DNA of 64,000 nt from an uncultured Siphonobacter sp. (lineage in GTDB: Bacteria > Bacteroidota > Bacteroidia > Cytophagales > Spirosomataceae): positions 1-64,000 of the forward strand of contig CAJYHS010000108.1 in the NCBI GenBank assembly GCA_913774715.1, given 5' to 3'. Below the pieces are notes generated by a model that was not told the origin of the DNA, made no database searches, and worked only from the letters and a program-made list of their open reading frames with translations. Below, piece by piece: positions 1-64,000 of this stretch (the first letter of the stretch is position 1; each line of letters opens with the position of its first letter). Made by a program: the position numbers and the translations under genes.

Positions 1-706
1 GGTTGTACTCACCGTTGGCTTCGTCCGAAACAAAGTATACGTTACCGGCTTTGTCAATGGTGGCCCACATATCCTTTCCATTGTAATCTGTATACCGCTT
101 GTAGGCTTTGGTTTTACGGTTATACGACTGAATATCAGGGTTAAATTCACCTTTATACCCTTTGCGGTAGGCCTGGTTATCACTTTCCCAGGTATCGTTA
201 AAGAATAACTCTCCTGAAGAAGGATGTTCAGCTACGCTGTGAATGCGATTAAAGTAATGACCAAAAATGCGTTTGGGCGTACCGCCATCGGTAGAAATGG
301 TGTAAGCGGTGCCCCCGTTAAAGGCGGTAGATTCAAAGTAAATGGTTTTCGAATCCCAGCCCCAGCTATCCATAAGGTCATTACCATCGTGAAAGGTTAA
401 CTGGCGGATTTCGCCTCCTTCGGCGGGCATGAGATAAATGTCATTGTTGCCATACTGCGTTCCCGAAAAAGCCAGCCACTTGCCGTCTGGAGAGAAACGA
501 GCCCGGGTTTCGCTGCCCTGCATGGCGGTTAAACGGGTGCTGATGCCGGAGGCGAGATCGGTTTTCCAAAGGTCGTTTTCATAAGTGAAGACTAACGTTT
601 TCGCATCGGGACTGATGGTAGGATAGGAGGTAAAGTAAACGTCTTGGGCCTGTAGCTGAGACAGCCCTGCCACGGCCAGAATTGCCGAGCATACAAGTTT
701 CTTCAT
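1..706 (-). CDS. Tricorn-like S41 family peptidase, N-terminal part (cut by window edge)
   Basis: The reading frame opens at an ATG at 706 and stays open to base 1, giving 235 residues of a longer protein. Residues 1-20 form a signal peptide (MKKLVCSAILAVAGL, then an AQ cleavage site), so the protein is exported. What follows reads as WD40-like/PD40 beta-propeller blades, with repeats such as PTISPDAKTLVF and RFSPDGKWLAF. This is the N-terminal architecture of the large periplasmic S41/tricorn-type peptidases of Bacteroidetes. The catalytic PDZ-S41 part would lie beyond the left edge and is not visible, so a TolB-like or other PD40 protein remains possible. The gene is transcribed leftward and is separated from the next gene by a strong terminator. 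Confidence 0.75.
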   Translation of the reverse strand, partial: MKKLVCSAILAVAGLSQLQAQDVYFTSYPTISPDAKTLVFTYENDLWKTDLASGISTRLTAMQGSETRARFSPDGKWLAFSGTQYGNNDIYLMPAEGGEIRQLTFHDGNDLMDSWGWDSKTIYFESTAFNGGTAYTISTDGGTPKRIFGHYFNRIHSVAEHPSSGELFFNDTWESDNQAYRKGYKGEFNPDIQSYNRKTKAYKRYTDYNGKDMWATIDKAGNVYFVSDEANGEYN

Positions 707-861
707 GTCTAGGGGAGTGAAGTGTTATTGCGGAAAGATACAAAACAGAAGGCAGTCGTTGCACCGGATGAAGGACTAAAGGTGTATTTCTGGTGACAGC
801 GTAATGTTCGTTGCTTTTATATAGGTATGCACGAGTTCATTGACTCCTGCGAACATCTTCC

Positions 862-912
862 CGAAACAAAGAAAACGCCACCCGAACATAGGGTGGCGTT
901 TTCTTTGTTTCG
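862..912 (-). terminator. Intrinsic terminator, 22-bp perfect stem
   Basis: Two 22-base arms (862-883 and 891-912) pair perfectly around a 7-base loop, with A/T runs near both outer ends. It lies just after the stop of the DUF1080 gene on the minus strand and isolates it from the downstream peptidase gene. Confidence 0.9.
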
Positions 913-923
913 CATTACGTTGT

Positions 924-1538
924 TTACAAAGTCCGAACTTTGATATTCTTCCAGCGAACCTTAATTCCGCCGCCATCGTGAATTTGCAGAGCAATGCTGC
1001 CCGCCCGTGAGCCGAAGGCATCGTCCGTCATCGTTACCATTTCCTGACCATTCAACCAGGAGGTTACGGTATTACCCTGCACTTTGATTTTCATGGTGTT
1101 CCATTCGCCCATTTTCAGAGCTTTATCTTTCGCGGGATCAGGTTTAATTAACCAGCCACGACCGTATGATTCATAAATACCACCCGTCGAATGGTTCGGG
1201 GGAGCTACTTCTACCTGCCAGCCCGACACTTTCGTTCCATCAATGGAGGAGTGAAAGAAAATGCCACTATTACCGTCGGCTTCCTGTAAAAATTGAGCTT
1301 CTACTTCGAAATCCTTGAATTGTTGTTCGGTTGCCAAATAGCCGTATTGCTTATCCGGGCCGCTTTCGCAGATGAGTTCGCCGTCTTTTACGTACCATTT
1401 TTCAGTACCGTATACTTTCCAGCCCGTTAAATCTTTCCCATTAAAAAGTGATTTCCATTTCTCTTTTAAAGGACGTTCGGCTGAAGCAATGAAGCTCAGA
1501 CAAAATAAAGCAAGAATGAAAATAGGTGACGTACGCAT
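924..1538 (-). CDS. DUF1080 (3-keto-disaccharide hydrolase-like) secreted protein
   Basis: This 204-residue protein starts with a signal peptide (about residues 1-20, ending FIASA), so it is periplasmic or secreted. The rest is one DUF1080 domain, a concanavalin-like beta-sandwich. It has the family hallmark LFNGKDLTGW at residues 31-40, the GELICESG strand and the NSGIFFHS motif near residue 92. DUF1080 members in Bacteroidetes and Planctomycetes are linked to glycan binding, and some to hydrolysis of 3-keto-glycosides. The length is typical for a single-domain member. The gene stands alone between two terminators, so context adds little about the substrate. Confidence 0.85.
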   Translation of the reverse strand: MRTSPIFILALFCLSFIASAERPLKEKWKSLFNGKDLTGWKVYGTEKWYVKDGELICESGPDKQYGYLATEQQFKDFEVEAQFLQEADGNSGIFFHSSIDGTKVSGWQVEVAPPNHSTGGIYESYGRGWLIKPDPAKDKALKMGEWNTMKIKVQGNTVTSWLNGQEMVTMTDDAFGSRAGSIALQIHDGGGIKVRWKNIKVRTL

Positions 1539-1590
1539 GCAATAGAGAGTTAAGTTTAGAATGTTTAATCCATATTACCCTGAAAAAGGG

Positions 1591-1641
1591 AGAAGGCCCA
1601 ATTTAAGGATCGAATGTCTGATCCCCAAATACGGGCCTTCT
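1591..1641 (-). terminator. Terminator-like hairpin downstream of pyc
   Basis: Nine-base arms (1591-1599 and 1633-1641) pair perfectly, with a second small GGATC/GATCC hairpin nested in the loop. It follows the stop codon of the leftward pyruvate carboxylase gene. The T-tract is weak, so its strength is uncertain. Confidence 0.55.
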
Positions 1642-1661
1642 GTTATGCAACTAAGTTATGG

Positions 1662-4600
1662 CTATTCGATGGTAATTACCCAGTCATCCTGTTCAACTAC
1701 TGTACCTTCAGTCAGGACAATGGAGGTTACCTTACCCGCTATTGGTGCGGCTACGATACTTTCCATTTTCATGGCTTCGATTACGAACAGAGGCTGGTTT
1801 TTCTTCACCTCTTCGCCTTCTTTCACCTGAATACGGCTCAGACGACCCTGAAGCGGTGCCCCCACCTGACCGGCTTTGGTTACCTTTGCATTTTGAGATT
1901 TGGTAGCCTTAAAGGTATTATCCTTGATCGAAATCCGGCGGGCCTGCCCATTCAGATCAAAGGTTACCGTGCGGTGTCCGGTTTCATCCGGTTCTGACAC
2001 GTAAGACAATTTGATCATGATGGTTTTACCTTCCTGAATCGTCACCAGAACTTCCTCGTCCAGTTTCAAACCGTAGAAGAAAGCCGGCGTTGGAAGCTTA
2101 CTAACGTCACCGTAGCGATCAGAGGCTACGTAGAAGTCTTCGTAAACCTTCGGATACATCTTGTAACTGAGGTAGTCCAGGAAGGCTCCGTCGTTACCCA
2201 TGTAGAATTCGGCATTCGGGAATTTCTTCTTAAATGCAGCGAAATCTTCTTCCAGATTTAGTGGAGGTAAGCTGTCGTTCGGACGGCCCGTAATGGGTTC
2301 TTCGTCCCGTAAAACAACCTTTTGTAGTTCTTCGGGGAAGCCGCCTACGGGCTGACCGAGTTCGCCTTTCAGGAACCCTTTAACAGACTCGGGGAAACTC
2401 AGAGAGTCACCACGTGTGAATATTTCTTCCGAGGTCAGGTTATTGGACGTCATGAAAATGGCCATATCACCCACTACTTTGGACGACGGTGTCACCTTCA
2501 CAATATCACCAAACAGCTGATTCGCCGTGATGTAATTTTTCTTTAGCGTCTCAAACTTGTCGCCAACGCCCAGTGAAATGGCCTGCTGACGAAGGTTTGA
2601 GAACTGACCACCGGGTACTTCATTGTCATATACTTCAGCCGAGCCCGAACGCATACCACTTTCGAAGGGATAGTAGTACTCACGTACATCTTCCCAATAC
2701 GTGGAATACTGGTTCAGTAAAGAAAGGTCAATCGGGTGTTCCCGCTCGTGCCCTTCCATCATCGCTACTACCGAGTTGAAGTTAGGCTGAGAAGTTAATC
2801 CCGACATGGCTGCAATCGAGCAATCTACGATGTCTACACCCGCTTCAATCGCTTTGAGATACGTAGCAGGTTGAATGGATGAGGTATCGTGCGTGTGTAA
2901 GTGCACGGGAATGCTAAGTACTTTCTTCAGCTCACTCACCAGAATCGAAGCCTGCTGAGGTTTCAATAAGCCCGCCATGTCTTTGATACACAGCATATGA
3001 GCTCCCAGATCTTCCAGCTGACGAGCCAGATCGAGGTAATACTGAAGCGAATATTTGTAATCAGGGTTGTTCTTATGTTGCAGGAAATCACCGGTATAAC
3101 AGATGGCTGCTTCCGCAATACCACCCGTACGTTCCTGAACGGCTTTGATGGATACTTTCATCGCATCAATCCAGTTCAGGGAATCAAAAATGCGGAAGAC
3201 ATCCACGCCCGATTCCCAGGATTTTTCAACGAACGTTTCAATCAGATTGTCCGGATACGCAGAATAACCTACGGCATTACTACCCCGGAATAACATCTGG
3301 AGCAGCATGTTAGGCATGGCCTCGCGGAACTGACGCAGACGAGTCCAGGGGTTTTCGTGCAGGAAACGCATGGATACATCAAACGTAGCTCCACCCCAGA
3401 CTTCCATCGAGAATAACTGTGGGAAGGACTTGGCAAAACCTGAAGCCACTTCCAGCATATCGTCCGTACGAACCCGAGTGGCTAACAGGGACTGATGACT
3501 ATCCCGGAAGGTCGTGTCGGTATAGAGAATCGTATTGTGTTCTTTCACCCATTCCGCAAATTTTGCGGGACCCATCCGGTTCAGACGGTCCTTATTTCCG
3601 AGAGGAAACTCGCCGTAAGGATCTACCGGAGGTACGATAGGTGTGCGGAACGTCTTTTCGTTTTTGATCTTCACATCCGGGTTACCATTCACGATGACTT
3701 CACCGAGGTAACGAAGCAGTTTCGTCGAGCGATCCTGTGATTTCCGGAAATTGAACAGTTCGGGCGAGTTATCGATGAACTGTACCGTACACGCACCCGA
3801 CTGGAACGTAGGGTGGGCGAGTACATTCTGAAGGAAAGGAATGTTAGTTTTAACGCCACGGATCCGGAACTCAACCAAAGCCCGTTCCAGACGCTGAATG
3901 GCTCCCTTGAACGTCCGGCCGGAAGAAGAAACCTTCACCAGCATTGAATCGAAGTAGGGAGAAATCTTCATGCCGGGATAGGTCGAACCTTCGTCCAGAC
4001 GAATCCCGAAACCAGCGGCGTTACGATAGGCAATGATCGTACCGAAGTCGGGTTTGAATCCGTTGGCGGGATCTTCCGTCGTAATCCGGCACTGAATGGC
4101 AAAGCCACTCATCTCAATATCTTCCTGTCCGTGCAGATAAATACCGTTATCAGACAGTTTATAGTTCATCGCCACCAGTAGCTGGCTGCGAACCAAATCA
4201 ATCCCCGTAATTTCTTCGGTAATGGTATGCTCCACCTGAATCCGGGGGTTCACTTCGATAAAGTAAATGTTCTCTTCTTTATCGACGAGAAACTCAACTG
4301 TACCTGCACACGAGTAATTCACCGCTTTACCAATGGCAACGGCATATTCGTAGAGTTTTTTCCGGGTTTCCTGTTTCAGGTTTACCGAAGGAGCAATTTC
4401 TACTACTTTCTGAAAACGACGCTGAACGGAACAATCCCGCTCAAAGAGGTGGTATAGATTTCCGTGTTGATCACCGAGTAACTGAACCTCGATGTGCTTG
4501 GGGTTTTCAATGAATTTCTCAATGAAAATGGTATCGTCACCGAACGCATTTTTGGCTTCGTTACGGGCTTCATTATAGGAACGCTCCAGCGATTCCGCAT

Positions 4601-5141
4601 CCCGCACGACCCGCATGCCTCGACCACCACCGCCAGCGGCGGCTTTCAGCATCAGGGGATAACCAATGCGTTCAGCTTCAGATAGCACTTTCTCCGCGGG
4701 TTCGCCTTTAATTTTAGCATCCTGAATAACGGGAAGTCCGGCTTTAATGGCGGTCTCTTTCGCGATTACCTTATCCCCTAAAGCTTGCATAGCCTCGGGT
4801 GAGGGTCCTACGAAAATGATATTTTCTTCCCGGCAGCGAGTCGCCAGATGCGTATTTTCGCTCAGGAAGCCATAACCAGGATGGATAGCGTCGATTTTCT
4901 TACGCTTGGCCAGAGCAATCAACCCTTCTACATCCAGGTAAGGTTTCAACGGGTCTTCATCACGGCCAATCTGATAGGCTTCGTCAGCCTTATATCGGTG
5001 AAGTGAATAACGGTCTTCGTAGGTATAAACAGCAACGGTCTGTATTCCTAATTCCGTAGCGGCCCGCATAATGCGAATGGCAATTTCGCCGCGGTTTGCT
5101 ACCAGCAGGCGTTTGATTTTACGGACGTATTCAGGAGTCAT
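1662..5141 (-). CDS. pyc: Pyruvate carboxylase
   Basis: This is a full-length 1159-residue multidomain enzyme that carboxylates pyruvate to oxaloacetate using ATP, bicarbonate and biotin (anaplerosis and gluconeogenesis, cytosolic). Domains in order: biotin carboxylase (about 1-450) with the start KIKRLLVANRGEIAIRI and the glycine-rich ATP-grasp loop AAAGGGGRGM; carboxyltransferase (about 540-820) opening with TDTTFRDSHQSLLATR, where metal-binding residues reside; the tetramerisation/allosteric linker; and a C-terminal biotinyl domain with EAMKMES, placing the biotinylated lysine near residue 1125. The single-chain order identifies pyruvate carboxylase rather than acetyl-CoA or propionyl-CoA carboxylase subunits. 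Length and order match the family. Confidence 0.98.
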   Translation of the reverse strand: MTPEYVRKIKRLLVANRGEIAIRIMRAATELGIQTVAVYTYEDRYSLHRYKADEAYQIGRDEDPLKPYLDVEGLIALAKRKKIDAIHPGYGFLSENTHLATRCREENIIFVGPSPEAMQALGDKVIAKETAIKAGLPVIQDAKIKGEPAEKVLSEAERIGYPLMLKAAAGGGGRGMRVVRDAESLERSYNEARNEAKNAFGDDTIFIEKFIENPKHIEVQLLGDQHGNLYHLFERDCSVQRRFQKVVEIAPSVNLKQETRKKLYEYAVAIGKAVNYSCAGTVEFLVDKEENIYFIEVNPRIQVEHTITEEITGIDLVRSQLLVAMNYKLSDNGIYLHGQEDIEMSGFAIQCRITTEDPANGFKPDFGTIIAYRNAAGFGIRLDEGSTYPGMKISPYFDSMLVKVSSSGRTFKGAIQRLERALVEFRIRGVKTNIPFLQNVLAHPTFQSGACTVQFIDNSPELFNFRKSQDRSTKLLRYLGEVIVNGNPDVKIKNEKTFRTPIVPPVDPYGEFPLGNKDRLNRMGPAKFAEWVKEHNTILYTDTTFRDSHQSLLATRVRTDDMLEVASGFAKSFPQLFSMEVWGGATFDVSMRFLHENPWTRLRQFREAMPNMLLQMLFRGSNAVGYSAYPDNLIETFVEKSWESGVDVFRIFDSLNWIDAMKVSIKAVQERTGGIAEAAICYTGDFLQHKNNPDYKYSLQYYLDLARQLEDLGAHMLCIKDMAGLLKPQQASILVSELKKVLSIPVHLHTHDTSSIQPATYLKAIEAGVDIVDCSIAAMSGLTSQPNFNSVVAMMEGHEREHPIDLSLLNQYSTYWEDVREYYYPFESGMRSGSAEVYDNEVPGGQFSNLRQQAISLGVGDKFETLKKNYITANQLFGDIVKVTPSSKVVGDMAIFMTSNNLTSEEIFTRGDSLSFPESVKGFLKGELGQPVGGFPEELQKVVLRDEEPITGRPNDSLPPLNLEEDFAAFKKKFPNAEFYMGNDGAFLDYLSYKMYPKVYEDFYVASDRYGDVSKLPTPAFFYGLKLDEEVLVTIQEGKTIMIKLSYVSEPDETGHRTVTFDLNGQARRISIKDNTFKATKSQNAKVTKAGQVGAPLQGRLSRIQVKEGEEVKKNQPLFVIEAMKMESIVAAPIAGKVTSIVLTEGTVVEQDDWVITIE

Positions 5142-5534
5142 GCAGTAATGAGGTTAAACCAAATAATCTATTACGTTTTGAGGCGAACCGCAGTTCACAG
5201 AATTTTTATACTAAAAACCTCTTGACTGCAAATATGCAAACTTGCCAAAAGAAATGCCGTATTCTTTGAGAATTTCTAAATGAAATTTGGAAACTCTTAA
5301 AAAATTCACAAGATCACTTGGTTATTTACAATGGAATTTTTTGCCTAGTCTTTCGGAAAGAGTAAGTAAATAAAAAGACGTAAGAACCTGTGCCAGTCCC
5401 GATAAAGCAATGACTGAAATTTTCTCAAATGCCTAGGTCTCAAGTTTCAGGAATATGAAGGATAAGGTAGAAAGTTAGTGAACCTATTCTGTTTTGCTAC
5501 TATGAGATGCTTTTGCTAGAATGGGCATAAAAAT
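5142..5534. other. Intergenic region upstream of pyc
   Basis: About 390 bases without a convincing reading frame on either strand. It is AT-rich next to the pyc start and must hold the pyc promoter. A CATATTTG stretch on the minus strand near 5230 resembles a -7 box with one mismatch, but no -33 element stands at the right distance. I see no repeat or RNA structure here. Confidence 0.4.
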
Positions 5535-5560
5535 GCCCCACACTCCGAAAAGTATGGGGC
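5535..5560 (-). terminator. Intrinsic terminator of the DUF3592 gene
   Basis: Ten-base arms GCCCCACACT and AGTATGGGGC pair with one mismatch around CCGAAA. The minus-strand transcript continues into ATTTTTATG. It sits 20 bases after the stop codon of the leftward DUF3592 gene. Confidence 0.85.
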
Positions 5561-5580
5561 TCAACTATAGAAATGATTGC

Positions 5581-6048
5581 TTATAAAGCAAATAAAACAC
5601 CAATCATGAAAAACAAGGCGGCACCGATGTAGAATACTTTAGGCTGAATACCTGGAGCATGCTCGGTTCCCAGCGTTGCCTCTTCTGGATTTCCTACGTT
5701 ATAACGAACGGGAATGGTAGAACCAACCTGTAAAGGGCTATTTGTTCCTTCTTCACCAAGGGCTACAAACTGATGATTGCCCACATTGAATTTTACTTGA
5801 GGAAAATGCAAGGGGAAATTCCCCATTTTATCATCTCGGTTGTATTTTTTGAATACGTCGACAATGATTCCCTCAACCGTTGCCGATTGTTGTAACCACT
5901 GCTGACGACGATTGGCAAAATAAATGCCAATGCCTAAACAAAGAATAGCAATTCCAATGAAAGGCAACATGAACTCCGCACCGGGTTGAGACATCCCAGG
6001 AGTTCGGGGTAATGACATCGTAAGGATATTATTGAAAAACAAATTCAT
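5581..6048 (-). CDS. DUF3592 domain membrane protein
   Basis: A 155-residue protein with a hydrophobic segment at about residues 27-46 (FMLPFIGIAILCLGIGIYFA) and another at the C-terminus (about 136-155). A soluble region of about 85 residues lies between them. The soluble part (TVEGIIVDVFKKY, then PQVKFNVGNHQFVA and IPVRYNVGNPEEA) has the beta-rich pattern of DUF3592, a family often found near envelope proteins but without a known biochemical role. The start may instead be the internal Met at residue 11 (6018), which is nearer to the first membrane segment. It is transcribed alone. Confidence 0.75.
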   Translation of the reverse strand: MNLFFNNILTMSLPRTPGMSQPGAEFMLPFIGIAILCLGIGIYFANRRQQWLQQSATVEGIIVDVFKKYNRDDKMGNFPLHFPQVKFNVGNHQFVALGEEGTNSPLQVGSTIPVRYNVGNPEEATLGTEHAPGIQPKVFYIGAALFFMIGVLFAL

Positions 6049-6499
6049 GGCTTATGCGAGATAATAACTTCGAGTTCTGGTAGGCACTTTACTACTTACT
6101 GTGCTTTATATTGAACAAAAATCATCTATTACTCGCAGACAATCAAATAGTTACGCTTTGGTTAATTAATGACGTGATCTTACAAAAACACTAATTTTAG
6201 CTAAGAAATTGTAGTTTCTTACAAAAACACGTTGCATAAAAGGCAGTCCAAACAAAATATTGTTTGATTTTTTAAAAAGTACGTCTCAAAAGCACGTCTG
6301 AAAAAAAATAAATTTTTTTGGAGGAAATAATTGTATTATTCTTTGATAATGTTTTGTTAAACATGAGATAATTTGCTTCTATAGGCCATACCTCAGCGAA
6401 CGTCAATTTGATTAGTTAGTAGATAACAGCTTTTGTAAAATAAAATTTGGCGAAAAAAACTTTAAAAATAATTTACAGTGGATTGGGTAAGAGCACAAA
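6049..6499. other. AT-rich intergenic region
   Basis: About 450 very AT-rich bases with many homopolymer A and T runs. No reading frame of more than a few codons is convincing on either strand. It contains the upstream region of the DUF3592 gene. On the plus strand, TTTG at 6317 followed after 19 bases by TCTTTG resembles a degenerate promoter, but no plus-strand gene follows before 7532. Confidence 0.35.
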
Positions 6500-6525
6500 A
6501 AAAGTCTGACCGAAGCCAGACTTTT
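6500..6525 (-). terminator. Intrinsic terminator of the 55-residue gene
   Basis: Nine-base arms AAAAGTCTG and CAGACTTTT pair perfectly around ACCGAAGC. On the minus strand the stem runs into a seven-T tract, so it terminates the small membrane-protein gene immediately upstream. Confidence 0.85.
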
Positions 6526-6567
6526 CCTTTATAATCATAAAATCCTGGACCTAAAATGGTCTGAATC

Positions 6568-6735
6568 TTAGTAGTGACGGGGTGAGTTGTAAGCAGCAAA
6601 AGCAGCTCCAACTAGCAGCGTGCCTACAATTGCTGTTAAAGTATCGCCGAAAATCCAGAGAATAGCGGCTATTAATAAGAAACCAGCTAGTTGAGGAGCC
6701 TTTGTAGAAGAGGTTGATTCGCTATTGGATGACAT
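6568..6735 (-). CDS. Small membrane protein, 55 residues, unknown function
   Basis: A short frame runs from an ATG at 6735 to a TAA at 6568-6570. The first 14 residues are Ser/Thr-rich and polar (MSSNSESTSSTKAP). Residues about 16-48 are strongly hydrophobic with a small polar break (IFGD), as in one long helix or a tight helical hairpin, and the tail is polar (YNSPRHY). Coding is supported by its position between an upstream gap and a strong minus-strand terminator about 45 bases past the stop, and by a clean membrane-protein pattern. I do not recognise a family. It lies just downstream of hemJ on the same strand, about 60 bases away, and could be co-transcribed. Confidence 0.6.
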   Translation of the reverse strand: MSSNSESTSSTKAPQLAGFLLIAAILWIFGDTLTAIVGTLLVGAAFAAYNSPRHY

Positions 6736-6798
6736 AATGAAATTCTTTTTAGATCTGGCACAAAAATAGAAGCTGAGTCCTAAACTGCCAAGTACTTT

Positions 6799-7353
6799 TT
6801 AAGGCTTTTGCTGCTTTTGTTCACGGCGACGTTTCACAAGACGAACGGCAGTCATGATTAATATCGCAAAAATGATTAATCCAGCTACCCCGTAAATCCA
6901 GTCCAGGGCGTTTTTCAATACGACCAGAAAAACAATGGCAAAGAGTAAAATGGTGGCCACTTCGTTCCAGAGTCGTAACTGAATGGAACTATGGCGAAAA
7001 TGATCTCTGCGTAATTCAAGAATCAATTTCCGGCAGTAAAAATGATAGCCTATTACCCCTGCAACAAAGGTTAACTTCAGGTGCATCCATGGCTGCTGGA
7101 GCCAGAAAGGAAATAAGTAGAGCATCCAACTGGCCGAGAGAATGGTTAGCCACATAGCCGGAACCATAATGGCATTGAACAGTAACTTTTCGTTACGCTT
7201 GTACTCGGCAGACAAAATGCCGCGGGCGGGTTCTGGCTTATGATGGGCTTCAGTGTGGTAAATCAGTAACCGCGGTAAATAAAACAAACCTGCAAACCAG
7301 CTCACCACAAAGATGATGTGCAATGATTTGAGATAGTCGTAGGGAAAGGGCAT
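6799..7353 (-). CDS. hemJ: Protoporphyrinogen IX oxidase, HemJ type (CopD-like family)
   Basis: A 184-residue protein with four predicted membrane helices. The N-terminal motif SLHIIFVVSWFAGLFYLPRL (residues 10-29) is the HemJ/UPF0093 signature, with a conserved His at residue 12. A conserved Lys sits in HLKLTF before the third helix. HemJ oxidises protoporphyrinogen IX to protoporphyrin IX in the inner membrane, the penultimate step of protoporphyrin-dependent haem synthesis. The divergent neighbour encodes HemN, two steps earlier in the same pathway, which supports the assignment. The C-terminus is a short basic tail. Length is usual for the family. Confidence 0.9.
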   Translation of the reverse strand: MPFPYDYLKSLHIIFVVSWFAGLFYLPRLLIYHTEAHHKPEPARGILSAEYKRNEKLLFNAIMVPAMWLTILSASWMLYLFPFWLQQPWMHLKLTFVAGVIGYHFYCRKLILELRRDHFRHSSIQLRLWNEVATILLFAIVFLVVLKNALDWIYGVAGLIIFAILIMTAVRLVKRRREQKQQKP

Positions 7354-7388
7354 GGTGTAGTAAGAATAATGGATGCGTGAATCCTTTG

Positions 7389-7396
7389 CAAATATA
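7389..7396 (-). promoter_or_regulatory. Candidate -7 promoter box for hemJ
   Basis: On the minus strand this reads TATATTTG, a perfect match to the Bacteroidetes TAnnTTTG -7 element, about 36 bases before the hemJ start codon. No good TTTG -33 element stands at the usual spacing, so the call rests on the -7 box and position only. Confidence 0.4.
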
Positions 7397-7531
7397 TAGC
7401 CCGGTCAGGTGTAGAAACGTACCAAGAGTAATAAATGCAGGGAGTTTGGGTGACAAAAGTCATTGGAATGCCTGCGGGGGTGAAGGAGCTTTGCGTCGTA
7501 ACGTTTAGTAATACGAGAAGCACTGGTACCC

Positions 7532-8866
7532 ATGAACGAGTCCGAGTTAATTCAGAAATATGACGTGGCCGGGCCACGATACACGAGTTATCCAACGGTT
7601 CCCTTTTGGGACGTTGACACTTTTTCAGCGGAAATCTGGAAACACCGCTTGCAGGAACAATTTCGGACCTCCAACGGCCTGGTTAGTCTTTATATCCATT
7701 TACCTTTTTGTGAGAGCTTATGCACCTTTTGTGGCTGTCATAAACGCATTACCAAAAACCACGGCGTAGAAAGGAAGTATCTGGAAGCCGTTTTAAAGGA
7801 ATGGCAATTATACCTGGATTATCTGCCGGAACGTCCCAATATCGCTGAAATTCACTTGGGTGGCGGAACCCCCACTTTTTTTTCACCGGAGAACTTACAA
7901 TGGTTTCTGAAACAGTTACTCGTGGGTGGGCAGTTAGCTGAAAACATTGACTTTGGTTTTGAAGGCCATCCCAATAACACAACCGCGGAGCATCTGAAGG
8001 CCCTGCATGAGCTGGGTTTTCGCCGGGTAAGCTTTGGCGTTCAGGACTATGACTGGCAAGTGCAAAAAGCCATTCACCGGATACAACCTTTCGCTAATGT
8101 TGAAAGAGCAACGCGTCAGGCTCGGGAGATGGGGTACACCTCCGTAAGCCATGATTTGGTGTACGGCTTACCCTTTCAAACGATGCAAGGTGTGGAAGAA
8201 ACCATTCAGAAAACCATAGAGTTACAGCCGGATCGTATTTCTTATTATTCTTATGCCCACGTTCCGTGGATTAAAGGAACGGGGCAACGCGGGTTTCAGG
8301 AAGAAGACATTCCCAAAGGAGCGACTAAACGAGCCTTTTACGAACGGGGACGAGACCTGTTACTCAAGGCAGGGTATACCGAAATCGGAATGGATCACTT
8401 TGCCTTGCCTCATGATTCACTTTATCAAGCGATGAGGGAAGGAACATTACACCGAAATTTCATGGGTTACACCACGACCCATTCCGAGGTGATGATCGGG
8501 CTGGGGGCTTCTTCCATTTCCGATTGCTGGACAGCTTTTGCTCAGAATGAAAAAGATATTGATGTGTATCTTGACAAGGTAAACCAGGGGACGTTACCCG
8601 TAATTAAAGGCCACGCTCTTAGTGCGGAAGATGTACGCATCCGTCAGCAAATCCTGAATTTGATGTGTCATTTCGAAACAGAGTGGACGCCGCATTCACT
8701 CGACATGATGGACGATTTTAAAAAAGATGGACTGCTAACGTATACTAATGAGCGAGTCGTAATCTTTGATTCGGGTCGAGCTTTTATTCGGAATATTTGT
8801 ATGGCATTTGACGAAAAACTCAAGCAGCGGAAAACGACGGAACGCTTATTTTCCAAGACAGTTTAA
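7532..8866 (+). CDS. hemN: Oxygen-independent coproporphyrinogen III oxidase
   Basis: A 444-residue radical-SAM enzyme that converts coproporphyrinogen III to protoporphyrinogen IX without oxygen, in the cytosol. The cluster-binding cysteines are C60, C64 and C67, followed by C69 (CESLCTFCGC), the CxxxCxxCxC pattern of true HemN. The N-terminus contains GPRYTSYPT, typical of HemN rather than of the HemW chaperone. The glycine-rich SAM site (LGGGTPTFF) and the HemN C-terminal domain are present and the length is usual. It is divergent from hemJ, sharing a 178-base intergenic region, so the two haem genes may be co-regulated. Confidence 0.97.
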   Translation: MNESELIQKYDVAGPRYTSYPTVPFWDVDTFSAEIWKHRLQEQFRTSNGLVSLYIHLPFCESLCTFCGCHKRITKNHGVERKYLEAVLKEWQLYLDYLPERPNIAEIHLGGGTPTFFSPENLQWFLKQLLVGGQLAENIDFGFEGHPNNTTAEHLKALHELGFRRVSFGVQDYDWQVQKAIHRIQPFANVERATRQAREMGYTSVSHDLVYGLPFQTMQGVEETIQKTIELQPDRISYYSYAHVPWIKGTGQRGFQEEDIPKGATKRAFYERGRDLLLKAGYTEIGMDHFALPHDSLYQAMREGTLHRNFMGYTTTHSEVMIGLGASSISDCWTAFAQNEKDIDVYLDKVNQGTLPVIKGHALSAEDVRIRQQILNLMCHFETEWTPHSLDMMDDFKKDGLLTYTNERVVIFDSGRAFIRNICMAFDEKLKQRKTTERLFSKTV

Positions 8867-8881
8867 TACTGAAGCATTCAC

Positions 8882-8930
8882 AAAGCCAACGCGAGGTTTG
8901 GGAACAAACCTCGCGTTGGCTTTATTTTTT
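8882..8930 (+). terminator. Intrinsic terminator of hemN, 18-bp stem
   Basis: Arms 8882-8899 and 8906-8923 pair perfectly around GGGAAC and run into TTTATTTTTTTAT. Strong rho-independent terminator. Confidence 0.95.
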
Positions 8931-8966
8931 TATACATTGCAGATTGATTTAATCTAACGTTTACCG

Positions 8967-10013
8967 ATGCTTCGTCTTTTTTGTCTTCTGCTGTTTTTAT
9001 CGGGATCCTCTAGTTATTCATGGGCTCAGGAGCTGGATGATCTGATGATAAGGACTAAGGAATCTACGAAAGACATTGATACTACGTATATTAACTCATA
9101 CGAGCATCAGCTAACGTCACGCCTATACCTTTCCCGAAAGTACAGTCGTCTGCTGATGAAGACGCCCAGCCGGAGAATTGCGTTTCATCCCAACACCAGC
9201 CTGAATCTTGGGGTTGGAGCTACCTTTGAATCAGTAACGCTGAACCTGGCTTATGGATTTTCTTTCCTCAACCCGGACTATGGACAGGGTAAAACGAAAT
9301 ACCTGGATTTGCAGTCACACATTTACAATAGAAACTGGGTCGCCGATTTTTACGGGCAATTTTATAAAGGATATTACCTGACTTCAAAGGAACTCGCGAT
9401 GAATATTCCTGAGCCCTATTATCAACGCCCGGATATGTTTGTTCGAATGGGGGGAGCGTCGTATTATCGGATGACAAATGGAAGCCGGTTTTCTTACCGG
9501 GCGGCCATGGTTCAGAACGAGTGGCAGAAAAAATCCGCTGGAACCTGGCTGTACGGCGGAGAGGCTTTTTATGGAGTAATGGGCGGAGATAGCACACTGG
9601 CCCCGACGCATTACATTAACGATTATAACGTCAAAAAGATCCGATTTTTCAAATTCGGACCCGGGGGCGGGTATGCGTATACCTGGGTAATCAATCAGCA
9701 TTTTTTTGTAAGCGGATCATTGACTGCTAATCTGAATGCCTCCATTAGTACGGAATATGTGGGTAACGAACCAGGTCAGGTGAAATTTAATGTGCGGCCT
9801 AATCTGAATTACCGGGCCTCTGTCGGTTATAATTCTGAAAAATGGATGGTAAAACTATCGCTCGTGCAATCAGATGTATCAGTAACCGGTATTTCTCAGA
9901 CAGAGTATCTCATTCGGACGGGGAATTATCGATTTACCTATTCCCGCCGGTTCCCACCGGGGAAAAAACTTCGGAATTTGGCTGAAAAGAAACGTAAACT
10001 ACTTGGAAGCTGA
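8967..10013 (+). CDS. DUF4421 outer-membrane-like protein
   Basis: A 348-residue exported protein with a signal peptide (about 1-20, ending SYSWAQ). The remainder is rich in alternating aromatic and polar residues and Gly/Asn turns (SLNLGVGATFESVTLNLAYG, then further strand-like repeats and a final YRFTYSRRFPPGKK). This is the pattern of an outer-membrane beta barrel and matches DUF4421, a Bacteroidetes family without known function. The gene is flanked by a terminator upstream and starts 75 bases before the lactonase gene on the same strand, so the two may share a transcript. Family assignment is from memory of its conserved start region. Confidence 0.75.
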   Translation: MLRLFCLLLFLSGSSSYSWAQELDDLMIRTKESTKDIDTTYINSYEHQLTSRLYLSRKYSRLLMKTPSRRIAFHPNTSLNLGVGATFESVTLNLAYGFSFLNPDYGQGKTKYLDLQSHIYNRNWVADFYGQFYKGYYLTSKELAMNIPEPYYQRPDMFVRMGGASYYRMTNGSRFSYRAAMVQNEWQKKSAGTWLYGGEAFYGVMGGDSTLAPTHYINDYNVKKIRFFKFGPGGGYAYTWVINQHFFVSGSLTANLNASISTEYVGNEPGQVKFNVRPNLNYRASVGYNSEKWMVKLSLVQSDVSVTGISQTEYLIRTGNYRFTYSRRFPPGKKLRNLAEKKRKLLGS

Positions 10014-10087
10014 GACTTTGTGTAGATTTGAATATCGAACGTCGAATGGGTTTTGATAACCCTAATACTCTAAACTACTTCAATCCT

Positions 10088-11209
10088 ATGTTTTCAAAAC
10101 TTACTCTAAGTGTCGCCCTTTTAAGCCTTGTTCAAATGGTTAACGCTCAGAAAAATGACGATTTTCATTTACTTGTGGGTACGTATACCCAAAAAGGAAG
10201 TGAAGGAATCTATGTATATAATTTCAATACAAACACTGGAGAATTTAGTCCCGAGAGTGTAGCTAAGGGGTTAAAGAACCCCTCTTTTTTAGCGATTTCC
10301 CCTGACCAGAAAAAGGTATATTCGGTGGGGGAAATGGATAACGGAGGAGCTGTTTATGCCTTCTCGTTTGATAACGCTTCCGGTAAGCTTGAGAAGTTGA
10401 GCACTGAATCTTCGGGCGGAGCCGGACCTTGCCATATTACCGTTGATAAAACCGGGAAATGGGTAATGGTAGCGAACTATGGAGGCGGCAGTTTAAGTAT
10501 TCTACCCATTTTACCAACGGGCGGGGTAGGAGCTCCCTTGAAAACCTTCCAGCATGAAGGTTCTGGTCCTAATAAACAGCGTCAGGAGAAAGCTCACGTA
10601 CACTCAGTTAACCTTTCCGCCAATAATAGGGACCTGTATGTGCCTGATTTAGGCATTGATGAAATTACGTATTATCAGCTGGATGATAAAAAAGGAACGC
10701 TGACCGAAGGAAAACCAACCCGAACGTCCCCCGGTGCCGGACCACGTCACTTTACCATTCACCCGAATCAGAAATTTGCTTACGTCATTAATGAGCTGGA
10801 CATGACTGTAACAGCTTATAACTATAATAAAGACGGGTCCTTATCGGACATTCAGACGATTTCGACGGTTCCGGCGGATTTTAAAGGAACAAACATCTGT
10901 GCGGACATTCATATCTCGCCCGATGGTAAGTTCCTGTACGGCTCCAACCGGGGTCATGATAGTATTGCAACGTATGCCATTGATTCTTCGACGGGCAAGC
11001 TAACGCTGGTAGAAATTACTCCTTCAGGTGGTAAGCATCCACGGAACTTCATGATTGACCCTTCCGGTCGGCTGGTGCTGGTAGCCAATCGGGATACGGA
11101 TAATATTGTGATTTTCAGTCGAAATGCTCAGACGGGTAAATTAACTCCCACGGGTAAGGAAATCTCCCTGTCTATGCCCGTGTGTTTAAAACTAATACCC
11201 AAAAAATAA
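10088..11209 (+). CDS. Lactonase family protein (6-phosphogluconolactonase-like seven-bladed propeller)
   Basis: I place the start at 10088 rather than at the upstream in-frame ATG at 10028. From there a clean signal peptide begins (MFSKLTLSVALLSLVQMVNA), giving a 373-residue periplasmic protein. It is a lactonase/Pgl-type beta propeller with LLVGTYT near the mature N-terminus, repeated ISPDQKKVYSVGE-like blades, the GAGPRHFTIHP motif and GGKHPRNFMIDP. Family members hydrolyse sugar lactones such as 6-phosphogluconolactone. The export signal argues against a pentose-phosphate role and for extracytoplasmic sugar-lactone turnover. A strong terminator follows the stop. Confidence 0.88.
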   Translation: MFSKLTLSVALLSLVQMVNAQKNDDFHLLVGTYTQKGSEGIYVYNFNTNTGEFSPESVAKGLKNPSFLAISPDQKKVYSVGEMDNGGAVYAFSFDNASGKLEKLSTESSGGAGPCHITVDKTGKWVMVANYGGGSLSILPILPTGGVGAPLKTFQHEGSGPNKQRQEKAHVHSVNLSANNRDLYVPDLGIDEITYYQLDDKKGTLTEGKPTRTSPGAGPRHFTIHPNQKFAYVINELDMTVTAYNYNKDGSLSDIQTISTVPADFKGTNICADIHISPDGKFLYGSNRGHDSIATYAIDSSTGKLTLVEITPSGGKHPRNFMIDPSGRLVLVANRDTDNIVIFSRNAQTGKLTPTGKEISLSMPVCLKLIPKK

Positions 11210-11229
11210 GTCAGAACGTAAATACTAAG

Positions 11230-11259
11230 CAAACGGATCGTGGAAACGCGATCCGTTTG
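11230..11259 (+). terminator. Intrinsic terminator of the lactonase gene
   Basis: Eleven-base arms CAAACGGATCG and CGATCCGTTTG pair perfectly around TGGAAACG, followed by TTGTTGCTTCT. About 20 bases after the stop codon. Confidence 0.85.
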
Positions 11260-11314
11260 TTGTTGCTTCTGAAATGCCTTCGTATTTTTAGCTTTTCCCA
11301 TTGGAGCAACACAC

Positions 11315-11791
11315 ATGAAATTTCGTCTTATTGAACCCAAGGATAACCAGCGGCTGGCTGCTATCATTCGTCAGGGTATTGAAGAGTTTAACGTTCCACT
11401 CGAAGGAACGGCTCATACGGATCCTACAACCGATGATCTTTATAACCTATTTCAGAAAAAAGGCTCTATTTACTGGGTGGCCGAGATAGACGGAGAAATT
11501 CTGGGCGGCTGCGGTGTTTCCCCAACGGAAGGGTTACCCGAGGGTTGTGCCGAACTCGTTCGCTTTTTCCTTGCCCCTGAATCACGGGGGAAAGGGATTG
11601 GTAAATTCCTGATGATGAAATGCTTTGAGTCGGCGGTTGAACTGGGTTATCGTCAGTTATACCTGGAAACCTTTCCCGAAATGGCTTCTGCGGTAGGGAT
11701 GTATGAACATATGGGTTTTCACTTCATTCCGCAGGCTTTGGGGAATTCCGGGCATTATAGCTGCACGATCTGGATGTTGAAAGACTTATAA
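11315..11791 (+). CDS. GNAT family N-acetyltransferase
   Basis: A 158-residue single-domain GNAT protein. The acetyl-CoA pyrophosphate-binding motif ESRGKGIGKFLM lies near residues 90-100, preceded by the beta-4 strand (AELVRFFLAPE). The C-terminal strand pair ends MYEHMGFHFIP, the usual GNAT finish. Substrate cannot be told from sequence; the YEHMGF pattern is common to small-molecule and amino-acid acetyltransferases. It converges on the next gene, and their stop codons share the palindrome TTATAA. Confidence 0.88.
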   Translation: MKFRLIEPKDNQRLAAIIRQGIEEFNVPLEGTAHTDPTTDDLYNLFQKKGSIYWVAEIDGEILGGCGVSPTEGLPEGCAELVRFFLAPESRGKGIGKFLMMKCFESAVELGYRQLYLETFPEMASAVGMYEHMGFHFIPQALGNSGHYSCTIWMLKDL

Positions 11792-12304
11792 GGTTTTCTC
11801 GTACCAGTGATGTTTTTGGGTCTCGTAGTAAAAATCTTCGATGATCTGAAAGCCCAGCTTTTCCATAATTCGGCAGGAGCCTGTGTTTGCTACATCAACC
11901 ATTCCAACAAGCGTTGAAAGTTTCAACACTTCAAAGGCATAGGTACAACAGGCTTCTGCCGCTTCGAAAGCATAACCTTGCTGCCAGTAAGCGGGCAGTA
12001 AACGATAGCCGAGATCGTGAAAATTCGTTTTTTCATTGATTACCCGGTCATCCAGGTATTTTATGCCGCACCAACCCATGAAAGCTCCCGTTTCACGATG
12101 TTGAATGGCCCATCGGCCTATACCATTTCGAACATACTGATCCTGGATGTATCGAACCATTTGCTCACTTTCCTCCAGCGATTGACTGGGCGTACCGAGG
12201 AACTTCATTACCTCAGGATTCGAGTCCATTTCAAACAGAGCTGGAGCATCCGTTTTTTCCACATCTCTTAATAGCAAGCGACTGGTTTCCAGGTGAATTT
12301 TCAT
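11786..12304 (-). CDS. GNAT family N-acetyltransferase (RimJ/RimL type)
   Basis: A 172-residue GNAT of the RimJ/RimL subfamily, recognised by the start IHLETSRLLLRDVEKTDA, the central WAIQHRETGAFMGWCGIKYL and the GYRLLPAYWQQGYAFEAA acetyl-CoA site. It ends with IMEKLGFQ. Members acetylate ribosomal-protein N-termini or small molecules and antibiotics; the target here is unknown. It is transcribed toward the previous gene and overlaps it by six bases at the stop codons. It is unrelated in detail to the other GNAT, so this is not a duplication. Confidence 0.88.
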   Translation of the reverse strand: MKIHLETSRLLLRDVEKTDAPALFEMDSNPEVMKFLGTPSQSLEESEQMVRYIQDQYVRNGIGRWAIQHRETGAFMGWCGIKYLDDRVINEKTNFHDLGYRLLPAYWQQGYAFEAAEACCTYAFEVLKLSTLVGMVDVANTGSCRIMEKLGFQIIEDFYYETQKHHWYEKTL

Positions 12305-12332
12305 ACCGATAAAGGAGGTTATTTAAATTAAA

Positions 12333-12359
12333 AAATCCTCATCCAAAGGACGAGGATTT
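12333..12359 (-). terminator. Intrinsic terminator of the candidate small RNA
   Basis: Arms AAATCCTC and GAGGATTT pair around an 11-base loop; the minus-strand continuation is TTTTTTAATTT. It lies upstream of the RimJ-type gene, so it must end some other minus-strand transcript. Confidence 0.75.
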
Positions 12360-12525
12360 ATAAGGGTGTAGCGGCACCCAAGTTAAATTTCTTACTTGGA
12401 TTGGACTATTGAAAGTACCTCGCTACTGTTGTTCATGGCGAAACTACTAAGGATTCCCATAAAAAGAAACGGTTCATTAATTATTAACTAACTGTTTATT
12501 AAGGGAGGATATCTAATGGTAGTAA
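12333..12525 (-). ncRNA. Candidate small RNA or tiny-peptide transcript
   Basis: On the minus strand a perfect TACATTTG -7 box (12531-12538) is followed by about 190 bases that end in three successive hairpins: CCAAGT/ACTTGG (12378-12399), GGGTG/CACCC around a six-base loop (12364-12379), and AAATCCTC/GAGGATTT (12333-12359) running into six Ts. That is a typical small-RNA layout with its own terminator. Two overlapping 14-codon frames (first near 12450, joined by ATGA) exist but I cannot support them as real. The neighbouring GH5-like gene has its own terminator upstream, so this transcript is independent of it. Confidence 0.4.
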
Positions 12526-12530
12526 TCGCT

Positions 12531-12538
12531 CAAATGTA
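12531..12538 (-). promoter_or_regulatory. Candidate -7 box for the 12.4 kb small RNA
   Basis: Minus strand reads TACATTTG, a perfect TAnnTTTG. No TTTG stands at 19-21 bases upstream, so the promoter is only half supported. Confidence 0.35.
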
Positions 12539-12561
12539 AAGCAACACCTTTAGGAAAACCT

Positions 12562-12583
12562 CCCAACCCAAATGATGGGAGGC
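12562..12583 (-). terminator. Intrinsic terminator of the GH5-like gene
   Basis: CCTCCCA and a matching GGGAGG arm pair around a short loop about ten bases after the stop codon of the leftward gene. The minus-strand continuation is TTTTCC. Confidence 0.7.
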
Positions 12584-12592
12584 CTTGAATTC

Positions 12593-13672
12593 TTATTTTT
12601 TAGTCAAATCACGGATCACTTTTACCTCCTCCGCTTTGTAAGGATTTCCATCTTTCCGAAAAACTTCGTGGAACCAAAGTTTAGGTTCTTCGCCACTTGG
12701 AATAGGCTCGTCCCAGGCATAATACGTATTCGTTTTTCCCTGAACGAGTCCCCAGTTGATGGCTCCGACTTTATACTTTTTGAAAATCGGAAGGCAGGTT
12801 TCAAATAAGCTGTTATGCTTGCGTGCCATGTATTCGGTGCAAATCATGGGACGGCCTAACTTCTGAAGTTCCAGAATTTGCTTCTCCAGATTATCGGCAG
12901 GTTTATAGTTGTGGAAGGAGATGATATCCGAATTGGCAAACATGAATTCATTCGAAAGCGGATGTTCCGTCCACCAGCCTGACGTAATGGGTTGCGTAGG
13001 CTTTGCCGCCCGAGCCCATTCAAAGGATTTGATGAGTAAAGGCATGACTGCATCGTTGTAACCATTGTTAGTAGGCTCGTTAAACAAGTCCCAGCCCCAG
13101 ATGCGTTGATCTTTGCCGAATGCCGTAATGACACCTTTGGTATAGGCCTCCAGGCTGCCCCAGGTACGTGAATCGAACATCCGTTTGGTACCGGGTGCCC
13201 GTAACCATCCTGAGTTATGCACGCCGGGTTTAGGATCCGGTTGTTTGCCCAATTTCGGATCATCATTCCAGCAGGAATCAAAGAGGACAAACAGAATCTT
13301 GATCTGGTGCTTATCTGCTATCGTAAGAAACTCATTCATGCGTTTCTTAAGGCCTTCAGGATCTTTTTCCCACAACAGGTTATGCAAAAACACCCGCATG
13401 ATGTTCATACCAATGTCATGAGCCCAGCCCAGTTCCTTATCAATCGTTTTGGGGTCCCAGCTGTCTTCCTGCCAGAATTCCAGCTGGTTAATAGCCGTGC
13501 TGGGCGTGAAGTTCGCACCGACGGGCCAGGGCTGTTTGGCGTACCACTCATTGGCTTTTTGGGCAGACCAGCGTCCGGGAATAACCTTGACGGGTTCTCC
13601 GGTAGTGGTCTGTGCCTGTGCGGTACCCAGTAATAAGGTTAAGGTGAGAAGGCTAAGAATACTACGAATCAT
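12593..13672 (-). CDS. Secreted cellulase-family (GH5-like, TIM-barrel) glycoside hydrolase
   Basis: A 359-residue protein with a signal peptide (about 1-20, ending GTAQA). The fold is a GH clan-A TIM barrel. The acid/base Glu is in DLFNEPT (about residue 199) and the nucleophile Glu in ICTEYMA (about residue 280). The N-terminal strand VGANFTPSTAINQLEFWQED and MNIMRVFLHN are typical of GH5/GH2-like beta-glycosidases. Bacteroidetes homologues are often labelled cellulase family or 1,4-beta-xylanase. The exact substrate is not decidable, but a beta-linked plant polysaccharide fits the adjacent Sus-type locus, which is divergently oriented. Confidence 0.85.
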   Translation of the reverse strand: MIRSILSLLTLTLLLGTAQAQTTTGEPVKVIPGRWSAQKANEWYAKQPWPVGANFTPSTAINQLEFWQEDSWDPKTIDKELGWAHDIGMNIMRVFLHNLLWEKDPEGLKKRMNEFLTIADKHQIKILFVLFDSCWNDDPKLGKQPDPKPGVHNSGWLRAPGTKRMFDSRTWGSLEAYTKGVITAFGKDQRIWGWDLFNEPTNNGYNDAVMPLLIKSFEWARAAKPTQPITSGWWTEHPLSNEFMFANSDIISFHNYKPADNLEKQILELQKLGRPMICTEYMARKHNSLFETCLPIFKKYKVGAINWGLVQGKTNTYYAWDEPIPSGEEPKLWFHEVFRKDGNPYKAEEVKVIRDLTKK

Positions 13673-14105
13673 AAGTGGTTTGAGGTTATGTGATGAGTAC
13701 CCAATTATAAAGAGCTAAATAAAAATAGAGTTGAAGGTTGATTGAATCGCATTTACTAATACGGTTAACGTGGGTTGGGTTACTATCACAAGTAGAGGTT
13801 AAGTAGACAAGGTAATGATGAATAAAATAGGTTTAGAGGAGTGCTTTCTTAACGAAAACAGTACAAATGTATTCGAATAAATCAAGCTATCTACAGGACA
13901 AGTAAGCGGACCTTAACCCTGAGTGCTCAAAAACATTTATTGAATAATTCATAGGATTAATAGACTTTGATTTTCGGATGGAAAAGGTTATTCTTATTAA
14001 GGTTGAAAAAAATATTTAAAAAATCATAAAATAGACTCAGGGTGTATCCCTCTCTACTTGTCAGTATGCTCAGTAAACGCATTCATGCCCTGACTCCAGC
14101 CACCT
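13673..14105. other. Divergent intergenic region upstream of the sigma factor gene
   Basis: About 430 AT-rich bases between the leftward hydrolase and the rightward sigma factor gene. No coding frame is convincing. The last 110 bases hold long A/T runs (near 14005-14030) followed by GGGTGTATCCC (14040-14051). That arrangement often precedes Bacteroidetes ECF sigma genes, so it is the likely promoter zone, possibly autoregulated. This is inference; no sigma-specific box can be proven here. Confidence 0.4.
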
Positions 14106-14765
14106 ATGTCATTACCTGTATCTACTCCGGTAATCCGTTCCATCCCTGCCGCCCGATTGGTGGAGTTCAAGCCACGTAATCAGATGGGAAAAGAAACGGA
14201 AGAATCGCTGCAACTATTATTCAGGGAAAACCCTCAAAAAGGCTGTGAGAAGCTGTTTAAACAATATTACGCGGCCCTGTGCAGTCATTCCGTTCGATTG
14301 GTTTACTCGAAAGAAGTCGCCGAAGACATCGTCTCGGAAGTATTCTGCAAATTCTGGAGTGATCGGGTTTATGAGTCAGTAACTATTTCATACGTGGCCT
14401 ATTTGTATCAGGCCGTTCGCAATCGTTCCTATAATTACTTACGATGGGAACTCCAGAAAGCCCGCCAAAGCACCGATCCCCAGGAATTGGCATTGGCCGA
14501 CTACCAACCTTCGCCTGCCGAATTAGTGCAGTTCGACGAGCTTCAACGCAAAGTTGAGCAAACGATTGAGCAACTTCCTTCGCAATGCAAGCGGGTTTTT
14601 CTGTTGAGTCGCTTTGAAAACCTGAAGTATCAGGAAATCGCAGAAGAGCTTCAGATTAGCACCAAAACCGTTGAATCGCACATTAGCAAGGCTTTATCGA
14701 CCCTTCGTCTGGTTCTCAAGGATGAATGGATGTGGTGCAGCCTCCTCGTCCTTTTTACTCTTTAA
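14106..14765 (+). CDS. ECF RNA polymerase sigma-70 factor (Bacteroides expansion family type)
   Basis: A 219-residue extracytoplasmic-function sigma factor. Region 2 spans about residues 45-110, with LFKQYYAALCSHSVRLV and EDIVSEVFCKFW for core binding and -10 recognition. Region 4 is at about 155-205, with the helix-turn-helix YQEIAEELQISTKTVESHIS that reads the -35 site. It directs transcription of surface nutrient-uptake genes when released by its anti-sigma factor. The next genes encode FecR and an STN-containing SusC, giving the complete relay in the canonical order. The first 25 residues precede conserved sequence, so the true start may be the Met at residue 27 (14184). Confidence 0.93.
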   Translation: MSLPVSTPVIRSIPAARLVEFKPRNQMGKETEESLQLLFRENPQKGCEKLFKQYYAALCSHSVRLVYSKEVAEDIVSEVFCKFWSDRVYESVTISYVAYLYQAVRNRSYNYLRWELQKARQSTDPQELALADYQPSPAELVQFDELQRKVEQTIEQLPSQCKRVFLLSRFENLKYQEIAEELQISTKTVESHISKALSTLRLVLKDEWMWCSLLVLFTL

Positions 14766-14800
14766 GGTACTTATCCCATCTCTATCATTCGTTTCAACTT

Positions 14801-15775
14801 ATGCAACCGATTACCCGTGTCCAATTGATGGAGTATCATGCCGGGCGAGCCACGCCTCTGCAGGTCCGTCAGATAGAAGAATGGCTTCAGCAGCCGGAGA
14901 ATCTACAAGTATTCTACGAGACACTGCATGAATGGGAAAGCGAACGTCTCCAGTATCAGGCCGATACCGAAGTAGCATTTCAAAAATATCAGAAATTCAT
15001 GGAGAAGGGCATTCGCCCCCTGAGTGAGGAGAAAGAGCAAGCCCCTTTCTGGTCCTGGAAGCCTTGGTTTGCCGCCGCCGCGGTATTAGTGATCTGCTCG
15101 GGCTGGTTTTTCCGGGAACAAATCCAATACAAGACCTTTCAAACCGCTTACGGCGAGGTAATGCCCGTGGTATTACCCGATGGAAGTACAGTTACGCTCA
15201 ATGCCAATTCCACCCTGAAGTATCCACGTTTTGACTTTGGAAGTGGTCCCCGAAACGTAATGCTGAGCGGTGAAGCCCGTTTTTCGGTGGTTCATACCAA
15301 AGACCATCGCCAGTTTGTGGTAAAAACCAATCGGAATCTGGATGTCGAAGTACTGGGGACCGAGTTCGTGGTATTTAACCGGAATCGCGGCACCCGGGTT
15401 GTGCTGATGAAAGGGAAAGTGCAACTCAATTTCCAAAAGCAGGGGCGAAAACTAACCATGAAACCCGGCGATCAGGTAACGATGACCTCGGTTGGAGCTT
15501 TCGAGATGAAAAAGAAGCCGAAACCCGAAGAAGCCGCCGCCTGGACGCATCGCCGCTACGTGTTTACCGATACGTCACTTTCAGAAATTGCGGAATTGAT
15601 GAAGGAAAATTATGGCTACGAAGTGAAGATTCCCGACCAAAATTTAGCCAAACGCTTGGTGACGGGAGACTTTGAAGCTAAAAATGGTGAAGATCTTCTG
15701 AATGCTTTAAAAACCATGCTTCGCTTACGTATAGAGCGGGCCGGTAAAACGATTACCCTAACTGAGAAAAACTAA
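14801..15775 (+). CDS. FecR family anti-sigma factor
   Basis: I place the start at 14801 (MQPITRVQLMEYHAGRATP), 35 bases after the sigma factor stop, giving 324 residues. The N-terminal cytoplasmic domain (1-85) would bind the sigma factor. One membrane helix lies at about 89-108 (PWFAAAAVLVICSGWFF). The periplasmic part has the FecR domain (YGEVMPVVLPDGSTVTLNANS, LSGEARFSV, VEVLGTEFVVF, about 113-210). A C-terminal DUF4974 domain carries YVFTDTSLSEIAELMKENYG. In this family the periplasmic part senses the STN domain of the partner TonB receptor and controls the sigma factor. The partner is the next gene. Confidence 0.95.
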   Translation: MQPITRVQLMEYHAGRATPLQVRQIEEWLQQPENLQVFYETLHEWESERLQYQADTEVAFQKYQKFMEKGIRPLSEEKEQAPFWSWKPWFAAAAVLVICSGWFFREQIQYKTFQTAYGEVMPVVLPDGSTVTLNANSTLKYPRFDFGSGPRNVMLSGEARFSVVHTKDHRQFVVKTNRNLDVEVLGTEFVVFNRNRGTRVVLMKGKVQLNFQKQGRKLTMKPGDQVTMTSVGAFEMKKKPKPEEAAAWTHRRYVFTDTSLSEIAELMKENYGYEVKIPDQNLAKRLVTGDFEAKNGEDLLNALKTMLRLRIERAGKTITLTEKN

Positions 15776-15798
15776 CTCTACCTCTTGCTATTGAATGT

Positions 15799-18700
15799 AT
15801 GAACAAAGCACTACCCTTATGCCTTTGGGCGGGATTGACGATGCTTTCGGGATTGGGCCGTTCGCAGACCTTTGCCCGTGCCGAGACGCTGCGGCAGGAA
15901 ACCCGAACAAAACTACCCGCGTACCGAACCCTGCGGAAAGCTTTGCAGGATATTAAAACGAATTATAAGGTTGATATTCTTTTCGAAAATCGGGTGGTAG
16001 ATAACCTCTCCATTCCCACCGAACGGCTGAAAGGACACACGTCGGCGGAGCAGGCTCTTAAAGCTGTTCTGACGCCGCTGGGACTCAATTATCAGAAGAT
16101 GAAGGAGCGATCCTACATCATTGTTCAGGAGGATAAGAAGGTTCAGGCAGCATCTGCCAAAACCTCTTTTATGATGCCGTCGATCAGTGGTGTGACGCCT
16201 ATGCTGTCTTTACAACAAACCAGTCTTTCGGCGGATATTCCCGTGCGGGGAACCGTACGGGATGAAGCCACGGGCGAAGGCTTACCCGGCGTAAACGTCA
16301 TCGTGAAAGGAACCTCCAAAGGAGCTACTACCGACGCTACCGGATCTTTCCGACTGGATATTCCGGATGGAAATGCCGTGCTGATTTTTTCTTCGGTGGG
16401 GTATCAGTCGCAGGAATTAGCAGTGGGTTCACAAACGATCCTGAACATTACTCTTAAAAATAGCGATCAGGCTCTGGATGAAGTTGTTGTCGTAGGGTAC
16501 GGGGAACAGAAAAAGGAATCCATTACTGGTGCTATTTCTACTATTACCAGTAAAGATCTGGAGAAAGTACACGGCGGTTCAACCGTGAGTAGTGGACTGG
16601 CAGGTAAAATTCCGGGGGTAACTTTCCGGATGAATGACGGTCGTCCCGGTTCGAGTGCCAATATTCAGATCCGAAACATGGGTAACCCCTTGTACGTAAT
16701 TGATGGCATTCAGAAAGACGCGGGTCAATTCAATAACATTTCACCGAACGACATTGAAAGTATTACGGTATTGAAGGATGCGTCGGCGGCGATTTACGGA
16801 GTTCGGGCCGCGAACGGTGTTATCGTGGTAACAACGAAACGCGGGAAGATGGGCAGTTCGAACACGATTAATGTGGATGCGTACACAGGCTTTCAAAACT
16901 GGACCCGTTTCCCGAAAACGACAAATGCCTACCAGTGGATGTTAGGAAAAGCCGATGCGGAAATGAACCAGTACGGTCGAACGGACATTACCCAGGAAGA
17001 ACTGAACAAATGGCAGCAGGGTACAGAAACGGGTTATAAAAGCTTCGACTGGTTCAAGTACATCGTTCAGAAAAATGCTCCGCAGTATAATCTCAATATC
17101 AATGCAACGGGCGGTTCGGACAAAATCAACTATTACATCTCAGCAACGCACCTGTTTCAGAACTCGGTATTAGGTCGGGAGTTTACCTTCAAACGAACCA
17201 ATATTCAGAGTAACGTTGATGCCCAGATTACTAACTCACTGAAAGTCGGCGTGCAGATCAATGGCCGGATTGAAACGCGGGATAACCCCGGCGTTCCCGG
17301 AGGCGATGATTACTGGGCTCCCCGGTTTGCTCTGTTCCGTAACCGTCCTACCGAGCGTCCTTTTGCCAATGATAATCCGGAATACCTGAATGACATCGGT
17401 CATAATGATACCAACTGGGGCTTGTTAAATAAAAATAAATCAGGGTATTGGCGGGAAGACTGGCGGGTATTACAAACCAACTTCGTTGGCGAGTATCGCT
17501 CACCCATCAAGGGACTAACGGCGAAAGCTACGTATTCATATTACTTCGCGGATCGCCTGATGAATGGTCATGAGTACACATACGATGCCTTTACCTATTA
17601 TAAGGATACGGACAAATACGTTCGGACGGGCGGGAGTACAAACCCCTGGCGGGAGCGGGGCACGCGGAAAATCCTGGAAAATGTAACGCAGGGGCAGATT
17701 AACTACCAGAACAGCTTCGGCAAACACAATTTCGCCGCCACCTTTGTGGCCGAACGGATTGCCCGTCGCGAGCTTGATGTATGGGTACACTCAGTGCCTC
17801 AAACCAATGAGTTACCCCTGCTGCAATTTGCTGACATGGATACCTATAACGATAGCGATATTCAGACGGCCCGTGCGGGGTATATTGGTCGGGTTAACTA
17901 CAATTATCAGAATAAGATTTTCCTCGAAGTGGCCGGTCGGCGGGACGCTTCCTACAAATTTGCTCCTTCCAAACGCTGGGGATTTTTCCCCTCTATTTCG
18001 GGCGGCTGGCGAATTACGGAAGAACCTTTCTTCAAAAACCTGATGGGTGGCGACCGGGTATTAACCAATCTGAAACTCCGCGGTTCGTACGGGGCTCTCG
18101 GGGATGATGACGTAGGCATTGGTGACTTTGATTATGTGTCCGGATATAACTACGGTTCTTCAACGGTAATTATTGATGGTCAAGTGATTAAAGGCTCTCG
18201 TGACCGGGGCGTTCCCATCACTAACATTTCCTGGTTTACGTCAAAAATCCTTGACTTTGGTCTCGATTATACGCTTCTGAACGGAAAATTCAGTGGCTCG
18301 CTTGATTACTTCAACCGGAAACGTACGGGCTTACGCGGTCGGAAGTATGACGTACTTGTTCCTTCGGAATTAGGGTACGGCTTACCCGACGAAAATGTCA
18401 ACAGCGATGCTCAGATGGGGGGCGAAGGTTCGCTGTTTTATAATACAAAGATTAACGAAGTAAACTTTACGATTGGTGGTAACCTTTCCTACTCTCGTCG
18501 GAAATTCCTGCAATCGTATAAACCCCGCTGGAATAACTCCTGGGATTATTACCGCAACTCTAGTGAAAACCGCTTTAATGATCTGTACTGGGGGCATCAC
18601 GTGATTGGCCGGTTTGAGTCGCTCAGCCAGATTGCTGAATACGGCGTGAACATTGATGGTCAGGGTAATAAGACGCTATTACCTGGAGATTTGATTTATC

Positions 18701-19278
18701 AGGATACCAACGGCGACGGCGTAATAAACGATTCCGATATGCGTCCGATTGGCAACGGTGTAGGAGCGAACCCCACCATTAACTTCGGCATTAACCTACA
18801 ACTGGCCTGGAAAGGGTTTGACTTTACGGCTGACTTCTCGGGGGGATCGGGTTATTCGGTAGTTCGGAATTATGAGTTACGCACGGCGTTTCAGAACGGC
18901 GGAGCGTTACTGAAAGACTTCTACGAAGATCGCTGGCACCGCGAGAATCCCTTTGACCTGAATAGTGCCTGGGTAGCCGGGAAATACCCTGCCTTACGCT
19001 TCAACGATGGCGGCCATAGTAATAACCGGGCTTCGGATTTCTGGCTTACCAACGTAACCTACCTGCGGATGCGGACGATGGAAGTAGGGTACTCATTGCC
19101 TCAACGTATCCTCGAAAAAGTAAAAGTGAAACGAGCCCGGATTTACTTCAATACGTATAACCTGTTCTCGATTGATAACCTGAAAAAAATTGGTATCGAT
19201 CCTGAGATTACGGAAGAAAACGGTCTGGCTTACCCTCAAAATAAATTCGTCAACGTCGGAGTGAATCTATCACTTTAA
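15799..19278 (+). CDS. SusC/RagA-type TonB-dependent outer-membrane transporter with STN domain
   Basis: A full-length 1159-residue outer-membrane transporter. After the signal peptide comes an STN domain (about 40-112: YRTLRKALQDIKTNYKVDIL, then LTPLGLNYQKM), the periplasmic signalling module that talks to FecR. Next is a carboxypeptidase-D-like beta-sandwich (about 150-232: VRGTVRDEATGEGLPGVNVI). The SusC plug contains DQALDEVVVVGYGEQKK and the NPLYVIDGIQ and IESITVLKDASAAIYGVRAA motifs. A long beta barrel ends in VNVGVNLSL. It imports oligosaccharides with the SusD lipoprotein encoded immediately downstream (10-base gap). The STN domain makes this a transducing receptor. Confidence 0.97.
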   Translation: MNKALPLCLWAGLTMLSGLGRSQTFARAETLRQETRTKLPAYRTLRKALQDIKTNYKVDILFENRVVDNLSIPTERLKGHTSAEQALKAVLTPLGLNYQKMKERSYIIVQEDKKVQAASAKTSFMMPSISGVTPMLSLQQTSLSADIPVRGTVRDEATGEGLPGVNVIVKGTSKGATTDATGSFRLDIPDGNAVLIFSSVGYQSQELAVGSQTILNITLKNSDQALDEVVVVGYGEQKKESITGAISTITSKDLEKVHGGSTVSSGLAGKIPGVTFRMNDGRPGSSANIQIRNMGNPLYVIDGIQKDAGQFNNISPNDIESITVLKDASAAIYGVRAANGVIVVTTKRGKMGSSNTINVDAYTGFQNWTRFPKTTNAYQWMLGKADAEMNQYGRTDITQEELNKWQQGTETGYKSFDWFKYIVQKNAPQYNLNINATGGSDKINYYISATHLFQNSVLGREFTFKRTNIQSNVDAQITNSLKVGVQINGRIETRDNPGVPGGDDYWAPRFALFRNRPTERPFANDNPEYLNDIGHNDTNWGLLNKNKSGYWREDWRVLQTNFVGEYRSPIKGLTAKATYSYYFADRLMNGHEYTYDAFTYYKDTDKYVRTGGSTNPWRERGTRKILENVTQGQINYQNSFGKHNFAATFVAERIARRELDVWVHSVPQTNELPLLQFADMDTYNDSDIQTARAGYIGRVNYNYQNKIFLEVAGRRDASYKFAPSKRWGFFPSISGGWRITEEPFFKNLMGGDRVLTNLKLRGSYGALGDDDVGIGDFDYVSGYNYGSSTVIIDGQVIKGSRDRGVPITNISWFTSKILDFGLDYTLLNGKFSGSLDYFNRKRTGLRGRKYDVLVPSELGYGLPDENVNSDAQMGGEGSLFYNTKINEVNFTIGGNLSYSRRKFLQSYKPRWNNSWDYYRNSSENRFNDLYWGHHVIGRFESLSQIAEYGVNIDGQGNKTLLPGDLIYQDTNGDGVINDSDMRPIGNGVGANPTINFGINLQLAWKGFDFTADFSGGSGYSVVRNYELRTAFQNGGALLKDFYEDRWHRENPFDLNSAWVAGKYPALRFNDGGHSNNRASDFWLTNVTYLRMRTMEVGYSLPQRILEKVKVKRARIYFNTYNLFSIDNLKKIGIDPEITEENGLAYPQNKFVNVGVNLSL

Positions 19279-19288
19279 TCTGCTGACT

Positions 19289-21166
19289 ATGAAAAAGATA
19301 CATTACGTAAGTTTTCTGGTACTGATGTGGGTAGGCTGGTCCTGCAACGATCAGAAGTTTCTTGACAAAGACCCTACGAATATTCTCACCAACGATAAAG
19401 TCTGGCAGAGTCCAAACCTGGTGTTAACCGTACTGGTGGATTTGTATGACCGGTATCCCGAAGTGCAGAGCACTGAAAAATGGGTGGAATACGCCAACTT
19501 CGACGAGGCCTTTGCTTCAAGTGCGGGGGAGTATTACCGTCACAAAAACCAGGAGTATAACTATGACTGGTGGAACTACTGGGATTATGGCTACCTGCGG
19601 GAGATGAACCTCTTCATCCAGAAATGTACGGAAGCCACTCAGCTTGATGAAGCCAGTAAAAAGCGGTTTCTGGCCGAGGCTCGTTACCTGCGAGCGTCGT
19701 TTTATTTCGAGGAAGTGAAACGAATGGGCGGTGTGCCTTTGATTCTGGAACCGTTGCAGTACGATTTCAGCGGCGATCCAACGTACCTGCAATACGCACG
19801 GGCCAAAGAATCAGAGATTTATGATTTCGTGATTGCTGAGATGGAAGCTATCAAAAATGACCTGCCGAGCGATCCGAATACCAAATCACGGGCGACGAAA
19901 GGACTGGCTTTAGCTACGGAAGCACGGGCGGCTTTGTACGCGGGTTCGATTGCCAAGTATGGTGTAAACACACCGCAGGTTACCCTGCCCGGTGGAGAAG
20001 TAGGCATTGAAGCAAGTAAAGCTACCGCTTATTTCCAGCAGTCGCTGAAGGCTTCGGAAGAGCTGATTGCTTTAGGACAATATGCGTTATACCTGAAGAA
20101 ACCGACGGATTTATCAGACAATTTCGCCAGCTTATTTACGGATAAATCGAATAATGCAGAAGCCATTTTTGTGAAGGATTTCAAGCTCAAAAGCGGAAAG
20201 ACGACCGACTGGACGATTATCAATCAACCTCGTTCAGTAGCGGAAGAGCAGCAGGGCGGTCGCCTGAATCCTTCGCTGAATCTGGTGCAATCCTTTGAAA
20301 AACTGGATAATACGTTTGCTACCTATGCGTACACCGATGCTAGCGGAGCGAATCGTTACTTCTCCAATCCACTCGAATTATTCGCGGGAAGGGATGCTCG
20401 TCTGGCTGGAACGGTGATTCTGCCGGGGAGTCAGTTTAAAGGAAAGACCGTCGACATCTGGGCGGGTTATCAGCTGGCTAATAATACGGTGGTTTCTGGA
20501 GATAACTTCGGTGCCCGGAAGGTATTACCCGGCAAGACAACGGAAGAGCAAGTCGTTGGTTTTGACGGCCCGATTGATGGACTGGAGTTCAGTGCCCAGA
20601 CGGGTTTTTACGTACGGAAATACCAGGATCCTACCGTGGGTTCGGGACAATTAGGCACGCGAAGCGAAGTATGGTGGATTCGGTATCGCTACGCTGAAGT
20701 ATTACTCAATGCTGCCGAAGCGGCTTTCGAACTGGGCCAGAACGCCAAAGCGGCGGGGTATATGAATCAGGTTCGGAAACGGGCTGGTTTTACGAAAGAC
20801 CTTGTAGCGGCTGATCTTACCTTTGATCGCATCGTGCACGAGCGGAAAGTAGAGTTAGCCTTTGAAAACCACATTCTCTTCGACATGAAACGCTGGCGGC
20901 TGGCCCACGTGGTCTGGAATGGGAATGCCACCGATCTGACCACCCAACCTGGTGTGGCAACGGAAACCAGCACCCGAATTTTCGGACTGTGGCCCTACAA
21001 AGTGTACGCTCCCGGAACGGATCAAAATGGCAAGTGGATTTTCAAGAAGATTATTCCTTCGAACGTAACTAATCCGCATCGCTTCCGACTGGGTAACTAT
21101 TACTCGCTTATTAATGAAGAAATACGCAGTAATAACCCAAAAATCGTTAAAAATCCGAATCAGTAA
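19289..21166 (+). CDS. SusD/RagB-type nutrient-binding lipoprotein
   Basis: A 625-residue surface lipoprotein that lids the SusC channel and binds the glycan. The lipobox WVGWSC puts the acylated Cys at residue 19. The family start is seen in FLDKDPTNILTNDKVWQSP, and the TPR-like helices in AEARYLRASFYFEEVKRMGGVPLI (split across residues 130-155). The C-terminal SusD/RagB domain includes RYRYAEVLLNAAEAAF, VRKRAG and ERKVELAFENHILFDMKRW. Length is toward the long side for SusD. It starts 10 bases after susC and 14 bases before the next gene, so the three form one operon. The start region reads ACTATGAAAAA. Confidence 0.97.
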   Translation: MKKIHYVSFLVLMWVGWSCNDQKFLDKDPTNILTNDKVWQSPNLVLTVLVDLYDRYPEVQSTEKWVEYANFDEAFASSAGEYYRHKNQEYNYDWWNYWDYGYLREMNLFIQKCTEATQLDEASKKRFLAEARYLRASFYFEEVKRMGGVPLILEPLQYDFSGDPTYLQYARAKESEIYDFVIAEMEAIKNDLPSDPNTKSRATKGLALATEARAALYAGSIAKYGVNTPQVTLPGGEVGIEASKATAYFQQSLKASEELIALGQYALYLKKPTDLSDNFASLFTDKSNNAEAIFVKDFKLKSGKTTDWTIINQPRSVAEEQQGGRLNPSLNLVQSFEKLDNTFATYAYTDASGANRYFSNPLELFAGRDARLAGTVILPGSQFKGKTVDIWAGYQLANNTVVSGDNFGARKVLPGKTTEEQVVGFDGPIDGLEFSAQTGFYVRKYQDPTVGSGQLGTRSEVWWIRYRYAEVLLNAAEAAFELGQNAKAAGYMNQVRKRAGFTKDLVAADLTFDRIVHERKVELAFENHILFDMKRWRLAHVVWNGNATDLTTQPGVATETSTRIFGLWPYKVYAPGTDQNGKWIFKKIIPSNVTNPHRFRLGNYYSLINEEIRSNNPKIVKNPNQ

Positions 21167-21180
21167 ACGCATCCGAACTG

Positions 21181-21873
21181 ATGAAAAAATATCTCATTTT
21201 ATTGTTGATGGGAGGTTTGGTAACCGCCTGTAAATTAGATAACTACGATCCTCCTGCTTCAGAGTTGAGTGGCCGGATTGTCTACAAAGGTGAACCCATT
21301 GGCGTGGAATATAACAACGTAACGTTCGAGTTATGGGAACCGGGTTGGGGTAAAAAAGGCTCCATTAACGTCAACGTTGATCAGGACGGATCGTACGCAA
21401 CGAAGCTTTTTAATGGCGATTACAAATTGATCATTCCTTCCTATCAGGGACCATTCAAATCCATTCCAAATGCGGAGACGAAATCAGATACTATTCCGGT
21501 TCAGCTTCGTGGGAGTCGCACGATGGACATTGAAGTAATACCCTACTACATGATTCGGAACGCAACGTTTTCGGGCGGTGAGAAGAAGGTTTCGGCTCAG
21601 TTTTCCATCGAAAAAATCATTACCGATGCCTCGGCTAAAAACATTGAGGAGGTGGCTTTATACATCAGCAAAACCGCTTTTGTTGACGTTCGCACCAACA
21701 TTGCTTCCCAGGTAATTAAAGGAGCGGACTTGAAAACCATGACTGGCATTCAGATGCAGGTAACCGTTCCTACGATCACGCCCGCTCAGAATTTCGTGTT
21801 TGCCCGGGTGAAGTTAAAAGTAAGTGGGGTAGAAGACCCGATTTTCTCGGCTATTCAAAAAGTGACCTACTAA
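21181..21873 (+). CDS. DUF3823 surface lipoprotein of the Sus-type operon
   Basis: A 230-residue lipoprotein; the lipobox GGLVTAC makes Cys17 the acylation site. DUF3823 domains fill the rest: an N-terminal carboxypeptidase-regulatory-like beta-sandwich (LSGRIVYKGEPIG, then VNVDQDGSYATKLFNGDYKL) and a second beta domain (YYMIRNATFSGGEKKVSAQFSI). The family is found almost only directly after susD, in the place of SusE/SusF, and is thought to be a surface glycan-binding protein. Ligand is unknown. It begins 14 bases after susD and is followed by a strong terminator, so it ends the sigma-to-lipoprotein operon. Confidence 0.88.
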   Translation: MKKYLILLLMGGLVTACKLDNYDPPASELSGRIVYKGEPIGVEYNNVTFELWEPGWGKKGSINVNVDQDGSYATKLFNGDYKLIIPSYQGPFKSIPNAETKSDTIPVQLRGSRTMDIEVIPYYMIRNATFSGGEKKVSAQFSIEKIITDASAKNIEEVALYISKTAFVDVRTNIASQVIKGADLKTMTGIQMQVTVPTITPAQNFVFARVKLKVSGVEDPIFSAIQKVTY

Positions 21874-21881
21874 GCTTTTTC

Positions 21882-21914
21882 AGCTTCCCGAAAGTTCAAA
21901 ACTTTCGGGAAGCT
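21882..21914 (+). terminator. Intrinsic terminator closing the Sus-type operon
   Basis: Fifteen-base arms (21882-21896 and 21900-21914) with the core CCCGAAAGTT/AACTTTCGGG pair perfectly around CAA. It begins 8 bases after the DUF3823 stop. The same core recurs in the terminator at 45897. Confidence 0.85.
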
Positions 21915-22079
21915 CTCATCTACTATTACCCTCGGTAACTTTTCAATGATTACTATTTACTTCCGAATGAGTTAAAACAAGACCAATCGTGCTTTTATAA
22001 TTACCATTTCAGAAATCGCCAGAATGTGAAGGAGTTAGTATCTTGTAAAAGCAAAGCAAGTTTTATTCTCAACTCTTAC

Positions 22080-22101
22080 TGTAAGGCAGTGCTGAAGAAA
22101 T
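22080..22101 (+). promoter_or_regulatory. Shared upstream element (GTAAGG-CAG-GAAGAAAT), copy 1
   Basis: This stretch, 44 bases before the GH43 start, closely resembles 38198-38220 upstream of the hybrid kinase: TGTAAGG, then CAG, then a C, then GAAGAAAT, at matching spacing with one inserted base. The shared sequence sits just upstream of start codons in both cases. It could be a promoter/leader element. The meaning is unknown. Confidence 0.3.
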
Positions 22102-22145
22102 AAAAGCCGTTTCACATTCCTCTTAAACACTATTTAGTCTCGTTC

Positions 22146-23141
22146 ATGCGGAAGTTAACTCAATCCCTCAAACGTAAAAGTCTCTTAGTTCTGGCATTGG
22201 CTGGGGCTGCCTTCGGGGCCGAAGCTCAGAAAACAACATCTGGTAATCCCATCTTCCCCGGCTGGTACGCTGATCCTGAAGGAATTATATTTGGTAAGAC
22301 ATACTGGATTTATCCCACGTATTCGGCTCCCTATAACAAGCAGGTGTTCATGGATGCGTTCTCTTCACCCGATTTAGTGAACTGGAAAAAGCATCCCAAT
22401 ATCATAGATACCAGTGCGGTAAAGTGGGCGAAGCGGGCGATGTGGGCACCGTCCATTATTGAGAAAAAAGGTAAGTATTACCTCTTTTTTGGTGCAAATG
22501 ATATTCAGAATGATCAGGAAAAAGGCGGGATTGGTGTAGCCGTAGCGAATAAACCGGAAGGCCCCTTCAAGGATCTTTTGGGTAAGCCGCTGGTGGATAA
22601 GTTTCATAACGGTGCTCAGCCTATCGATCAGTACGTGTTTAAAGATAAAGACGGCGAATATTACCTGATTTACGGCGGCTGGAAACACTGCAACATTGCC
22701 CACCTAACGCAGGATTTCAAGGGATTTATTCCTTTTGAAGACGGTAAAACGTTCAAAGAAATTACACCTGCCAATTATGTAGAAGGTCCCTTGATGTTCA
22801 TCCGTAACGGTAAGTACTACTTCATGTGGTCCGAAGGCGGTTGGACGGGTCCCAACTACTCCGTGGCGTATGCCGTGGGCGACTCACCTTTCGGGCCTTT
22901 CGAACGCGTGGGAACCATTCTCCAGCAGGATGCCCAGGTAGCCCGAGGTGCGGGGCACCACTCCGTTATTCAGCGACCCGGCACGGACGACTGGTATATC
23001 ATTTACCACCGTCGCCCTCTGAGCGAAACCGACGCCAACCACCGCGAGACTTGTATTGAACGTATGCACTTTGATGACAAAGGCATGATTCAGCCCGTGA
23101 AGATTACCTTCGAAGGCGTTCAGAAACAGCCTGTTAAGTAG
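22146..23141 (+). CDS. Secreted GH43 family glycoside hydrolase
   Basis: A 331-residue exported protein with a signal peptide (about 1-27, ending GAEAQ) and a five-bladed GH43 beta propeller. The catalytic triad is visible: general base D43 in GWYADPE, pKa-tuning D161 in PIDQY, and general acid E213 in NYVEGP. MWAPSIIEKKGKYYLFF is the standard blade-1/2 motif. GH43 enzymes are inverting arabinofuranosidases, arabinanases or xylosidases; the propeller is complete but lacks the extra C-terminal beta-sandwich of many xylosidases. It lies 270 bases after the Sus-type operon in the same direction and very likely belongs to the same utilisation locus. Confidence 0.92.
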   Translation: MRKLTQSLKRKSLLVLALAGAAFGAEAQKTTSGNPIFPGWYADPEGIIFGKTYWIYPTYSAPYNKQVFMDAFSSPDLVNWKKHPNIIDTSAVKWAKRAMWAPSIIEKKGKYYLFFGANDIQNDQEKGGIGVAVANKPEGPFKDLLGKPLVDKFHNGAQPIDQYVFKDKDGEYYLIYGGWKHCNIAHLTQDFKGFIPFEDGKTFKEITPANYVEGPLMFIRNGKYYFMWSEGGWTGPNYSVAYAVGDSPFGPFERVGTILQQDAQVARGAGHHSVIQRPGTDDWYIIYHRRPLSETDANHRETCIERMHFDDKGMIQPVKITFEGVQKQPVK

Positions 23142-23293
23142 CGTTTGAGGAGGTTTGAAAATCGTTTGAATAAGGTTTAACTGGCGAATGGAACATGAAC
23201 CAGCTTTATCAAACAAAAGTCAAACTTCCTCCACTCAGATCTTTTCAAACTTTCTCCAACCATTTTCAAACCTCAAACTATTTTATCAGTACT

Positions 23294-25714
23294 ATGAAAA
23301 AACGTTTTCTTTTGCTGGCCGCTCTGGCTACGCATGGCTGGGTACAGGCTCAGGTAGGACGGGCACCTGCGTATCCGCTTATTACACATGATCCTTATTT
23401 CAGCGTTTGGTCTACCACGGATCAGTTAACATCTTCGCCAACGAAGCACTGGACGGGAACTGACCAGCCATTATTGGGTGTATTGACGGTTGACGGCGTG
23501 AATTACCGTTTTCTGGGACAGGAAGCGAAGGGGTACGATACCATTATTCCCACGGCTGATGAGGAAGGGTATTCCGTAAAATACAGCGAAAGTGAGCCTA
23601 AATCGGGATGGAATACGCTCAGTTTTTCAGATAACGACTGGAAGTCTGGAAAGGCACCGTTCAGCGATGATAAAAATCAGGCGGCCACGCACTGGGACAG
23701 TAAAAATCTCTGGACGCGGCGGACGTTTGATCTCAAGCAGGTGCCTTCGGAGCCGGTGTTCCTGAAACTGCAGCACGATGATAATGTCGAGGCCTATCTG
23801 AACGGCGAGCAGATTTATTCGCACAAGGGCTGGATTCATAAATTTGAATACATTCCTCTGAAATCGAAATTGAAAGCTGGCAAAAACGTACTGGCCATTC
23901 ACGTGGCTAATACGGCGGGCGGAGCTTTTCTGGATGCCGGATTAGTGAAAGAAAAAGTTTCGAAGGAGAAGGTAACCATGCAAACGGCTCAGCAGAAAAA
24001 CGTAGAGTTCACGGCCACACAAACCAAGTACACGTTTACCTGTGGTAAAGTGGATCTGGACGTAACCTTTGCTTCGCCTTTGTTACTCAACGACTTAGAT
24101 ATTTACGCTCGTCCGGTTACTTACGTGACGTATCGGGTAAAAGCGAACGATGGAGCTTCGCATCCGGTGAATTTTTACTTCGGAGCTTCAACGAATCTGG
24201 CTACGAATGTACCCACTCAGGCGGTAACGGCAACGGTAGCTTCCACGAATGAATACACTGCTCTGAAAACCGGAACGAAAGATCAGCCGATCCTGAAAAA
24301 ACGCGGCGATGACCTTCGCATTGACTGGGGTTACTTCTACGTAGCGGCTCCGAAGAATAATCAGGCCGTACAAAGCATTAGTGCGATGCCTTCACTGAAA
24401 GGCCAGAAATCGGCTATTAATGAAGGAAAATCATTATTCCTGAACACGATGGTAAATCTGGGTTCGGTAAATGCGACGCCAAAGGAGCAATACCTGATGG
24501 TGGCTTACGATGATATTGAGTCCATTCAATACTTTGGCCAGAACCTGAAACCCTGGTGGAAAGAAAAAGGCTCAACCATTGAAAAGGAAATTACCAAGGC
24601 AATTACTGAATACAAATCAGTGATCGAAAAGTGCGAGGCTTTTGATAAGCAGATGTTCGCCGATGCCAAAAAAGCGGGCGGTGAAGAATACGCCCGGCTG
24701 TGCGTACTGGCGTATCGTCAGTCGGCAGCGGCTCATAAACTGGTGAAAAGTCCGCAGGGTGAAACGCTGTATCTGTCTAAAGAAAACTTCAGTAATTGCT
24801 GTATCAATACCGTTGATTTAACTTATCCGTCGGCTCCGTTATACCTGTTGTATAACCCTGAGTTACTCAAAGGCATGATGAACGGAATTTTCTATTACAG
24901 CGAAAGTGGTAAGTGGAAAAAGCCTTTCGCCGCTCACGACCTGGGAACGTATCCGCTGGCGAACGATCAGGTGTATGGCGAGGATATGCCCGTGGAAGAA
25001 TCGGGTAACATGGTAATTCTGGCAGCGGCCATCGCTAAAACGGAAGGTAATCCCGAGTACGCTCGTAAGCACTGGAAAACGCTGACTACCTGGGCAGAAT
25101 ACCTGCTGAAAGAAGGGTTTGATCCAGCGAATCAGTTATGTACGGACGATTTTGCCGGTCACTTGGCTCGTAATGCTAATCTTTCTGCGAAAGCGATTGT
25201 TGGTCTGGGTTGTTATGCCATGCTGGCTGAGCAATTGGGTGAAAAAGCCACTGCCGAGAAGTTCCGTAAGAGTGCCGAAGAAATGGTGCAGAAATGGATG
25301 CAAATCGCGGATGATGGCGACCATTATGCTCTGACTTTCGATAAAAAAGGAACCTGGAGCCAGAAGTATAACCTGGTTTGGGATAAGGTATTAAACCTGA
25401 AACTATTTCCGAAATCAGTGTACGATAAGGAAATTAAGTATTACCTCACCAAGCAGAATTCATACGGATTACCACTCGATAGCCGCAAGACCTATACCAA
25501 ATCCGACTGGATCGTATGGACGGCTACGTTAGCGGATAATCAGAAAGATTTCGATGCCTTGATTAATCCTTTGATGAAGTATGCTCACGAAACGTCATCA
25601 CGCGTTCCCATCAGCGACTGGCACGAAACGACCAATGGCGATAAAATTGGTTTTCAGGCTCGTAGTGTAGTGGGAGGGTACTTTATGAAGTTACTCGAAG
25701 AGAAAATTAAATAA
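23294..25714 (+). CDS. Glutaminase-A-like secreted protein (DUF4964/DUF5127/DUF4965/DUF1793 architecture)
   Basis: I place the start at 23294, where a signal peptide begins (MKKRFLLLAALATHGWVQA), giving 806 residues; the upstream in-frame ATG at 23195 adds a non-hydrophobic leader. The early segment PLITHDPYFSVWSTTDQL is the DUF4964 hallmark. A beta-sandwich insert (about 110-215) resembles carbohydrate-binding domains. The C-terminal half is an (alpha/alpha) toroid with DLTYPSAPLYLLYNPELLKG and AHDLGTYPLANDQVYGED. The family is named after fungal glutaminase A but is common in Bacteroidetes polysaccharide loci, where a glycosidase role is plausible and unproven. It sits between two GH43 genes. 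Confidence 0.85.
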   Translation: MKKRFLLLAALATHGWVQAQVGRAPAYPLITHDPYFSVWSTTDQLTSSPTKHWTGTDQPLLGVLTVDGVNYRFLGQEAKGYDTIIPTADEEGYSVKYSESEPKSGWNTLSFSDNDWKSGKAPFSDDKNQAATHWDSKNLWTRRTFDLKQVPSEPVFLKLQHDDNVEAYLNGEQIYSHKGWIHKFEYIPLKSKLKAGKNVLAIHVANTAGGAFLDAGLVKEKVSKEKVTMQTAQQKNVEFTATQTKYTFTCGKVDLDVTFASPLLLNDLDIYARPVTYVTYRVKANDGASHPVNFYFGASTNLATNVPTQAVTATVASTNEYTALKTGTKDQPILKKRGDDLRIDWGYFYVAAPKNNQAVQSISAMPSLKGQKSAINEGKSLFLNTMVNLGSVNATPKEQYLMVAYDDIESIQYFGQNLKPWWKEKGSTIEKEITKAITEYKSVIEKCEAFDKQMFADAKKAGGEEYARLCVLAYRQSAAAHKLVKSPQGETLYLSKENFSNCCINTVDLTYPSAPLYLLYNPELLKGMMNGIFYYSESGKWKKPFAAHDLGTYPLANDQVYGEDMPVEESGNMVILAAAIAKTEGNPEYARKHWKTLTTWAEYLLKEGFDPANQLCTDDFAGHLARNANLSAKAIVGLGCYAMLAEQLGEKATAEKFRKSAEEMVQKWMQIADDGDHYALTFDKKGTWSQKYNLVWDKVLNLKLFPKSVYDKEIKYYLTKQNSYGLPLDSRKTYTKSDWIVWTATLADNQKDFDALINPLMKYAHETSSRVPISDWHETTNGDKIGFQARSVVGGYFMKLLEEKIK

Positions 25715-25733
25715 CTATAGTAAGTAATAGAAT

Positions 25734-25770
25734 AATGAATGCCGGTCTAAATAGCTGGCATTCATTATTT
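25734..25770 (+). terminator. Intrinsic terminator of the glutaminase-like gene
   Basis: Ten-base arms AATGAATGCC and GGCATTCATT pair perfectly around a 13-base loop and run into ATTTTAG, about 20 bases after the stop. Confidence 0.8.
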
Positions 25771-25833
25771 TAGTAGAGCAAGTCAGAAAAACCTCCGTTT
25801 CCTTAAGCCGATTGAGATCGCAAGCTCAGCAGG

Positions 25834-25997
25834 GTCCTTTGCTTCGCTCCAGATGACAGGGATTGAGTTACTCAATGGTCTATTCTTCTATAACTTTCAT
25901 CTCGATCGTAGAGAAAGACCTTACTAGAGGTGCAAAAAGTTTCCCTGTAATAAAAGAGCTTGCAAGTCAAGTCCTTCGCTTTGCTATGGACGACAGG
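25834..25997. repeat. Degenerate intergenic repeat, two half-copies
   Basis: Two 27-base segments, 25834-25860 and 25971-25997, are direct repeats matching at 21 of 27 positions (GTCCTT-GCTT-GCT...GACAGG). They read like the dispersed CCTTTGCTTCGCTCCAGATGACAGG-type intergenic repeat seen in many bacterial genomes. About 110 bases lie between them. No frame is coding. The remainder of 25767-26047 holds the upstream region of the second GH43 gene, including AGTATT-GAA-AATACT (26018-26032), an inverted repeat close to its start. Confidence 0.4.
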
Positions 25998-26047
25998 TAA
26001 GGGGAGCACATTATATTAGTATTGAAAATACTTACGCTCTAAATTCT

Positions 26048-27076
26048 ATGAAAAAACTAGTATTCTTCTGTTTGTTGGCATTGGGAAGCCAGGCCCAGAC
26101 GTTCACCAATCCCTTATTACCCTCGGGAGCTGACCCCTGGAGTGTCTACCATGAAGGAAATTATTACTACATGCACACGACCGGGAATTCCCTGCAGTTA
26201 CGCTCCACTAAATTCATTACCGACCTGAAGTCGGCCACTCCGAAAACGATCTGGAAGCCGCCCGTTTCAGGTCCTTATTCCAAAGATATCTGGGCACCGG
26301 AGATTCATTTTATTCAGGGAAAGTGGTACGTCTACTTCACGGGTAACGATGGGAAGAGTGGAGATAATCGACGCATTTACGTGCTCGAAAATAGTTCACC
26401 TAACCCGATGGAAGGAGATTGGGTAATGAAGGGTAAAATCAGCGATGAGAGCGACCAGTGGGCTATTGATGGGTCGGTATTTGAGTATCAGGGAAAACTA
26501 TACATGATCTGGTCGGGCTGGGATCATGTGAGCAAAACCGATGAAATGCAGAATATTTATATTGCCGCTCTCAAAAATCCCTGGACCGTAGAAAGCAAAC
26601 GGGTTTTGATTTCAACACCTGAGTTACCCTGGGAGCGTTACTGGGATAATACCACGGCGGGCAAACCCGGTCGTCCGGTGTATGTGAACGAAGGACCTCA
26701 GTTTCTGAAACATGGGAATAAGGTATTCGTCGTGTACTCAGCCAGTGGCTGCTGGACCAATACTTATGCATTGGGATTGTTGACCGCGAAAAATGGAGCT
26801 AATCTGCTGGATCCTAAAAGCTGGAAGAAGCGTAATCAACCCGTGTTCGAACAATCACAAGCCAACAAAGTATACGGTACGGGTCATAATTCGTTCTTCA
26901 AATCGCCCGATGGAAAAGAAGACTGGTTCTTATACCACGCCAATTCCGGCCCCGATGAAGGTTGCGGAGGCAAACGGGCACCTAGGGCCCAGAAAATCAA
27001 CTGGAATGCCGACGGAACACCTGATTTTGGCAAACCCACGGCGGATGGCCTAGCCATTAAAGAACCTTCGAGGTAG
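26048..27076 (+). CDS. Secreted GH43 family glycoside hydrolase (arabinofuranosidase-like)
   Basis: A 342-residue exported protein; the signal peptide is short (about 1-16, ending GSQAQ). It is a GH43 five-bladed propeller with base D29 in SGADPWS, D141 in AIDGSV and acid E215 in NEGPQF. DIWAPEIHFIQGKWYVYF is the family's second-blade motif. The sequence type (ADPWSVYHEGNYYYM) resembles alpha-L-arabinofuranosidases of GH43 more than the first GH43 of this locus, so the two enzymes likely cut different linkages. Transcribed rightward after its own upstream region. The start region reads CTATGAAAAAAC. Confidence 0.92.
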   Translation: MKKLVFFCLLALGSQAQTFTNPLLPSGADPWSVYHEGNYYYMHTTGNSLQLRSTKFITDLKSATPKTIWKPPVSGPYSKDIWAPEIHFIQGKWYVYFTGNDGKSGDNRRIYVLENSSPNPMEGDWVMKGKISDESDQWAIDGSVFEYQGKLYMIWSGWDHVSKTDEMQNIYIAALKNPWTVESKRVLISTPELPWERYWDNTTAGKPGRPVYVNEGPQFLKHGNKVFVVYSASGCWTNTYALGLLTAKNGANLLDPKSWKKRNQPVFEQSQANKVYGTGHNSFFKSPDGKEDWFLYHANSGPDEGCGGKRAPRAQKINWNADGTPDFGKPTADGLAIKEPSR

Positions 27077-27083
27077 ATTGAGA

Positions 27084-27107
27084 GGCAGGCGAAAGCCTGC
27101 CTTCTTT
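27084..27107 (+). terminator. Intrinsic terminator, GGCAGGC-GAAA-GCCTGCC
   Basis: Seven-base GC-rich arms around a GAAA tetraloop (27084-27101), then TTCTTTG. It begins 7 bases after the stop of the second GH43 gene. Confidence 0.85.
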
Positions 27108-27113
27108 GTTACT

Positions 27114-27212
27114 GTAGAGACGCGACTTTATCGCGTCTGGGTAAGAGGCAGTTTTTGTTACCTTCTATTGAATCCCATTTTCCAGCCAGACGCCATAAAT
27201 GGACGTCTCTAC
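27114..27212. repeat. MITE-like palindromic repeat, copy 1
   Basis: A 99-base unit bounded by the 9-base terminal inverted repeat GTAGAGACG/CGTCTCTAC. Inside the left end is a hairpin AGACGCGA-CTTTA-TCGCGTCT; the right end carries AGACGCCATAAATGGACGTCT. It is about 80 percent identical to the following copy. It has no coding capacity and lies in a convergent intergenic gap. Confidence 0.8.
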
Positions 27213-27230
27213 GTTTGAAAGATCTTTTAG

Positions 27231-27330
27231 GTAGAGACGCGACTTCATCGCGTCTGGGTAAGAGGCGGTTTTTGCTACCCTTCAATGACTTCCATTTCTC
27301 AGCTGAGACGCCATAAATGGACGTCTCTAC
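27231..27330. repeat. MITE-like palindromic repeat, copy 2
   Basis: A 100-base unit with the same ends (GTAGAGACG and CGTCTCTAC), the same hairpin with one change (CTTCA loop), and the same TCGCGTCTGGGTAAGAGGC block. It is separated from copy 1 by 18 bases and lies in the same orientation. The ends are almost invariant while the middle has diverged. Confidence 0.8.
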
Positions 27331-27353
27331 GTTTTTATTAAAGAAATCGAGTA

Positions 27354-28535
27354 TTAAAATGCTTCACCCGTAACTATGTAAAAGCCTGGTCCTTCTGAGG
27401 TTAAGCCCATGTCCAGGCGTAAGAAAATATCCTTTTTAGGAAACATCAGATAACGCAGCCCCACGCCGCCCGCATACACAAATTGTCGAACGTTCAACTC
27501 TCCTAATTTAGGAGCGACGGCTCCGGCAGAAGCAAAGACGGTTCCTCCAATCCGTTTACTGAATCCAAAAGGTAACAGCCGGTACTCTGCCTGTGCGGCA
27601 ACCAGGTTATTATCCCGGTAACGTCCCTGATAGAACCCCCGCATGATCATATCTCCCCCGAGTAAAGAGGACATGTTAAAAGGCACATTACCCCACATGA
27701 AACTGCCGTATACCTGCCAGGCAAATACATCCCGGCGATTAACGGGATGAAACATACGATGATCCACCATAATACCATCGAAGTTATAATGACTTGCCCA
27801 GGTTTTCCGGTAGGAAAGAAATGAAAGTTCACTGAAGATACCTTTCCTGACATTCAGGGGGTTATGCCGATTGTCATAGACCACGCTAACGCCTAAGCCA
27901 AGGCTGGTAGTGCCTTCGTGGCCTCGCGGCAATTCATAAGGCTGCCCATCGGCAGGTTGTTCAAAACGAGTGTTATATAAATTCTGAAAATCAACCTGAG
28001 GACCGATGAAGAAATTCTTGACAACCTTGCGTAAAAGTCGTTGCCGGGCCTGAATATACATGGCATCTACGATGGCTGGATGATCACCGGAAGTGTTAGG
28101 GCCAAATCCGTAGTAGAGCAGAGGGAAGCGTTGAAAACGGGTTCTCCCTAACAAGACCCAGTTATCCTTATCCCCATAAATGAAATTATCCAGCCAGATA
28201 CCGTATTGAGATTCTAACGTAAAGAAGGTAAACGCATTAATCTCACTCAAACGGTTCAGCGTATCATTTTTTGCCTGAAATAATAGCATCGAAGAAAAGC
28301 CGACTTCTACGCTGGTTTCGGGAGCATAGCCCAGCGTGGGATATACCCGAAAACTCGGTTTACCCGGTGCTGTACTATCGGTAAGCATGCGATTAATCGT
28401 CCGTCGTACCCAGGAAGGGTGTTGCTGTCCCAGTGCCACAGGAATGGAAAGCCATCCCATCACGAAAAGCCAAAAATATCGGGAAAAATAGAAGGGGACA
28501 TTTTCGACGCTGCCCAAACGAATATTGAAGTGCAT
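27354..28535 (-). CDS. BamA/TamA-type outer-membrane beta-barrel protein (bacterial surface antigen D15 family)
   Basis: A 393-residue protein with an N-terminal hydrophobic export signal (about 14-36, FYFSRYFWLFVMGWLSIPVALG). Most of it is an outer-membrane barrel: YPTLGYAPETSVEVGFSSM begins the first strands, and there are repeated aromatic-alternating strands. GMRF-like residues and the final GLRYLMFPKKDIFLRLDMG lead to a terminal aromatic residue (F). This resembles the D15/Omp85 C-terminal barrel without POTRA domains, a common Bacteroidetes type. It is not the essential BamA, which is far longer. It stands alone, next to the palindromic repeats. Confidence 0.78.
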   Translation of the reverse strand: MHFNIRLGSVENVPFYFSRYFWLFVMGWLSIPVALGQQHPSWVRRTINRMLTDSTAPGKPSFRVYPTLGYAPETSVEVGFSSMLLFQAKNDTLNRLSEINAFTFFTLESQYGIWLDNFIYGDKDNWVLLGRTRFQRFPLLYYGFGPNTSGDHPAIVDAMYIQARQRLLRKVVKNFFIGPQVDFQNLYNTRFEQPADGQPYELPRGHEGTTSLGLGVSVVYDNRHNPLNVRKGIFSELSFLSYRKTWASHYNFDGIMVDHRMFHPVNRRDVFAWQVYGSFMWGNVPFNMSSLLGGDMIMRGFYQGRYRDNNLVAAQAEYRLLPFGFSKRIGGTVFASAGAVAPKLGELNVRQFVYAGGVGLRYLMFPKKDIFLRLDMGLTSEGPGFYIVTGEAF

Positions 28536-28618
28536 GAAAGTGAGAACCGTGCATGAATGAGAATTGTTTTTTTACTAAAAAATAGATTCCAGCGTCATGA
28601 ACGGTTCTTCCCACAATC

Positions 28619-29902
28619 TTAGGAAGCCTGATTGGAATTATCAGGCTTGGGAGTGAAAGGACCTTTTTTCTTTTTACGAAATGGTTTCTTTGAGGGGTCG
28701 TTCGTAGTAGCAGGCTGCGGCTTCTTTCCTTTGAAAGTACGGTCGGGTTTTGATTGGAATTCGGGTGCGGTACCTAGACCAATTTCCTCCGTAATTGCTC
28801 GTTTATCCAGCTTTTTTTCGAGTAGCTTTTCAATGCGTAATACCCGTGGCTGATCCTGCTTGTTAATGAAAGTAATAGCCGTACCTTTATTAGCCGCCCG
28901 TGCCGTACGGCCAATGCGGTGCACGTAATCTTCAGGATCGCGGGGGACATCAAAATTGACGACGTGACTTAAGTTGTCAATATCAATTCCCCGGGAGAGT
29001 ACATCCGTCGCTACGAGAATGGGAAACTGCCGATTTTTAAAATCTCGTAAAATGGTTTCACGGTCATTTTGTTCGGAGTCCGAAGAAATCCCGCGAGCAT
29101 CCCACTTCATCTTTTTCAGTGCCCTTACGATGGTATTAACCTCGGATTTTCGTGAAGTAAACAGAACCATGCTCGGTGATTCCATCGATTGCATCAGGTG
29201 AATCAGGAGCGGGACCTTCTGTTCGTCTGAAGCCAGGTAAAACTGCTGGTCAATGCCTTCTGCTGGTTTGGATACGGCCAGATTGATCTCTTCGGGTTGA
29301 TTAAGAATCCGTTTGGATAATTCCCGAATTTTGGCTGGCATCGTCGCCGAAAACAGAAGGGTTTGTCGCTCCGCAGGAATATACTTTAGAATATTCATGA
29401 TGTCCCCAATAAAACCCATGTCGAGCATCCGGTCGGCTTCATCCAGGATAAGCGTTTTCAACTGATCAAACTTGACGTATCCAAGCTGCAAGTGAGCAAT
29501 GAGGCGACCAGGGGTAGCAATAATAATGTCAGCTCCTTGCGTTAAAGCTTTTTTCTGCTGTTCCCATTCAGGACCTTTATTTCCTCCGTAAATGGCGATG
29601 CTGGTGGCATCTACGTAATAACCCAGTCCTTGGACCTGTTCGTCTATTTGCTGAGCTAATTCGCGGGTTGGGACCAGAATGAGCGTACTGATTTGGCCTT
29701 TAGGGTATTCGGGTACACGATCAATGATGGGAATAAGATAGGCCCCCGTTTTTCCGGTACCGGTCTGGGCACAAGCTAAAAGATCAGAGCCCGCAAGTAT
29801 TTTAGGAATAGCCATTTCCTGAATAGGAGTGGCCTGCGAAAAATTCATGGAATCCACAGCGTCAAGGGTGTCGTCGTGGAGATTAAATTCGTAGAAATGC
29901 AA
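28619..29902 (-). CDS. DEAD-box RNA helicase (RhlE-like)
   Basis: A 427-residue ATP-dependent RNA helicase. Visible motifs in order: Q motif (NFSQATPIQEMAIP), Walker A/motif I (AQTGTGKTGAY), Ia (PTRELAQQI), motif II (LDEADRML), motif III (FSATMP), IV, V (ATDVLSRGIDI) and VI (HRIGRTARA). The C-terminal tail is short and strongly basic (RKKKKGPFTPKP), typical of RhlE-type proteins that act on structured RNA in ribosome assembly or cold adaptation. The predicted promoter lies about 120 bases upstream, leaving a long leader as in cold-induced helicase genes. Length is usual. Confidence 0.95.
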   Translation of the reverse strand: MHFYEFNLHDDTLDAVDSMNFSQATPIQEMAIPKILAGSDLLACAQTGTGKTGAYLIPIIDRVPEYPKGQISTLILVPTRELAQQIDEQVQGLGYYVDATSIAIYGGNKGPEWEQQKKALTQGADIIIATPGRLIAHLQLGYVKFDQLKTLILDEADRMLDMGFIGDIMNILKYIPAERQTLLFSATMPAKIRELSKRILNQPEEINLAVSKPAEGIDQQFYLASDEQKVPLLIHLMQSMESPSMVLFTSRKSEVNTIVRALKKMKWDARGISSDSEQNDRETILRDFKNRQFPILVATDVLSRGIDIDNLSHVVNFDVPRDPEDYVHRIGRTARAANKGTAITFINKQDQPRVLRIEKLLEKKLDKRAITEEIGLGTAPEFQSKPDRTFKGKKPQPATTNDPSKKPFRKKKKGPFTPKPDNSNQAS

Positions 29903-29993
29903 AGTATAAGTCGTTAATAGTTAACAGATTGAGGTTCCAGCACTTAACTTATTGAATACAGATAATAGATCAGGTAATACCTCTAGCTGTAAG

Positions 29994-30048
29994 GAAAAGT
30001 GAAAATCTCATTCAGTTGTTACAAAAATAGAAGAAAAATTCACTTTTC
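29994..30048. promoter_or_regulatory. Inverted repeat flanking a candidate helicase promoter
   Basis: A perfect 10-base inverted repeat, GAAAAGTGAA (29994-30003) and TTCACTTTTC (30039-30048), brackets a perfect minus-strand -7 box TATTTTTG (30022-30029). A -33 TTTG is lacking. It could be an operator pair for the DEAD-box gene. The rest of 29903-30187 is AT-rich and shows nothing else. Confidence 0.35.
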
Positions 30049-30187
30049 ATAAGGAAAATGACCGGAAGTCAACCCGTAGTAACCTAGATTAATAAAAATA
30101 ATAGTACGAAAGAGTGTTTTTGCAAGCGGAGGGTATTGAAAGCTATATCTGATTATATACGGAGAATCCTGAGTTCAATAAAAGAAA

Positions 30188-30215
30188 AAACCGGCAGAGT
30201 ACCACCTGCCGGTTT
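30188..30215 (-). terminator. Intrinsic terminator of clpB
   Basis: Ten-base arms AAACCGGCAG and CTGCCGGTTT pair perfectly around AGTACCAC; the minus-strand continuation is TTTTCTTT. It lies 22 bases after the clpB stop. Confidence 0.9.
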
Positions 30216-30237
30216 GATAGTTCTAGGTAACGGTAAT

Positions 30238-32850
30238 TTAGACTTCCAGGGTACCGTCTACGTTCTCGAAGCTGATTTCGCCGGTCTCATCGAGGTTCAT
30301 CAGGATTACTGAATCTTTTCCGACGGTTCCGCCCAAAATGTCTTTAGACAAAGCGTTCAGAATTCGTTTTTGAAGTACCCGTTTCAGGGGGCGTGCTCCA
30401 AAGTTCGGCTCATAGCCTTCATTCGCGATTTTTTCCAGAGCTTCATCAGTGGCTTCCAGCGTGATTCCCTGTTCCAGCAAACGACGCTGGATCTGACGGA
30501 ACTGAATACCCACAATCTTGCGAAGGTTTTTGGGATTCAAAGGCTCAAACAGCACGATCTCATCGATACGGTTCAGAAACTCAGGGCGTACGCTGGCTTT
30601 CAGCAATTCCATCACTGAAGTTTTGGTTTCTTCAACAATGAGCGAGTGATTCCACCCTTCGTCCTCACTGAATTTATCCATAATGATCTGACTACCAATG
30701 TTGGATGTCATGATAATGATGGTATTCTTGAAGTTGGCTACCCGCCCTTTATTATCCGTTAACCGACCATCGTCCAATACCTGAAGCATGATATTCCAGA
30801 CATCCGGGTGAGCTTTTTCGATCTCGTCGAGTAATACTACCGAGTAAGGTTTCCGACGAACGGCTTCCGTTAACTGACCGCCTTCGTCATAACCTACGTA
30901 TCCCGGAGGAGCTCCCACCAGACGACTTACTGTGTGGCGTTCCTGATACTCACTCATGTCAATCCGCACCAGAGCGTTTTCGTCATTGAATAGGTAATCG
31001 GCCAGCGTTTTTGCTAACTCGGTCTTACCTACACCCGTAGGACCCAGGAACAGGAAACTACCAATCGGACGTTTGGGATCCTGCATTCCGGCCCGACTCC
31101 GGCGAACGGCATCTGCTACGGCTTCAATCGCTTCCTCCTGTCCGGCTACGCGTTTATGTAGTTCTTTCTCCAGTCCCAGCAGTTTCTCGCGTTCCGACTG
31201 AAGCATCTTTGAGAGAGGAATTCCCGTCCACTTCGCCACTACTTCGGCGATGTCTTCGGCGGTTACTTCTTCTTTCATCATCGTACCTTCACTGGACGCC
31301 TCCTCTTTCTGCAATTCATCGAGGCGTTTCTGGGCTTCGGGAATTTTTCCGTAACGGATTTCAGCCACTTTTCCATAATCGCCGCCACGTTCAGCTTTTT
31401 CGGCTTCCAGTTTGAGCTGATCAAGTTCTTCGTTTAGGGTACGGACTTCATTAACGGCCTGTTTTTCAGACTCCCAACGAGCTTTTAATTCATTCCGGGC
31501 TTCACTTAAATCAGCAATTTCCTTACTAAGCGAAGTTTCCTTATCCTTGTTATTTTCCCGGCGGATGGCTTCCCGTTCGATTTCGAGTTGCATAACCCGA
31601 CGGTTCAATTCGTCCAGTTCTTCAGGAACCGAATCCATTTCCAAACGTAACTTGGCCGATGCCTCGTCCATCAAGTCAATGGCTTTATCGGGTAAGAAAC
31701 GGTCTGAAATATACCGACTCGAAAGCTCCACGGCCGCAATAACTGCATCATCCTGAATCCGAACGCCGTGGTGTAACTCATATTTGTCTTTGATCCCCCG
31801 CAGAATGGAAATAGCATCTGGTTCCGTAGGCTCATCCACCATGACGGACTGGAAGCGGCGTTCCAAAGCTTTATCTTTCTCAATGTACTTCTGATACTCC
31901 TTGAGAGTAGTCGCTCCGATGGCGTGTAATTCACCCCGAGCCAACGCTGGCTTGAGCAGGTTTGCAGCATCCATGGCTCCTTCGCCGCCAGCCCCGGCAC
32001 CAATCAGCGTGTGGATCTCATCAATAAACAAAATGAGTTCCCCGTTGGAATCGGTTACTTCCTTGATGACCGTTTTCAGACGTTCTTCGAATTCACCTTT
32101 ATATTTCGCCCCGGCAATGAGTAAACCCATGTCGAGCGAAACGATGATTTTATCTTTCAAATTTTCAGGAACATCACCCTGCACAATCCGTTGAGCCAGT
32201 CCTTCAACAATAGCCGTTTTACCTACGCCAGGTTCACCCAAAAGAATGGGATTGTTTTTAGTACGGCGGGAAAGAATCTGCAAAACCCGACGGATTTCTT
32301 CGTCCCGACCAATGACTGGATCGATTTTACCCTGCCGGGCCAGTTCATTCAGATTTTTGGAATACCGTTCGAGTGAACGATACTTCGCTTCAGCATTTTG
32401 ATCTTTCACGGAATTATCTTTTCCTCTGAGTTCTTTAATAGCCGATAGTAATTCTTTTTCCTGGAATCCTACTTCTTTCAGCATGGTGCCAACGGCATCT
32501 TTTCCGCTCGCCAGTCCCAACAGAAGAAGTTCCACACTCACGAACTCATCTCCAAATTCTTTGAGATAAGACTGAGCTTTATTCAGAGCGGCCTGAAGGT
32601 CATTGCCGATATAAGGCTGACCTCCCGAAACAACCGGGTAACCACTCACAATATTTTCGAGACGGCTCATCATCAGAGCCGTATTAACGGATAATTTTTT
32701 AATCAGAAAACCCATGGTATTGGGGTCTTCTTCCAACAGAGCTTTAATGACGTGCCCCGCTTCAACGGCCTGTTGCTGATTGCCCTGAGCAATCTGAACC
32801 GCCTGCTGAATGACTTCCTGAGCTTTAATAGTATATTGGTTGAAATTCAT
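30238..32850 (-). CDS. clpB: ATP-dependent disaggregase chaperone ClpB
   Basis: A full-length 870-residue Hsp100 chaperone that threads aggregated proteins through a hexameric ring with DnaK. Domains in order: N-terminal Clp repeat domain (1-145); first AAA+ ring with Walker A GEPGVGKT and [20 protein letters not shown]; the coiled-coil middle domain (about 405-525, rich in Glu/Lys/Leu) that marks ClpB rather than ClpA/C; and a second AAA+ ring with GPTGVGKT and [14 protein letters not shown]. The pore loops [10 protein letters not shown] and GYVGYDEGG are intact. No ClpP-binding loop is seen, as expected. Transcribed alone, with its own terminator. Confidence 0.98.
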
Positions 32851-33056
32851 GGCAATAGCTGTTTGGAGTCTAGAGTTGATAGGTTTCGAGTTAAAGCAAC
32901 GTTACTTGGATAGGTAATTCATGGTGTCAAACTAACTCAAAACTCTGTATACTGGAATCAAAACATCTTTCCACACTACTGATTATGCCGTTTTGACTTA
33001 AAAATAGGCATAGCAACCCTTAAACATGGTCATTTTGACCTAATAACCAGAAAAAA

Positions 33057-33081
33057 AGACAGCTTCTTTCGAAAGCTGTCT
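33057..33081 (-). terminator. Intrinsic terminator of the SDR gene
   Basis: Nine-base arms AGACAGCTT and AAGCTGTCT pair around CTTTCGA; the minus-strand continuation is TTTTTTTCTGG. It lies 22 bases past the stop. Confidence 0.85.
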
Positions 33082-33102
33082 CATTCAGGTGGAGGGCTAG
33101 GA

Positions 33103-34020
33103 TCAAATCGGTAATGCCCTTTTACTATATTTCTTATAACCCCAGAAAATAGCTCCGGCAATCACCGCTAGCGAAACCAACGTAGAGGCGGTAGAAGGAA
33201 CATGGTTCTCAGCATGTTCATCTTCTGAAGGTCGTTCCATTAACTTACGCATCAATTGCGATAAGAATGTATCCGGTAAGACGTTAGACGCCGCCGCCTG
33301 AGATTTATTCATCAGGCCGGAAACTACTTTATCTTTTCCTTTCATCAGAGCATCGAAACCATCCTGAGCTACTTTAGCGGGATCGGCTGATTGTGCCTGT
33401 TTGTGAGCACGAGTGCCTTCTGCACCTGCTTTATGAAAAAAGTCTGTGTTCGTTGCTCCGGGTAACAAAGCCGTGATGGTAACATTGGTTTCTTTACATT
33501 CATTACGCAAAGCTTCGGTGAACGATAAGACAAAAGCTTTGGTCGCTCCGTATACGGCCATATAAGGATTAGGCATAATTGAAACGATAGAAGCCAAATT
33601 CAGGATCTTTCCTTCATTGCTTAAAACCATATCTTTCAGGAATAACTTAGTCAGGTGAACGAGTGAAACTACGTTCAGCTGAATGATGGCGAGTTCTTTA
33701 TCAAGATCAGTTTCCGTAGCGAAAACGCCGTATTCACCCATGCCTGCATCATTTACCAGTACATTGACATCAACGCCAAAGCCCTGAACTTCGTTATATA
33801 CTTCCTGAGCTGCATTGGGTTGAGTTAAATCCTTGCCAATTACAACGACGTGTTCCAGGTTATACTGGTTGCGTAAATCGGTAGCTATTTCATTTAGACG
33901 ATCCGTATTACGGGCAACCAGGACTAGGTTGTAGCCATTTTTCGCGAAAATTTTAGCCAGTTCATAGCCAATCCCATTGGAAGCTCCCGTGATGAGAGCA
34001 GTTTGTTGCGTAGTTTTCAT
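33103..34020 (-). CDS. Short-chain dehydrogenase/reductase with C-terminal membrane segment
   Basis: A 305-residue classical SDR. The cofactor motif TGASNGIGYELAK (residues 11-23) and VNDAGMGE (NNAG variant) bind NAD(P). The Ser is in LASIVSIMPNP and the catalytic pair in VYGATKAF (YxxxK). The last 30 residues form a hydrophobic segment plus basic tail (LVSLAVIAGAIFWGYKKYSKR), suggesting a tail-anchored enzyme, an uncommon addition to the family. The DltE-like N-terminal style is shared with many dehydrogenases of unknown substrate. It is transcribed alone; neighbours give no clue to the substrate. Confidence 0.88.
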   Translation of the reverse strand: MKTTQQTALITGASNGIGYELAKIFAKNGYNLVLVARNTDRLNEIATDLRNQYNLEHVVVIGKDLTQPNAAQEVYNEVQGFGVDVNVLVNDAGMGEYGVFATETDLDKELAIIQLNVVSLVHLTKLFLKDMVLSNEGKILNLASIVSIMPNPYMAVYGATKAFVLSFTEALRNECKETNVTITALLPGATNTDFFHKAGAEGTRAHKQAQSADPAKVAQDGFDALMKGKDKVVSGLMNKSQAAASNVLPDTFLSQLMRKLMERPSEDEHAENHVPSTASTLVSLAVIAGAIFWGYKKYSKRALPI

Positions 34021-34274
34021 AGCAAGTTGTTTATCAGAATGAAACTAAAAGGAAAGAAACCATTCCAGACAATACATTAAACGCCAACTACGGACTGAGC
34101 TGTGGTACTCACTCGTCCCTTTGGGCAAAAACAGCCTCAGAGTTTCTTACATATAAAGGAGTAAGGGCAGGAATGAATGAATACCTTTTGAGGAGAAACG
34201 TTACGCCTCATAGACTGGCCTTCAATTTTTATGATCCCAATAAACCTTCTTTTGTTTGAGGAAACAGTACAGCT

Positions 34275-34805
34275 ATGAAACAACTTATTTTTTTACTGGC
34301 CACTTCGGTCTGGATCGGAGCCTGCTCGTCTTACAGTAATGTAAAAACCCAAAGGGACGAAGATGCGGATTTTCAGACCTACAAAACTTATAACTTCATG
34401 GATGTGGAGCTGGAGGGAGCCGTCTCTGATTCGTCAAACTCAATGGTGATGAGCGAAATTAAACAAGCCATTGCTCGGGAAATGAACAATAGGGGATATA
34501 AGCTTTATGGTAAACCTGACATGACTATCAATATTGGTCTGGTCGTTCAGGAAAAAGCTCAAACTCGTCAGACGGATATTCGAGAAGCTCCTCGGTACAT
34601 CGGGCAACGGCGGTATTCCTGGAAAAGCGAAACCGTTGAAGTGGGCCGATATAAAGAAGGAACATTAATGGTGGATGTAGTCGATGCGAAGGCAAATAAA
34701 CTAATCTGGCAAGCAACGGGGTCAACGGTTCTGAACAAACTGAGTCGTCAGCCTGAGAACATTGACCGGGCCGTTGCGAAGTTATTCGAGAAATTCCCGA
34801 AATAG
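34275..34805 (+). CDS. DUF4136 lipoprotein
   Basis: A 176-residue lipoprotein; the lipobox SVWIGAC places the acylated Cys at residue 17. The rest is one DUF4136 domain: DADFQTYKTYNFMD at its start, SEIKQAIAREMNNRGYKL in the middle and VVDAKANKLIWQATGS near the end. DUF4136 proteins occur widely in Bacteroidetes and Proteobacteria envelopes; their function is not known. It converges on the GH105 gene and shares a bidirectional terminator with it. Confidence 0.88.
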   Translation: MKQLIFLLATSVWIGACSSYSNVKTQRDEDADFQTYKTYNFMDVELEGAVSDSSNSMVMSEIKQAIAREMNNRGYKLYGKPDMTINIGLVVQEKAQTRQTDIREAPRYIGQRRYSWKSETVEVGRYKEGTLMVDVVDAKANKLIWQATGSTVLNKLSRQPENIDRAVAKLFEKFPK

Positions 34806-34826
34806 ATCATTATCCATTAAGTAAAG

Positions 34827-34854
34827 AAAAACCCCAGTCAATTGGCTGGGGTTT
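34827..34854. terminator. Bidirectional intrinsic terminator
   Basis: Ten-base arms AAAACCCCAG and CTGGGGTTTT pair perfectly around TCAATTGG, with A-rich and T-rich flanks on both sides. It serves the convergent DUF4136 and GH105 genes. Confidence 0.9.
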
Positions 34855-34858
34855 TCTT

Positions 34859-35971
34859 TTACCATTTCATTTTGATGACTTCCGAACCTGCCAGCAAGTA
34901 AGCTCCGGCTCCGTATACCTCCCAGCTTTCGGCATTGAAGTTCCGTCGTGGATCGGCTCCGATGGGTTGAACCCAACCTACTTTTCCCGCAGGAGTTAAT
35001 AAGGTATTAAGCCCGATCCAGGCTTTTTTTACCACGGGAGTGAAAGTTGCTTTGTCGAGAATTCCCTGGTTAATGCCCCAGGCCATGGCGTAACAGTTGA
35101 AACCCGAACCGCTGCCTTCACCGCCAGGGAATGCTTCAGGATCCAGTAAGCTGGATCGCCAGAGTCCGTCGGCTTGCTGTAGTGCGGCTAATCTAGTACT
35201 TAATTCTTTATACTGAGTAAGGTAAAACTCACGTTGGGGATGGTTTTTAGGTAATTCTTCCAGTACACGAACCAGTCCGCCCATTACCCATCCATTTCCT
35301 CGAGACCAGAACACTTTCTTGCCATTCGATTCTTTTTTCCCTTCGCCGCTGGCATTAACCAGATAGGAGGCATCACGGGCATACAAATCTTCTTCGTGAT
35401 TATAAAGCAGATCGTAGGTCTGCTTGAAAAGCGTATCATTCTGCGTAAGGTAAGAGGGGTCATTTAGGGTTTTACTCAATTTTACCAATACCGGAGGAGC
35501 CATGAATAGAGCGTCGCACCACCACCAGGTGATACCGTGCTGTTTCATTTCAATGCCTGGAACCTTACGTATCTTCAGGACCGTGTCGATCGTGGCCTGA
35601 ATCATGCGACGGTCTTTCTTTATGCGATACAGATCAATGTACGTTTGACAGATGGCAATGTCGTCAGCGTGGTCATAGCGGTCTCCAGGTAACCATTTGT
35701 TTCGTTCGCCCATCGCCATCAGGGAATCCAGAATACGGTTAGACTTGGTAGTCTGGTACGCGGCCATAACGCCGGCATAAAAAGCTCCGTTAGTCCAATC
35801 CGTTGCCTTATGTTTAGGATTACTTAATTGCCAGTCCGTAACTTTGACCATAGTCGCTTTGATGTAATTTTTCGAAAATACATCATCTTTCGGGGGATGT
35901 TGGTGAGCGAAGCTCGCTGTACTGATGAGGCAAGTAGCCAATAATCCTGTGGTGAAGGATAGCAATTTCAT
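34859..35971 (-). CDS. GH105/GH88 family unsaturated glycuronyl (rhamnogalacturonyl) hydrolase
   Basis: I choose the ATG at 35971, where a signal peptide begins (MKLLSFTTGLLATCLISTASFA), giving 370 residues; a longer frame would run into the divergent kinase gene. The (alpha/alpha)6 barrel motifs are present: TDWTNGAFYAGV, DRYDHADDIAICQTYI, HGITWWWCDALFMAP with the catalytic Asp, FWSRGNGWVMGGLVRVL, and GSGSGFNCYAMAWGIN. Such enzymes remove the unsaturated uronate left by pectate or rhamnogalacturonan lyases, in the periplasm. It is isolated from the Sus-type locus by 8 kb but fits the same plant cell-wall lifestyle. Confidence 0.9.
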   Translation of the reverse strand: MKLLSFTTGLLATCLISTASFAHQHPPKDDVFSKNYIKATMVKVTDWQLSNPKHKATDWTNGAFYAGVMAAYQTTKSNRILDSLMAMGERNKWLPGDRYDHADDIAICQTYIDLYRIKKDRRMIQATIDTVLKIRKVPGIEMKQHGITWWWCDALFMAPPVLVKLSKTLNDPSYLTQNDTLFKQTYDLLYNHEEDLYARDASYLVNASGEGKKESNGKKVFWSRGNGWVMGGLVRVLEELPKNHPQREFYLTQYKELSTRLAALQQADGLWRSSLLDPEAFPGGEGSGSGFNCYAMAWGINQGILDKATFTPVVKKAWIGLNTLLTPAGKVGWVQPIGADPRRNFNAESWEVYGAGAYLLAGSEVIKMKW

Positions 35972-36062
35972 AGGTTTAGTGTTATATAATGTCGTAAAAG
36001 GGACGTGAAAAGTTACGTTATACCCTGCTAGGAATAGAAGGCTTAAAATAAAATCAACGAAT

Positions 36063-36614
36063 ATGCGAATCCATATTTTAGGAGCGTCTGGCTCAGGAAC
36101 GACCACCTTAGGACAGCATTTATATCAGCGAACAGGTATTCCCCATTTTGATTCGGATTACTATTTCTGGTTACCGACTAACCCGCCATTTATCGAAAAA
36201 AGAGATCCGGCCGAGAGGCTGGCCATGCTCAATAAAGACTTGGCGGGACTGGATAGTTACATTTTGACGGGATCTGTAGTGGGTTGGGGAGAAGCGATGA
36301 AAGCAAAGTTTGATCTGGTAATTTTTCTTTATGTACCACCTCAAATTCGCATGGAACGTTTGAAACAGCGAGAATTTGAACGTTATGGGGAAGTTATTTA
36401 CTCTGATCCTAAAAGAAACAAACAGTACCTGGATTTTATGGAATGGGCAGGCGGGTACGATAGGGAGGATTTTACCGGAAGAAGCAAAACAGGTCAGGAA
36501 CGCTGGCTTGAAGGTATGGCTTGCTCCGTCCTGAGAATTGAAGGAGACACGACCATTGAAGAGCGGGTAGTGAAAAGTGTAGAAAAAATCAAGGAGTTGT
36601 CCCGAAACGTATAA
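36063..36614 (+). CDS. P-loop nucleoside/adenylate-kinase-like ATPase
   Basis: A 183-residue cytosolic P-loop protein. The Walker A motif GASGSGTTTLG is at residues 7-17. HFDSDYYFW (about 28-36) matches the substrate-proximal Asp of the topology-modulation (FlaR)/adenylate kinase-like AAA family. LVIFLYVPPQIRMERLKQRE is the conserved Walker B and lid region. The substrate is not known. The gene is divergent from GH105, and its stop codon lies inside the loop of the terminator hairpin that follows. Confidence 0.8.
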   Translation: MRIHILGASGSGTTTLGQHLYQRTGIPHFDSDYYFWLPTNPPFIEKRDPAERLAMLNKDLAGLDSYILTGSVVGWGEAMKAKFDLVIFLYVPPQIRMERLKQREFERYGEVIYSDPKRNKQYLDFMEWAGGYDREDFTGRSKTGQERWLEGMACSVLRIEGDTTIEERVVKSVEKIKELSRNV

Positions 36615-36623
36615 TGTTTCGGG
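36601..36623. terminator. Hairpin containing the stop codon of the P-loop gene
   Basis: CCCGAAAC (36601-36608) and GTTTCGGG (36616-36623) pair perfectly, and the TAA stop of the rightward gene is in the seven-base loop. It also lies ten bases beyond the xerC stop on the other strand. T-tract is weak. Confidence 0.6.
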
Positions 36624-36632
36624 AAACAAAGG

Positions 36633-37514
36633 TTAGGCCTTGGGATGAGCCTGAGCGTAGGCTTCTTTCAGTTTCTCGATAGAGTTGTGGGTGTAAACCT
36701 GGGTAGCGGCCAGTGAGCTGTGACCAAGTAAATCCTTGATTGCATTGAGATCAGCTCCGCGGTTTAGCAAATGGGTGGCAAAACTGTGCCGGAGAACGTG
36801 GGGGCTACGCTTTTCAAGAGACGAAACCATAGACAGGTAACGTTTCACAATTCGCTGAATCATGACCGCGTATGCTTTATTACCCGTATCCGAAACGATT
36901 AATATCTCTTCGTAGGCTCCATTAAAGGTTTCGTTTTTAAACAATTGGTATTGACGAATCAGCTTATACAAAGATGCCGAAAGAGGAATGATGCGGTATT
37001 TATTGCGTTTCCCGAGAACTGTCAAGGTTCGTTCATAAGCATCGACATCAGAATCCTTCAACTCAACAAGTTCAGATAAACGCATGCCTGTACCGTAGAG
37101 AAGTTCCATAACCAGCTTATCACGTACACCTGCAAAATCATCCGGAAAAGTAATATCATCCAGCAAAGTGGTCATTTCCTGTTCCCGAACAAACGTGGGT
37201 AATGTACGGTCAGTTTTCAAAGCTTTGATCGACAACATAGGGTCATTCGCAATAACTCTCTTCCTTAATAAAAAGCCATATAAGGCCCGGAGGGTAGCTA
37301 TTTTTCGGTTAATGGACCTATTATCCAGCTTTTTCTCAGCCAAGCTGGCCACCCATGAACGTATGAGCTGAAAGTCAGCTTTTTCAGGAGCATCCAGTTC
37401 GTAGTTTTCTAATAGATACTGGGAAAATTGTTCCAGATCTGAGCGGTAGGCGGTTAGTGTATGTTCACTAAGCCGTTTTTCATATTTAATATGTTGCAGG
37501 AAGTACGTAATCAT
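36633..37514 (-). CDS. xerC: Tyrosine recombinase XerC/XerD family
   Basis: A 293-residue tyrosine recombinase. The N-terminal SAM-like DNA-binding domain (1-90) begins FLQHIKYEKRLSEHTLTAYR. The catalytic residues are all visible: R145 in GTGMRLSELVEL, K169 in VLGKRNKYR, H239 and R242 in HVLRHSF, H265 in LLGHSS, and Tyr274 in ATQVYTH. This is the length and pattern of the host Xer recombinase that resolves chromosome dimers at dif, rather than of a phage integrase, and no mobile element surrounds it. Whether it is the XerC or XerD partner cannot be decided here. Confidence 0.9.
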   Translation of the reverse strand: MITYFLQHIKYEKRLSEHTLTAYRSDLEQFSQYLLENYELDAPEKADFQLIRSWVASLAEKKLDNRSINRKIATLRALYGFLLRKRVIANDPMLSIKALKTDRTLPTFVREQEMTTLLDDITFPDDFAGVRDKLVMELLYGTGMRLSELVELKDSDVDAYERTLTVLGKRNKYRIIPLSASLYKLIRQYQLFKNETFNGAYEEILIVSDTGNKAYAVMIQRIVKRYLSMVSSLEKRSPHVLRHSFATHLLNRGADLNAIKDLLGHSSLAATQVYTHNSIEKLKEAYAQAHPKA

Positions 37515-37565
37515 GGCGTGCCGTTTTACAAGTAGTGCAATATAGGAAAAGAAACACCGGAAGTA

Positions 37566-37739
37566 ACAAAAAAGGCAACCCGGGGGCTGCCTTTAGAGGT
37601 AAGTAATTTATTCCCGATTCACTGACTTTTTCTGTCACGTATAAACACTTACGTATCTGGGGGAAAAAATATCTATTGATTAGAATAGATGGTGTGGGTT
37701 CATTCTAATCATTGTATAAGTCTGTTTTGGGGTGTTTCG
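37566..37739 (-). ncRNA. Candidate small RNA upstream of xerC
   Basis: A perfect minus-strand -7 box TATCTTTG (37745-37752) is followed by about 170 bases ending in a terminator oriented leftward (arms AAAGGCA 37571-37577 and TGCCTTT 37588-37594, then a T run). Inside lie a perfect 10-base inverted repeat TGATTAGAAT/ATTCTAATCA (37677-37711) and a short TGAC/GTCA hairpin near 37625. No coding frame of note exists on this strand. The terminator stands just before the xerC start, so it must end an upstream transcript. No -33 TTTG is present. It could instead be a leader of xerC. Confidence 0.4.
37571..37594 (-). terminator. Leftward terminator between the small-RNA candidate and xerC
   Basis: Seven-base arms AAAGGCA/TGCCTTT around a GC-rich loop; only the minus strand has a T tract (TTTTTTG), so it points toward xerC. 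Confidence 0.7.
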
Positions 37740-37744
37740 TGATT

Positions 37745-37752
37745 CAAAGATA
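37745..37752 (-). promoter_or_regulatory. Candidate -7 box for the 37.6 kb small RNA
   Basis: The minus strand reads TATCTTTG, a perfect TAnnTTTG. There is no clear -33 element. Confidence 0.35.
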
Positions 37753-38298
37753 GACGTATAGCGAAGCCTGATTTAAGTATTTCGATAAAATGCAGAAATT
37801 GACGGTTGAATGGTATTGTAAAGCATGTTTTTGGAAGATCGATAAATAATTGATTAATGTTTATTTAATGAGTAATAATATCATAAAAATTTACTTTGTG
37901 CTTGATGTATAGTCATTTTTACTAATAGATTTATATTTTATAAAGCATATAAAATTGCTGAAATTTAGAAAGTTATATTAGTAAATATGATAATTCAATG
38001 TCTGATTAATTAGGTATATTTACTTAAAATATTTGATAGAGTTATGAATGTAAATATTGTTTTAAGAATTAGTAAAAATTTAAATGAATTATTTAATATT
38101 TGCTACTGATAGCCCTGCTTACATCCATTTGATAAAGTATGAGTACTGCTCTGGTATCCATTTGGATAATGACCTACTTATTTAATAACATCGGCTTTGT
38201 AAGGGCAGCACCGAAGAAATCTAACAATGTATATAAGTACAGAAATTAAAAAGAAAGGCTCTACTAATCAGTTGCCTATACATTAGCTGACTCTTGAG
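37753..38298. other. Very AT-rich region upstream of the hybrid kinase gene
   Basis: About 545 bases, much richer in A and T than the rest of the window, with no supportable frame (a 21-codon frame at 38043 has no further evidence). Near its right end, 38198-38220 (TGTAAGGGCAG then CCGAAGAAAT) matches the element at 22080-22101 and lies 78 bases before the kinase start. It likely contains the kinase promoter. Confidence 0.4.
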
Positions 38299-40641
38299 AT
38301 GAAGACAAATGATGAAAAAATGGTGTCTCTTGAAAACGCAATATTATCTCCACACCTATGGAAATTGATAGAGCAGTGGTCAATGGCATTGCTAATTGAA
38401 AACGATGAAAGAATAATCACATACGTTAATGAAAGTTATCGTGACTTGTTAGGTATAAATAAATCCGTTGAGGAATTAATAGGGCAGCCTACTTCTATCA
38501 TTTCTGATGAATTACGAGTAAAATACGCTACTAGTGATTTTCAAAGGGAAAGCCTTTTGTCTGTTATTAATAATACGAAGGTGGTAGAAAATATTGTCTA
38601 TCAGTTAAAAGAGGATTTGATACTGGCCATAGACTTTATTCCTTTAATGAATGAACAGAAAAAGGGTTGGTATGTCTGGAAAATTAAGAATAAAGGTGAT
38701 CGGAATGTGCTACACGAGGCGATTGAAAAGAGAAACGATAATTATTGGGAAATCATAGATAAAATGGAATTAGGCGTTTTAGAAGTCAATAATAACGATA
38801 TGATCGTTAGAGCCTATCCTCGGTTTTGTGAGATGTTAGGCTATACCCAAGAGGAATTAGTGGGAAGCTATGCTTCTAAAATTCTGGTCCCGGAGGATTT
38901 ACATGACTTTATTGCGGAACAAAATCGGGATCGTACTAAAGGAAAAACGGGTAATTATGAATTACCATTACGAAAAAAGAATGGTAACATTTTATGGGCT
39001 ATAGTTAATGGAACTCCCCTGTATGATATTGATGGTAATGTGACGGGATCAATAGGATTACATTATGATAATACCGAACGTAAACACTTAATAGAAGACC
39101 TGGCCAAAGCTAAAAAAATAGCTGAAGACGCTCAATATGCTGAAAAGCAATTTATGGCTAATATGAGTCATGAAATTAGAACGCCTCTGAACGCAATTAT
39201 TGGCATGACTCACCTTTTATATGATACAGCAATTACAGAAGAACAGAAGGAATACATTGACATATTAAAATCGTCTTCGAATGTTTTGCAAAATATATTA
39301 ACAGATATTTTAGACGTTTCAGCTATTGAAAATAGAACCTTAGAATTTCCTTTACATGATTTTGATTTGCAAGGATTAGTATATTCGGTTTTTAAAATAT
39401 TTGAGATAAGAAATACTAAAAAAGACTTAAGAATTAATTTGGAATATGATCAAACCATTGAGGCGATGGTCATTGGAAATGATCGTGTGATCTATCAAAT
39501 TCTGACTAAAATTGTCAATAATGCCTATAAGTTTACCGAAAAAGGATCTATTGATATTATAGTAAAAACACTCAGTAAAGCAGCCGATACAATCGTTATT
39601 CAGTTTGAGATCAAAGATACAGGGGTTGGGATTGACGAAGATAAACTTGATTTAATCTTCGAAAAATTCACACAACTACCTAATGACATCGGCTATAAAT
39701 TTCAGGGAGTAGGATTAGGGTTAACCTTGGTAAGACAACTCGTTGATTTAGCAGGAGGGACGATCTCGGTAAGCACTGTCAAAGGAGCAGGCACTCGATT
39801 TTTAGTACAAATCCCTTTTCAAAAGGCTCAGTCTGCTTTGCCAAAGCTGCCCTTGAAAACAGGGACTGGTAAGCACAAGATTCTGGTTGTTGATGATAAC
39901 CTTATGAACCGTAAATACGTATGTGGTTTACTAGATAAGTGGGGTATTGATTATGAAATTGCAATCGACGGTCGGATGGCAGTACAGTTGCTGTATCAGC
40001 ATAAATATGATATGGTTCTTATGGATATCCAGATGCCATTTATGGATGGATACGAAACAACGGTTGTCATCAGATCCACTGAAAATGTTAATAAAGACGT
40101 ACCGATTGTGGCATTAACCGCTTCGGCTATGAAAGAACAAACAGATCATTCACTCGAAGTAGGGATGAATGATTTCTTAACTAAACCCTTTACCCCAAAA
40201 CAATTTCTGGAGAAACTAACGATCTATCTTTCCCCAGATTCGAATAATCAGATGTTAGAAAATCAGTGGAATTACCATCCTGAATTAAACCAAAGTTACC
40301 TTAACGAGTTATACGGCGAAGAATGGTCTTATGCTTACGATATGTTTCAAACGTTTGTACAGGATGTTTTGCCAGAATATGGTAAGCTTAGAACTTTACT
40401 TGACCAGAAAGATTGGGCGGGCTTAGCTCGCCAGGCTCATAAATTAAATCCACCGCTTGCAATGGTAGGCCTTACTTCCTTGCAAAAGTTTTTAAAAGAT
40501 ATCGAAATTCAGCTTACTCAGGAAAGTGAAATCGACGATATTTCGGAAAAAATAACCTATTTTGAACAAGAACTAACCCGCTTGACTGTTATCTTAGCAC
40601 AGGAAGTTGACAGACTTGCCCATAAAACCGCTGCTTCATGA
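38299..40641 (+). CDS. Hybrid sensor histidine kinase/response regulator with PAS domains and Hpt
   Basis: A 780-residue cytosolic phosphorelay protein without membrane segments. Domains in order: degenerate PAS (about 15-130), PAS (about 143-265, VEVNNNDMIVRAYPRFCEMLG-like start), HisKA with the H-box FMANMSHEIRTPLN (phosphorylated H291), HATPase (NNAYKFTEKG, KDTGVGIDEDKLDLIFEKF), receiver with phosphorylated D576 (MVLMDIQMPFMDGYE), and C-terminal Hpt with H714 (QAHKLNPP). A complete internal relay can therefore run His-Asp-His. The next gene, a LytTR regulator, overlaps it by four bases (ATGA) and is the probable output. The gene is notably AT-richer than its neighbours. Confidence 0.93.
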   Translation: MKTNDEKMVSLENAILSPHLWKLIEQWSMALLIENDERIITYVNESYRDLLGINKSVEELIGQPTSIISDELRVKYATSDFQRESLLSVINNTKVVENIVYQLKEDLILAIDFIPLMNEQKKGWYVWKIKNKGDRNVLHEAIEKRNDNYWEIIDKMELGVLEVNNNDMIVRAYPRFCEMLGYTQEELVGSYASKILVPEDLHDFIAEQNRDRTKGKTGNYELPLRKKNGNILWAIVNGTPLYDIDGNVTGSIGLHYDNTERKHLIEDLAKAKKIAEDAQYAEKQFMANMSHEIRTPLNAIIGMTHLLYDTAITEEQKEYIDILKSSSNVLQNILTDILDVSAIENRTLEFPLHDFDLQGLVYSVFKIFEIRNTKKDLRINLEYDQTIEAMVIGNDRVIYQILTKIVNNAYKFTEKGSIDIIVKTLSKAADTIVIQFEIKDTGVGIDEDKLDLIFEKFTQLPNDIGYKFQGVGLGLTLVRQLVDLAGGTISVSTVKGAGTRFLVQIPFQKAQSALPKLPLKTGTGKHKILVVDDNLMNRKYVCGLLDKWGIDYEIAIDGRMAVQLLYQHKYDMVLMDIQMPFMDGYETTVVIRSTENVNKDVPIVALTASAMKEQTDHSLEVGMNDFLTKPFTPKQFLEKLTIYLSPDSNNQMLENQWNYHPELNQSYLNELYGEEWSYAYDMFQTFVQDVLPEYGKLRTLLDQKDWAGLARQAHKLNPPLAMVGLTSLQKFLKDIEIQLTQESEIDDISEKITYFEQELTRLTVILAQEVDRLAHKTAAS

Positions 40642-41348
40642 AATTAAAATGCGTTATTGTAGATGACGAATTGATGGCTCGGCTTTCACTGGAACGCTTG
40701 TGTGAAAAGCGAGAAGAGTTGGAAATTTTAGGAATATTTGATCAGCCTACGGAGTGCTTAAATTTCTTAAGACAACAAGTTATTGATTTACTGTTTTTAG
40801 ATGTAGAAATGCCCGGCTTAAATGGTTTAGAATTGCTGGATCAGCTTTCTTACATGCCTGCGGTTATTCTTACTACTTCTAAAACAGAATATGCTTTCGA
40901 TGCTTTTCAATATCAGGTAACTGATTACTTAAAAAAGCCCATATCTCTGCCTCGTTTCATGCAGGCGGTTGATAAGGTGATTGAGAAGAGAGGTTCTGTT
41001 AAAACAACAGCCCCGGCAGCAGTAAAAGAAGCAGACGTTAATGAAATATACGTTAAAACCGAAGGCCGCTATATCCGAATCGTGTATGACAATATTCTCT
41101 ATATCGAAAATGTAGGTGATTACGTTAAAATTCGTACAGCTACGGGTTCACATATTGTTTATGCTACTATGAAGAACCTGGAAGAAAAGTTAAATCCTAA
41201 ATATTTCTTCCGAGTGCATCGAAGCTTTATTATTAACCTTTCTAAAATTGTAGATATTGAGGAAAGTAATCTGGTTATTGCTGATAAGGTAATTCCAATC
41301 AGTCGGGCAAATAAGCCTGAATTACTGGAAAAATTGAATATTCTTTAA
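40638..41348 (+). CDS. LytTR family DNA-binding response regulator
   Basis: A 236-residue response regulator. The receiver domain (1-120) has the acidic pocket VDDE, the phosphoacceptor D55 in LFLDVEMPG and the Lys in YLKKPIS. The C-terminal LytTR DNA-binding domain (about 135-236) includes IYVKTEGRYIRIVYDNILYI, GDYVKI and FFRVHRSFIINLSKI. It binds direct repeats upstream of target genes when phosphorylated. It is translationally coupled to the hybrid kinase by a four-base overlap, and a strong terminator follows, so the two form a closed two-gene operon. Targets are unknown. Confidence 0.95.
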   Translation: MKLKCVIVDDELMARLSLERLCEKREELEILGIFDQPTECLNFLRQQVIDLLFLDVEMPGLNGLELLDQLSYMPAVILTTSKTEYAFDAFQYQVTDYLKKPISLPRFMQAVDKVIEKRGSVKTTAPAAVKEADVNEIYVKTEGRYIRIVYDNILYIENVGDYVKIRTATGSHIVYATMKNLEEKLNPKYFFRVHRSFIINLSKIVDIEESNLVIADKVIPISRANKPELLEKLNIL

Positions 41349-41363
41349 GTTAGAATATTCATT

Positions 41364-41408
41364 AAACAAAGGAAGGGTTAGCTACTACAGCTAACCCTTC
41401 CTTTGTTT
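41364..41408. terminator. Bidirectional terminator, 20-bp perfect stem
   Basis: Arms 41364-41383 and 41389-41408 pair perfectly around ACTAC. Its right end overlaps the stop codon of the convergent Lrp gene. It ends both transcripts. Confidence 0.95.
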
Positions 41409-41868
41409 ATATACTGTAGCCGATAGTATGTTTAATTTCTTTTAGAACAAACGTGCTGTTAAGCGTACCAATATTTTCTAATTTAGATAGTTTATACTTC
41501 ACAAAGTCGTGGTAATCGTTTAAGGAACGCAGATTGATTTTTAATAAGAAATCAACCTGACCTGCCATATGATAACATTCCTGGACTTCTTCAAGCTCCT
41601 GAATATTCTGTTCGAATTTTTCGATAAAAGCTTCATTATGATAACGCATGGATACCTGGCAAAAAATCGTGATGGGCTGGCCTAGCATAGTTTTATCTAG
41701 GACTGCTACGTACTGCTTGATGTAGCCAAGCGTTTCTAGACGCTTGATGCGTTCGTAGACAGGGGAAATGGTAAGATTTAGCTCTGCCGCCAGTTCCTTG
41801 GTAGTCATTTTTGCATCCTGCTGGAGTAAACGGAGCAGGGTTCGGTCGAGATCATCCAGATTTTCCAT
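41407..41868 (-). CDS. Lrp/AsnC family transcriptional regulator
   Basis: A 153-residue feast/famine regulator. The N-terminal helix-turn-helix (DLDRTLLRLLQQDAKMTTKE, then LAAELNLTISPVYERIKRLE, residues 5-45) binds DNA. The C-terminal RAM domain (about 65-150: PITIFCQVSM, CYHMAGQVDFLLKI) binds amino-acid effectors and forms octamers. It is divergent from the threonine dehydrogenase/KBL pair, with 229 bases between the start codons, so it most likely regulates threonine catabolism in response to an amino acid; this is inference from position. Confidence 0.93.
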   Translation of the reverse strand: MENLDDLDRTLLRLLQQDAKMTTKELAAELNLTISPVYERIKRLETLGYIKQYVAVLDKTMLGQPITIFCQVSMRYHNEAFIEKFEQNIQELEEVQECYHMAGQVDFLLKINLRSLNDYHDFVKYKLSKLENIGTLNSTFVLKEIKHTIGYSI

Positions 41869-42012
41869 TTTTCAATGAAATAAGTGCCAAAAATTTTTCT
41901 ACGAATAGCTAAAGGATAAATATTGTTTCAGTGAAATTGATGGCAATAATACGCCTATTTGGGAATATTTTCTTATTTATGTTCGTTTCTTAAATAAATA
42001 TTGCTTTAAATA

Positions 42013-42020
42013 TAGATTTG
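42013..42020 (+). promoter_or_regulatory. Candidate -7 box for the tdh-kbl operon
   Basis: TAGATTTG is a perfect TAnnTTTG, about 78 bases before the dehydrogenase start. It is preceded by the A/T-rich near-palindrome AATATTGCTTTAAATAT (41998-42014), which could be an Lrp site. No clear -33 element is seen. Confidence 0.35.
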
Positions 42021-42097
42021 CATCGGAATAAGTTCTGTCTTAATATCTGGCAGAATTCAGTAAATGGTCGGTTTACACTTAATCTTTTTTCTGACCT

Positions 42098-43054
42098 ATG
42101 GATACTATCTTAGTAATCGGAGCCGGAGGGCAAATTGGTACCGTGTTGGTACAGGCTCTCCAACAGAAGTTTGGCCTGAGTCAGGTAATTGCTTCTGATC
42201 TAAAAGCCTCTCAGTCCTTCACAGGCATTTTTGAAATCCTTGATGCTACCAAGGCTGATGACCTTATGTCCTTGGTTCGTAAGTATCAGGTAACTCAGAT
42301 TTATCATCTGGCGGCTATCTTGTCGGCGAGTGGGGAGGCAAATCCTGTTCGTACCTGGGAACTGAACATGCAAACCGTATTGAATGTACTGGAAGTTGCT
42401 CGTTTAGAGAACGTAAATAAAGTCTTCATCCCTAGCTCTATCGCCGTATTCGGGCCTTCTGCTAATCCAGTTCATACTTCACAGCAAACCTATCTCGATC
42501 CGACAACTGTGTACGGAATCAGTAAGGTAGCCGCTGAAAACTGGATGCAGTATTACCATACAAAGTACAATCTGGATGTTCGTTCCATTCGTTACCCCGG
42601 CGTGATTAGTTACCAGTCCATGCCCGGCGGAGGTACAACGGATTATGCCGTAGACATTTATCATAAAGCCGTTCAGGGGCAGAACTATGAGTGTTTCCTG
42701 TCTGAAGATACCCGTCTACCCATGATTTATATGGACGATGCCATTCGGGCAACACTGGAGCTAATGGATGCTGACGCTGAGCGAATTACGGTTCGCAATT
42801 CCTATAACTTGGCGGGACTGAGTTTCACGCCCACTGAAGTCGCTGAAGCCATTCAGCAATTTTTTCCGACTTTTCAGACCACTTATAAGCCGGATTTTCG
42901 CCAGCAGATTGCAAATTCGTGGCCACAGAGCATTGATGATTCTGCTGCTCGTCGGGATTGGGGCTGGAAACCAGCCTATGATTTACCCCGAATGACGGAA
43001 GACATGATTCATCATCTTGATCATCAGTATCATGCTGACCTCACTCAGGTCTAA
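42098..43054 (+). CDS. L-threonine 3-dehydrogenase, extended-SDR (epimerase-like) type
   Basis: A 318-residue NAD-dependent enzyme of the extended SDR/UDP-glucose epimerase fold. It oxidises L-threonine to 2-amino-3-ketobutyrate. The N-terminal cofactor loop is VIGAGGQIGTVL. The catalytic residues are Ser in IPSSIAVFG and Tyr/Lys in VYGISKVAAE. The stretch RYPGVISYQSMPGGGTTDYA (residues about 166-185) is a strong hallmark of this dehydrogenase type, as known from Flavobacterium. The downstream kbl gene, 12 bases away, cleaves the product, confirming the pathway and excluding a sugar epimerase. Confidence 0.93.
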   Translation: MDTILVIGAGGQIGTVLVQALQQKFGLSQVIASDLKASQSFTGIFEILDATKADDLMSLVRKYQVTQIYHLAAILSASGEANPVRTWELNMQTVLNVLEVARLENVNKVFIPSSIAVFGPSANPVHTSQQTYLDPTTVYGISKVAAENWMQYYHTKYNLDVRSIRYPGVISYQSMPGGGTTDYAVDIYHKAVQGQNYECFLSEDTRLPMIYMDDAIRATLELMDADAERITVRNSYNLAGLSFTPTEVAEAIQQFFPTFQTTYKPDFRQQIANSWPQSIDDSAARRDWGWKPAYDLPRMTEDMIHHLDHQYHADLTQV

Positions 43055-43066
43055 ATCTATTAACCT

Positions 43067-44257
43067 ATGTACGGAACTATCAAGGAAGAACTTCAACAGG
43101 AGCTGGCTGCTATCGAAGCCGCTGGTTTATATAAAAAAGAGCGAATCATTGTAACGCCACAGTCGGCAGTGATTGGAATTGTAAACGGAACGGAAGTCCT
43201 GAACTTTTGTGCCAACAATTACCTGGGCTTGTCCTCACACCCAGACGTGATTCAGGCAGCTCACGAAACGATTGATTCGCATGGTTTTGGGATGTCTTCC
43301 GTTCGCTTCATTTGCGGAACCCAGGATATTCATAAAGAACTGGAAAAAGCAACGGCGGAATTTGTTGGAGCGGAAGATTGCATCCTTTACGCTGCCGCTT
43401 TTGATGCTAATGGTGGTGTTTTCGAGCCTTTACTCAACGAACAAGATGCGATTATTTCGGATGAATTAAACCATGCATCCATTATCGATGGCATCCGTTT
43501 GTGTAAGGCCAAGCGTTTCCGTTACAAGAACAACGACATGGCCGATCTGGAGGCTCAGTTGAAAGCTGCTGCCGGATCACGCCGTATTCTGATTGTGACT
43601 GATGGTGTGTTTTCCATGGATGGAACCATCGCTCAGTTAGATAAAATCTGCGATCTGGCGGATCAGTATAATGCGATGGTAATGGTGGATGAATGCCACG
43701 CCAGCGGGTTTATTGGCAAGACGGGTCGGGGAACGCCTGAGTATAAAAATGTCTTTGGTCGGATTGATATTATCACCGGAACCTACGGTAAAGCTTTAGG
43801 CGGTGCCTCGGGTGGATTTACGGCGGCTCGGAAAGAAATCGTTGATTTATTACGTCAGCGTTCCCGTCCGTATCTATTCTCGAATACCCTGGCTCCGGCC
43901 ATTGTAGGAGCTTCGCTTAAAGTGCTGAGTTTACTGAAATCTTCTACGGCTTTACGCGATAAGCTCGAAGAGAATGCCCGTTACTTCCGTCAGGAAATGA
44001 CGGCTGCCGGTTTTGATTTGTTACCCGGCGAACACCCCATCATTCCCGTCATGTTATACGATGCTCCGTTAGCTCAGGAATTTGCTGCGAAGTTATTGGA
44101 AGAGGGGATTTATGTAATTGGATTCTTCTACCCAGTGGTTCCTCAGGGGAAAGCCCGGATTCGGGTGCAGATCTCAGCGGGTCACGAACGTGAGCACCTG
44201 GAAAAAGCAGTAGCCGCGTTTACAAAAGTGGGGAAGGAACTCGGTGTGATTCAATAA
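43067..44257 (+). CDS. kbl: Glycine C-acetyltransferase (2-amino-3-ketobutyrate CoA ligase)
   Basis: A 396-residue PLP enzyme of the alpha-oxoamine synthase family. It cleaves 2-amino-3-ketobutyrate with CoA to glycine and acetyl-CoA. Seen motifs: [32 protein letters not shown], the Asp site [13 protein letters not shown], and the Schiff-base lysine K242 in [13 protein letters not shown]. These features match KBL more closely than BioF or HemA. It is in an operon with the threonine dehydrogenase, giving the complete two-step threonine-to-glycine route. Length is typical (E. coli Kbl is 398). Confidence 0.97.
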
Positions 44258-44265
44258 AATACAGG

Positions 44266-44309
44266 CTGTTAGTTGATGGTCCTGTGCCATGAACTAACAG
44301 ATTTTTTGG
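44266..44309 (+). terminator. Intrinsic terminator of kbl
   Basis: Arms CTGTTAGTT (44266-44274) and AACTAACAG (44292-44300) pair, with a further inner ATGG/CCAT pairing, followed by ATTTTTTGG. Confidence 0.85.
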
Positions 44310-44338
44310 TTTTCATAATTACACTTCAACGACAATTC

Positions 44339-44369
44339 AAAATCCATGACTGATTCAGTCATGGATTTT
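44339..44369. terminator. Second hairpin in the kbl/Nudix gap
   Basis: Fifteen-base arms (44339-44353 and 44355-44369, core AATCCATGAC/GTCATGGATT) are perfectly complementary and run into TTTTTCG. It probably serves the convergent Nudix gene and backs up the kbl terminator. Confidence 0.75.
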
Positions 44370-44437
44370 TCGTTTTATAGCGATTTAAACCAAATGCAAT
44401 ATTTTGAATACTAGAGAAATAGTACAAAAATAAACCA

Positions 44438-45112
44438 CTAGATTTTCGCTGACAGGTATAAATGAATATTAAGTAAGGCACAGGCATTGCTCATCAGACT
44501 CATCGCTTCTTTTAGGGGAACGACTTTAGTCAGGATAAACTCATCGTGATCGGCTCCGGTAGTTTGGGCGTCGTAACTGAAAATTTCCTTCTTACTCAAT
44601 TCCAGCTCTACATAGAAAAAATACATGGCCTCATCACTTGTGCCGCTGCTGGGAAACAAAGGTTTTTCATTGAGCTGATGAACCTGCTCGGCCGTTACTA
44701 CCAATCCCGTTTCTTCCTGAATTTCCCGGACGGCTACCTGAAGCGGTACATCTGAACCATCGACCATCCCGGCGGGGTGTTCGTACATGTAACTGCCATC
44801 ACAAATGCGTCGTTGCTGTACCAGAAGCAGGTATTTTTCTTTGGTTTCCTTATCAATCAGGCAAGTGAGGATGGATATCACTTCTCCTTTGATAAAGCAA
44901 AGGGGAAGGATTTTGTGCCCCTCGGGGACAGTAGCGTCAAGATTGAATAAGCCAAACAGCAGGTCGCCGTCGGAACGATATTTTGTGAATAACTCTTCGG
45001 TGCCGTGAATAATAACGCCGTTGCGTTGAAGGTTTTTTTGCCAGAGTTTGAACTTGGTGGATTGTGCGTAATCTCCCATCTTATTTTTATTAATCGCGTA
45101 AGAATGGCTCAA
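44438..45112 (-). CDS. NUDIX hydrolase
   Basis: A 224-residue Nudix hydrolase, probably acting on a nucleoside diphosphate derivative such as ADP-ribose or an ADP-sugar. The Nudix helix is HPAGMVDGSDVPLQVAVREI then QEETGLV. It fits GX5EX7REUXEEXGU except that the first Glu is Asp (SDVP), a conservative change. The metal-binding REIQEE core is intact. The ~90-residue N-terminal part (YRSDGDLLFGLFNLDATVPEG) precedes the domain. The start may be the Met at residue 12 (45079). It is convergent with kbl and unlinked in function as far as I can see. Confidence 0.85.
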   Translation of the reverse strand: MSHSYAINKNKMGDYAQSTKFKLWQKNLQRNGVIIHGTEELFTKYRSDGDLLFGLFNLDATVPEGHKILPLCFIKGEVISILTCLIDKETKEKYLLLVQQRRICDGSYMYEHPAGMVDGSDVPLQVAVREIQEETGLVVTAEQVHQLNEKPLFPSSGTSDEAMYFFYVELELSKKEIFSYDAQTTGADHDEFILTKVVPLKEAMSLMSNACALLNIHLYLSAKI

Positions 45113-45175
45113 ATTACTCGTTTTACCTGCAACGCACGAAGAAACTACTGCATCTTTGTTATTAAAATATGATCT

Positions 45176-45886
45176 ATGAATTTTATGAAATCTTACAAAT
45201 TACTAGCCTTCGGGCTGTTAGCCTCCCTGTCCGGATACGCTCAGCAAACCAAAACGATTGATGTTAAGTCTTTTAGTAAAGTCAGAATTCTGGGATGTGT
45301 CACGGCGGAGTTACTAAAGAATGACAGTCCTTCACTGGTAATCACTACCCCAAAGTCGCTGGACGATTCCAAGATAACCGTTGAAACGAAGAATGATGAG
45401 TTGATCATTCGTCAGAAATGGGAAAAAGAAGTCTTCAAAAAAGGCGATTGCCGGGCCAGTGATATTCACGTGAGTCTGGCCTATGCCAATATGGAATCTT
45501 TATACACGGGTGTGGGAGCAGATGTGAAAGTATTACAGGTGGTTCAAACCCGCGATCTGGATTTGCAGGCGGCTACCGGAAGCCAGATTACCTTGGAAGC
45601 GGACGTACGCAATCTGAAAGCAAAAGCTGCTCAGGGTGCCGTTTTAGAGTTATCTGGTAAAGCCTCTGAGCAACAAACATCGGTTAATACCGGGGGCGAA
45701 ATTCACGCCTACGATTTAACTTCGGAAGATGCCTTTGTTAAAGCTAACACGGGCGGTGTAGCCTGGATTACTGTTACCCAACGTCTGGATGCCTCAGCTA
45801 ATACAGGTGGAGCTGTTCGTTATAAAGGAAAGCCCTCCAAGAAAAACGTAAGTTCTAGTTTGGGCGGTGAGGTGAAAGCCGAGTAG
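45176..45886 (+). CDS. DUF2807 / GIN domain secreted protein
   Basis: A 236-residue exported protein with a signal peptide (about 4-22, MKSYKLLAFGLLASLSGYAQ; the start may be the Met at residue 4). The remainder is one GIN (DUF2807, putative auto-transporter adhesin head) domain. It is a right-handed beta-helix-like fold with repeats such as LDLQAATGSQITLEA, LKAKAAQGAVLELSG and TNTGGEIHAYDL in degenerate form. The Gly-Gly-Glu/Ala pattern TGG...VNTGG...ANTGG recurs through the C-terminal half. Function is unknown; such proteins are abundant in the Bacteroidetes envelope. A strong terminator follows. Confidence 0.88.
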   Translation: MNFMKSYKLLAFGLLASLSGYAQQTKTIDVKSFSKVRILGCVTAELLKNDSPSLVITTPKSLDDSKITVETKNDELIIRQKWEKEVFKKGDCRASDIHVSLAYANMESLYTGVGADVKVLQVVQTRDLDLQAATGSQITLEADVRNLKAKAAQGAVLELSGKASEQQTSVNTGGEIHAYDLTSEDAFVKANTGGVAWITVTQRLDASANTGGAVRYKGKPSKKNVSSSLGGEVKAE

Positions 45887-45896
45887 TCACTGTCCA

Positions 45897-45932
45897 TAAC
45901 CTCCCGAAAGTTTTAAAACTTTCGGGAGGTTA
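45897..45932. terminator. Bidirectional terminator, perfect 36-base palindrome
   Basis: Bases 45897-45914 are exactly complementary to 45915-45932. The core CCCGAAAGTTTT/AAAACTTTCGGG is the same as in the terminator at 21882. It stands between two convergent genes and begins 10 bases after the GIN stop. Confidence 0.9.
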
Positions 45933-45940
45933 CAATTGAG

Positions 45941-47293
45941 TTAACGCCCGGTGGGCAATGGAATAACGGGCAAACTTTCATTACCGCCTTCAGTAACCGA
46001 CTGCACGGCAAAGAAGTAAGAATCACGCGAATAGGGGAGCGTAACTGAGGTATCCGTGACGAAAATTTTCTTTTGCCAGAAAGGTTGATAGGTTTCCCGC
46101 ATTAATACGTAATACCCCTTCACTTTTCCGCTTTTGGGAGCCTTCCAGCTTAGTTTGGCATAATTAGCAGAGCCTTTTACATCGATCTGAGCTTCCTGGG
46201 GTGTTTGAGGAGCTTTGGCGAGATTAGCCAACGTTGCCAGGTTAATTCCAGCATTTTTACGCAGATATTCAAAGTCCATGAACTTTATCAGGTCGCCGTA
46301 TTCTTTGCCTTTATCCGTGTGAATATCCTGATGCTGATGATCGAAGTTTTCGTTCATTTCTGTAATACGGACTGCTGCAAAACCGCGATTCACAAAGGGC
46401 GTATGGTCGCCACCCCGCTGAAAACGGTCATTTCGAAAAATCAGAACTACTTCCAGGTTTTCTACGTAACGTTCGCCTACTTCTTTCATGTAACGAGCTA
46501 GTTGACGGGTTTTTCCGTCGCTTTCTGCTCCAATGGCCCGAATTTTGGCTGCTTGTTCAGCCGTTTGATAGGCGGGTAATCCTTCGCTGAAAACGCGTAA
46601 GCGAGTGTTATCGATGATACCCGTTTCGCTTCCAGCCGAAGAACCCATCGTGTCATTATTCAGAATGGCTTCCAGATTGCATTTTTTGTCGACGGCTTGT
46701 TGAGAATAATATTCTGCCCCGTATAAACCCTGTTCTTCACCACTGACAATTAGAAAAATGATGGTTGCCGGGAATTTTGCCTGAGCCATTACTCGTGCTA
46801 ATTCTAAAGCCGTCGCTACGCCAGAGGCATCGTCATTGGCTCCGGGAGAGTCAATATCCCGGTTCATAATATCGAAAGCCCGGGAATCAATGTGGGCGGA
46901 GATGACAAATACGCGATCATCCGCAGGGTCGGTACCTTTCAAAGTTGCAACGACATTGGCAATTTCATGTTCTTTGTCAATCCGTCGACCGTCGGGTTTC
47001 AGCGTCCAGCTTTGTAGTTCAGCGGTGAGTCTTCCGCCTGAGTTTTTAGCGTAGGCCTTAAATTTGGAAAGCGTCCATTGACGAGCAGCTCCAATCCCTT
47101 TCTTAGAATCAGTTACTGAACTCATAGTATGCCGCGAGCCAAACGAAACCAGCTTTTCGACGCTGGCTTTCATGGAATCGGCCGAAATAGCTTTGACATA
47201 ACGCTCAATTTCCGGATCGCGGTTAACTATTTCCTGGGCATGGCTAACCAAGGGGAGAAAAAAAGCTCCTAGAAGCAGGTAACGTTTCAACAT
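45941..47293 (-). CDS. Secreted M28 family zinc peptidase with C-terminal FnIII-like domain
   Basis: A 450-residue exported peptidase (signal peptide about 1-19, ending VSHAQ). It is an M28 aminopeptidase fold (about 70-350). The two-zinc ligands are His in SAHIDSR, Asp in GANDDASG, Glu-Glu in VSGEEQGLYGAEYY, Asp in NNDTMG, and a late His in DHQHQDIHT. The C-terminal 95 residues (SANYAKLSWKAPKSGKVKGY) resemble a fibronectin type III domain and end near the signal-free C-terminus. It digests peptides in the periplasm or outside. It lies downstream of the candidate RNA region; its leader may include that RNA. Confidence 0.93.
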   Translation of the reverse strand: MLKRYLLLGAFFLPLVSHAQEIVNRDPEIERYVKAISADSMKASVEKLVSFGSRHTMSSVTDSKKGIGAARQWTLSKFKAYAKNSGGRLTAELQSWTLKPDGRRIDKEHEIANVVATLKGTDPADDRVFVISAHIDSRAFDIMNRDIDSPGANDDASGVATALELARVMAQAKFPATIIFLIVSGEEQGLYGAEYYSQQAVDKKCNLEAILNNDTMGSSAGSETGIIDNTRLRVFSEGLPAYQTAEQAAKIRAIGAESDGKTRQLARYMKEVGERYVENLEVVLIFRNDRFQRGGDHTPFVNRGFAAVRITEMNENFDHQHQDIHTDKGKEYGDLIKFMDFEYLRKNAGINLATLANLAKAPQTPQEAQIDVKGSANYAKLSWKAPKSGKVKGYYVLMRETYQPFWQKKIFVTDTSVTLPYSRDSYFFAVQSVTEGGNESLPVIPLPTGR

Positions 47294-47435
47294 ACAGTTT
47301 TTAAAAGTATTGGTCAGTGATAAGGCAAAGTAATACTTCTGAAACGATTCTGACCGGAGAGTAGATAGGTTGGGGAAATTAGGATGGAAAATCCTGAAGA
47401 AAGGCTACGAATAATAGAATAGCTATAAAACAAAA

Positions 47436-47464
47436 TAAGGCCGAGCGAAACGCTCAACCTTATC
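47436..47464 (-). terminator. Leftward terminator of the candidate RNA
   Basis: ATAAGG-xx-GAGCG pairs with CGCTC-xx-CCTTAT around AAA; on the minus strand it runs into TTTTGTTTTATAG. Plus-strand side lacks a T run. Confidence 0.75.
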
Positions 47465-47593
47465 CCACTTAACCTCTAAACCTATTTTACTATGAAAAAA
47501 CGCTAACCTCTTGTGAAAAAATGACACCGTCTCGTTCACTATCCATTTCCTGGTGTCTTTTTGGGAACTTCGTCTTTCGTGAGATAGTTCCTA

Positions 47594-47626
47594 AAAATGT
47601 ATTCCAAAGAGAACAAACACTTCAAA
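47594..47626 (-). promoter_or_regulatory. Internal candidate promoter of the RNA
   Basis: Minus strand TTTG-N21-TACATTTT: correct spacing, one mismatch in the -7 box. It would yield a shorter transcript of about 160 bases starting at the first hairpin. Confidence 0.35.
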
Positions 47627-47797
47627 TTAGACTTTCTGCAATTTCGCTAAAGCTTTCGAATATCAATGAAATATAGAAAACTTATTTTACTGCGAATTCA
47701 AATAATAAAGATCTCTTTGAAATATCTACCGCAAAGTTACAAATCATTTTTGATACTTCCTGGTATTTTACAATTTACTTGTCCTCGTTTGACATTA

Positions 47798-47829
47798 CAA
47801 ATGTAGATACACTAATTTAAAAGTCCAAA
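47798..47829 (-). promoter_or_regulatory. Consensus promoter on the minus strand
   Basis: The minus strand reads TTTG, 20 bases, then TACATTTG: a full match to the Bacteroidetes consensus. No gene start lies within 500 bases downstream, only the candidate RNA and then the M28 gene. The remaining 47830-48003 is AT-rich and shows nothing else. Confidence 0.6.
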
Positions 47830-48003
47830 CTTGGAAAATTACAATTTCAAAATTTTATTCGGAATAATATCCTATTTTAAGGCTTGGATTACGAAAAATT
47901 TGATGTAAAATTGCTTTTAACTAAAATATTATATGGATAAATATGAGATAAAGTTCCTGAAAATATTACTTTCCTAAAATGAAAAGTTCTTTAATAAGTA
48001 CAA

Positions 48004-48564
48004 TCATTCGTTAAAATTATTCATCGTCTTGTCAATCCCTAAAGTGCAAAAAGACAAAAGGATGTCAATGCATTTATCCAGGCGTTCCGGAATTAACTCA
48101 ATTTCAGCCTTCGGGAACTCTCCTAAAACATAGTCCGCCTGGCGTCCTTTGGGAAAATCTCCTCCTACGCCGAACCGCAAACGAGCGTACTGATCGGAGC
48201 CAAAAATTTCCTGAATATTTCGTAAACCATTATGCCCGCCGTGCGATCCTTTGGAGCGAACCCGAAGTTTGCCAAAAGGAAGTGCGATGTCATCCGTAAT
48301 AGTTAAGGTGTTTTCCACTGGAATTTTCAATTCCTTCATCCAATAGTTAAGAGCCTTACCACTCAGGTTCATGTAGGTGGTTGGCTTGATCAGATATATA
48401 GTACGACCTTTGTATTTGAGTTCGGCCCCGTAAGCCAGCCGTCCAATATCAAATTTTAATCCTTCCTGAGCCGCCAGCCGGTCCAAAACCATAAAGCCGA
48501 TGTTATGACGGGTCAGGGCATATTCCGGACCAATATTTCCCAGGCCCGCGATGAGATACTTCAT
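48004..48564 (-). CDS. pth: Peptidyl-tRNA hydrolase
   Basis: A 186-residue Pth that frees tRNA from prematurely released peptidyl-tRNA in the cytosol. The conserved start [20 protein letters not shown] contains the catalytic His20. [10 protein letters not shown] and the region around Asp ([20 protein letters not shown], then GGHNGLRNI) are fully conserved. The length is standard. It is divergent from pyrR; the 142-base gap between their start codons holds an 8-base inverted repeat nearer to pyrR. Confidence 0.98.
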
Positions 48565-48660
48565 GTATTTTTAGATTTAACGGATAAATTTCTTTGACAC
48601 ATTGTACAGAAGATCAACGCATCCGCAATTATTTCGCAAATGAAAAGCGAATTTCGCCCC

Positions 48661-48680
48661 TTAGGATTCCTAAATCCTAA
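48661..48680. promoter_or_regulatory. Inverted repeat (operator candidate) upstream of pyrR
   Basis: TTAGGATT and AATCCTAA form a perfect 8-base inverted repeat with spacer CCTA. It lies just upstream of a perfect -7 box TAATTTTG (48692-48699), whose predicted transcript would start only a few bases before the pyrR ATG. Position between -33 and -7 suggests repression. Confidence 0.4.
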
Positions 48681-48691
48681 TTTCGTTTGCC

Positions 48692-48699
48692 TAATTTTG
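48692..48699 (+). promoter_or_regulatory. Candidate -7 box for pyrR
   Basis: TAATTTTG matches TAnnTTTG perfectly and sits 8 bases before the pyrR start codon, implying an almost leaderless mRNA. No TTTG -33 element is visible at the proper distance. Confidence 0.4.
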
Positions 48700-48706
48700 C
48701 CATCCT

Positions 48707-49243
48707 ATGCAGCGACGATTGCTTCTTGCCAGTCCTTTGTTGGAAATCACGATTAGTCGATTGTGCCAACAACTTATTGAAAATCACCAATTATTTGCGG
48801 ATACCGTTATTCTGGGTCTGCAACCTCGGGGTATTCATCTGGCCCAACGAATTCATCAGGAACTACAGCAGACGACCGGAAGTTCAATTCCTTTCGGTTG
48901 GTTAGATGCCACTTTTCACCGGGACGACTTTCGTCGCCGGGAGTCGATTGTTCGTCCGAACCAGACCAAAATTCCTTTTACGATTGAAGGGAAAAAGGTA
49001 ATTCTGGTGGATGATGTAATTGCGACAGGCCGAATGGTACGGGCCGCTCTGGATGCTATGACTTTCTTTGGCCGGCCTGAACGTATTGAACTGGCGGTAT
49101 TGATTGACCGTCGGTATAATCGTGACATTCCTTTGGCACCCGATTACGTAGGTATGAAAGTCAATACGCTCGATACACAGCGGGTAATCGTGGAATGGAA
49201 AGAACAGGGCCACGAGAAAGACGGTATTTGGCTGAGTGACTAG
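48707..49243 (+). CDS. pyrR: Bifunctional PyrR: pyrimidine regulator / uracil phosphoribosyltransferase
   Basis: A 178-residue type I phosphoribosyltransferase fold. The PRPP-binding loop VILVDDVIATGRMVRAALDA (about 101-120), the RGIHLAQRIHQEL segment and the PFGWLDATFHRDDFRR flexible loop are all typical of PyrR. In Gram-positive bacteria PyrR binds pyr mRNA to promote termination; in other phyla it may act mainly as an enzyme. pyrB follows in the same direction, so a link to pyrimidine synthesis is clear. A terminator lies between the two, which could be a regulated attenuator. Confidence 0.95.
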   Translation: MQRRLLLASPLLEITISRLCQQLIENHQLFADTVILGLQPRGIHLAQRIHQELQQTTGSSIPFGWLDATFHRDDFRRRESIVRPNQTKIPFTIEGKKVILVDDVIATGRMVRAALDAMTFFGRPERIELAVLIDRRYNRDIPLAPDYVGMKVNTLDTQRVIVEWKEQGHEKDGIWLSD

Positions 49244-49262
49244 GTTATTGGAATAGATGTTT

Positions 49263-49296
49263 CCCCCTCCGATCTTTTTTGAGGGGGCTTTTTTTG
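49263..49296 (+). terminator. Terminator (possible attenuator) between pyrR and pyrB
   Basis: CCCCCTC and GAGGGGG pair perfectly around 11 bases, followed by CTTTTTTTG. It lies 20 bases after the pyrR stop and about 50 bases before the most likely pyrB start. I do not see the PyrR anti-antiterminator consensus known from Bacillus. Confidence 0.85.
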
Positions 49297-49345
49297 AATA
49301 CACCATTTGTTTTCGCTCATCAACGGAAACTTAATTTATACGAAC

Positions 49346-50266
49346 GTGCTAAGTACAAGACATTTACTAGGCATCAAAGACCTCACCGAAGAGGACATAC
49401 AACTCATCTTCCAGACGGCCGACGAGTTTAAGGAGGTGCTCAATCGCCCCATCAAAAAAGTCCCTTCCCTGCGTGATGTTACCATTGCGAACGTCTTTTT
49501 CGAAAACTCCACGCGTACCCGTCTGTCGTTTGAACTGGCTGAGAAACGTCTTTCGGCTGACGTAGTTAACTTTTCATCTTCGGGAAGTTCAGTAAAAAAA
49601 GGGGAGACGCTGCTGGATACAGTCAACAACATCCTGTCCATGAAAGTGGATCTGATTGTGATGCGTCACAGTTCGCCGGGAGCCCCTCATTATTTATCAA
49701 GCCGAATTCCCGCCAGTGTGGTTAATGCTGGAGACGGCACCCACGAACACCCCACGCAAGCTTTGCTGGATGCTTTTTCCATTCGCGAAAAACTGGGTGA
49801 CGTAGCGGGTAAAAAGGTAGCGATTATCGGAGATATTCTGCATTCGCGGGTAGCCCTTTCCAATATTTTCTGTCTGAAAAAGCTGGGGGCCGAAGTAATG
49901 GTTTGTGGCCCAAGTACCTTAATCCCTCGATACATTCGTGATCTGGGCGTTATCGTTTCGCACGATGTCCGCGAAGCTTTACGCTGGTGCGATGTAGCAA
50001 ACGTGTTACGGATTCAGTTGGAACGTTTACAGGTAAAATATTTTCCAAGTTTGCGTGAGTATTCGCTGTATTACGGCATCACGAAGGCCATGCTGGACGA
50101 ATTGGATAAACCCATCGTATTGATGCACCCAGGTCCAATTAATCGCGGTGTGGAATTAAGTTCTGACGCAGCGGATTCACCCGAGCATTCGATTATCCTG
50201 AATCAGGTAGAAAATGGCGTAGCTACGCGGATGGCTGTATTGTATCTACTGGCTGCTCAACAGTAA
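49346..50266 (+). CDS. pyrB: Aspartate carbamoyltransferase catalytic subunit
   Basis: The enzyme condenses carbamoyl phosphate with aspartate, the second step of UMP synthesis. I place the start at the GTG at 49346 (VLSTRHLLGIKDL), giving 306 residues, because conserved family sequence begins there. The only upstream ATG, at 49307, adds 13 residues and starts 10 bases after the terminator tract. Signature sites: the carbamoyl phosphate loop NSTRTRLSFELA, SSSVKKGETL, the HPTQALLD motif and MHPGPINRGVEL. No regulatory PyrI is adjacent. A strong terminator follows. Confidence 0.95.
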   Translation: MLSTRHLLGIKDLTEEDIQLIFQTADEFKEVLNRPIKKVPSLRDVTIANVFFENSTRTRLSFELAEKRLSADVVNFSSSGSSVKKGETLLDTVNNILSMKVDLIVMRHSSPGAPHYLSSRIPASVVNAGDGTHEHPTQALLDAFSIREKLGDVAGKKVAIIGDILHSRVALSNIFCLKKLGAEVMVCGPSTLIPRYIRDLGVIVSHDVREALRWCDVANVLRIQLERLQVKYFPSLREYSLYYGITKAMLDELDKPIVLMHPGPINRGVELSSDAADSPEHSIILNQVENGVATRMAVLYLLAAQQ

Positions 50267-50290
50267 GAATAGATAGACACGATCTATCAG

Positions 50291-50352
50291 GTTTATACAT
50301 AAAAAATGCTCGGATTCTCAATCAAGAAATCCGAGCCTTTTTATATGTATAA
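50291..50352. terminator. Extended bidirectional terminator
   Basis: The central arms GCTCGGATT/AATCCGAGC (50308-50316, 50328-50336) pair perfectly, and A5/T5 plus TTTATACAT/ATGTATAAA continue the stem outward with small bulges. It separates convergent pyrB and TauE genes. Confidence 0.9.
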
Positions 50353-50377
50353 ATCTAATCAGCAAAACGTCTACACG

Positions 50378-51343
50378 CTACCCAATCAGGCGTTTCAAGC
50401 TGGCCAGAATAACCACGATACCTACCATGATCATCATGGCTTTAAGCGGTAACTTACTAGCCAGACGAGCCGCGATAGGGGCGGCAACGACTCCACCCAG
50501 GATTAACCCCAGAATGACCTGCCACTGCGAAAGTCCGATAACCAGAAGGAATGTTAAGGACGAAGAAAAAGAAATGAAAAACTCAGCGAGATTAACCGAG
50601 CCAACCGTATAACGTGGATGACGACCCGAAGCGATTAGCGTTGAGGAGACGATAGGGCCCCAGCCACCACCACCAACTGAATCCATAAATCCGCCGAACC
50701 AGGCCAGTGGGCCGATTAACTTGATTGGATTTTTCTTCTGACGTTTGATGAGAGCCTTGCGAATAATTACTATACCAAGAATCAGAGTATAAATTGAAAC
50801 GGCGGGCTTTACATAATCCATATATTCTTCTAAAACGGAAGAAAGCAGGTAAGCTCCTAATACCGCCCCAATTACACCCGGAATCAGAATCACTTTGAAA
50901 AGCTTCGCATTCACGTTTCCGTACTTCAGGTGCATATAACCCGATACACCACTCGTGAAAATTTCGGAAGTATGCACACTCATGGAAATCACGGCGGGCG
51001 AAACACCAACGCCAGCCAGGAATGTGGCCGCTGAAACACCGTAAGCCATACCCAGGGCACCATCCACCATCTGAGCTAAAAAGCCCCCAAGCACATACCA
51101 TAAAATATCAATGGTAATGGAATTGAAAGCGGTAAGGATGTTTTCGACGGTAAGAAATTTGAAAATCAAATGGCCGACGATCATCAAGGCCAGGGCGTTT
51201 ACTATATGGATAAAGACTTCAGCGGGTTTACGTTCTCTTTTCCATAGGGTAATGATGGCCTCCTCAAACGGGTTTTTTCTACTCTTCTTAGACTTAGGGG
51301 AGGTAGTTTCCACTGATTGAATGATGTCTGGCGTTGATTCCAT
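50378..51343 (-). CDS. TauE/SafE family sulfite/anion exporter
   Basis: A 321-residue integral membrane protein with about eight helices arranged in two halves. The halves contain the family patterns GGFLAQMVDGALGMAYGV (first) and GGFMDSVGGGGWGPIVSS (second). The first 30 residues are a charged cytoplasmic leader (SPKSKKSRKNPFEEA). Members export sulfite, sulfoacetate or other organosulfur anions. The transported compound cannot be read from sequence. A full consensus promoter with an overlapping dyad lies directly upstream, so the gene is probably tightly regulated, plausibly by sulfur status. Confidence 0.93.
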   Translation of the reverse strand: MESTPDIIQSVETTSPKSKKSRKNPFEEAIITLWKRERKPAEVFIHIVNALALMIVGHLIFKFLTVENILTAFNSITIDILWYVLGGFLAQMVDGALGMAYGVSAATFLAGVGVSPAVISMSVHTSEIFTSGVSGYMHLKYGNVNAKLFKVILIPGVIGAVLGAYLLSSVLEEYMDYVKPAVSIYTLILGIVIIRKALIKRQKKNPIKLIGPLAWFGGFMDSVGGGGWGPIVSSTLIASGRHPRYTVGSVNLAEFFISFSSSLTFLLVIGLSQWQVILGLILGGVVAAPIAARLASKLPLKAMMIMVGIVVILASLKRLIG

Positions 51344-51360
51344 GCAAAAATGTTTATCTA

Positions 51361-51393
51361 CAAAAATAGTAGACTATTAGTTACTCCACCAAA
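51361..51393 (-). promoter_or_regulatory. Consensus promoter of the TauE gene with overlapping operator
   Basis: The minus strand reads TTTG (51390-51393), 21 bases, then TATTTTTG (51361-51368), both perfect. The dyad AATAGT-AG-ACTATT (51365-51378) overlaps the -7 box, as expected for a repressor site. Transcript start would be about ten bases before the ATG at 51343. Confidence 0.6.
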
Positions 51394-51532
51394 TTAGTAG
51401 AATAATATATTCATTATTTAACAAATATTTAAGTTTAATTTATTGAAAATGAGTAGTTTATAAAGAATAGTTAGTGGATTTTTTTTCTGAGTTAAATTTC
51501 TGTTAAATAGAGAGTTACGGATGATTTAATTT

Positions 51533-51562
51533 AAAAAGAGGATTCAAATGAACCCTCTTTTT
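51533..51562 (-). terminator. Intrinsic terminator of the MscS gene
   Basis: Arms AAAAAGAGG and CCTCTTTTT pair perfectly around a 12-base loop; the minus-strand side continues into A/T-rich sequence. It lies 20 bases after the stop. Confidence 0.8.
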
Positions 51563-51582
51563 AAATCCTTCCTAAAACATTA

Positions 51583-52386
51583 CTATTGTTTGACATAAAT
51601 CACTTTTTGAGGAGCCTGAATGCCATCCAGATCAAACTGTCGTTTGATGCCCTCCTGCATGAAGTAATAGGTGTCCCAGTAAAGAGCAGGCGTAGTCCAG
51701 ACACGGACATCGTAGCTGGCTGAGTCGGGTTGAAGTTTATTTAGTAATACATCGTGTGCCCGATCTTTCAAAGCATAGGGGCAGGCGTCCACGGCTTTTT
51801 GAATGGCGGTTTTGGTGGCTTCCAGTGTATTCTGGCTACCTACTCCAAAAACCATATCAACCCGGATTATTCCTTTGCCCGAAATATTCGTCATTGGGCT
51901 GGTTGAGAGCGGGCCGTTTGGTAAGATAATAGTCTTGTTATCGGGGGTTACCAGAATGGTATTAAAGATTTGGATTGCTTCCACGAATCCGGTGAATCCT
52001 TGAGCTTCAATTAAGTCTCCCACTCGAAAAGGCTTAAAAATCAGAATCAATACGCCTCCGGCAAAGTTTGCCAGACTACCTTGAAGAGCAAGACCAACGG
52101 CCAAACTAGCTGCTCCAAGAATGGCAACGAATGAGGTCGTTTCAATCCCGATAATACCCGCACAACTTAACAGCAGCATAACATTTAGCAGCACTATAAC
52201 CATTGAAGCAAGAAACGGGTGGACGTCCCGGTCGACTTTGCTATGATTCATCCGGTTGGATAAAAACCGGACAAATTTTCCAATAATGAAACGACCCATC
52301 AGGAAGGTGACCAGTGAGAGTATTACTTTTCCGCCGTATTGAGATATGGCGAGGATGGCAACGTCTTTAGCGTTTTCGAAGTCCAT
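51583..52386 (-). CDS. Small-conductance mechanosensitive channel (MscS family)
   Basis: I choose the ATG at 52386 (MDFENAKDVAILAISQYGGK), 267 residues; the upstream in-frame Met at 52428 adds 14 residues unlike the family. Three membrane helices precede the cytoplasmic beta domain. The pore-lining TM3 is recognisable: FVAILGAASLAVGLALQGSL, then ANFAGGVLILIFKPFRVGDLI. The vestibule follows with TPDNKTIILPNGPLS. The channel opens under membrane tension to release solutes in hypo-osmotic shock. It is the minimal MscS architecture without extra domains. Confidence 0.95.
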   Translation of the reverse strand: MDFENAKDVAILAISQYGGKVILSLVTFLMGRFIIGKFVRFLSNRMNHSKVDRDVHPFLASMVIVLLNVMLLLSCAGIIGIETTSFVAILGAASLAVGLALQGSLANFAGGVLILIFKPFRVGDLIEAQGFTGFVEAIQIFNTILVTPDNKTIILPNGPLSTSPMTNISGKGIIRVDMVFGVGSQNTLEATKTAIQKAVDACPYALKDRAHDVLLNKLQPDSASYDVRVWTTPALYWDTYYFMQEGIKRQFDLDGIQAPQKVIYVKQ

Positions 52387-52667
52387 TTTATCTGATTGAC
52401 AATGAAGGTTGACTATTAATCTGAACAATTATAATGTATATTACTTATTATGTTAATAAAAGATAATGAATATGATTTAACGGTAATTAACTCCAGCAAA
52501 AGAATTATTTAAGAAGAAAGGACGTTCAGAAATAAATAAGTATGATTTCAAGTTGAATAAGCACATTGATTAGCTGATAGTTAAGGTTATTTAACGTATA
52601 AAATTTTATTAATCTACTTATTTTATAGGATAAATAGTTTTAATTTGCTGAATCAACCGACACAGCC

Positions 52668-52907
52668 ATGAATCATCACATTATTGACCTGAAAATCCAG
52701 GGAAATGCCAACCGCCTGCTGGTGTACGAAGTATTGAACGCCGTGCACCGAAGAAAAGGTAATCGCGTTCGTCAAATGGACTTTAATTATCTGGAACATA
52801 CACAAAGAGGTGTGATTAAAGTTGAAATCCATGAGCCAGAACAAGTATTAATTCGCCGCATTTTATCTGTATCCGGAGTATCCAAAGTCTACTCAATTCC
52901 AGCGTAG
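52668..52907 (+). CDS. Small conserved-looking protein, 79 residues, unknown
   Basis: A 79-residue soluble protein (MNHHIIDLKIQGNANRLLVY...RRILSVSGVSKVYSIPA). The strand-helix-strand-strand-helix-strand pattern (IIDLKI; RLLVYEVLNAVHRR; RQMDFN; VIKVEI; QVLIRRILSV; VSKVYSI) suggests a small ferredoxin-like or ACT-like fold, which often binds a ligand or partner. I do not recognise a family by motif. It starts 36 bases before the sterol desaturase gene on the same strand, so it is probably in one operon with it. Coding is supported by its strand, length and spacing. Confidence 0.65.
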   Translation: MNHHIIDLKIQGNANRLLVYEVLNAVHRRKGNRVRQMDFNYLEHTQRGVIKVEIHEPEQVLIRRILSVSGVSKVYSIPA

Positions 52908-52942
52908 GTTACCCGTTTCTGCGTACATAACTTATAAATCTT

Positions 52943-54157
52943 ATGAAAGGTCTGGACTTCAACATTCTCGCCTTTGCTATCCCACTATTTGTTTTTTTTA
53001 TCGGATTAGAATACTATCTGTCGCTACGCCAGCAAAAAAAGGTTCACCAGTTTGCTGACTCTGCTACTAACGTTGGGGTGGGCATTGCCGAACGACTTAG
53101 TGATTTGTACGTCAGTAGTTTATTCTATTATGTCTTCGATTTTATTCATCAGCATTTCGCTATTTTCGATATCAAGGAAAATGCACTAACGTTTATTTTG
53201 CTGTTTTTGGCAACTGACTTAGTCTGGTATTGGTACCATCGGTTTGCCCATGAAATTAATCTTTTCTGGGGCGTTCACGTCGTTCATCATCAAAGTGAAG
53301 AATTCAATTACACCGTCGCGGCTCGAATTACCGTGTTCCAGGCCATCGTTCGCGGTGCTTTCTGGAGTGTATTACCGCTGATTGGATTTTCGGCCGAAAT
53401 GATTACGGTTTTATTACTTGTTCACGGGGCGTATCCCTTCTTCACGCACACGCAATTGGTGGGCAAGCTGGGCTGGCTGGAATATATCTTTGTAACGCCG
53501 TCGCATCACCGTGTTCATCACGCCAGTAACGAAATTTATTTGGATAAAAACTACGGTGATGTTCTGATTATCTGGGATAAAATCTTCGGTACCTACGTAG
53601 AAGAAACAGAAAAGCCCGTGTATGGACTGACGAAGCCATTAAAAAGTTATAGCTTTCTCTGGCAGCATTTTCACTTCTTGATGGAGATTGCTCTGTCGGT
53701 GAAAAAAACGCCGGGTTTCTTAAATAAACTTGGGGTTATTTTCGGTCGTCCTGCGAACTTCGATCCGAATGTCAGAGGAGAACTGGAAGGAATATTTATA
53801 TCCCAACATCCTGAAGTGGTTGTGAGTCGTCACATGCGGATTTACGTTGTTGCTCAGTTGTTTATCGTTTCCGTGTTTCTTTTCTTCCTGATTTTACTGG
53901 ATCATTACTGGCCCGCCAGCATTCGCATAGGAGGAGGGGTATTTATTTTATTAAGTCTCATCAACATCGGTGCGATTTTAGAAAAGAAAACCTGGGTTCT
54001 GTATCTGGAATACGCCCGCATTTGCGGATTAATATTGATGTTCTACGCTTTTACTGAAAATGTCTGGTTATTAGTTGGCTTGAATGTTATTAGCGTAGTG
54101 CTGGTTTTTACGTCGGGTTTCCTGCGTCGTCAATACGTACATTGGGTATACGAATAA
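52943..54157 (+). CDS. Sterol desaturase/fatty-acid hydroxylase family membrane protein
   Basis: A 404-residue membrane protein with about seven hydrophobic helices and the diiron histidine boxes of the fatty acid hydroxylase superfamily: HRFAHE (about 94-99), HVVHHQSEEFNYT (about 112-124) and THRVHHA-type HHRVHHASN (about 186-194). It is predicted to hydroxylate or desaturate a lipid or sterol-like substrate with oxygen in the membrane. Bacterial members act on hopanoid, sphingolipid or carotenoid precursors; the specific substrate is unknown. The last 140 residues add further helices beyond the catalytic domain. A 79-residue protein gene precedes it. Confidence 0.9.
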   Translation: MKGLDFNILAFAIPLFVFFIGLEYYLSLRQQKKVHQFADSATNVGVGIAERLSDLYVSSLFYYVFDFIHQHFAIFDIKENALTFILLFLATDLVWYWYHRFAHEINLFWGVHVVHHQSEEFNYTVAARITVFQAIVRGAFWSVLPLIGFSAEMITVLLLVHGAYPFFTHTQLVGKLGWLEYIFVTPSHHRVHHASNEIYLDKNYGDVLIIWDKIFGTYVEETEKPVYGLTKPLKSYSFLWQHFHFLMEIALSVKKTPGFLNKLGVIFGRPANFDPNVRGELEGIFISQHPEVVVSRHMRIYVVAQLFIVSVFLFFLILLDHYWPASIRIGGGVFILLSLINIGAILEKKTWVLYLEYARICGLILMFYAFTENVWLLVGLNVISVVLVFTSGFLRRQYVHWVYE

Positions 54158-54245
54158 ACCTTACGAAATCACCAGTGATGAAGGAGAACTATGGGCAAAA
54201 CCATTACCTTGCTCGTAGTTCTTTACATGTAAACCTGTAGAAGCA

Positions 54246-54563
54246 ATGGCACAACCAATCGAGGAAACACTAGTCCAGGTTCTGGAGCGACTGAAGAAAG
54301 CTGGATTTACATTGGATTTCAATCTGGAACCCGAATGCATTCACTGTACGCAGGAAAATTTACGTTTGAATCCCGAGGATTTTGAAATTGTGGAAACGGT
54401 GCGTCTGGAAGGCATGTCCGATCCCGACGATAATGTAATCGTTTACGCCATTGAGTCGAAAGAGGGCCAGAAAGGTGTATTGATTTCGGCGTATGGTGTC
54501 TATGCGGAAGACAGCACAAGTGCCGAACTGGCGGCGAAACTGGCCGTTAATCGGGACGCATGA
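54246..54563 (+). CDS. Conserved Bacteroidetes protein (often labelled phosphoribosylpyrophosphate synthetase)
   Basis: A 105-residue soluble protein matching a small Bacteroidetes family: LKKAGFTLDFNLEPECIHC, LRLNPEDFEIVETVRLEGMS, DPDDNVIVYAIES and GVLISAYGVYAED are its recurring blocks. It contains two cysteines in CIHC. Databases often carry the name phosphoribosylpyrophosphate synthetase for this family, but none of the PRPP-synthetase motifs (such as the DLHA or PRPP loop) are here, so that name looks wrong. Function is unknown. It lies between the sterol-desaturase-like gene and the aminotransferase gene in the same direction. Confidence 0.75.
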   Translation: MAQPIEETLVQVLERLKKAGFTLDFNLEPECIHCTQENLRLNPEDFEIVETVRLEGMSDPDDNVIVYAIESKEGQKGVLISAYGVYAEDSTSAELAAKLAVNRDA

Positions 54564-54606
54564 TTGACGAATACTGAAAATATTTACTTTATTAGTTTTT
54601 CTCCCC

Positions 54607-55749
54607 TTGAAAACAAAATTACCTAACGTTGGTACGACCATCTTCACCACGATGTCGCAACTGGCCCAGCAACATGGGGCTTTAAACTTATCGCAGGGTT
54701 TCCCGAGTTTTGACGGATCCCCGGAATTGATCAATCTGGTAGATAAATACCTTCGAAAGGGGCTCAATCAGTATGCCCCCATGACAGGCGTAGCTTCATT
54801 ACGGGAAATAGTGGCTCAAAAAACGGAAGAGCTATCAGGGCTGGTTTACCATCCAGAAAAGGAAATTACCATTACTTCCGGAGCAACTGAATCCCTTTTT
54901 GCTGCGATTTCAGCGGTGGTAAGACCAGGGGATGAAGTAATCATTTTTGAACCGGCTTACGATAGTTACGTGCCGGCAATTGAGCTGAACGGTGGAATCC
55001 CCGTTTTTATCAGCTTACAGGCTCCAGATTTCAGGGTAGACTGGTCGGAAGTTTCTGACAAGATGAATGACCGAACCCGGCTGATGATCATTAATACGCC
55101 CCATAACCCAACGGGGCAGGTCTGGGGTAAAGACGATCTGAATCAGGTAGCAGCCTTAATTAAAGATCGCGAAACGTATATAGTAGCTGATGAGGTTTAC
55201 GAACACATTACTTTCGACGGTATTTCTCATATTTCGGTAGCTCAGCATCCCGATTTATTTCATCGAACGTTTGTTTGCAGCTCCTTCGGAAAAACCTTTC
55301 ACGTGACAGGCTGGAAAGTAGGATACTGTCTGGCTCCCGCAGCGTTGAGTACCGAATTTCGGAAAATTCATCAATATTTGACTTTTAGCACGGTTACACC
55401 CATTCAATATGCTTTAGCCGAATATCTCCAGGAACGGGAGCATTACCTTTGCGTAGCCCAGTTCTATCAGCAAAAAAGAGATTTCTTTCTAAAAAACCTG
55501 GCGGGCTCGGCCTTTCGCTGGCAACCTTCCCAGGGAACATTCTTTCAAAGTCTTTCGTATCAGGGCTTAAGTGAAGAGGGAGATGCTGAGCTAGCCATTC
55601 GCTTCACCAAAGAATACGGCATTGCCTCTATTCCAACTTCAGTTTTTTATCAGCAGAAAACGGACCATAAATTATTACGTTTTTGCTTTGCGAAGGATAA
55701 TGACTTACTGGAACAAGCAGCGGAACGTTTGTTGAAAATCCGATGGTAA
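54607..55749 (+). CDS. Methionine aminotransferase (class I/II, YbdL-like)
   Basis: A 380-residue PLP aminotransferase that most likely transaminates methionine or its keto acid (methionine salvage), as in the KYAT/YbdL group. Motifs: ALNLSQGFPSFDGSPEL at the start, SGATESLFAA, INTPHNPTGQVW, DEVYEHITF, and the Schiff-base lysine K229 in SSFGKTFHVTGWKVG. The start codon is TTG (54607): an in-frame stop occurs 40 bases upstream and no ATG intervenes, and the first residues (KTKLPNVGTTIFTTMS) are conserved in the family. It follows the 105-residue protein by 43 bases. Confidence 0.92.
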   Translation: MKTKLPNVGTTIFTTMSQLAQQHGALNLSQGFPSFDGSPELINLVDKYLRKGLNQYAPMTGVASLREIVAQKTEELSGLVYHPEKEITITSGATESLFAAISAVVRPGDEVIIFEPAYDSYVPAIELNGGIPVFISLQAPDFRVDWSEVSDKMNDRTRLMIINTPHNPTGQVWGKDDLNQVAALIKDRETYIVADEVYEHITFDGISHISVAQHPDLFHRTFVCSSFGKTFHVTGWKVGYCLAPAALSTEFRKIHQYLTFSTVTPIQYALAEYLQEREHYLCVAQFYQQKRDFFLKNLAGSAFRWQPSQGTFFQSLSYQGLSEEGDAELAIRFTKEYGIASIPTSVFYQQKTDHKLLRFCFAKDNDLLEQAAERLLKIRW

Positions 55750-55774
55750 CACATTCAAAATCTGGTAAAAACTA

Positions 55775-55808
55775 AAAATGCCGCCGGAAGATCCAGTGGC
55801 ATTTTTTA
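55775..55808 (+). terminator. Terminator of the aminotransferase gene
   Basis: AAAAATGCC and GGCATTTTTT pair around an A/G-rich loop, 25 bases after the stop; convergent with the redoxin gene. Confidence 0.7.
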
Positions 55809-55893
55809 CCTTGATTGCATACACACTTACTTAAAAAGTCAATTTCTGAGTAAACAGAACATTGTTTTGGTTAAGTAAAACCTTATTTCTCGT

Positions 55894-56508
55894 TTAACGA
55901 CTGGCGTATAGAGCGGTCAGTAAAGCTCGGGCATCAGGAGTTAGTTCGAGGTTTTCATCAACGAAATCATAAATGATTTTTCGCTGACGGTTAATAACGT
56001 AAACGGCTGGGATATAAGCATCTTCCGAAATTCCAGAAATACGTTCCCAGAGGGGATGAAAATCAGAATAAACCCCAAAACTGCGGGCAATATGATTGTG
56101 GCGATCATAAGCCAGATTAAAATCCAGGTCTTCATAATCGGCCAATTGCTGCAGCATAGGAGCGGGTTCATTGGACAATACCAGTAACTCACCCCCTAAG
56201 CCTTTAATGCTTTGATTCAAAGCCTGTAAGAAACGTAGATGCTTCGGTGCATAGGCGTTCCAGCAGGGGCAATAGAAACTCAATACCAATGGTTTTTTCT
56301 GAACCAACTCGGCCAGGCTGAGTTCATGCTGGCTTTGAAACTGGTCGGCTAACGATGCATTCCAAACGCCAGCATTTGCTTTTAAAGAGAACGAAGGAAC
56401 AATCTGACCTTCCTTGAAAGGACTCACGCGTTCCGGACGTTTATTAATCAGAGGTTTAATCTTAACTGTATTGATTTGCCCCGCTTCATCTTCGATTTCG
56501 TATAACAT
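55894..56508 (-). CDS. Redoxin/AhpC-TSA family thioredoxin-fold protein
   Basis: A 204-residue soluble protein without a signal peptide. The thioredoxin-fold core carries the redox motif FYCPCW (about 78-83) where peroxiredoxins have PxxxTxxC, so it is a CxC variant of the peroxiredoxin-like family. Upstream is GQIVPSFSLKANAG, the usual AhpC/TSA entry, and downstream YIPAVYVINRQRKIIYDF, the conserved cis-Pro region. It presumably reduces peroxides or disulfides in the cytosol. The target is not known. Transcribed toward the aminotransferase and next to tRNA-Cys. Confidence 0.82.
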   Translation of the reverse strand: MLYEIEDEAGQINTVKIKPLINKRPERVSPFKEGQIVPSFSLKANAGVWNASLADQFQSQHELSLAELVQKKPLVLSFYCPCWNAYAPKHLRFLQALNQSIKGLGGELLVLSNEPAPMLQQLADYEDLDFNLAYDRHNHIARSFGVYSDFHPLWERISGISEDAYIPAVYVINRQRKIIYDFVDENLELTPDARALLTALYASR

Positions 56509-56545
56509 GGCTTCAATGAGTTTACGTTAGGAGGATGTGATCTAG

Positions 56546-56616
56546 TGGCTGTGGCGGGACTCGAACCCGCGTCGGAAGCTTTGCAGGCTTCTGCCTCACC
56601 ACTCGACCACACAGCC
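56546..56616 (-). tRNA. tRNA-Cys (anticodon GCA)
   Basis: On the minus strand the acceptor arms GGCTGTG and CACAGCC pair over seven bases, with discriminator base A. The anticodon stem GAAGC/GCTTC encloses the loop CTGCAAA, so the anticodon is GCA (Cys). The T arm holds GGGTTCGAGTCCC with the invariant TTCGA. The D arm has GTGGTGAGG. The length is 71 bases. The 3' CCA is not encoded and must be added. Confidence 0.97.
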
Positions 56617-56636
56617 CGTGTTATGGTGGGATGATG

Positions 56637-56644
56637 CAAATATA
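56637..56644 (-). promoter_or_regulatory. Candidate -7 box for tRNA-Cys
   Basis: The minus strand reads TATATTTG, about 20 bases before the tRNA 5' end. There is no clear -33 box. Confidence 0.35.
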
Positions 56645-56861
56645 TATGAAAATATATTATCTATAGGATTAGTAGAGTAATAATTTTTCTAAAATTGCTA
56701 TTCTTGTTATTTCTATTGGAATAGGGGTTTGATAACCAAATAGTTAAGATATATTCTTGCTAAAAGAATACGGATAAGAAGTGTGAGCTTTCATTAATGT
56801 ATAAATTCAAAACTAAATTGGAGAGACATTAATAGCTCTTATTACCTTATTATCAACCACG

Positions 56862-57623
56862 ATGGAATTACCTGAATTTCTTCAGCCCTATCAGGCGGAC
56901 CTGGAAAAGTATAAACTGGAAACGGTTCGAATCCATGCAACTCCGCTGCCTAAGGGCAAGTTTTTAGGCATTACTCAAAGTAAATTTCTGGGTAATCCTT
57001 ATTTACCTGTCGGTATGGAACACCCCGAAGACAGTAAAGGAACACCCATGATTCTGTTGGCTCAGATTAACTTCTCGGAGGTACCTACATTACCTGAGTA
57101 TCCGTCTGAAGGTATTCTGCAACTGTTCATATCCCCTGATGAATGGTTGGATGTCGAAATGGAAGAGTACATCATTCTATACCATGAGGATCTGAATCAG
57201 GAATACCAGAAGGATTTCTCCTTTATAACTCAAGACTTTTACCTCGATAGCCCCATTCTGTGTGAGCATTCGTTAAGTTTTGAAAAAGTTATAGAATATG
57301 GAGGGTATCAGGACGTGCGGTTCCAGCCTACATTTAATGGAAATGAGTACTGGGATTTGGTAGAAACATTAAGCCCGGAAGAACAGGAGCAATGGGATGA
57401 CTTCTTTCGTGCGGACGGACACAAAATAGGAGGGTATGCGTACTTCGATCAGGAGGATATTAGAGAAAATAATCCCGACCAGAAAGAAGATGTTTTGCTC
57501 CTGCAAATTCACTACGATGAAAAAATATCTTTTGGTGACGCGGGGGTGGCTAATGTGTTTATTAATCCGAGAGAGCTGAGAACCAGAGACTTTTCGAAAG
57601 CTTATTTCACTTGGGACTGTTAG
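56862..57623 (+). CDS. YwqG family (DUF1963) protein
   Basis: A 253-residue soluble protein of the YwqG/DUF1963 family. Typical features: SKFLGNPYLPVGMEHPEDSK near the start, MILLAQINFSEVP, PSEGILQLFISPDEW, and the late block IGGYAYFDQEDIRENN then VLLLQIHYDEKISFGDAG with VFINPRELRTRDFSKAYFTW at the end. The fold is a barrel of unknown biochemical role; the family is sometimes found with polymorphic-toxin or envelope genes, but no such neighbours are here. It is followed by a strong terminator. High Glu/Asp content indicates an acidic protein. Confidence 0.88.
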   Translation: MELPEFLQPYQADLEKYKLETVRIHATPLPKGKFLGITQSKFLGNPYLPVGMEHPEDSKGTPMILLAQINFSEVPTLPEYPSEGILQLFISPDEWLDVEMEEYIILYHEDLNQEYQKDFSFITQDFYLDSPILCEHSLSFEKVIEYGGYQDVRFQPTFNGNEYWDLVETLSPEEQEQWDDFFRADGHKIGGYAYFDQEDIRENNPDQKEDVLLLQIHYDEKISFGDAGVANVFINPRELRTRDFSKAYFTWDC

Positions 57624-57635
57624 AAGCATTTAAAA

Positions 57636-57666
57636 GTGCAAAATCCGCTATCAGCGGATTTTGCAC
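57636..57666. terminator. Terminator of the YwqG gene, 14-bp stem
   Basis: Arms 57636-57649 and 57653-57666 (core CAAAATCCGCT/AGCGGATTTTG) pair perfectly around a three-base loop, between two convergent genes. Confidence 0.85.
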
Positions 57667-57718
57667 GACAATCTTATACTATGTAACGCTGGTAACTGAC
57701 AGCTAAGTAATCAATCAC

Positions 57719-58591
57719 TTAAACGACCAGCCAGTCCAGTGTATCCCGAATGAGCTTCTGAACGACTTGCTCGGGAGCAGGCGAAAACTCGTGACTAACT
57801 CGATTTGCTACAATGGCACTCAATGATAGCATTTCGTGTCCCAGTATTTTTCCGAATAAATAGTAAGCCGCTGTCTCCATTTCGAAATTGGTAATGCGGT
57901 TCCCGTTCCAGTTGAATTGATTTAACTTATCAATACTATTCAGGATTTTTGGAGATAATCGCAAGCTACGGCCTTGTGGAGCGTAAAAACCCGGACAGGT
58001 CAAAGTAATGCCTGAAAAGACATTGGGGATGAGGCGAGTAGTAAATCCGTCGAGTAAGGTTTGAGAACCGTCAACGGCATAGGGTTGTAAACGCAATTGC
58101 AGCGTATCCTTTAATTCCTGACAAAATTCGGGATACCAGCGGGTTTCATCCGTATCGTAAAAATCAAGCAAACCATCCAGTCCCACGCCCGAGCTGGATG
58201 CTACTACCGATCCTACCGGAACATCGTATTGTAAACTGCCTGAAGTACCGATTCTTATAATTTTCAAGGGGTTAAGCGAAGCCAGTAGTTCCCGCCGCTT
58301 CAGGTCAATATTGCGAACGGCATCGAGTTCGGTCATAACGATTTCTACATTATCCGACCCAATGCCCGAGGAAACCACGGTTAACCGTTTCCTTCCAATC
58401 GAACCGGTATGGGTTACAAACTCGCGATGTTGTTTTTTTACTTCAATTCGATCAAAAAACTGGGATATCATTCCGACTCGATCCGGGTCGCCAACCACGA
58501 TAACAGTATCGGCTACATCTTCGGGTAGAAGTCTTAAATGGTAAATGCTACCATCGGGATTGAGAATTAATTCAGAAGCTGGATAAGGCAT
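57719..58591 (-). CDS. Nucleoside phosphorylase (uridine phosphorylase-like)
   Basis: A 290-residue PNP/UDP-family nucleoside phosphorylase, cleaving a nucleoside to base and ribose-1-phosphate in the cytosol. Motifs: the phosphate site VVGDPDRVG (about 32-40), GIGSDNVEIVMTELDAV, IRIGTSGSLQYDVPVG (phosphate/ribose contact) and the base-binding NFEMETAAYYLFG. Uridine phosphorylase is the best fit, though a broader pyrimidine or purine specificity is possible. It is divergent from the FGGY kinase gene 140 bases away, and the two may be co-regulated for sugar salvage. Confidence 0.88.
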   Translation of the reverse strand: MPYPASELILNPDGSIYHLRLLPEDVADTVIVVGDPDRVGMISQFFDRIEVKKQHREFVTHTGSIGRKRLTVVSSGIGSDNVEIVMTELDAVRNIDLKRRELLASLNPLKIIRIGTSGSLQYDVPVGSVVASSSGVGLDGLLDFYDTDETRWYPEFCQELKDTLQLRLQPYAVDGSQTLLDGFTTRLIPNVFSGITLTCPGFYAPQGRSLRLSPKILNSIDKLNQFNWNGNRITNFEMETAAYYLFGKILGHEMLSLSAIVANRVSHEFSPAPEQVVQKLIRDTLDWLVV

Positions 58592-58730
58592 GGCTTTTTC
58601 AAATCAATGAAACTACTAAGTTTGAGAAAATATTAGGAAGACCGAAGCTTGGTTCCTCCGCCTAAACTTAACAGAATTATACCAAAACCAGTTAGTATGG
58701 TGAACAGGTATATGATAATCAGAGAAAACG

Positions 58731-60197
58731 TTGGAATATTGGATTGGAGTAGACATCGGTACTACAAATACAAAAGCAGTTGCCTTTAATGATTCTGGCG
58801 AAGTGAAAAGCCAGCATAATCAGGGCTATGAAATGATTCACCCGGAGCCAGACTTCAGCGAAATGGACGCGGAAATCATCTGGGAAGCCGTTCAGAATTG
58901 TTTGCAAAAAGTAATCAAAGAACTGGATGGACCCGTTCGGGCTATAACGTTTTGTGCAGCCATGCACAGCCTGATGGCCGTCGACTCGGACGGAATGCCA
59001 ATGACGAATCTGGTCATCTGGGCGGATAATCGGGCGACGGAAGAAGCGGATTCTTTGGTGCAAAGTGAAGTAGGAAAGCAAATCTACGAAGCCTGCGGAA
59101 CGCCTTTGCACCCCATGATTCCGTTGTGCAAACTCATGTGGTGGCAGAAGCATAATCCTGAGCTGATTCATTCCGCGTTCAAATTTGTCGGAATTAAGGA
59201 ATACATCTGGTATAAACTTACCAAGGAGTGGGTAATTGATTATTCGCTGGCATCGGCTACGGCGATGTTTGATATCCACGAATTAGTATGGAACGAGCTG
59301 GCTTTGCAAACGGCTGGTATCAATGCCGATAAGCTTTCCAAGCCCGTTTCTACGTATTACTCCGTCGCTGAAATTCAGCATGGTGCTCTGGATTTATTTG
59401 AATCTTCACTCGATAAAGTAAAAGGTACGCAATGGGTGATTGGAGCTTCGGATGGTTGCCTGGCTAACCTGGGCACCGGAGCCGTAACGCCGGGTCGCGT
59501 AGCAATTACTATCGGCACTAGCGGAGCTGTTCGTGTAAGTGCGAAGAAACCCATTCTGGATGCTAAAAAACGTACGTTTTGTTACCTGCTCGACGAAGAA
59601 ACGTATATCATTGGCGGAGGAACGAATTCGGGTGGGGTGGTTTTTCAGTGGTTACGGGATGCGTTTTTTCCGGGGCAATCCGAGGATGAATTAACGGAGA
59701 AAGCCTCTGAGATACCCGTGGGTGCACAGGATTTAGTATTCCTGCCGTATCTACTCGGCGAACGGGCTCCGATCTGGAATGTGCACGCCAAAGGCAGTTT
59801 TTATGGATTGACGCTTCAACATACTTCAGCCCATTTCATCCGGGCGGTTTTGGAAGGCATTTGCCTTCACACGTATTCCATCGTTCGGATTCTGGAAGAA
59901 CGCGATGACGTGCATGAGATCTACGCTTCGGGTGGTTTTGCCAAGAGCGAACGCTGGGTTCAAATGCTGGCTGATGTGTGCGGAAAAACCGTTTGTCTGC
60001 CCGAAAGCGTAGAAGCAGGAGCGTGGGGTGCCGCCCTGATGGGGATGAAAGCTGCCGGAATTATTCAGGATTATCAGGAAAAACTGAAAGGTCTGAAAGT
60101 AGATCGTTCGTTTAAACCCAATCCGGGAAATGCGGCCCAGTATCAGCAGATTTTTGATCGATTCATGAAGCTATACGAAGCGACTAAATCATTGTAA
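58731..60197 (+). CDS. FGGY family carbohydrate kinase (gluconokinase-like)
   Basis: A 488-residue sugar kinase with the two FGGY actin-like halves. The N-terminal ATP loop VDIGTTNTKAVAF, CAAMHSLMAVD and the active-site region GASDGCLANLGTGAVTPGR are intact; the C-terminal half has ITIGTSGAVRV, GGTNSGGVVFQW and the ASGGFAKSERWVQMLADV adenosine motif. The sequence is nearest to gluconokinase GntK in style, with xylulokinase as alternative. The start codon is TTG (58731); the frame has an in-frame stop 13 bases upstream and no ATG, and the ATP loop begins only a few residues later. Confidence 0.9.
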   Translation: MEYWIGVDIGTTNTKAVAFNDSGEVKSQHNQGYEMIHPEPDFSEMDAEIIWEAVQNCLQKVIKELDGPVRAITFCAAMHSLMAVDSDGMPMTNLVIWADNRATEEADSLVQSEVGKQIYEACGTPLHPMIPLCKLMWWQKHNPELIHSAFKFVGIKEYIWYKLTKEWVIDYSLASATAMFDIHELVWNELALQTAGINADKLSKPVSTYYSVAEIQHGALDLFESSLDKVKGTQWVIGASDGCLANLGTGAVTPGRVAITIGTSGAVRVSAKKPILDAKKRTFCYLLDEETYIIGGGTNSGGVVFQWLRDAFFPGQSEDELTEKASEIPVGAQDLVFLPYLLGERAPIWNVHAKGSFYGLTLQHTSAHFIRAVLEGICLHTYSIVRILEERDDVHEIYASGGFAKSERWVQMLADVCGKTVCLPESVEAGAWGAALMGMKAAGIIQDYQEKLKGLKVDRSFKPNPGNAAQYQQIFDRFMKLYEATKSL

Positions 60198-60665
60198 ATC
60201 GAGCTTTAGATAAACTGCCTCAGGCATGGGATTGAATACGTAAGGTTCGGTAGTGACAAAACCCAGGGACTCATACAGACGAACAGCGGAGGTTAATCGT
60301 TCCAGACTGTCGAGTTTCATAGTGTGGTAGCCCGCCTGTTTAGCATAAGAGATGACTTCCTGAGCAAGTTTTCGGCCCAATCCGGTACCGCGTTGACTAG
60401 CGTCTACAAACATTCGTTTCATTTCGCAAACGCCGAATTCTTTCAGGGGCTTGAGAGCCACGCAGCCGACGACCTGACCCGTCTCGGCTTCGGCCAGAAT
60501 TACGCAGCCGGTGGGAGAACCGTATAAGTCAGGTAAGATCTGTAATTCGTGTTCAAAATTCTGAAAGGACAGATCAATACCTAAACCCAGAGCATACTGA
60601 TTAAAAATGTATCGAATTTTTTCAACGTCTTCAGGGGAGAAATGGCTGTAACGAAGGGTAATCAT
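60189..60665 (-). CDS. GNAT family N-acetyltransferase
   Basis: A 158-residue GNAT protein. The acetyl-CoA motif SQRGTGLGRKLAQEVI lies at about residues 90-105, preceded by EFGVCEMKRMFVD, and the fold ends RLYESLGFVTTEPY. The N-terminal YSHFSPEDVEKIRYIFNQYA is the substrate-side helix. The target is unknown. It is convergent with the kinase gene and overlaps its 3' end by nine bases. Confidence 0.85.
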   Translation of the reverse strand: MITLRYSHFSPEDVEKIRYIFNQYALGLGIDLSFQNFEHELQILPDLYGSPTGCVILAEAETGQVVGCVALKPLKEFGVCEMKRMFVDASQRGTGLGRKLAQEVISYAKQAGYHTMKLDSLERLTSAVRLYESLGFVTTEPYVFNPMPEAVYLKLDLQ

Positions 60666-60756
60666 TAGCGTTCTAGATTTTAAATGGTTGCTTCAGAGTT
60701 AATAGGAAATGAGGTTCCTTTCATCTTTCTCCAAAGCGTTACTAAATAACATACAA

Positions 60757-60788
60757 AAGGGCAGCCTGAAACGTTTCAGGCTGCCCTT
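60757..60788. terminator. Terminator, 32-base perfect palindrome
   Basis: AAGGGCAGCCTGAAAC (60757-60772) is exactly complementary to 60773-60788. It ends the leftward molybdenum enzyme operon and lies about 20 bases from its stop. Confidence 0.9.
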
Positions 60789-60807
60789 ATTATATCTCCA
60801 GACTTTG

Positions 60808-63060
60808 TTAATCTATTACCTGATCTTCCCTAATGATTTTATCCAGAGTAACGGGTAATTCGTGGATTCGCTTGCCCGTGGCGTGGAAAATGGCATTGAC
60901 GATGGCTGGAGCTACGCCTACGATACCAATTTCACCCAGACCTTTAATACCCATCGGATTAACTACATCGTCATTTTCTTCGACAAAAATGACCTCCATT
61001 TCCGCTGGAATATCAGCATTTACCGGAATATGATACTCGGCGTAATTATGATTCATAAAGCGGCCAAAGTTGGAGTCAACCTGACTTTCTTCTTCCAGAG
61101 CTTTGCTGATTCCCCAAACCATTCCACCCAGAATCTGACTGCGAGCGGTTTTCGGATTCAGAATTTTACCACCTGCAACAGCACTGACCATGCGACTGAC
61201 CCGTACGGTTCCAAAGTCTTCATCTACCCGAACTTCTACGAAAACCGCTGCGTGCGTATTCCGTGCGTAGTCCATTTGCTTGAGCATATTAGGTAAAGCC
61301 GTTGACGTATCTTCGAGATAATTCTCGCCCGCCTGTTTCAGTATATCTGCATAAGAAATATGAATCCCGGGATCAGCTTTGAGTTGGATTTTACCGTCAG
61401 CAAACACCAGATCTTCCAATGGACGGTCAGCCAGAGGGGCATAACTCGTGCGGGAAAGTAACTTAACAAGCTTCTCGCGAATGTTCTCACAGGTAATTCT
61501 GACGGCATTTCCCACCGAAGCAGCCGTAGCCGAACCACCTTCCAAATAGGCGAGGGGTAAAGACGTATCGCCCAGTTTAAAGGTCACGTGTTCCAGAGGC
61601 ATGCCCAGTGTTTCAGCCGCAATCTGCGTCATGATGGTATAGGTACCGGTGCCAATATCGGAAGTTCCGCTGCTGACCGTCAACTTACCATCTGCGGATA
61701 AAAATGCCTTGGCTCGGGACGGAACGAACATGGCATCCCACATACCCGTTGCCATACCCCAGCCAATCAGTGTATTACCCTCCCGCATGGATCGCGGTTC
61801 GGGATTTCGTTGGGACCAGCCGAATTTTTCGGCTCCCTGCTGGTAACAGGCTTTCAGTTCCTTACTTGAATAAGGCTTACCCTGATTGGCATCTTCTTCC
61901 GTGTAATTCTTCAACCTCAGTTCAAGGGGATCCATTCGGAGCTTATGGGCCAATTCGTCCATAGCACATTCGATGGCATATACCCCCGTCGCAGCTCCTG
62001 GAGCCCGCATGTCCAGCGGCGTATACAAATCACCTGCAATGAGCTTATAATCGTAGGAAACGTTATCGCATTTGTACATCGCTCCGGACCAGTCCACAAT
62101 CGTTTCTGTGTAGTTTTCAAACCGGGACGTTTCCGAATAAGCCGCGTGGTTAATTGCCTGTAAAGTTCCATCCTGAGAAGCAGCTAACGACAACTTCTGA
62201 AGCGTAGCCGGACGGTGCCCAAAAGAAAACATCTGCTGACGAGTAAGCGTAACGCGAACAGAACGCTTCAGCTCCAAAGCCGCCAGCGTTGCCATAAATA
62301 GCTGATATTGCGGACGTAATCCCGACCCAAAGGCACCTCCTACAAAAGGAGATAATACCCGAACCCGCTTTTTTGATAAACCGAAAATGCCCGTTACGTA
62401 AGATTGGCTATTGAATACTCCCTGTGTTTTATCGTAAATAGTCAGATGATCGTCAGCTTCGTAAATCACCGTTGAAGCGTGCATCTCCATAGGGTTATGG
62501 TGTTCGGCTCCGTGGTAGTAGCTCGTTTCAAAACGAACATCTGACTTGGCAAATTCCTTCGCGAAATTTCCCCGGTTCTTGGGCTTTTTATAACCCTGTT
62601 TCCCTTTGCCTGGATCAAAAGCTTTATCCAGATGATCGCGGATTTCTACCTCTACCGGACCTTCCGTTTCGTAAGTTACCTTAACCAGTGTAGCCGCATA
62701 ACGAGCCAGTTCAAAGGTCTCGGCTACTACCAAGGCAATGGGTTGCTGACTGAATTTTATTTCAGCACTATTCAGGGGCCGGAAAGGCGAACCTGGCGGT
62801 GAATCCTGATCTTTATAGCTTTTATCAAACCAGGCAAGTCCGGAAACATTCTCGTGGGTAAATACCTGAATAACCCCTTCCAATGCCAGAGCCTCAGAAG
62901 TGTCAATAGAAGTAATTTTTCCCTTGGCTATGGTACTGGACACCACCACACCATAAGCTAAGTCTTCCGTCTGAAATTCTCCCGCATATTTAGCCTGCCC
63001 GGTTACTTTGGCCCGACCGTCTACCCGACGCGTCGATTGACCGATATATTTATTGCTCAT
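60808..63060 (-). CDS. Xanthine dehydrogenase-family molybdopterin-binding subunit (PaoC-like)
   Basis: The 750-residue large subunit of a molybdenum hydroxylase that oxidises aldehydes or N-heterocycles. The aldehyde oxidase/xanthine dehydrogenase a/b hammerhead domain is at the start (STRRVDGRAKVTGQAKYAGE). The molybdopterin sites follow: VGGAFGSGLRPQ, LDMRAPGAATGVYAIECAMD, SSGTSDIGTGTYTIMTQIAA and ASVGNAVR. The C-terminal GLGEIGIVGVAPAIVNAI contains the catalytic Glu. It overlaps the FAD-subunit gene by four bases (ATGA). The three-gene order [2Fe-2S]-FAD-Mo is known for PaoABC; the iron-sulfur gene would lie beyond the right edge. Confidence 0.93.
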   Translation of the reverse strand: MSNKYIGQSTRRVDGRAKVTGQAKYAGEFQTEDLAYGVVVSSTIAKGKITSIDTSEALALEGVIQVFTHENVSGLAWFDKSYKDQDSPPGSPFRPLNSAEIKFSQQPIALVVAETFELARYAATLVKVTYETEGPVEVEIRDHLDKAFDPGKGKQGYKKPKNRGNFAKEFAKSDVRFETSYYHGAEHHNPMEMHASTVIYEADDHLTIYDKTQGVFNSQSYVTGIFGLSKKRVRVLSPFVGGAFGSGLRPQYQLFMATLAALELKRSVRVTLTRQQMFSFGHRPATLQKLSLAASQDGTLQAINHAAYSETSRFENYTETIVDWSGAMYKCDNVSYDYKLIAGDLYTPLDMRAPGAATGVYAIECAMDELAHKLRMDPLELRLKNYTEEDANQGKPYSSKELKACYQQGAEKFGWSQRNPEPRSMREGNTLIGWGMATGMWDAMFVPSRAKAFLSADGKLTVSSGTSDIGTGTYTIMTQIAAETLGMPLEHVTFKLGDTSLPLAYLEGGSATAASVGNAVRITCENIREKLVKLLSRTSYAPLADRPLEDLVFADGKIQLKADPGIHISYADILKQAGENYLEDTSTALPNMLKQMDYARNTHAAVFVEVRVDEDFGTVRVSRMVSAVAGGKILNPKTARSQILGGMVWGISKALEEESQVDSNFGRFMNHNYAEYHIPVNADIPAEMEVIFVEENDDVVNPMGIKGLGEIGIVGVAPAIVNAIFHATGKRIHELPVTLDKIIREDQVID

Positions 63061-64000
63061 GCGTGATGTTGGTTTACCAGAGCCTCCGAAAGTGCCCGAA
63101 TGATTGCTCGTTTCGCTAACTCAATTTTGAACGTATTATGGCCAAACCCCTGAGCGTTAGCCAGAATGGTTTCAGCGACTTGTTCAAAATTCTCCTCCGT
63201 TGCCTTTTTACCTTTGAGTAAAGATTCAGCTCCTTGGTCTCGCCAAGGTTTATGAGCAACCCCACCCAAAGCAATACGAACGTCTCTTACTGTATCACCA
63301 TCCAGTTGTAAGGCCGCCGCTACGGATACCAAAGCAAAGGCGTATGATTGGCGGTCCCGAATTTTGATATAGGTAAAATGATCTTTGAAACCTTCAGCGG
63401 GTAACTCAATTTCTGTAATCAATTCATCAGACTGAAGCGTATTATCCTTTTCAGGATTGAGTTCAGGTAAGCGATGAAATTCTGTAAAAGGAATGGTTCG
63501 CTTGCCATTTTTGCCACTTACATGAACCACAGCATCCAAAGCAGCCAGAGCGACGCACATATCAGACGGATGAGTAGCAATGCATTCGGAACTCGTTCCG
63601 AGAATGGCATGAATCCGATTAAAGCCATTTATAGCTGAGCAGCCCGAACCGGGTTGGCGTTTATTGCAGGGAGTAGCCGTATCATAGAAATAATAGCAAC
63701 GGGTTCGCTGCATAAGGTTACCGCCATTGGTCGCCATGTTGCGTAACTGGGGTGAGGCTCCCGAAAGAATGGCTTTCGACAATAAAGGGTAACGCTCTTC
63801 GATCAGTGGATGATAAGCCGTTTCGGCGTTAGTCATCATAGCACCTAATCGTACGCCGCCAGCTTCTGTTTCTTCTATGGTATGAAAAGGCAAATGATTC
63901 ACGTCAATCAGCAACTCAGAATGCATGACATCTTCCTTCATCAAATCAATCAGATTTGTACCTCCACCGATGTACTGGGCAACATCTGTTTTTTCATCCA
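63057..64000 (-). CDS. Xanthine dehydrogenase-family FAD-binding subunit, PaoB-like (cut by window edge)
   Basis: The frame is open from the stop at 63057 to base 64000, so the protein extends beyond the window. Its first visible residues include YIGGGTNLIDLMK, the FAD/PCMH loop, which lies upstream of the first internal start-like codon (63944), so that codon is not the true start. The rest has NMATNGGNLMQRTRC, then Cys-rich YYFYDTATPCNKRQPGSGCS. A CIATHPSDMCVALAALDA block follows. The cysteines match the [4Fe-4S] insertion of PaoB-type subunits. It passes electrons from the molybdenum subunit encoded four bases overlapping downstream. Confidence 0.93.
   Translation of the reverse strand, partial: DEKTDVAQYIGGGTNLIDLMKEDVMHSELLIDVNHLPFHTIEETEAGGVRLGAMMTNAETAYHPLIEERYPLLSKAILSGASPQLRNMATNGGNLMQRTRCYYFYDTATPCNKRQPGSGCSAINGFNRIHAILGTSSECIATHPSDMCVALAALDAVVHVSGKNGKRTIPFTEFHRLPELNPEKDNTLQSDELITEIELPAEGFKDHFTYIKIRDRQSYAFALVSVAAALQLDGDTVRDVRIALGGVAHKPWRDQGAESLLKGKKATEENFEQVAETILANAQGFGHNTFKIELAKRAIIRALSEALVNQHHA

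Follow-up and report, generated by a model that had tools for sequence, protein, structure and literature searches.

A FopS-like small RNA gene beside pth in Siphonobacter with SusC-type receptors as its main predicted targets

We found that the minus strand of positions 47428–47506 in the window, by which we mean the whole 64,000-nucleotide stretch of Siphonobacter DNA analysed here, is by comparative evidence a real and conserved small RNA (sRNA) gene, with its transcription presumed. The 79-nt unit is FopS-like: it consists of a single-stranded 5' seed, the exact 5' end of which is estimated, and a 3' terminator hairpin. Very probably it specifies a FopS-like trans-acting sRNA that represses SusC and glycan genes, with transcription, processing and repression all deduced from sequence. 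The seed would cover the initiation region of the target mRNA and block ribosomes, as the FopS precedent suggests, while the 3' hairpin would end transcription of the sRNA. An earlier note on this DNA had proposed a trans-acting RNA, encoded at 47428–47829, that covers the starts of exported glycan genes. As judged from sequence, this mechanism is broadly right, with a number of its details wrong: comparative evidence speaks well for it, but the conserved unit comprises only the last ~79 nt, and the hairpins placed upstream of it are not supported.

The 79-nt unit folds at −24.3 kcal/mol (z −4.6), with a weak helix also predicted inside the seed. Its terminator stem-loop lies at 47437–47461 (minus strand) and is followed by a T-rich tract that runs to about 47425, which confirms the leftward terminator-like hairpin described earlier; a simple terminator scan did not have the hairpin at 47437–47461 among its listed terminators. 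As had also been stated, there is no convincing coding frame on the minus strand at 47428–47829. When run on the window, the covariance model R1 scored the sRNA locus at 78.8 bits (E 4.6e-12), a locus that belongs to the model's own training set. Rfam matches at the locus other than FopS fell below their own cut-offs and were taken as chance.

The stem of the terminator shows covariation throughout the family. In a MAFFT alignment of 19 units from seven genomes, CATAGT, TAGGTTTA and the four Ts preceding CATAGT are constant, and the sequence of the terminator hairpin is freely variable yet still paired. Scored on a structure that we named from single folds, the 18 distinct rows of this alignment have 94.4% of their cells paired versus 59.4% after shuffling, and ten of the eleven pairs have changed on both sides. 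The same picture is obtained from 115 model-aligned units (101 distinct), an alignment biased in favour of the structure, to which it was fitted: 93.4% of the cells are paired (54.8% shuffled), double changes number 412 (110 shuffled), and all eleven stem pairs have changed on both sides. One may object that the conserved word is instead a plus-strand translation or leader motif, be it a relict SusC leader or a mobile copy of one, and that the minus-strand RNA is merely the terminator of pth or of a lost gene. Indeed, the plus strand resembles a SusC leader and continues with ATGAAAAAACGC-TAA, but the frame after the plus-strand ATG stops after four codons. Moreover, the G-U pairs and the T-tract of the window unit fit the minus strand only, and the stems of the family covary. 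Tandem units with differing hairpins keep one and the same seed, and unlinked copies have terminators of their own. Additionally, 22 of 113 units have a promoter box, TAnnTTTG, whose start is exactly 10 nt ahead of model position 1, with 0.5 expected. We regard the plus-strand explanation as highly improbable on these grounds and hold to a minus-strand sRNA gene.

The seed core AGGTTTAGAGGTTAA (complement TTAACCTCTAAACCT) lies at 47469–47483 on the minus strand, and its 15 bases are common to all three copies in the window's own genome; relatives carry the seed at the corresponding place. The main seed is AGGTTTAGAGGT, adjoining the ATG complement on which the earlier note had laid the stress. 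At each of these first 12 seed positions, 110 or more of the 115 aligned units agree, with positions 13 and 15 variable; the constancy is partly selected, because most of the aligned loci were picked by an exact seed pattern, a choice that touched the seed and not the stem. The start-codon complement CGTTTTTTCATAGTA occupies 47488–47502 (minus strand), where the plus strand equals 23290–23304, and these two places are the only two occurrences of the 15-base word TACTATGAAAAAACG in the window. The proposed antisense match to the start of a glutaminase-like gene is real, with its target at 23290–23304 as given, but it sits at 47488–47502 and not at 47489–47503. The shorter matches of 12 bases at 26046–26057 and 11 bases at 19286–19296 are equally real. 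The seed is also complementary to ATGAAAAA; a combined pattern of leader plus ATGAAAAA with up to three mismatches returned the sRNA gene itself as its only match.

Members of the family recognised by R1 are present in 40 of 121 sampled genomes of the bacterial family and in 13 of its 36 genera, with 1–8 matches per positive genome. The own genome contains three copies, at 47428–47506 of the window, C204:24344–24422 and C167:3509–3581; the latter two are without the CATAGT part and have AGGTTTAGAGGTTAA in common with the window copy. Both unlinked paralogs (L084 360–470; L126 835–910) carry a common upstream motif, CGTATAAA...GTTCATAGAA, which is at least partly kept in the G003 orthologs (L127, L128) and would suggest a shared activator.

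Scanning named genomes with an exact pattern furnished 67 stretches, some of which share one genome. The carriers are Siphonobacter, Flectobacillus, Arcicella, Pseudarcicella, Aquirufa, Sandaracinomonas, Spirosoma-labelled and other metagenome bins; all but one Cellulophaga-labelled stretch are labelled Cytophagales, a placement that for some genera we take as given. In 51 of the 67 stretches pth lies on the same strand, 453–804 nt upstream of the sRNA, and these pth-linked loci contain arrays of 2–6 units (45) or one unit (6). The remaining 16 have pth elsewhere (1), provide less than 800 nt before the first unit (9), or are longer and yet contain no pth (6). More distant seeds are present in other genera. 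We also saw tandem FopS-like units with different seeds (GGTTAAGGTTTATT, GGGTTAAGGTTAGG) at L139 1572–1958 and in L304, both from other genera and one from outside the family. In a class-wide search at E 1e-4, a second model, R2, matched 9 of 395 genomes, among them the own genome; by eye, two of the eight R2 matches outside the family (L303; L304/L311) have the full layout, and the others may be terminators. Spread on phages or plasmids was considered and set aside, with one phage match at chance level and no plasmid matches. No paper on an sRNA of this kind in Cytophagales was found among the literature matches listed, in a search that covered few subscription papers.

SusC-type receptors are the main predicted targets. 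In the own genome, the complement of the 15-base seed core with at most one mismatch occurs at eight sites, namely the three sRNA genes and five others; about 0.5 matches are expected by chance (our own arithmetic, assuming equal base use). Four of these five sites lie on the sense strand 15, 25, 155 and 251 nt before receptors with Plug and CarbopepD_reg domains, and the fifth lies 15 nt before the start of a GH95-like enzyme, each distance being counted to the ATG from the site's first base. For comparison, about 0.13% of the two strands consists of regions up to 260 nt upstream of the 56 susC genes, again by our own arithmetic. The receptor on C193 is absent from the 56 TIGR04056 matches of the genome.

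Three relatives (G001, G003 and G005) together yielded 11 further non-sRNA sites, two of them orthologous to own-genome sites and not independent. Six stand before such receptors and one before a SASA esterase; the other four belong to an apparently exported protein that has no Pfam match, a metallophosphoesterase, a MacB/FtsX permease and a place without a clear gene. The reversed-pattern control gave three sites in the same three genomes together. G006 has three sites (two sRNA units and one without a gene) versus four in the control, and no target was found there. The sRNA model matches 8 of the 20 near-exact sites in G001, G003, G005 and G006, and it matches neither the other 12 nor any of the five non-sRNA sites of the own genome, which bears out the division into sRNA genes and other sites. 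When up to two mismatches are allowed in the 15-base site, the own genome gives 23 sites versus 20 in the reversed control, which is no clear excess.

The sites near a start codon are 15, 15, 15, 25, 25 and 37 nt from the ATG. In three of the four Siphonobacter genomes searched, however, some sites sit 148–251 nt upstream of the receptor start; a direct blocking of the start codon is less obvious there. One could imagine that the sRNA, though real, serves to activate or protect the leaders it targets, for example by opening leader structure or by blocking a nuclease, chiefly at the 150–250-nt sites that adjoin mini-ORFs. The far upstream sites would suit such a mode, as would the mini-ORFs in three such leaders (L281, L291, L295), the second of which has a hairpin as well. 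We nevertheless consider activation quite unlikely: the other sites lie 15–37 nt from the ATG, the seed complements ATGAAAAA too, and the FopS precedent is repression (PMC11697453). Repression of the targets is thus the reading that we retain. The mini-ORFs, for example ATGAAGTAA in L291, belong to leaders of STN-type SusC genes, and the hairpin GGTGAATGATG...CATCATTCACC of L291 is common to L166 (G006), which gives the impression of an attenuator-like leader.

Within the window, the glutaminase A-like gene (start 23294) makes a good candidate for a target, as the earlier note had proposed, with a predicted pairing that persists in relatives. Its leader and start (predicted site 23266–23304, plus strand) pair with the seed at −36.6 kcal/mol, a value that none of 300 dinucleotide shuffles reached, and the match, better than had been described, extends upstream as AACCTC-AAAC-TATTTTA...ACTATGAAAAAACG. 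A 60-nt sliding scan of the window ranked this leader as the top non-self partner at −33.0, the next being close at −32.4. With the five other ATGAAAAAA words on the window's plus strand, −18.9 to −26.9 was obtained, so that the start codon alone is not a sufficient explanation of the pairing. In five relatives the orthologous leaders, although diverged, pair at −29.9 to −37.3, with 0, 0, 0, 0 and 2 of 300 plain shuffles as low; the leader with two belongs to S. aquaeclarae, the own genome and the other four relatives have none, and the leaders of G001 and G004 are identical. The second GH43 gene, also suggested earlier, takes an intermediate position as a weaker predicted target (leader and start at 26023–26057, plus strand; −26.8 kcal/mol, 2 of 300 shuffles). 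SusD, the third gene named at the time, was dropped with 26 of 300 shuffles as low, and the window's own susC at 15799 was rejected as a strong target with 19 of 300.

Tested as a set, the SusC leaders pair more strongly with the seed than with shuffled versions of it (z −6.4, 0 of 60), and they outdo the other genes of the window (p 0.004). The other window genes likewise beat shuffled seeds (z −3.8), and part of the pairing is for this reason generic start-codon composition. We then compared seeds and SusC leaders across five genomes with 50 shuffles each, using 49 usable leaders of 51 fetched and 56 found in the own genome (G000), 20 of 47 in G001, 20 of 47 in G006, 15 of 15 in G017 and 21 of 21 in G040. 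The g36 seed pairs best with its own leaders (z −6.4 versus −2.8 to −3.8 elsewhere). The g1 seed reaches −6.1 and −5.3 with its own leaders, and the G017 leaders are equally good at −6.2. The g13 seed prefers the G040 leaders (−5.5) to its own (−4.3). For the g2 seed, its own leaders at −2.4 are the weakest of its five; the G006 seed has its poorest pairing with own-genome leaders (z −2.4). From this mixed cross-genome result, a co-evolution of seed and SusC leaders is suggestive at most.

The locus also tells where the sRNA may have come from. The claimed consensus promoter TTTG-N20-TACATTTG is indeed present on the minus strand, reading from 47829 to 47798; this sigma-ABfr-type promoter, P1, has the same spacing in S. 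aquaeclarae, where it stands before a small exported-protein ORF that stops about 10 nt before the sRNA unit. In the window, P1 is followed at 47731–47797 (minus strand) by what appears to be the transcript leader left over from a small exported-protein gene that was lost, with AGG in place of the ATG; in L007 the homologous ORF is intact. This AGG and the preserved leader are shared by the window genome and three relatives. Six of the 67 named stretches, S. aquaeclarae among them, have homologs of the ORF in the interval from pth to the first unit. The small exported proteins form a family of about 155–160 aa (L007 1587–2057, minus; L245 4640–5119, minus) that matches no Pfam family above its cut-off. 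In several genera its genes occupy the space from pth to the sRNA. Most simply explained, the protein disappeared while promoter, leader and sRNA stayed. Probably, then, the Siphonobacter sRNA is the 3' end of a ~365-nt transcript from P1, formerly the mRNA of the small exported protein, whose coding part decayed in the lineage of the window. The window unit is without a TAnnTTTG box at the fixed place and would rely on P1, about 290 nt upstream. Further upstream is pth, for peptidyl-tRNA hydrolase (48004–48564, minus strand; PF01195), the conserved upstream neighbour of the locus, and downstream of the terminator is an M28 peptidase gene (45941–47293, minus strand; PF04389).

Between leader and sRNA, a noncoding remnant at 47507–47730 (minus strand) holds hairpins at 47564–47591 and 47523–47557. 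The earlier note had described hairpins GGAAC/GTTCC and GACACC/GGTGTC with the shared loop words ACTATC/GATAGT, and the whole ~365-nt structured transcript might be functional with two upstream hairpins as working parts. P1 and the leader (47731–47860) are 93% identical to G001 while the middle region has diverged, and a 373-nt stretch folds better than its shuffles (z −2.4), as one would expect of such a transcript. The hairpins or equivalents do fold in the window and in four relatives, but the proposed covariation search found nothing beyond shuffles (in five close sequences only). Furthermore, a protein gene replaces the middle in S. aquaeclarae and others, and units elsewhere have only a ~77-nt part in common. 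The loop words are not kept as a pair in any of the four relatives, and kissing loops between the two hairpins were discarded with them. A function of the whole transcript thus seems unlikely to us, and we continue to see the terminal unit as the working sRNA.

How does this sRNA compare with known systems? The Rfam FopS model (RF04319) matches 47503–47429 over its full length, 1–71, with 29.1 bits, below the gathering cut-off of 56 bits; by this measure the window sRNA is a below-threshold relative of FopS and not a member by Rfam's criterion. None of 61 family genomes has a FopS-model match over the cut-off. Four matches were obtained in these genomes, two of which are units of the present sRNA family (G051:C409, 34.4 bits; G040:C2, 33.5 bits) and two of which have no R1 match. 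Ruttiger et al. 2025 (PMC11697453) describe FopS (RF04319) as a family of multicopy sRNAs in Bacteroides thetaiotaomicron. Each has a single-stranded 5' seed, made of a U-tract and CAU(A/G)G complementary to start regions, and then a Rho-independent terminator. SusC and PUL glycoside hydrolase genes are its targets or predicted targets, FopS-10 blocks translation of SusC mRNA, and one member is derived from a 3' UTR (PMC11697453). The RRM-1 protein RbpB binds and antagonises FopS and relieves the FopS-10 block (PMC11697453).

The likeness lies in the several copies (three paralogs in the own genome), in the 5' seed followed by a terminator hairpin, and in the start regions of SusC and glycan-enzyme genes as predicted targets. 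The complementarity of the seed to susC and PUL glycoside hydrolase start regions was found computationally and was not seen in G006. As for the TAnnTTTG-type promoter that directly precedes FopS, 22 of 113 units have such a box at the fixed place and the window unit has none. The two differ in the seed core, AGGUUUAGAGGUUAA here versus AGAUUUAAGGUUAAU in the Rfam FopS consensus, and in setting: we see one conserved pth-adjoining locus with tandem arrays in Cytophagales, whereas FopS belongs to Bacteroidaceae. In addition, no RRM_1 protein was matched in the own genome (G000) at E 0.001, with a Bacteroides ihuae control matching. The FopS partner RbpB therefore appears to be missing, and another chaperone or none must serve the sRNA.

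FopS has been described as belonging to Bacteroidaceae and as linked with the RNA-binding protein RbpB. A kindred Cytophagales family in a genome without an RRM match would show sRNA control of SusC transporters to be older and wider. Such a genome would also be a natural test of the need for the RbpB chaperone. The pth-linked arrays with genus-specific seeds offer a system in which to study how a single sRNA family and its many targets evolve together. The decayed host gene, for its part, would illustrate cleanly how a 3'-UTR sRNA can survive the loss of its mRNA. One may speculate, tentatively and with some doubt on our side, that SusC-silencing sRNAs are an old Bacteroidota-wide control that predates RbpB and is independent of it; that in Cytophagales they occupy a constant pth-linked place as amplifying tandem arrays with seeds drifting along with the SusC leaders of the genome; and that the Siphonobacter sRNA outlived the gene whose 3' UTR bore it.

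Two further Bacteroides systems deserve comparison. GibS of B. thetaiotaomicron (PMC7366714) also uses a single-stranded 5' seed to pair with start regions of metabolic mRNAs; unlike the present unit, it has 145 nt, two seeds and other targets. The DonS-type cis-antisense RNAs are noncoding too and lower susC expression in Bacteroides (PMC7366714, PMC11697453). They are encoded divergent to one PUL, whereas the window RNA, with pth and the M28 peptidase gene as its neighbours and no antisense or divergent susC, is trans-encoded and has several predicted targets.
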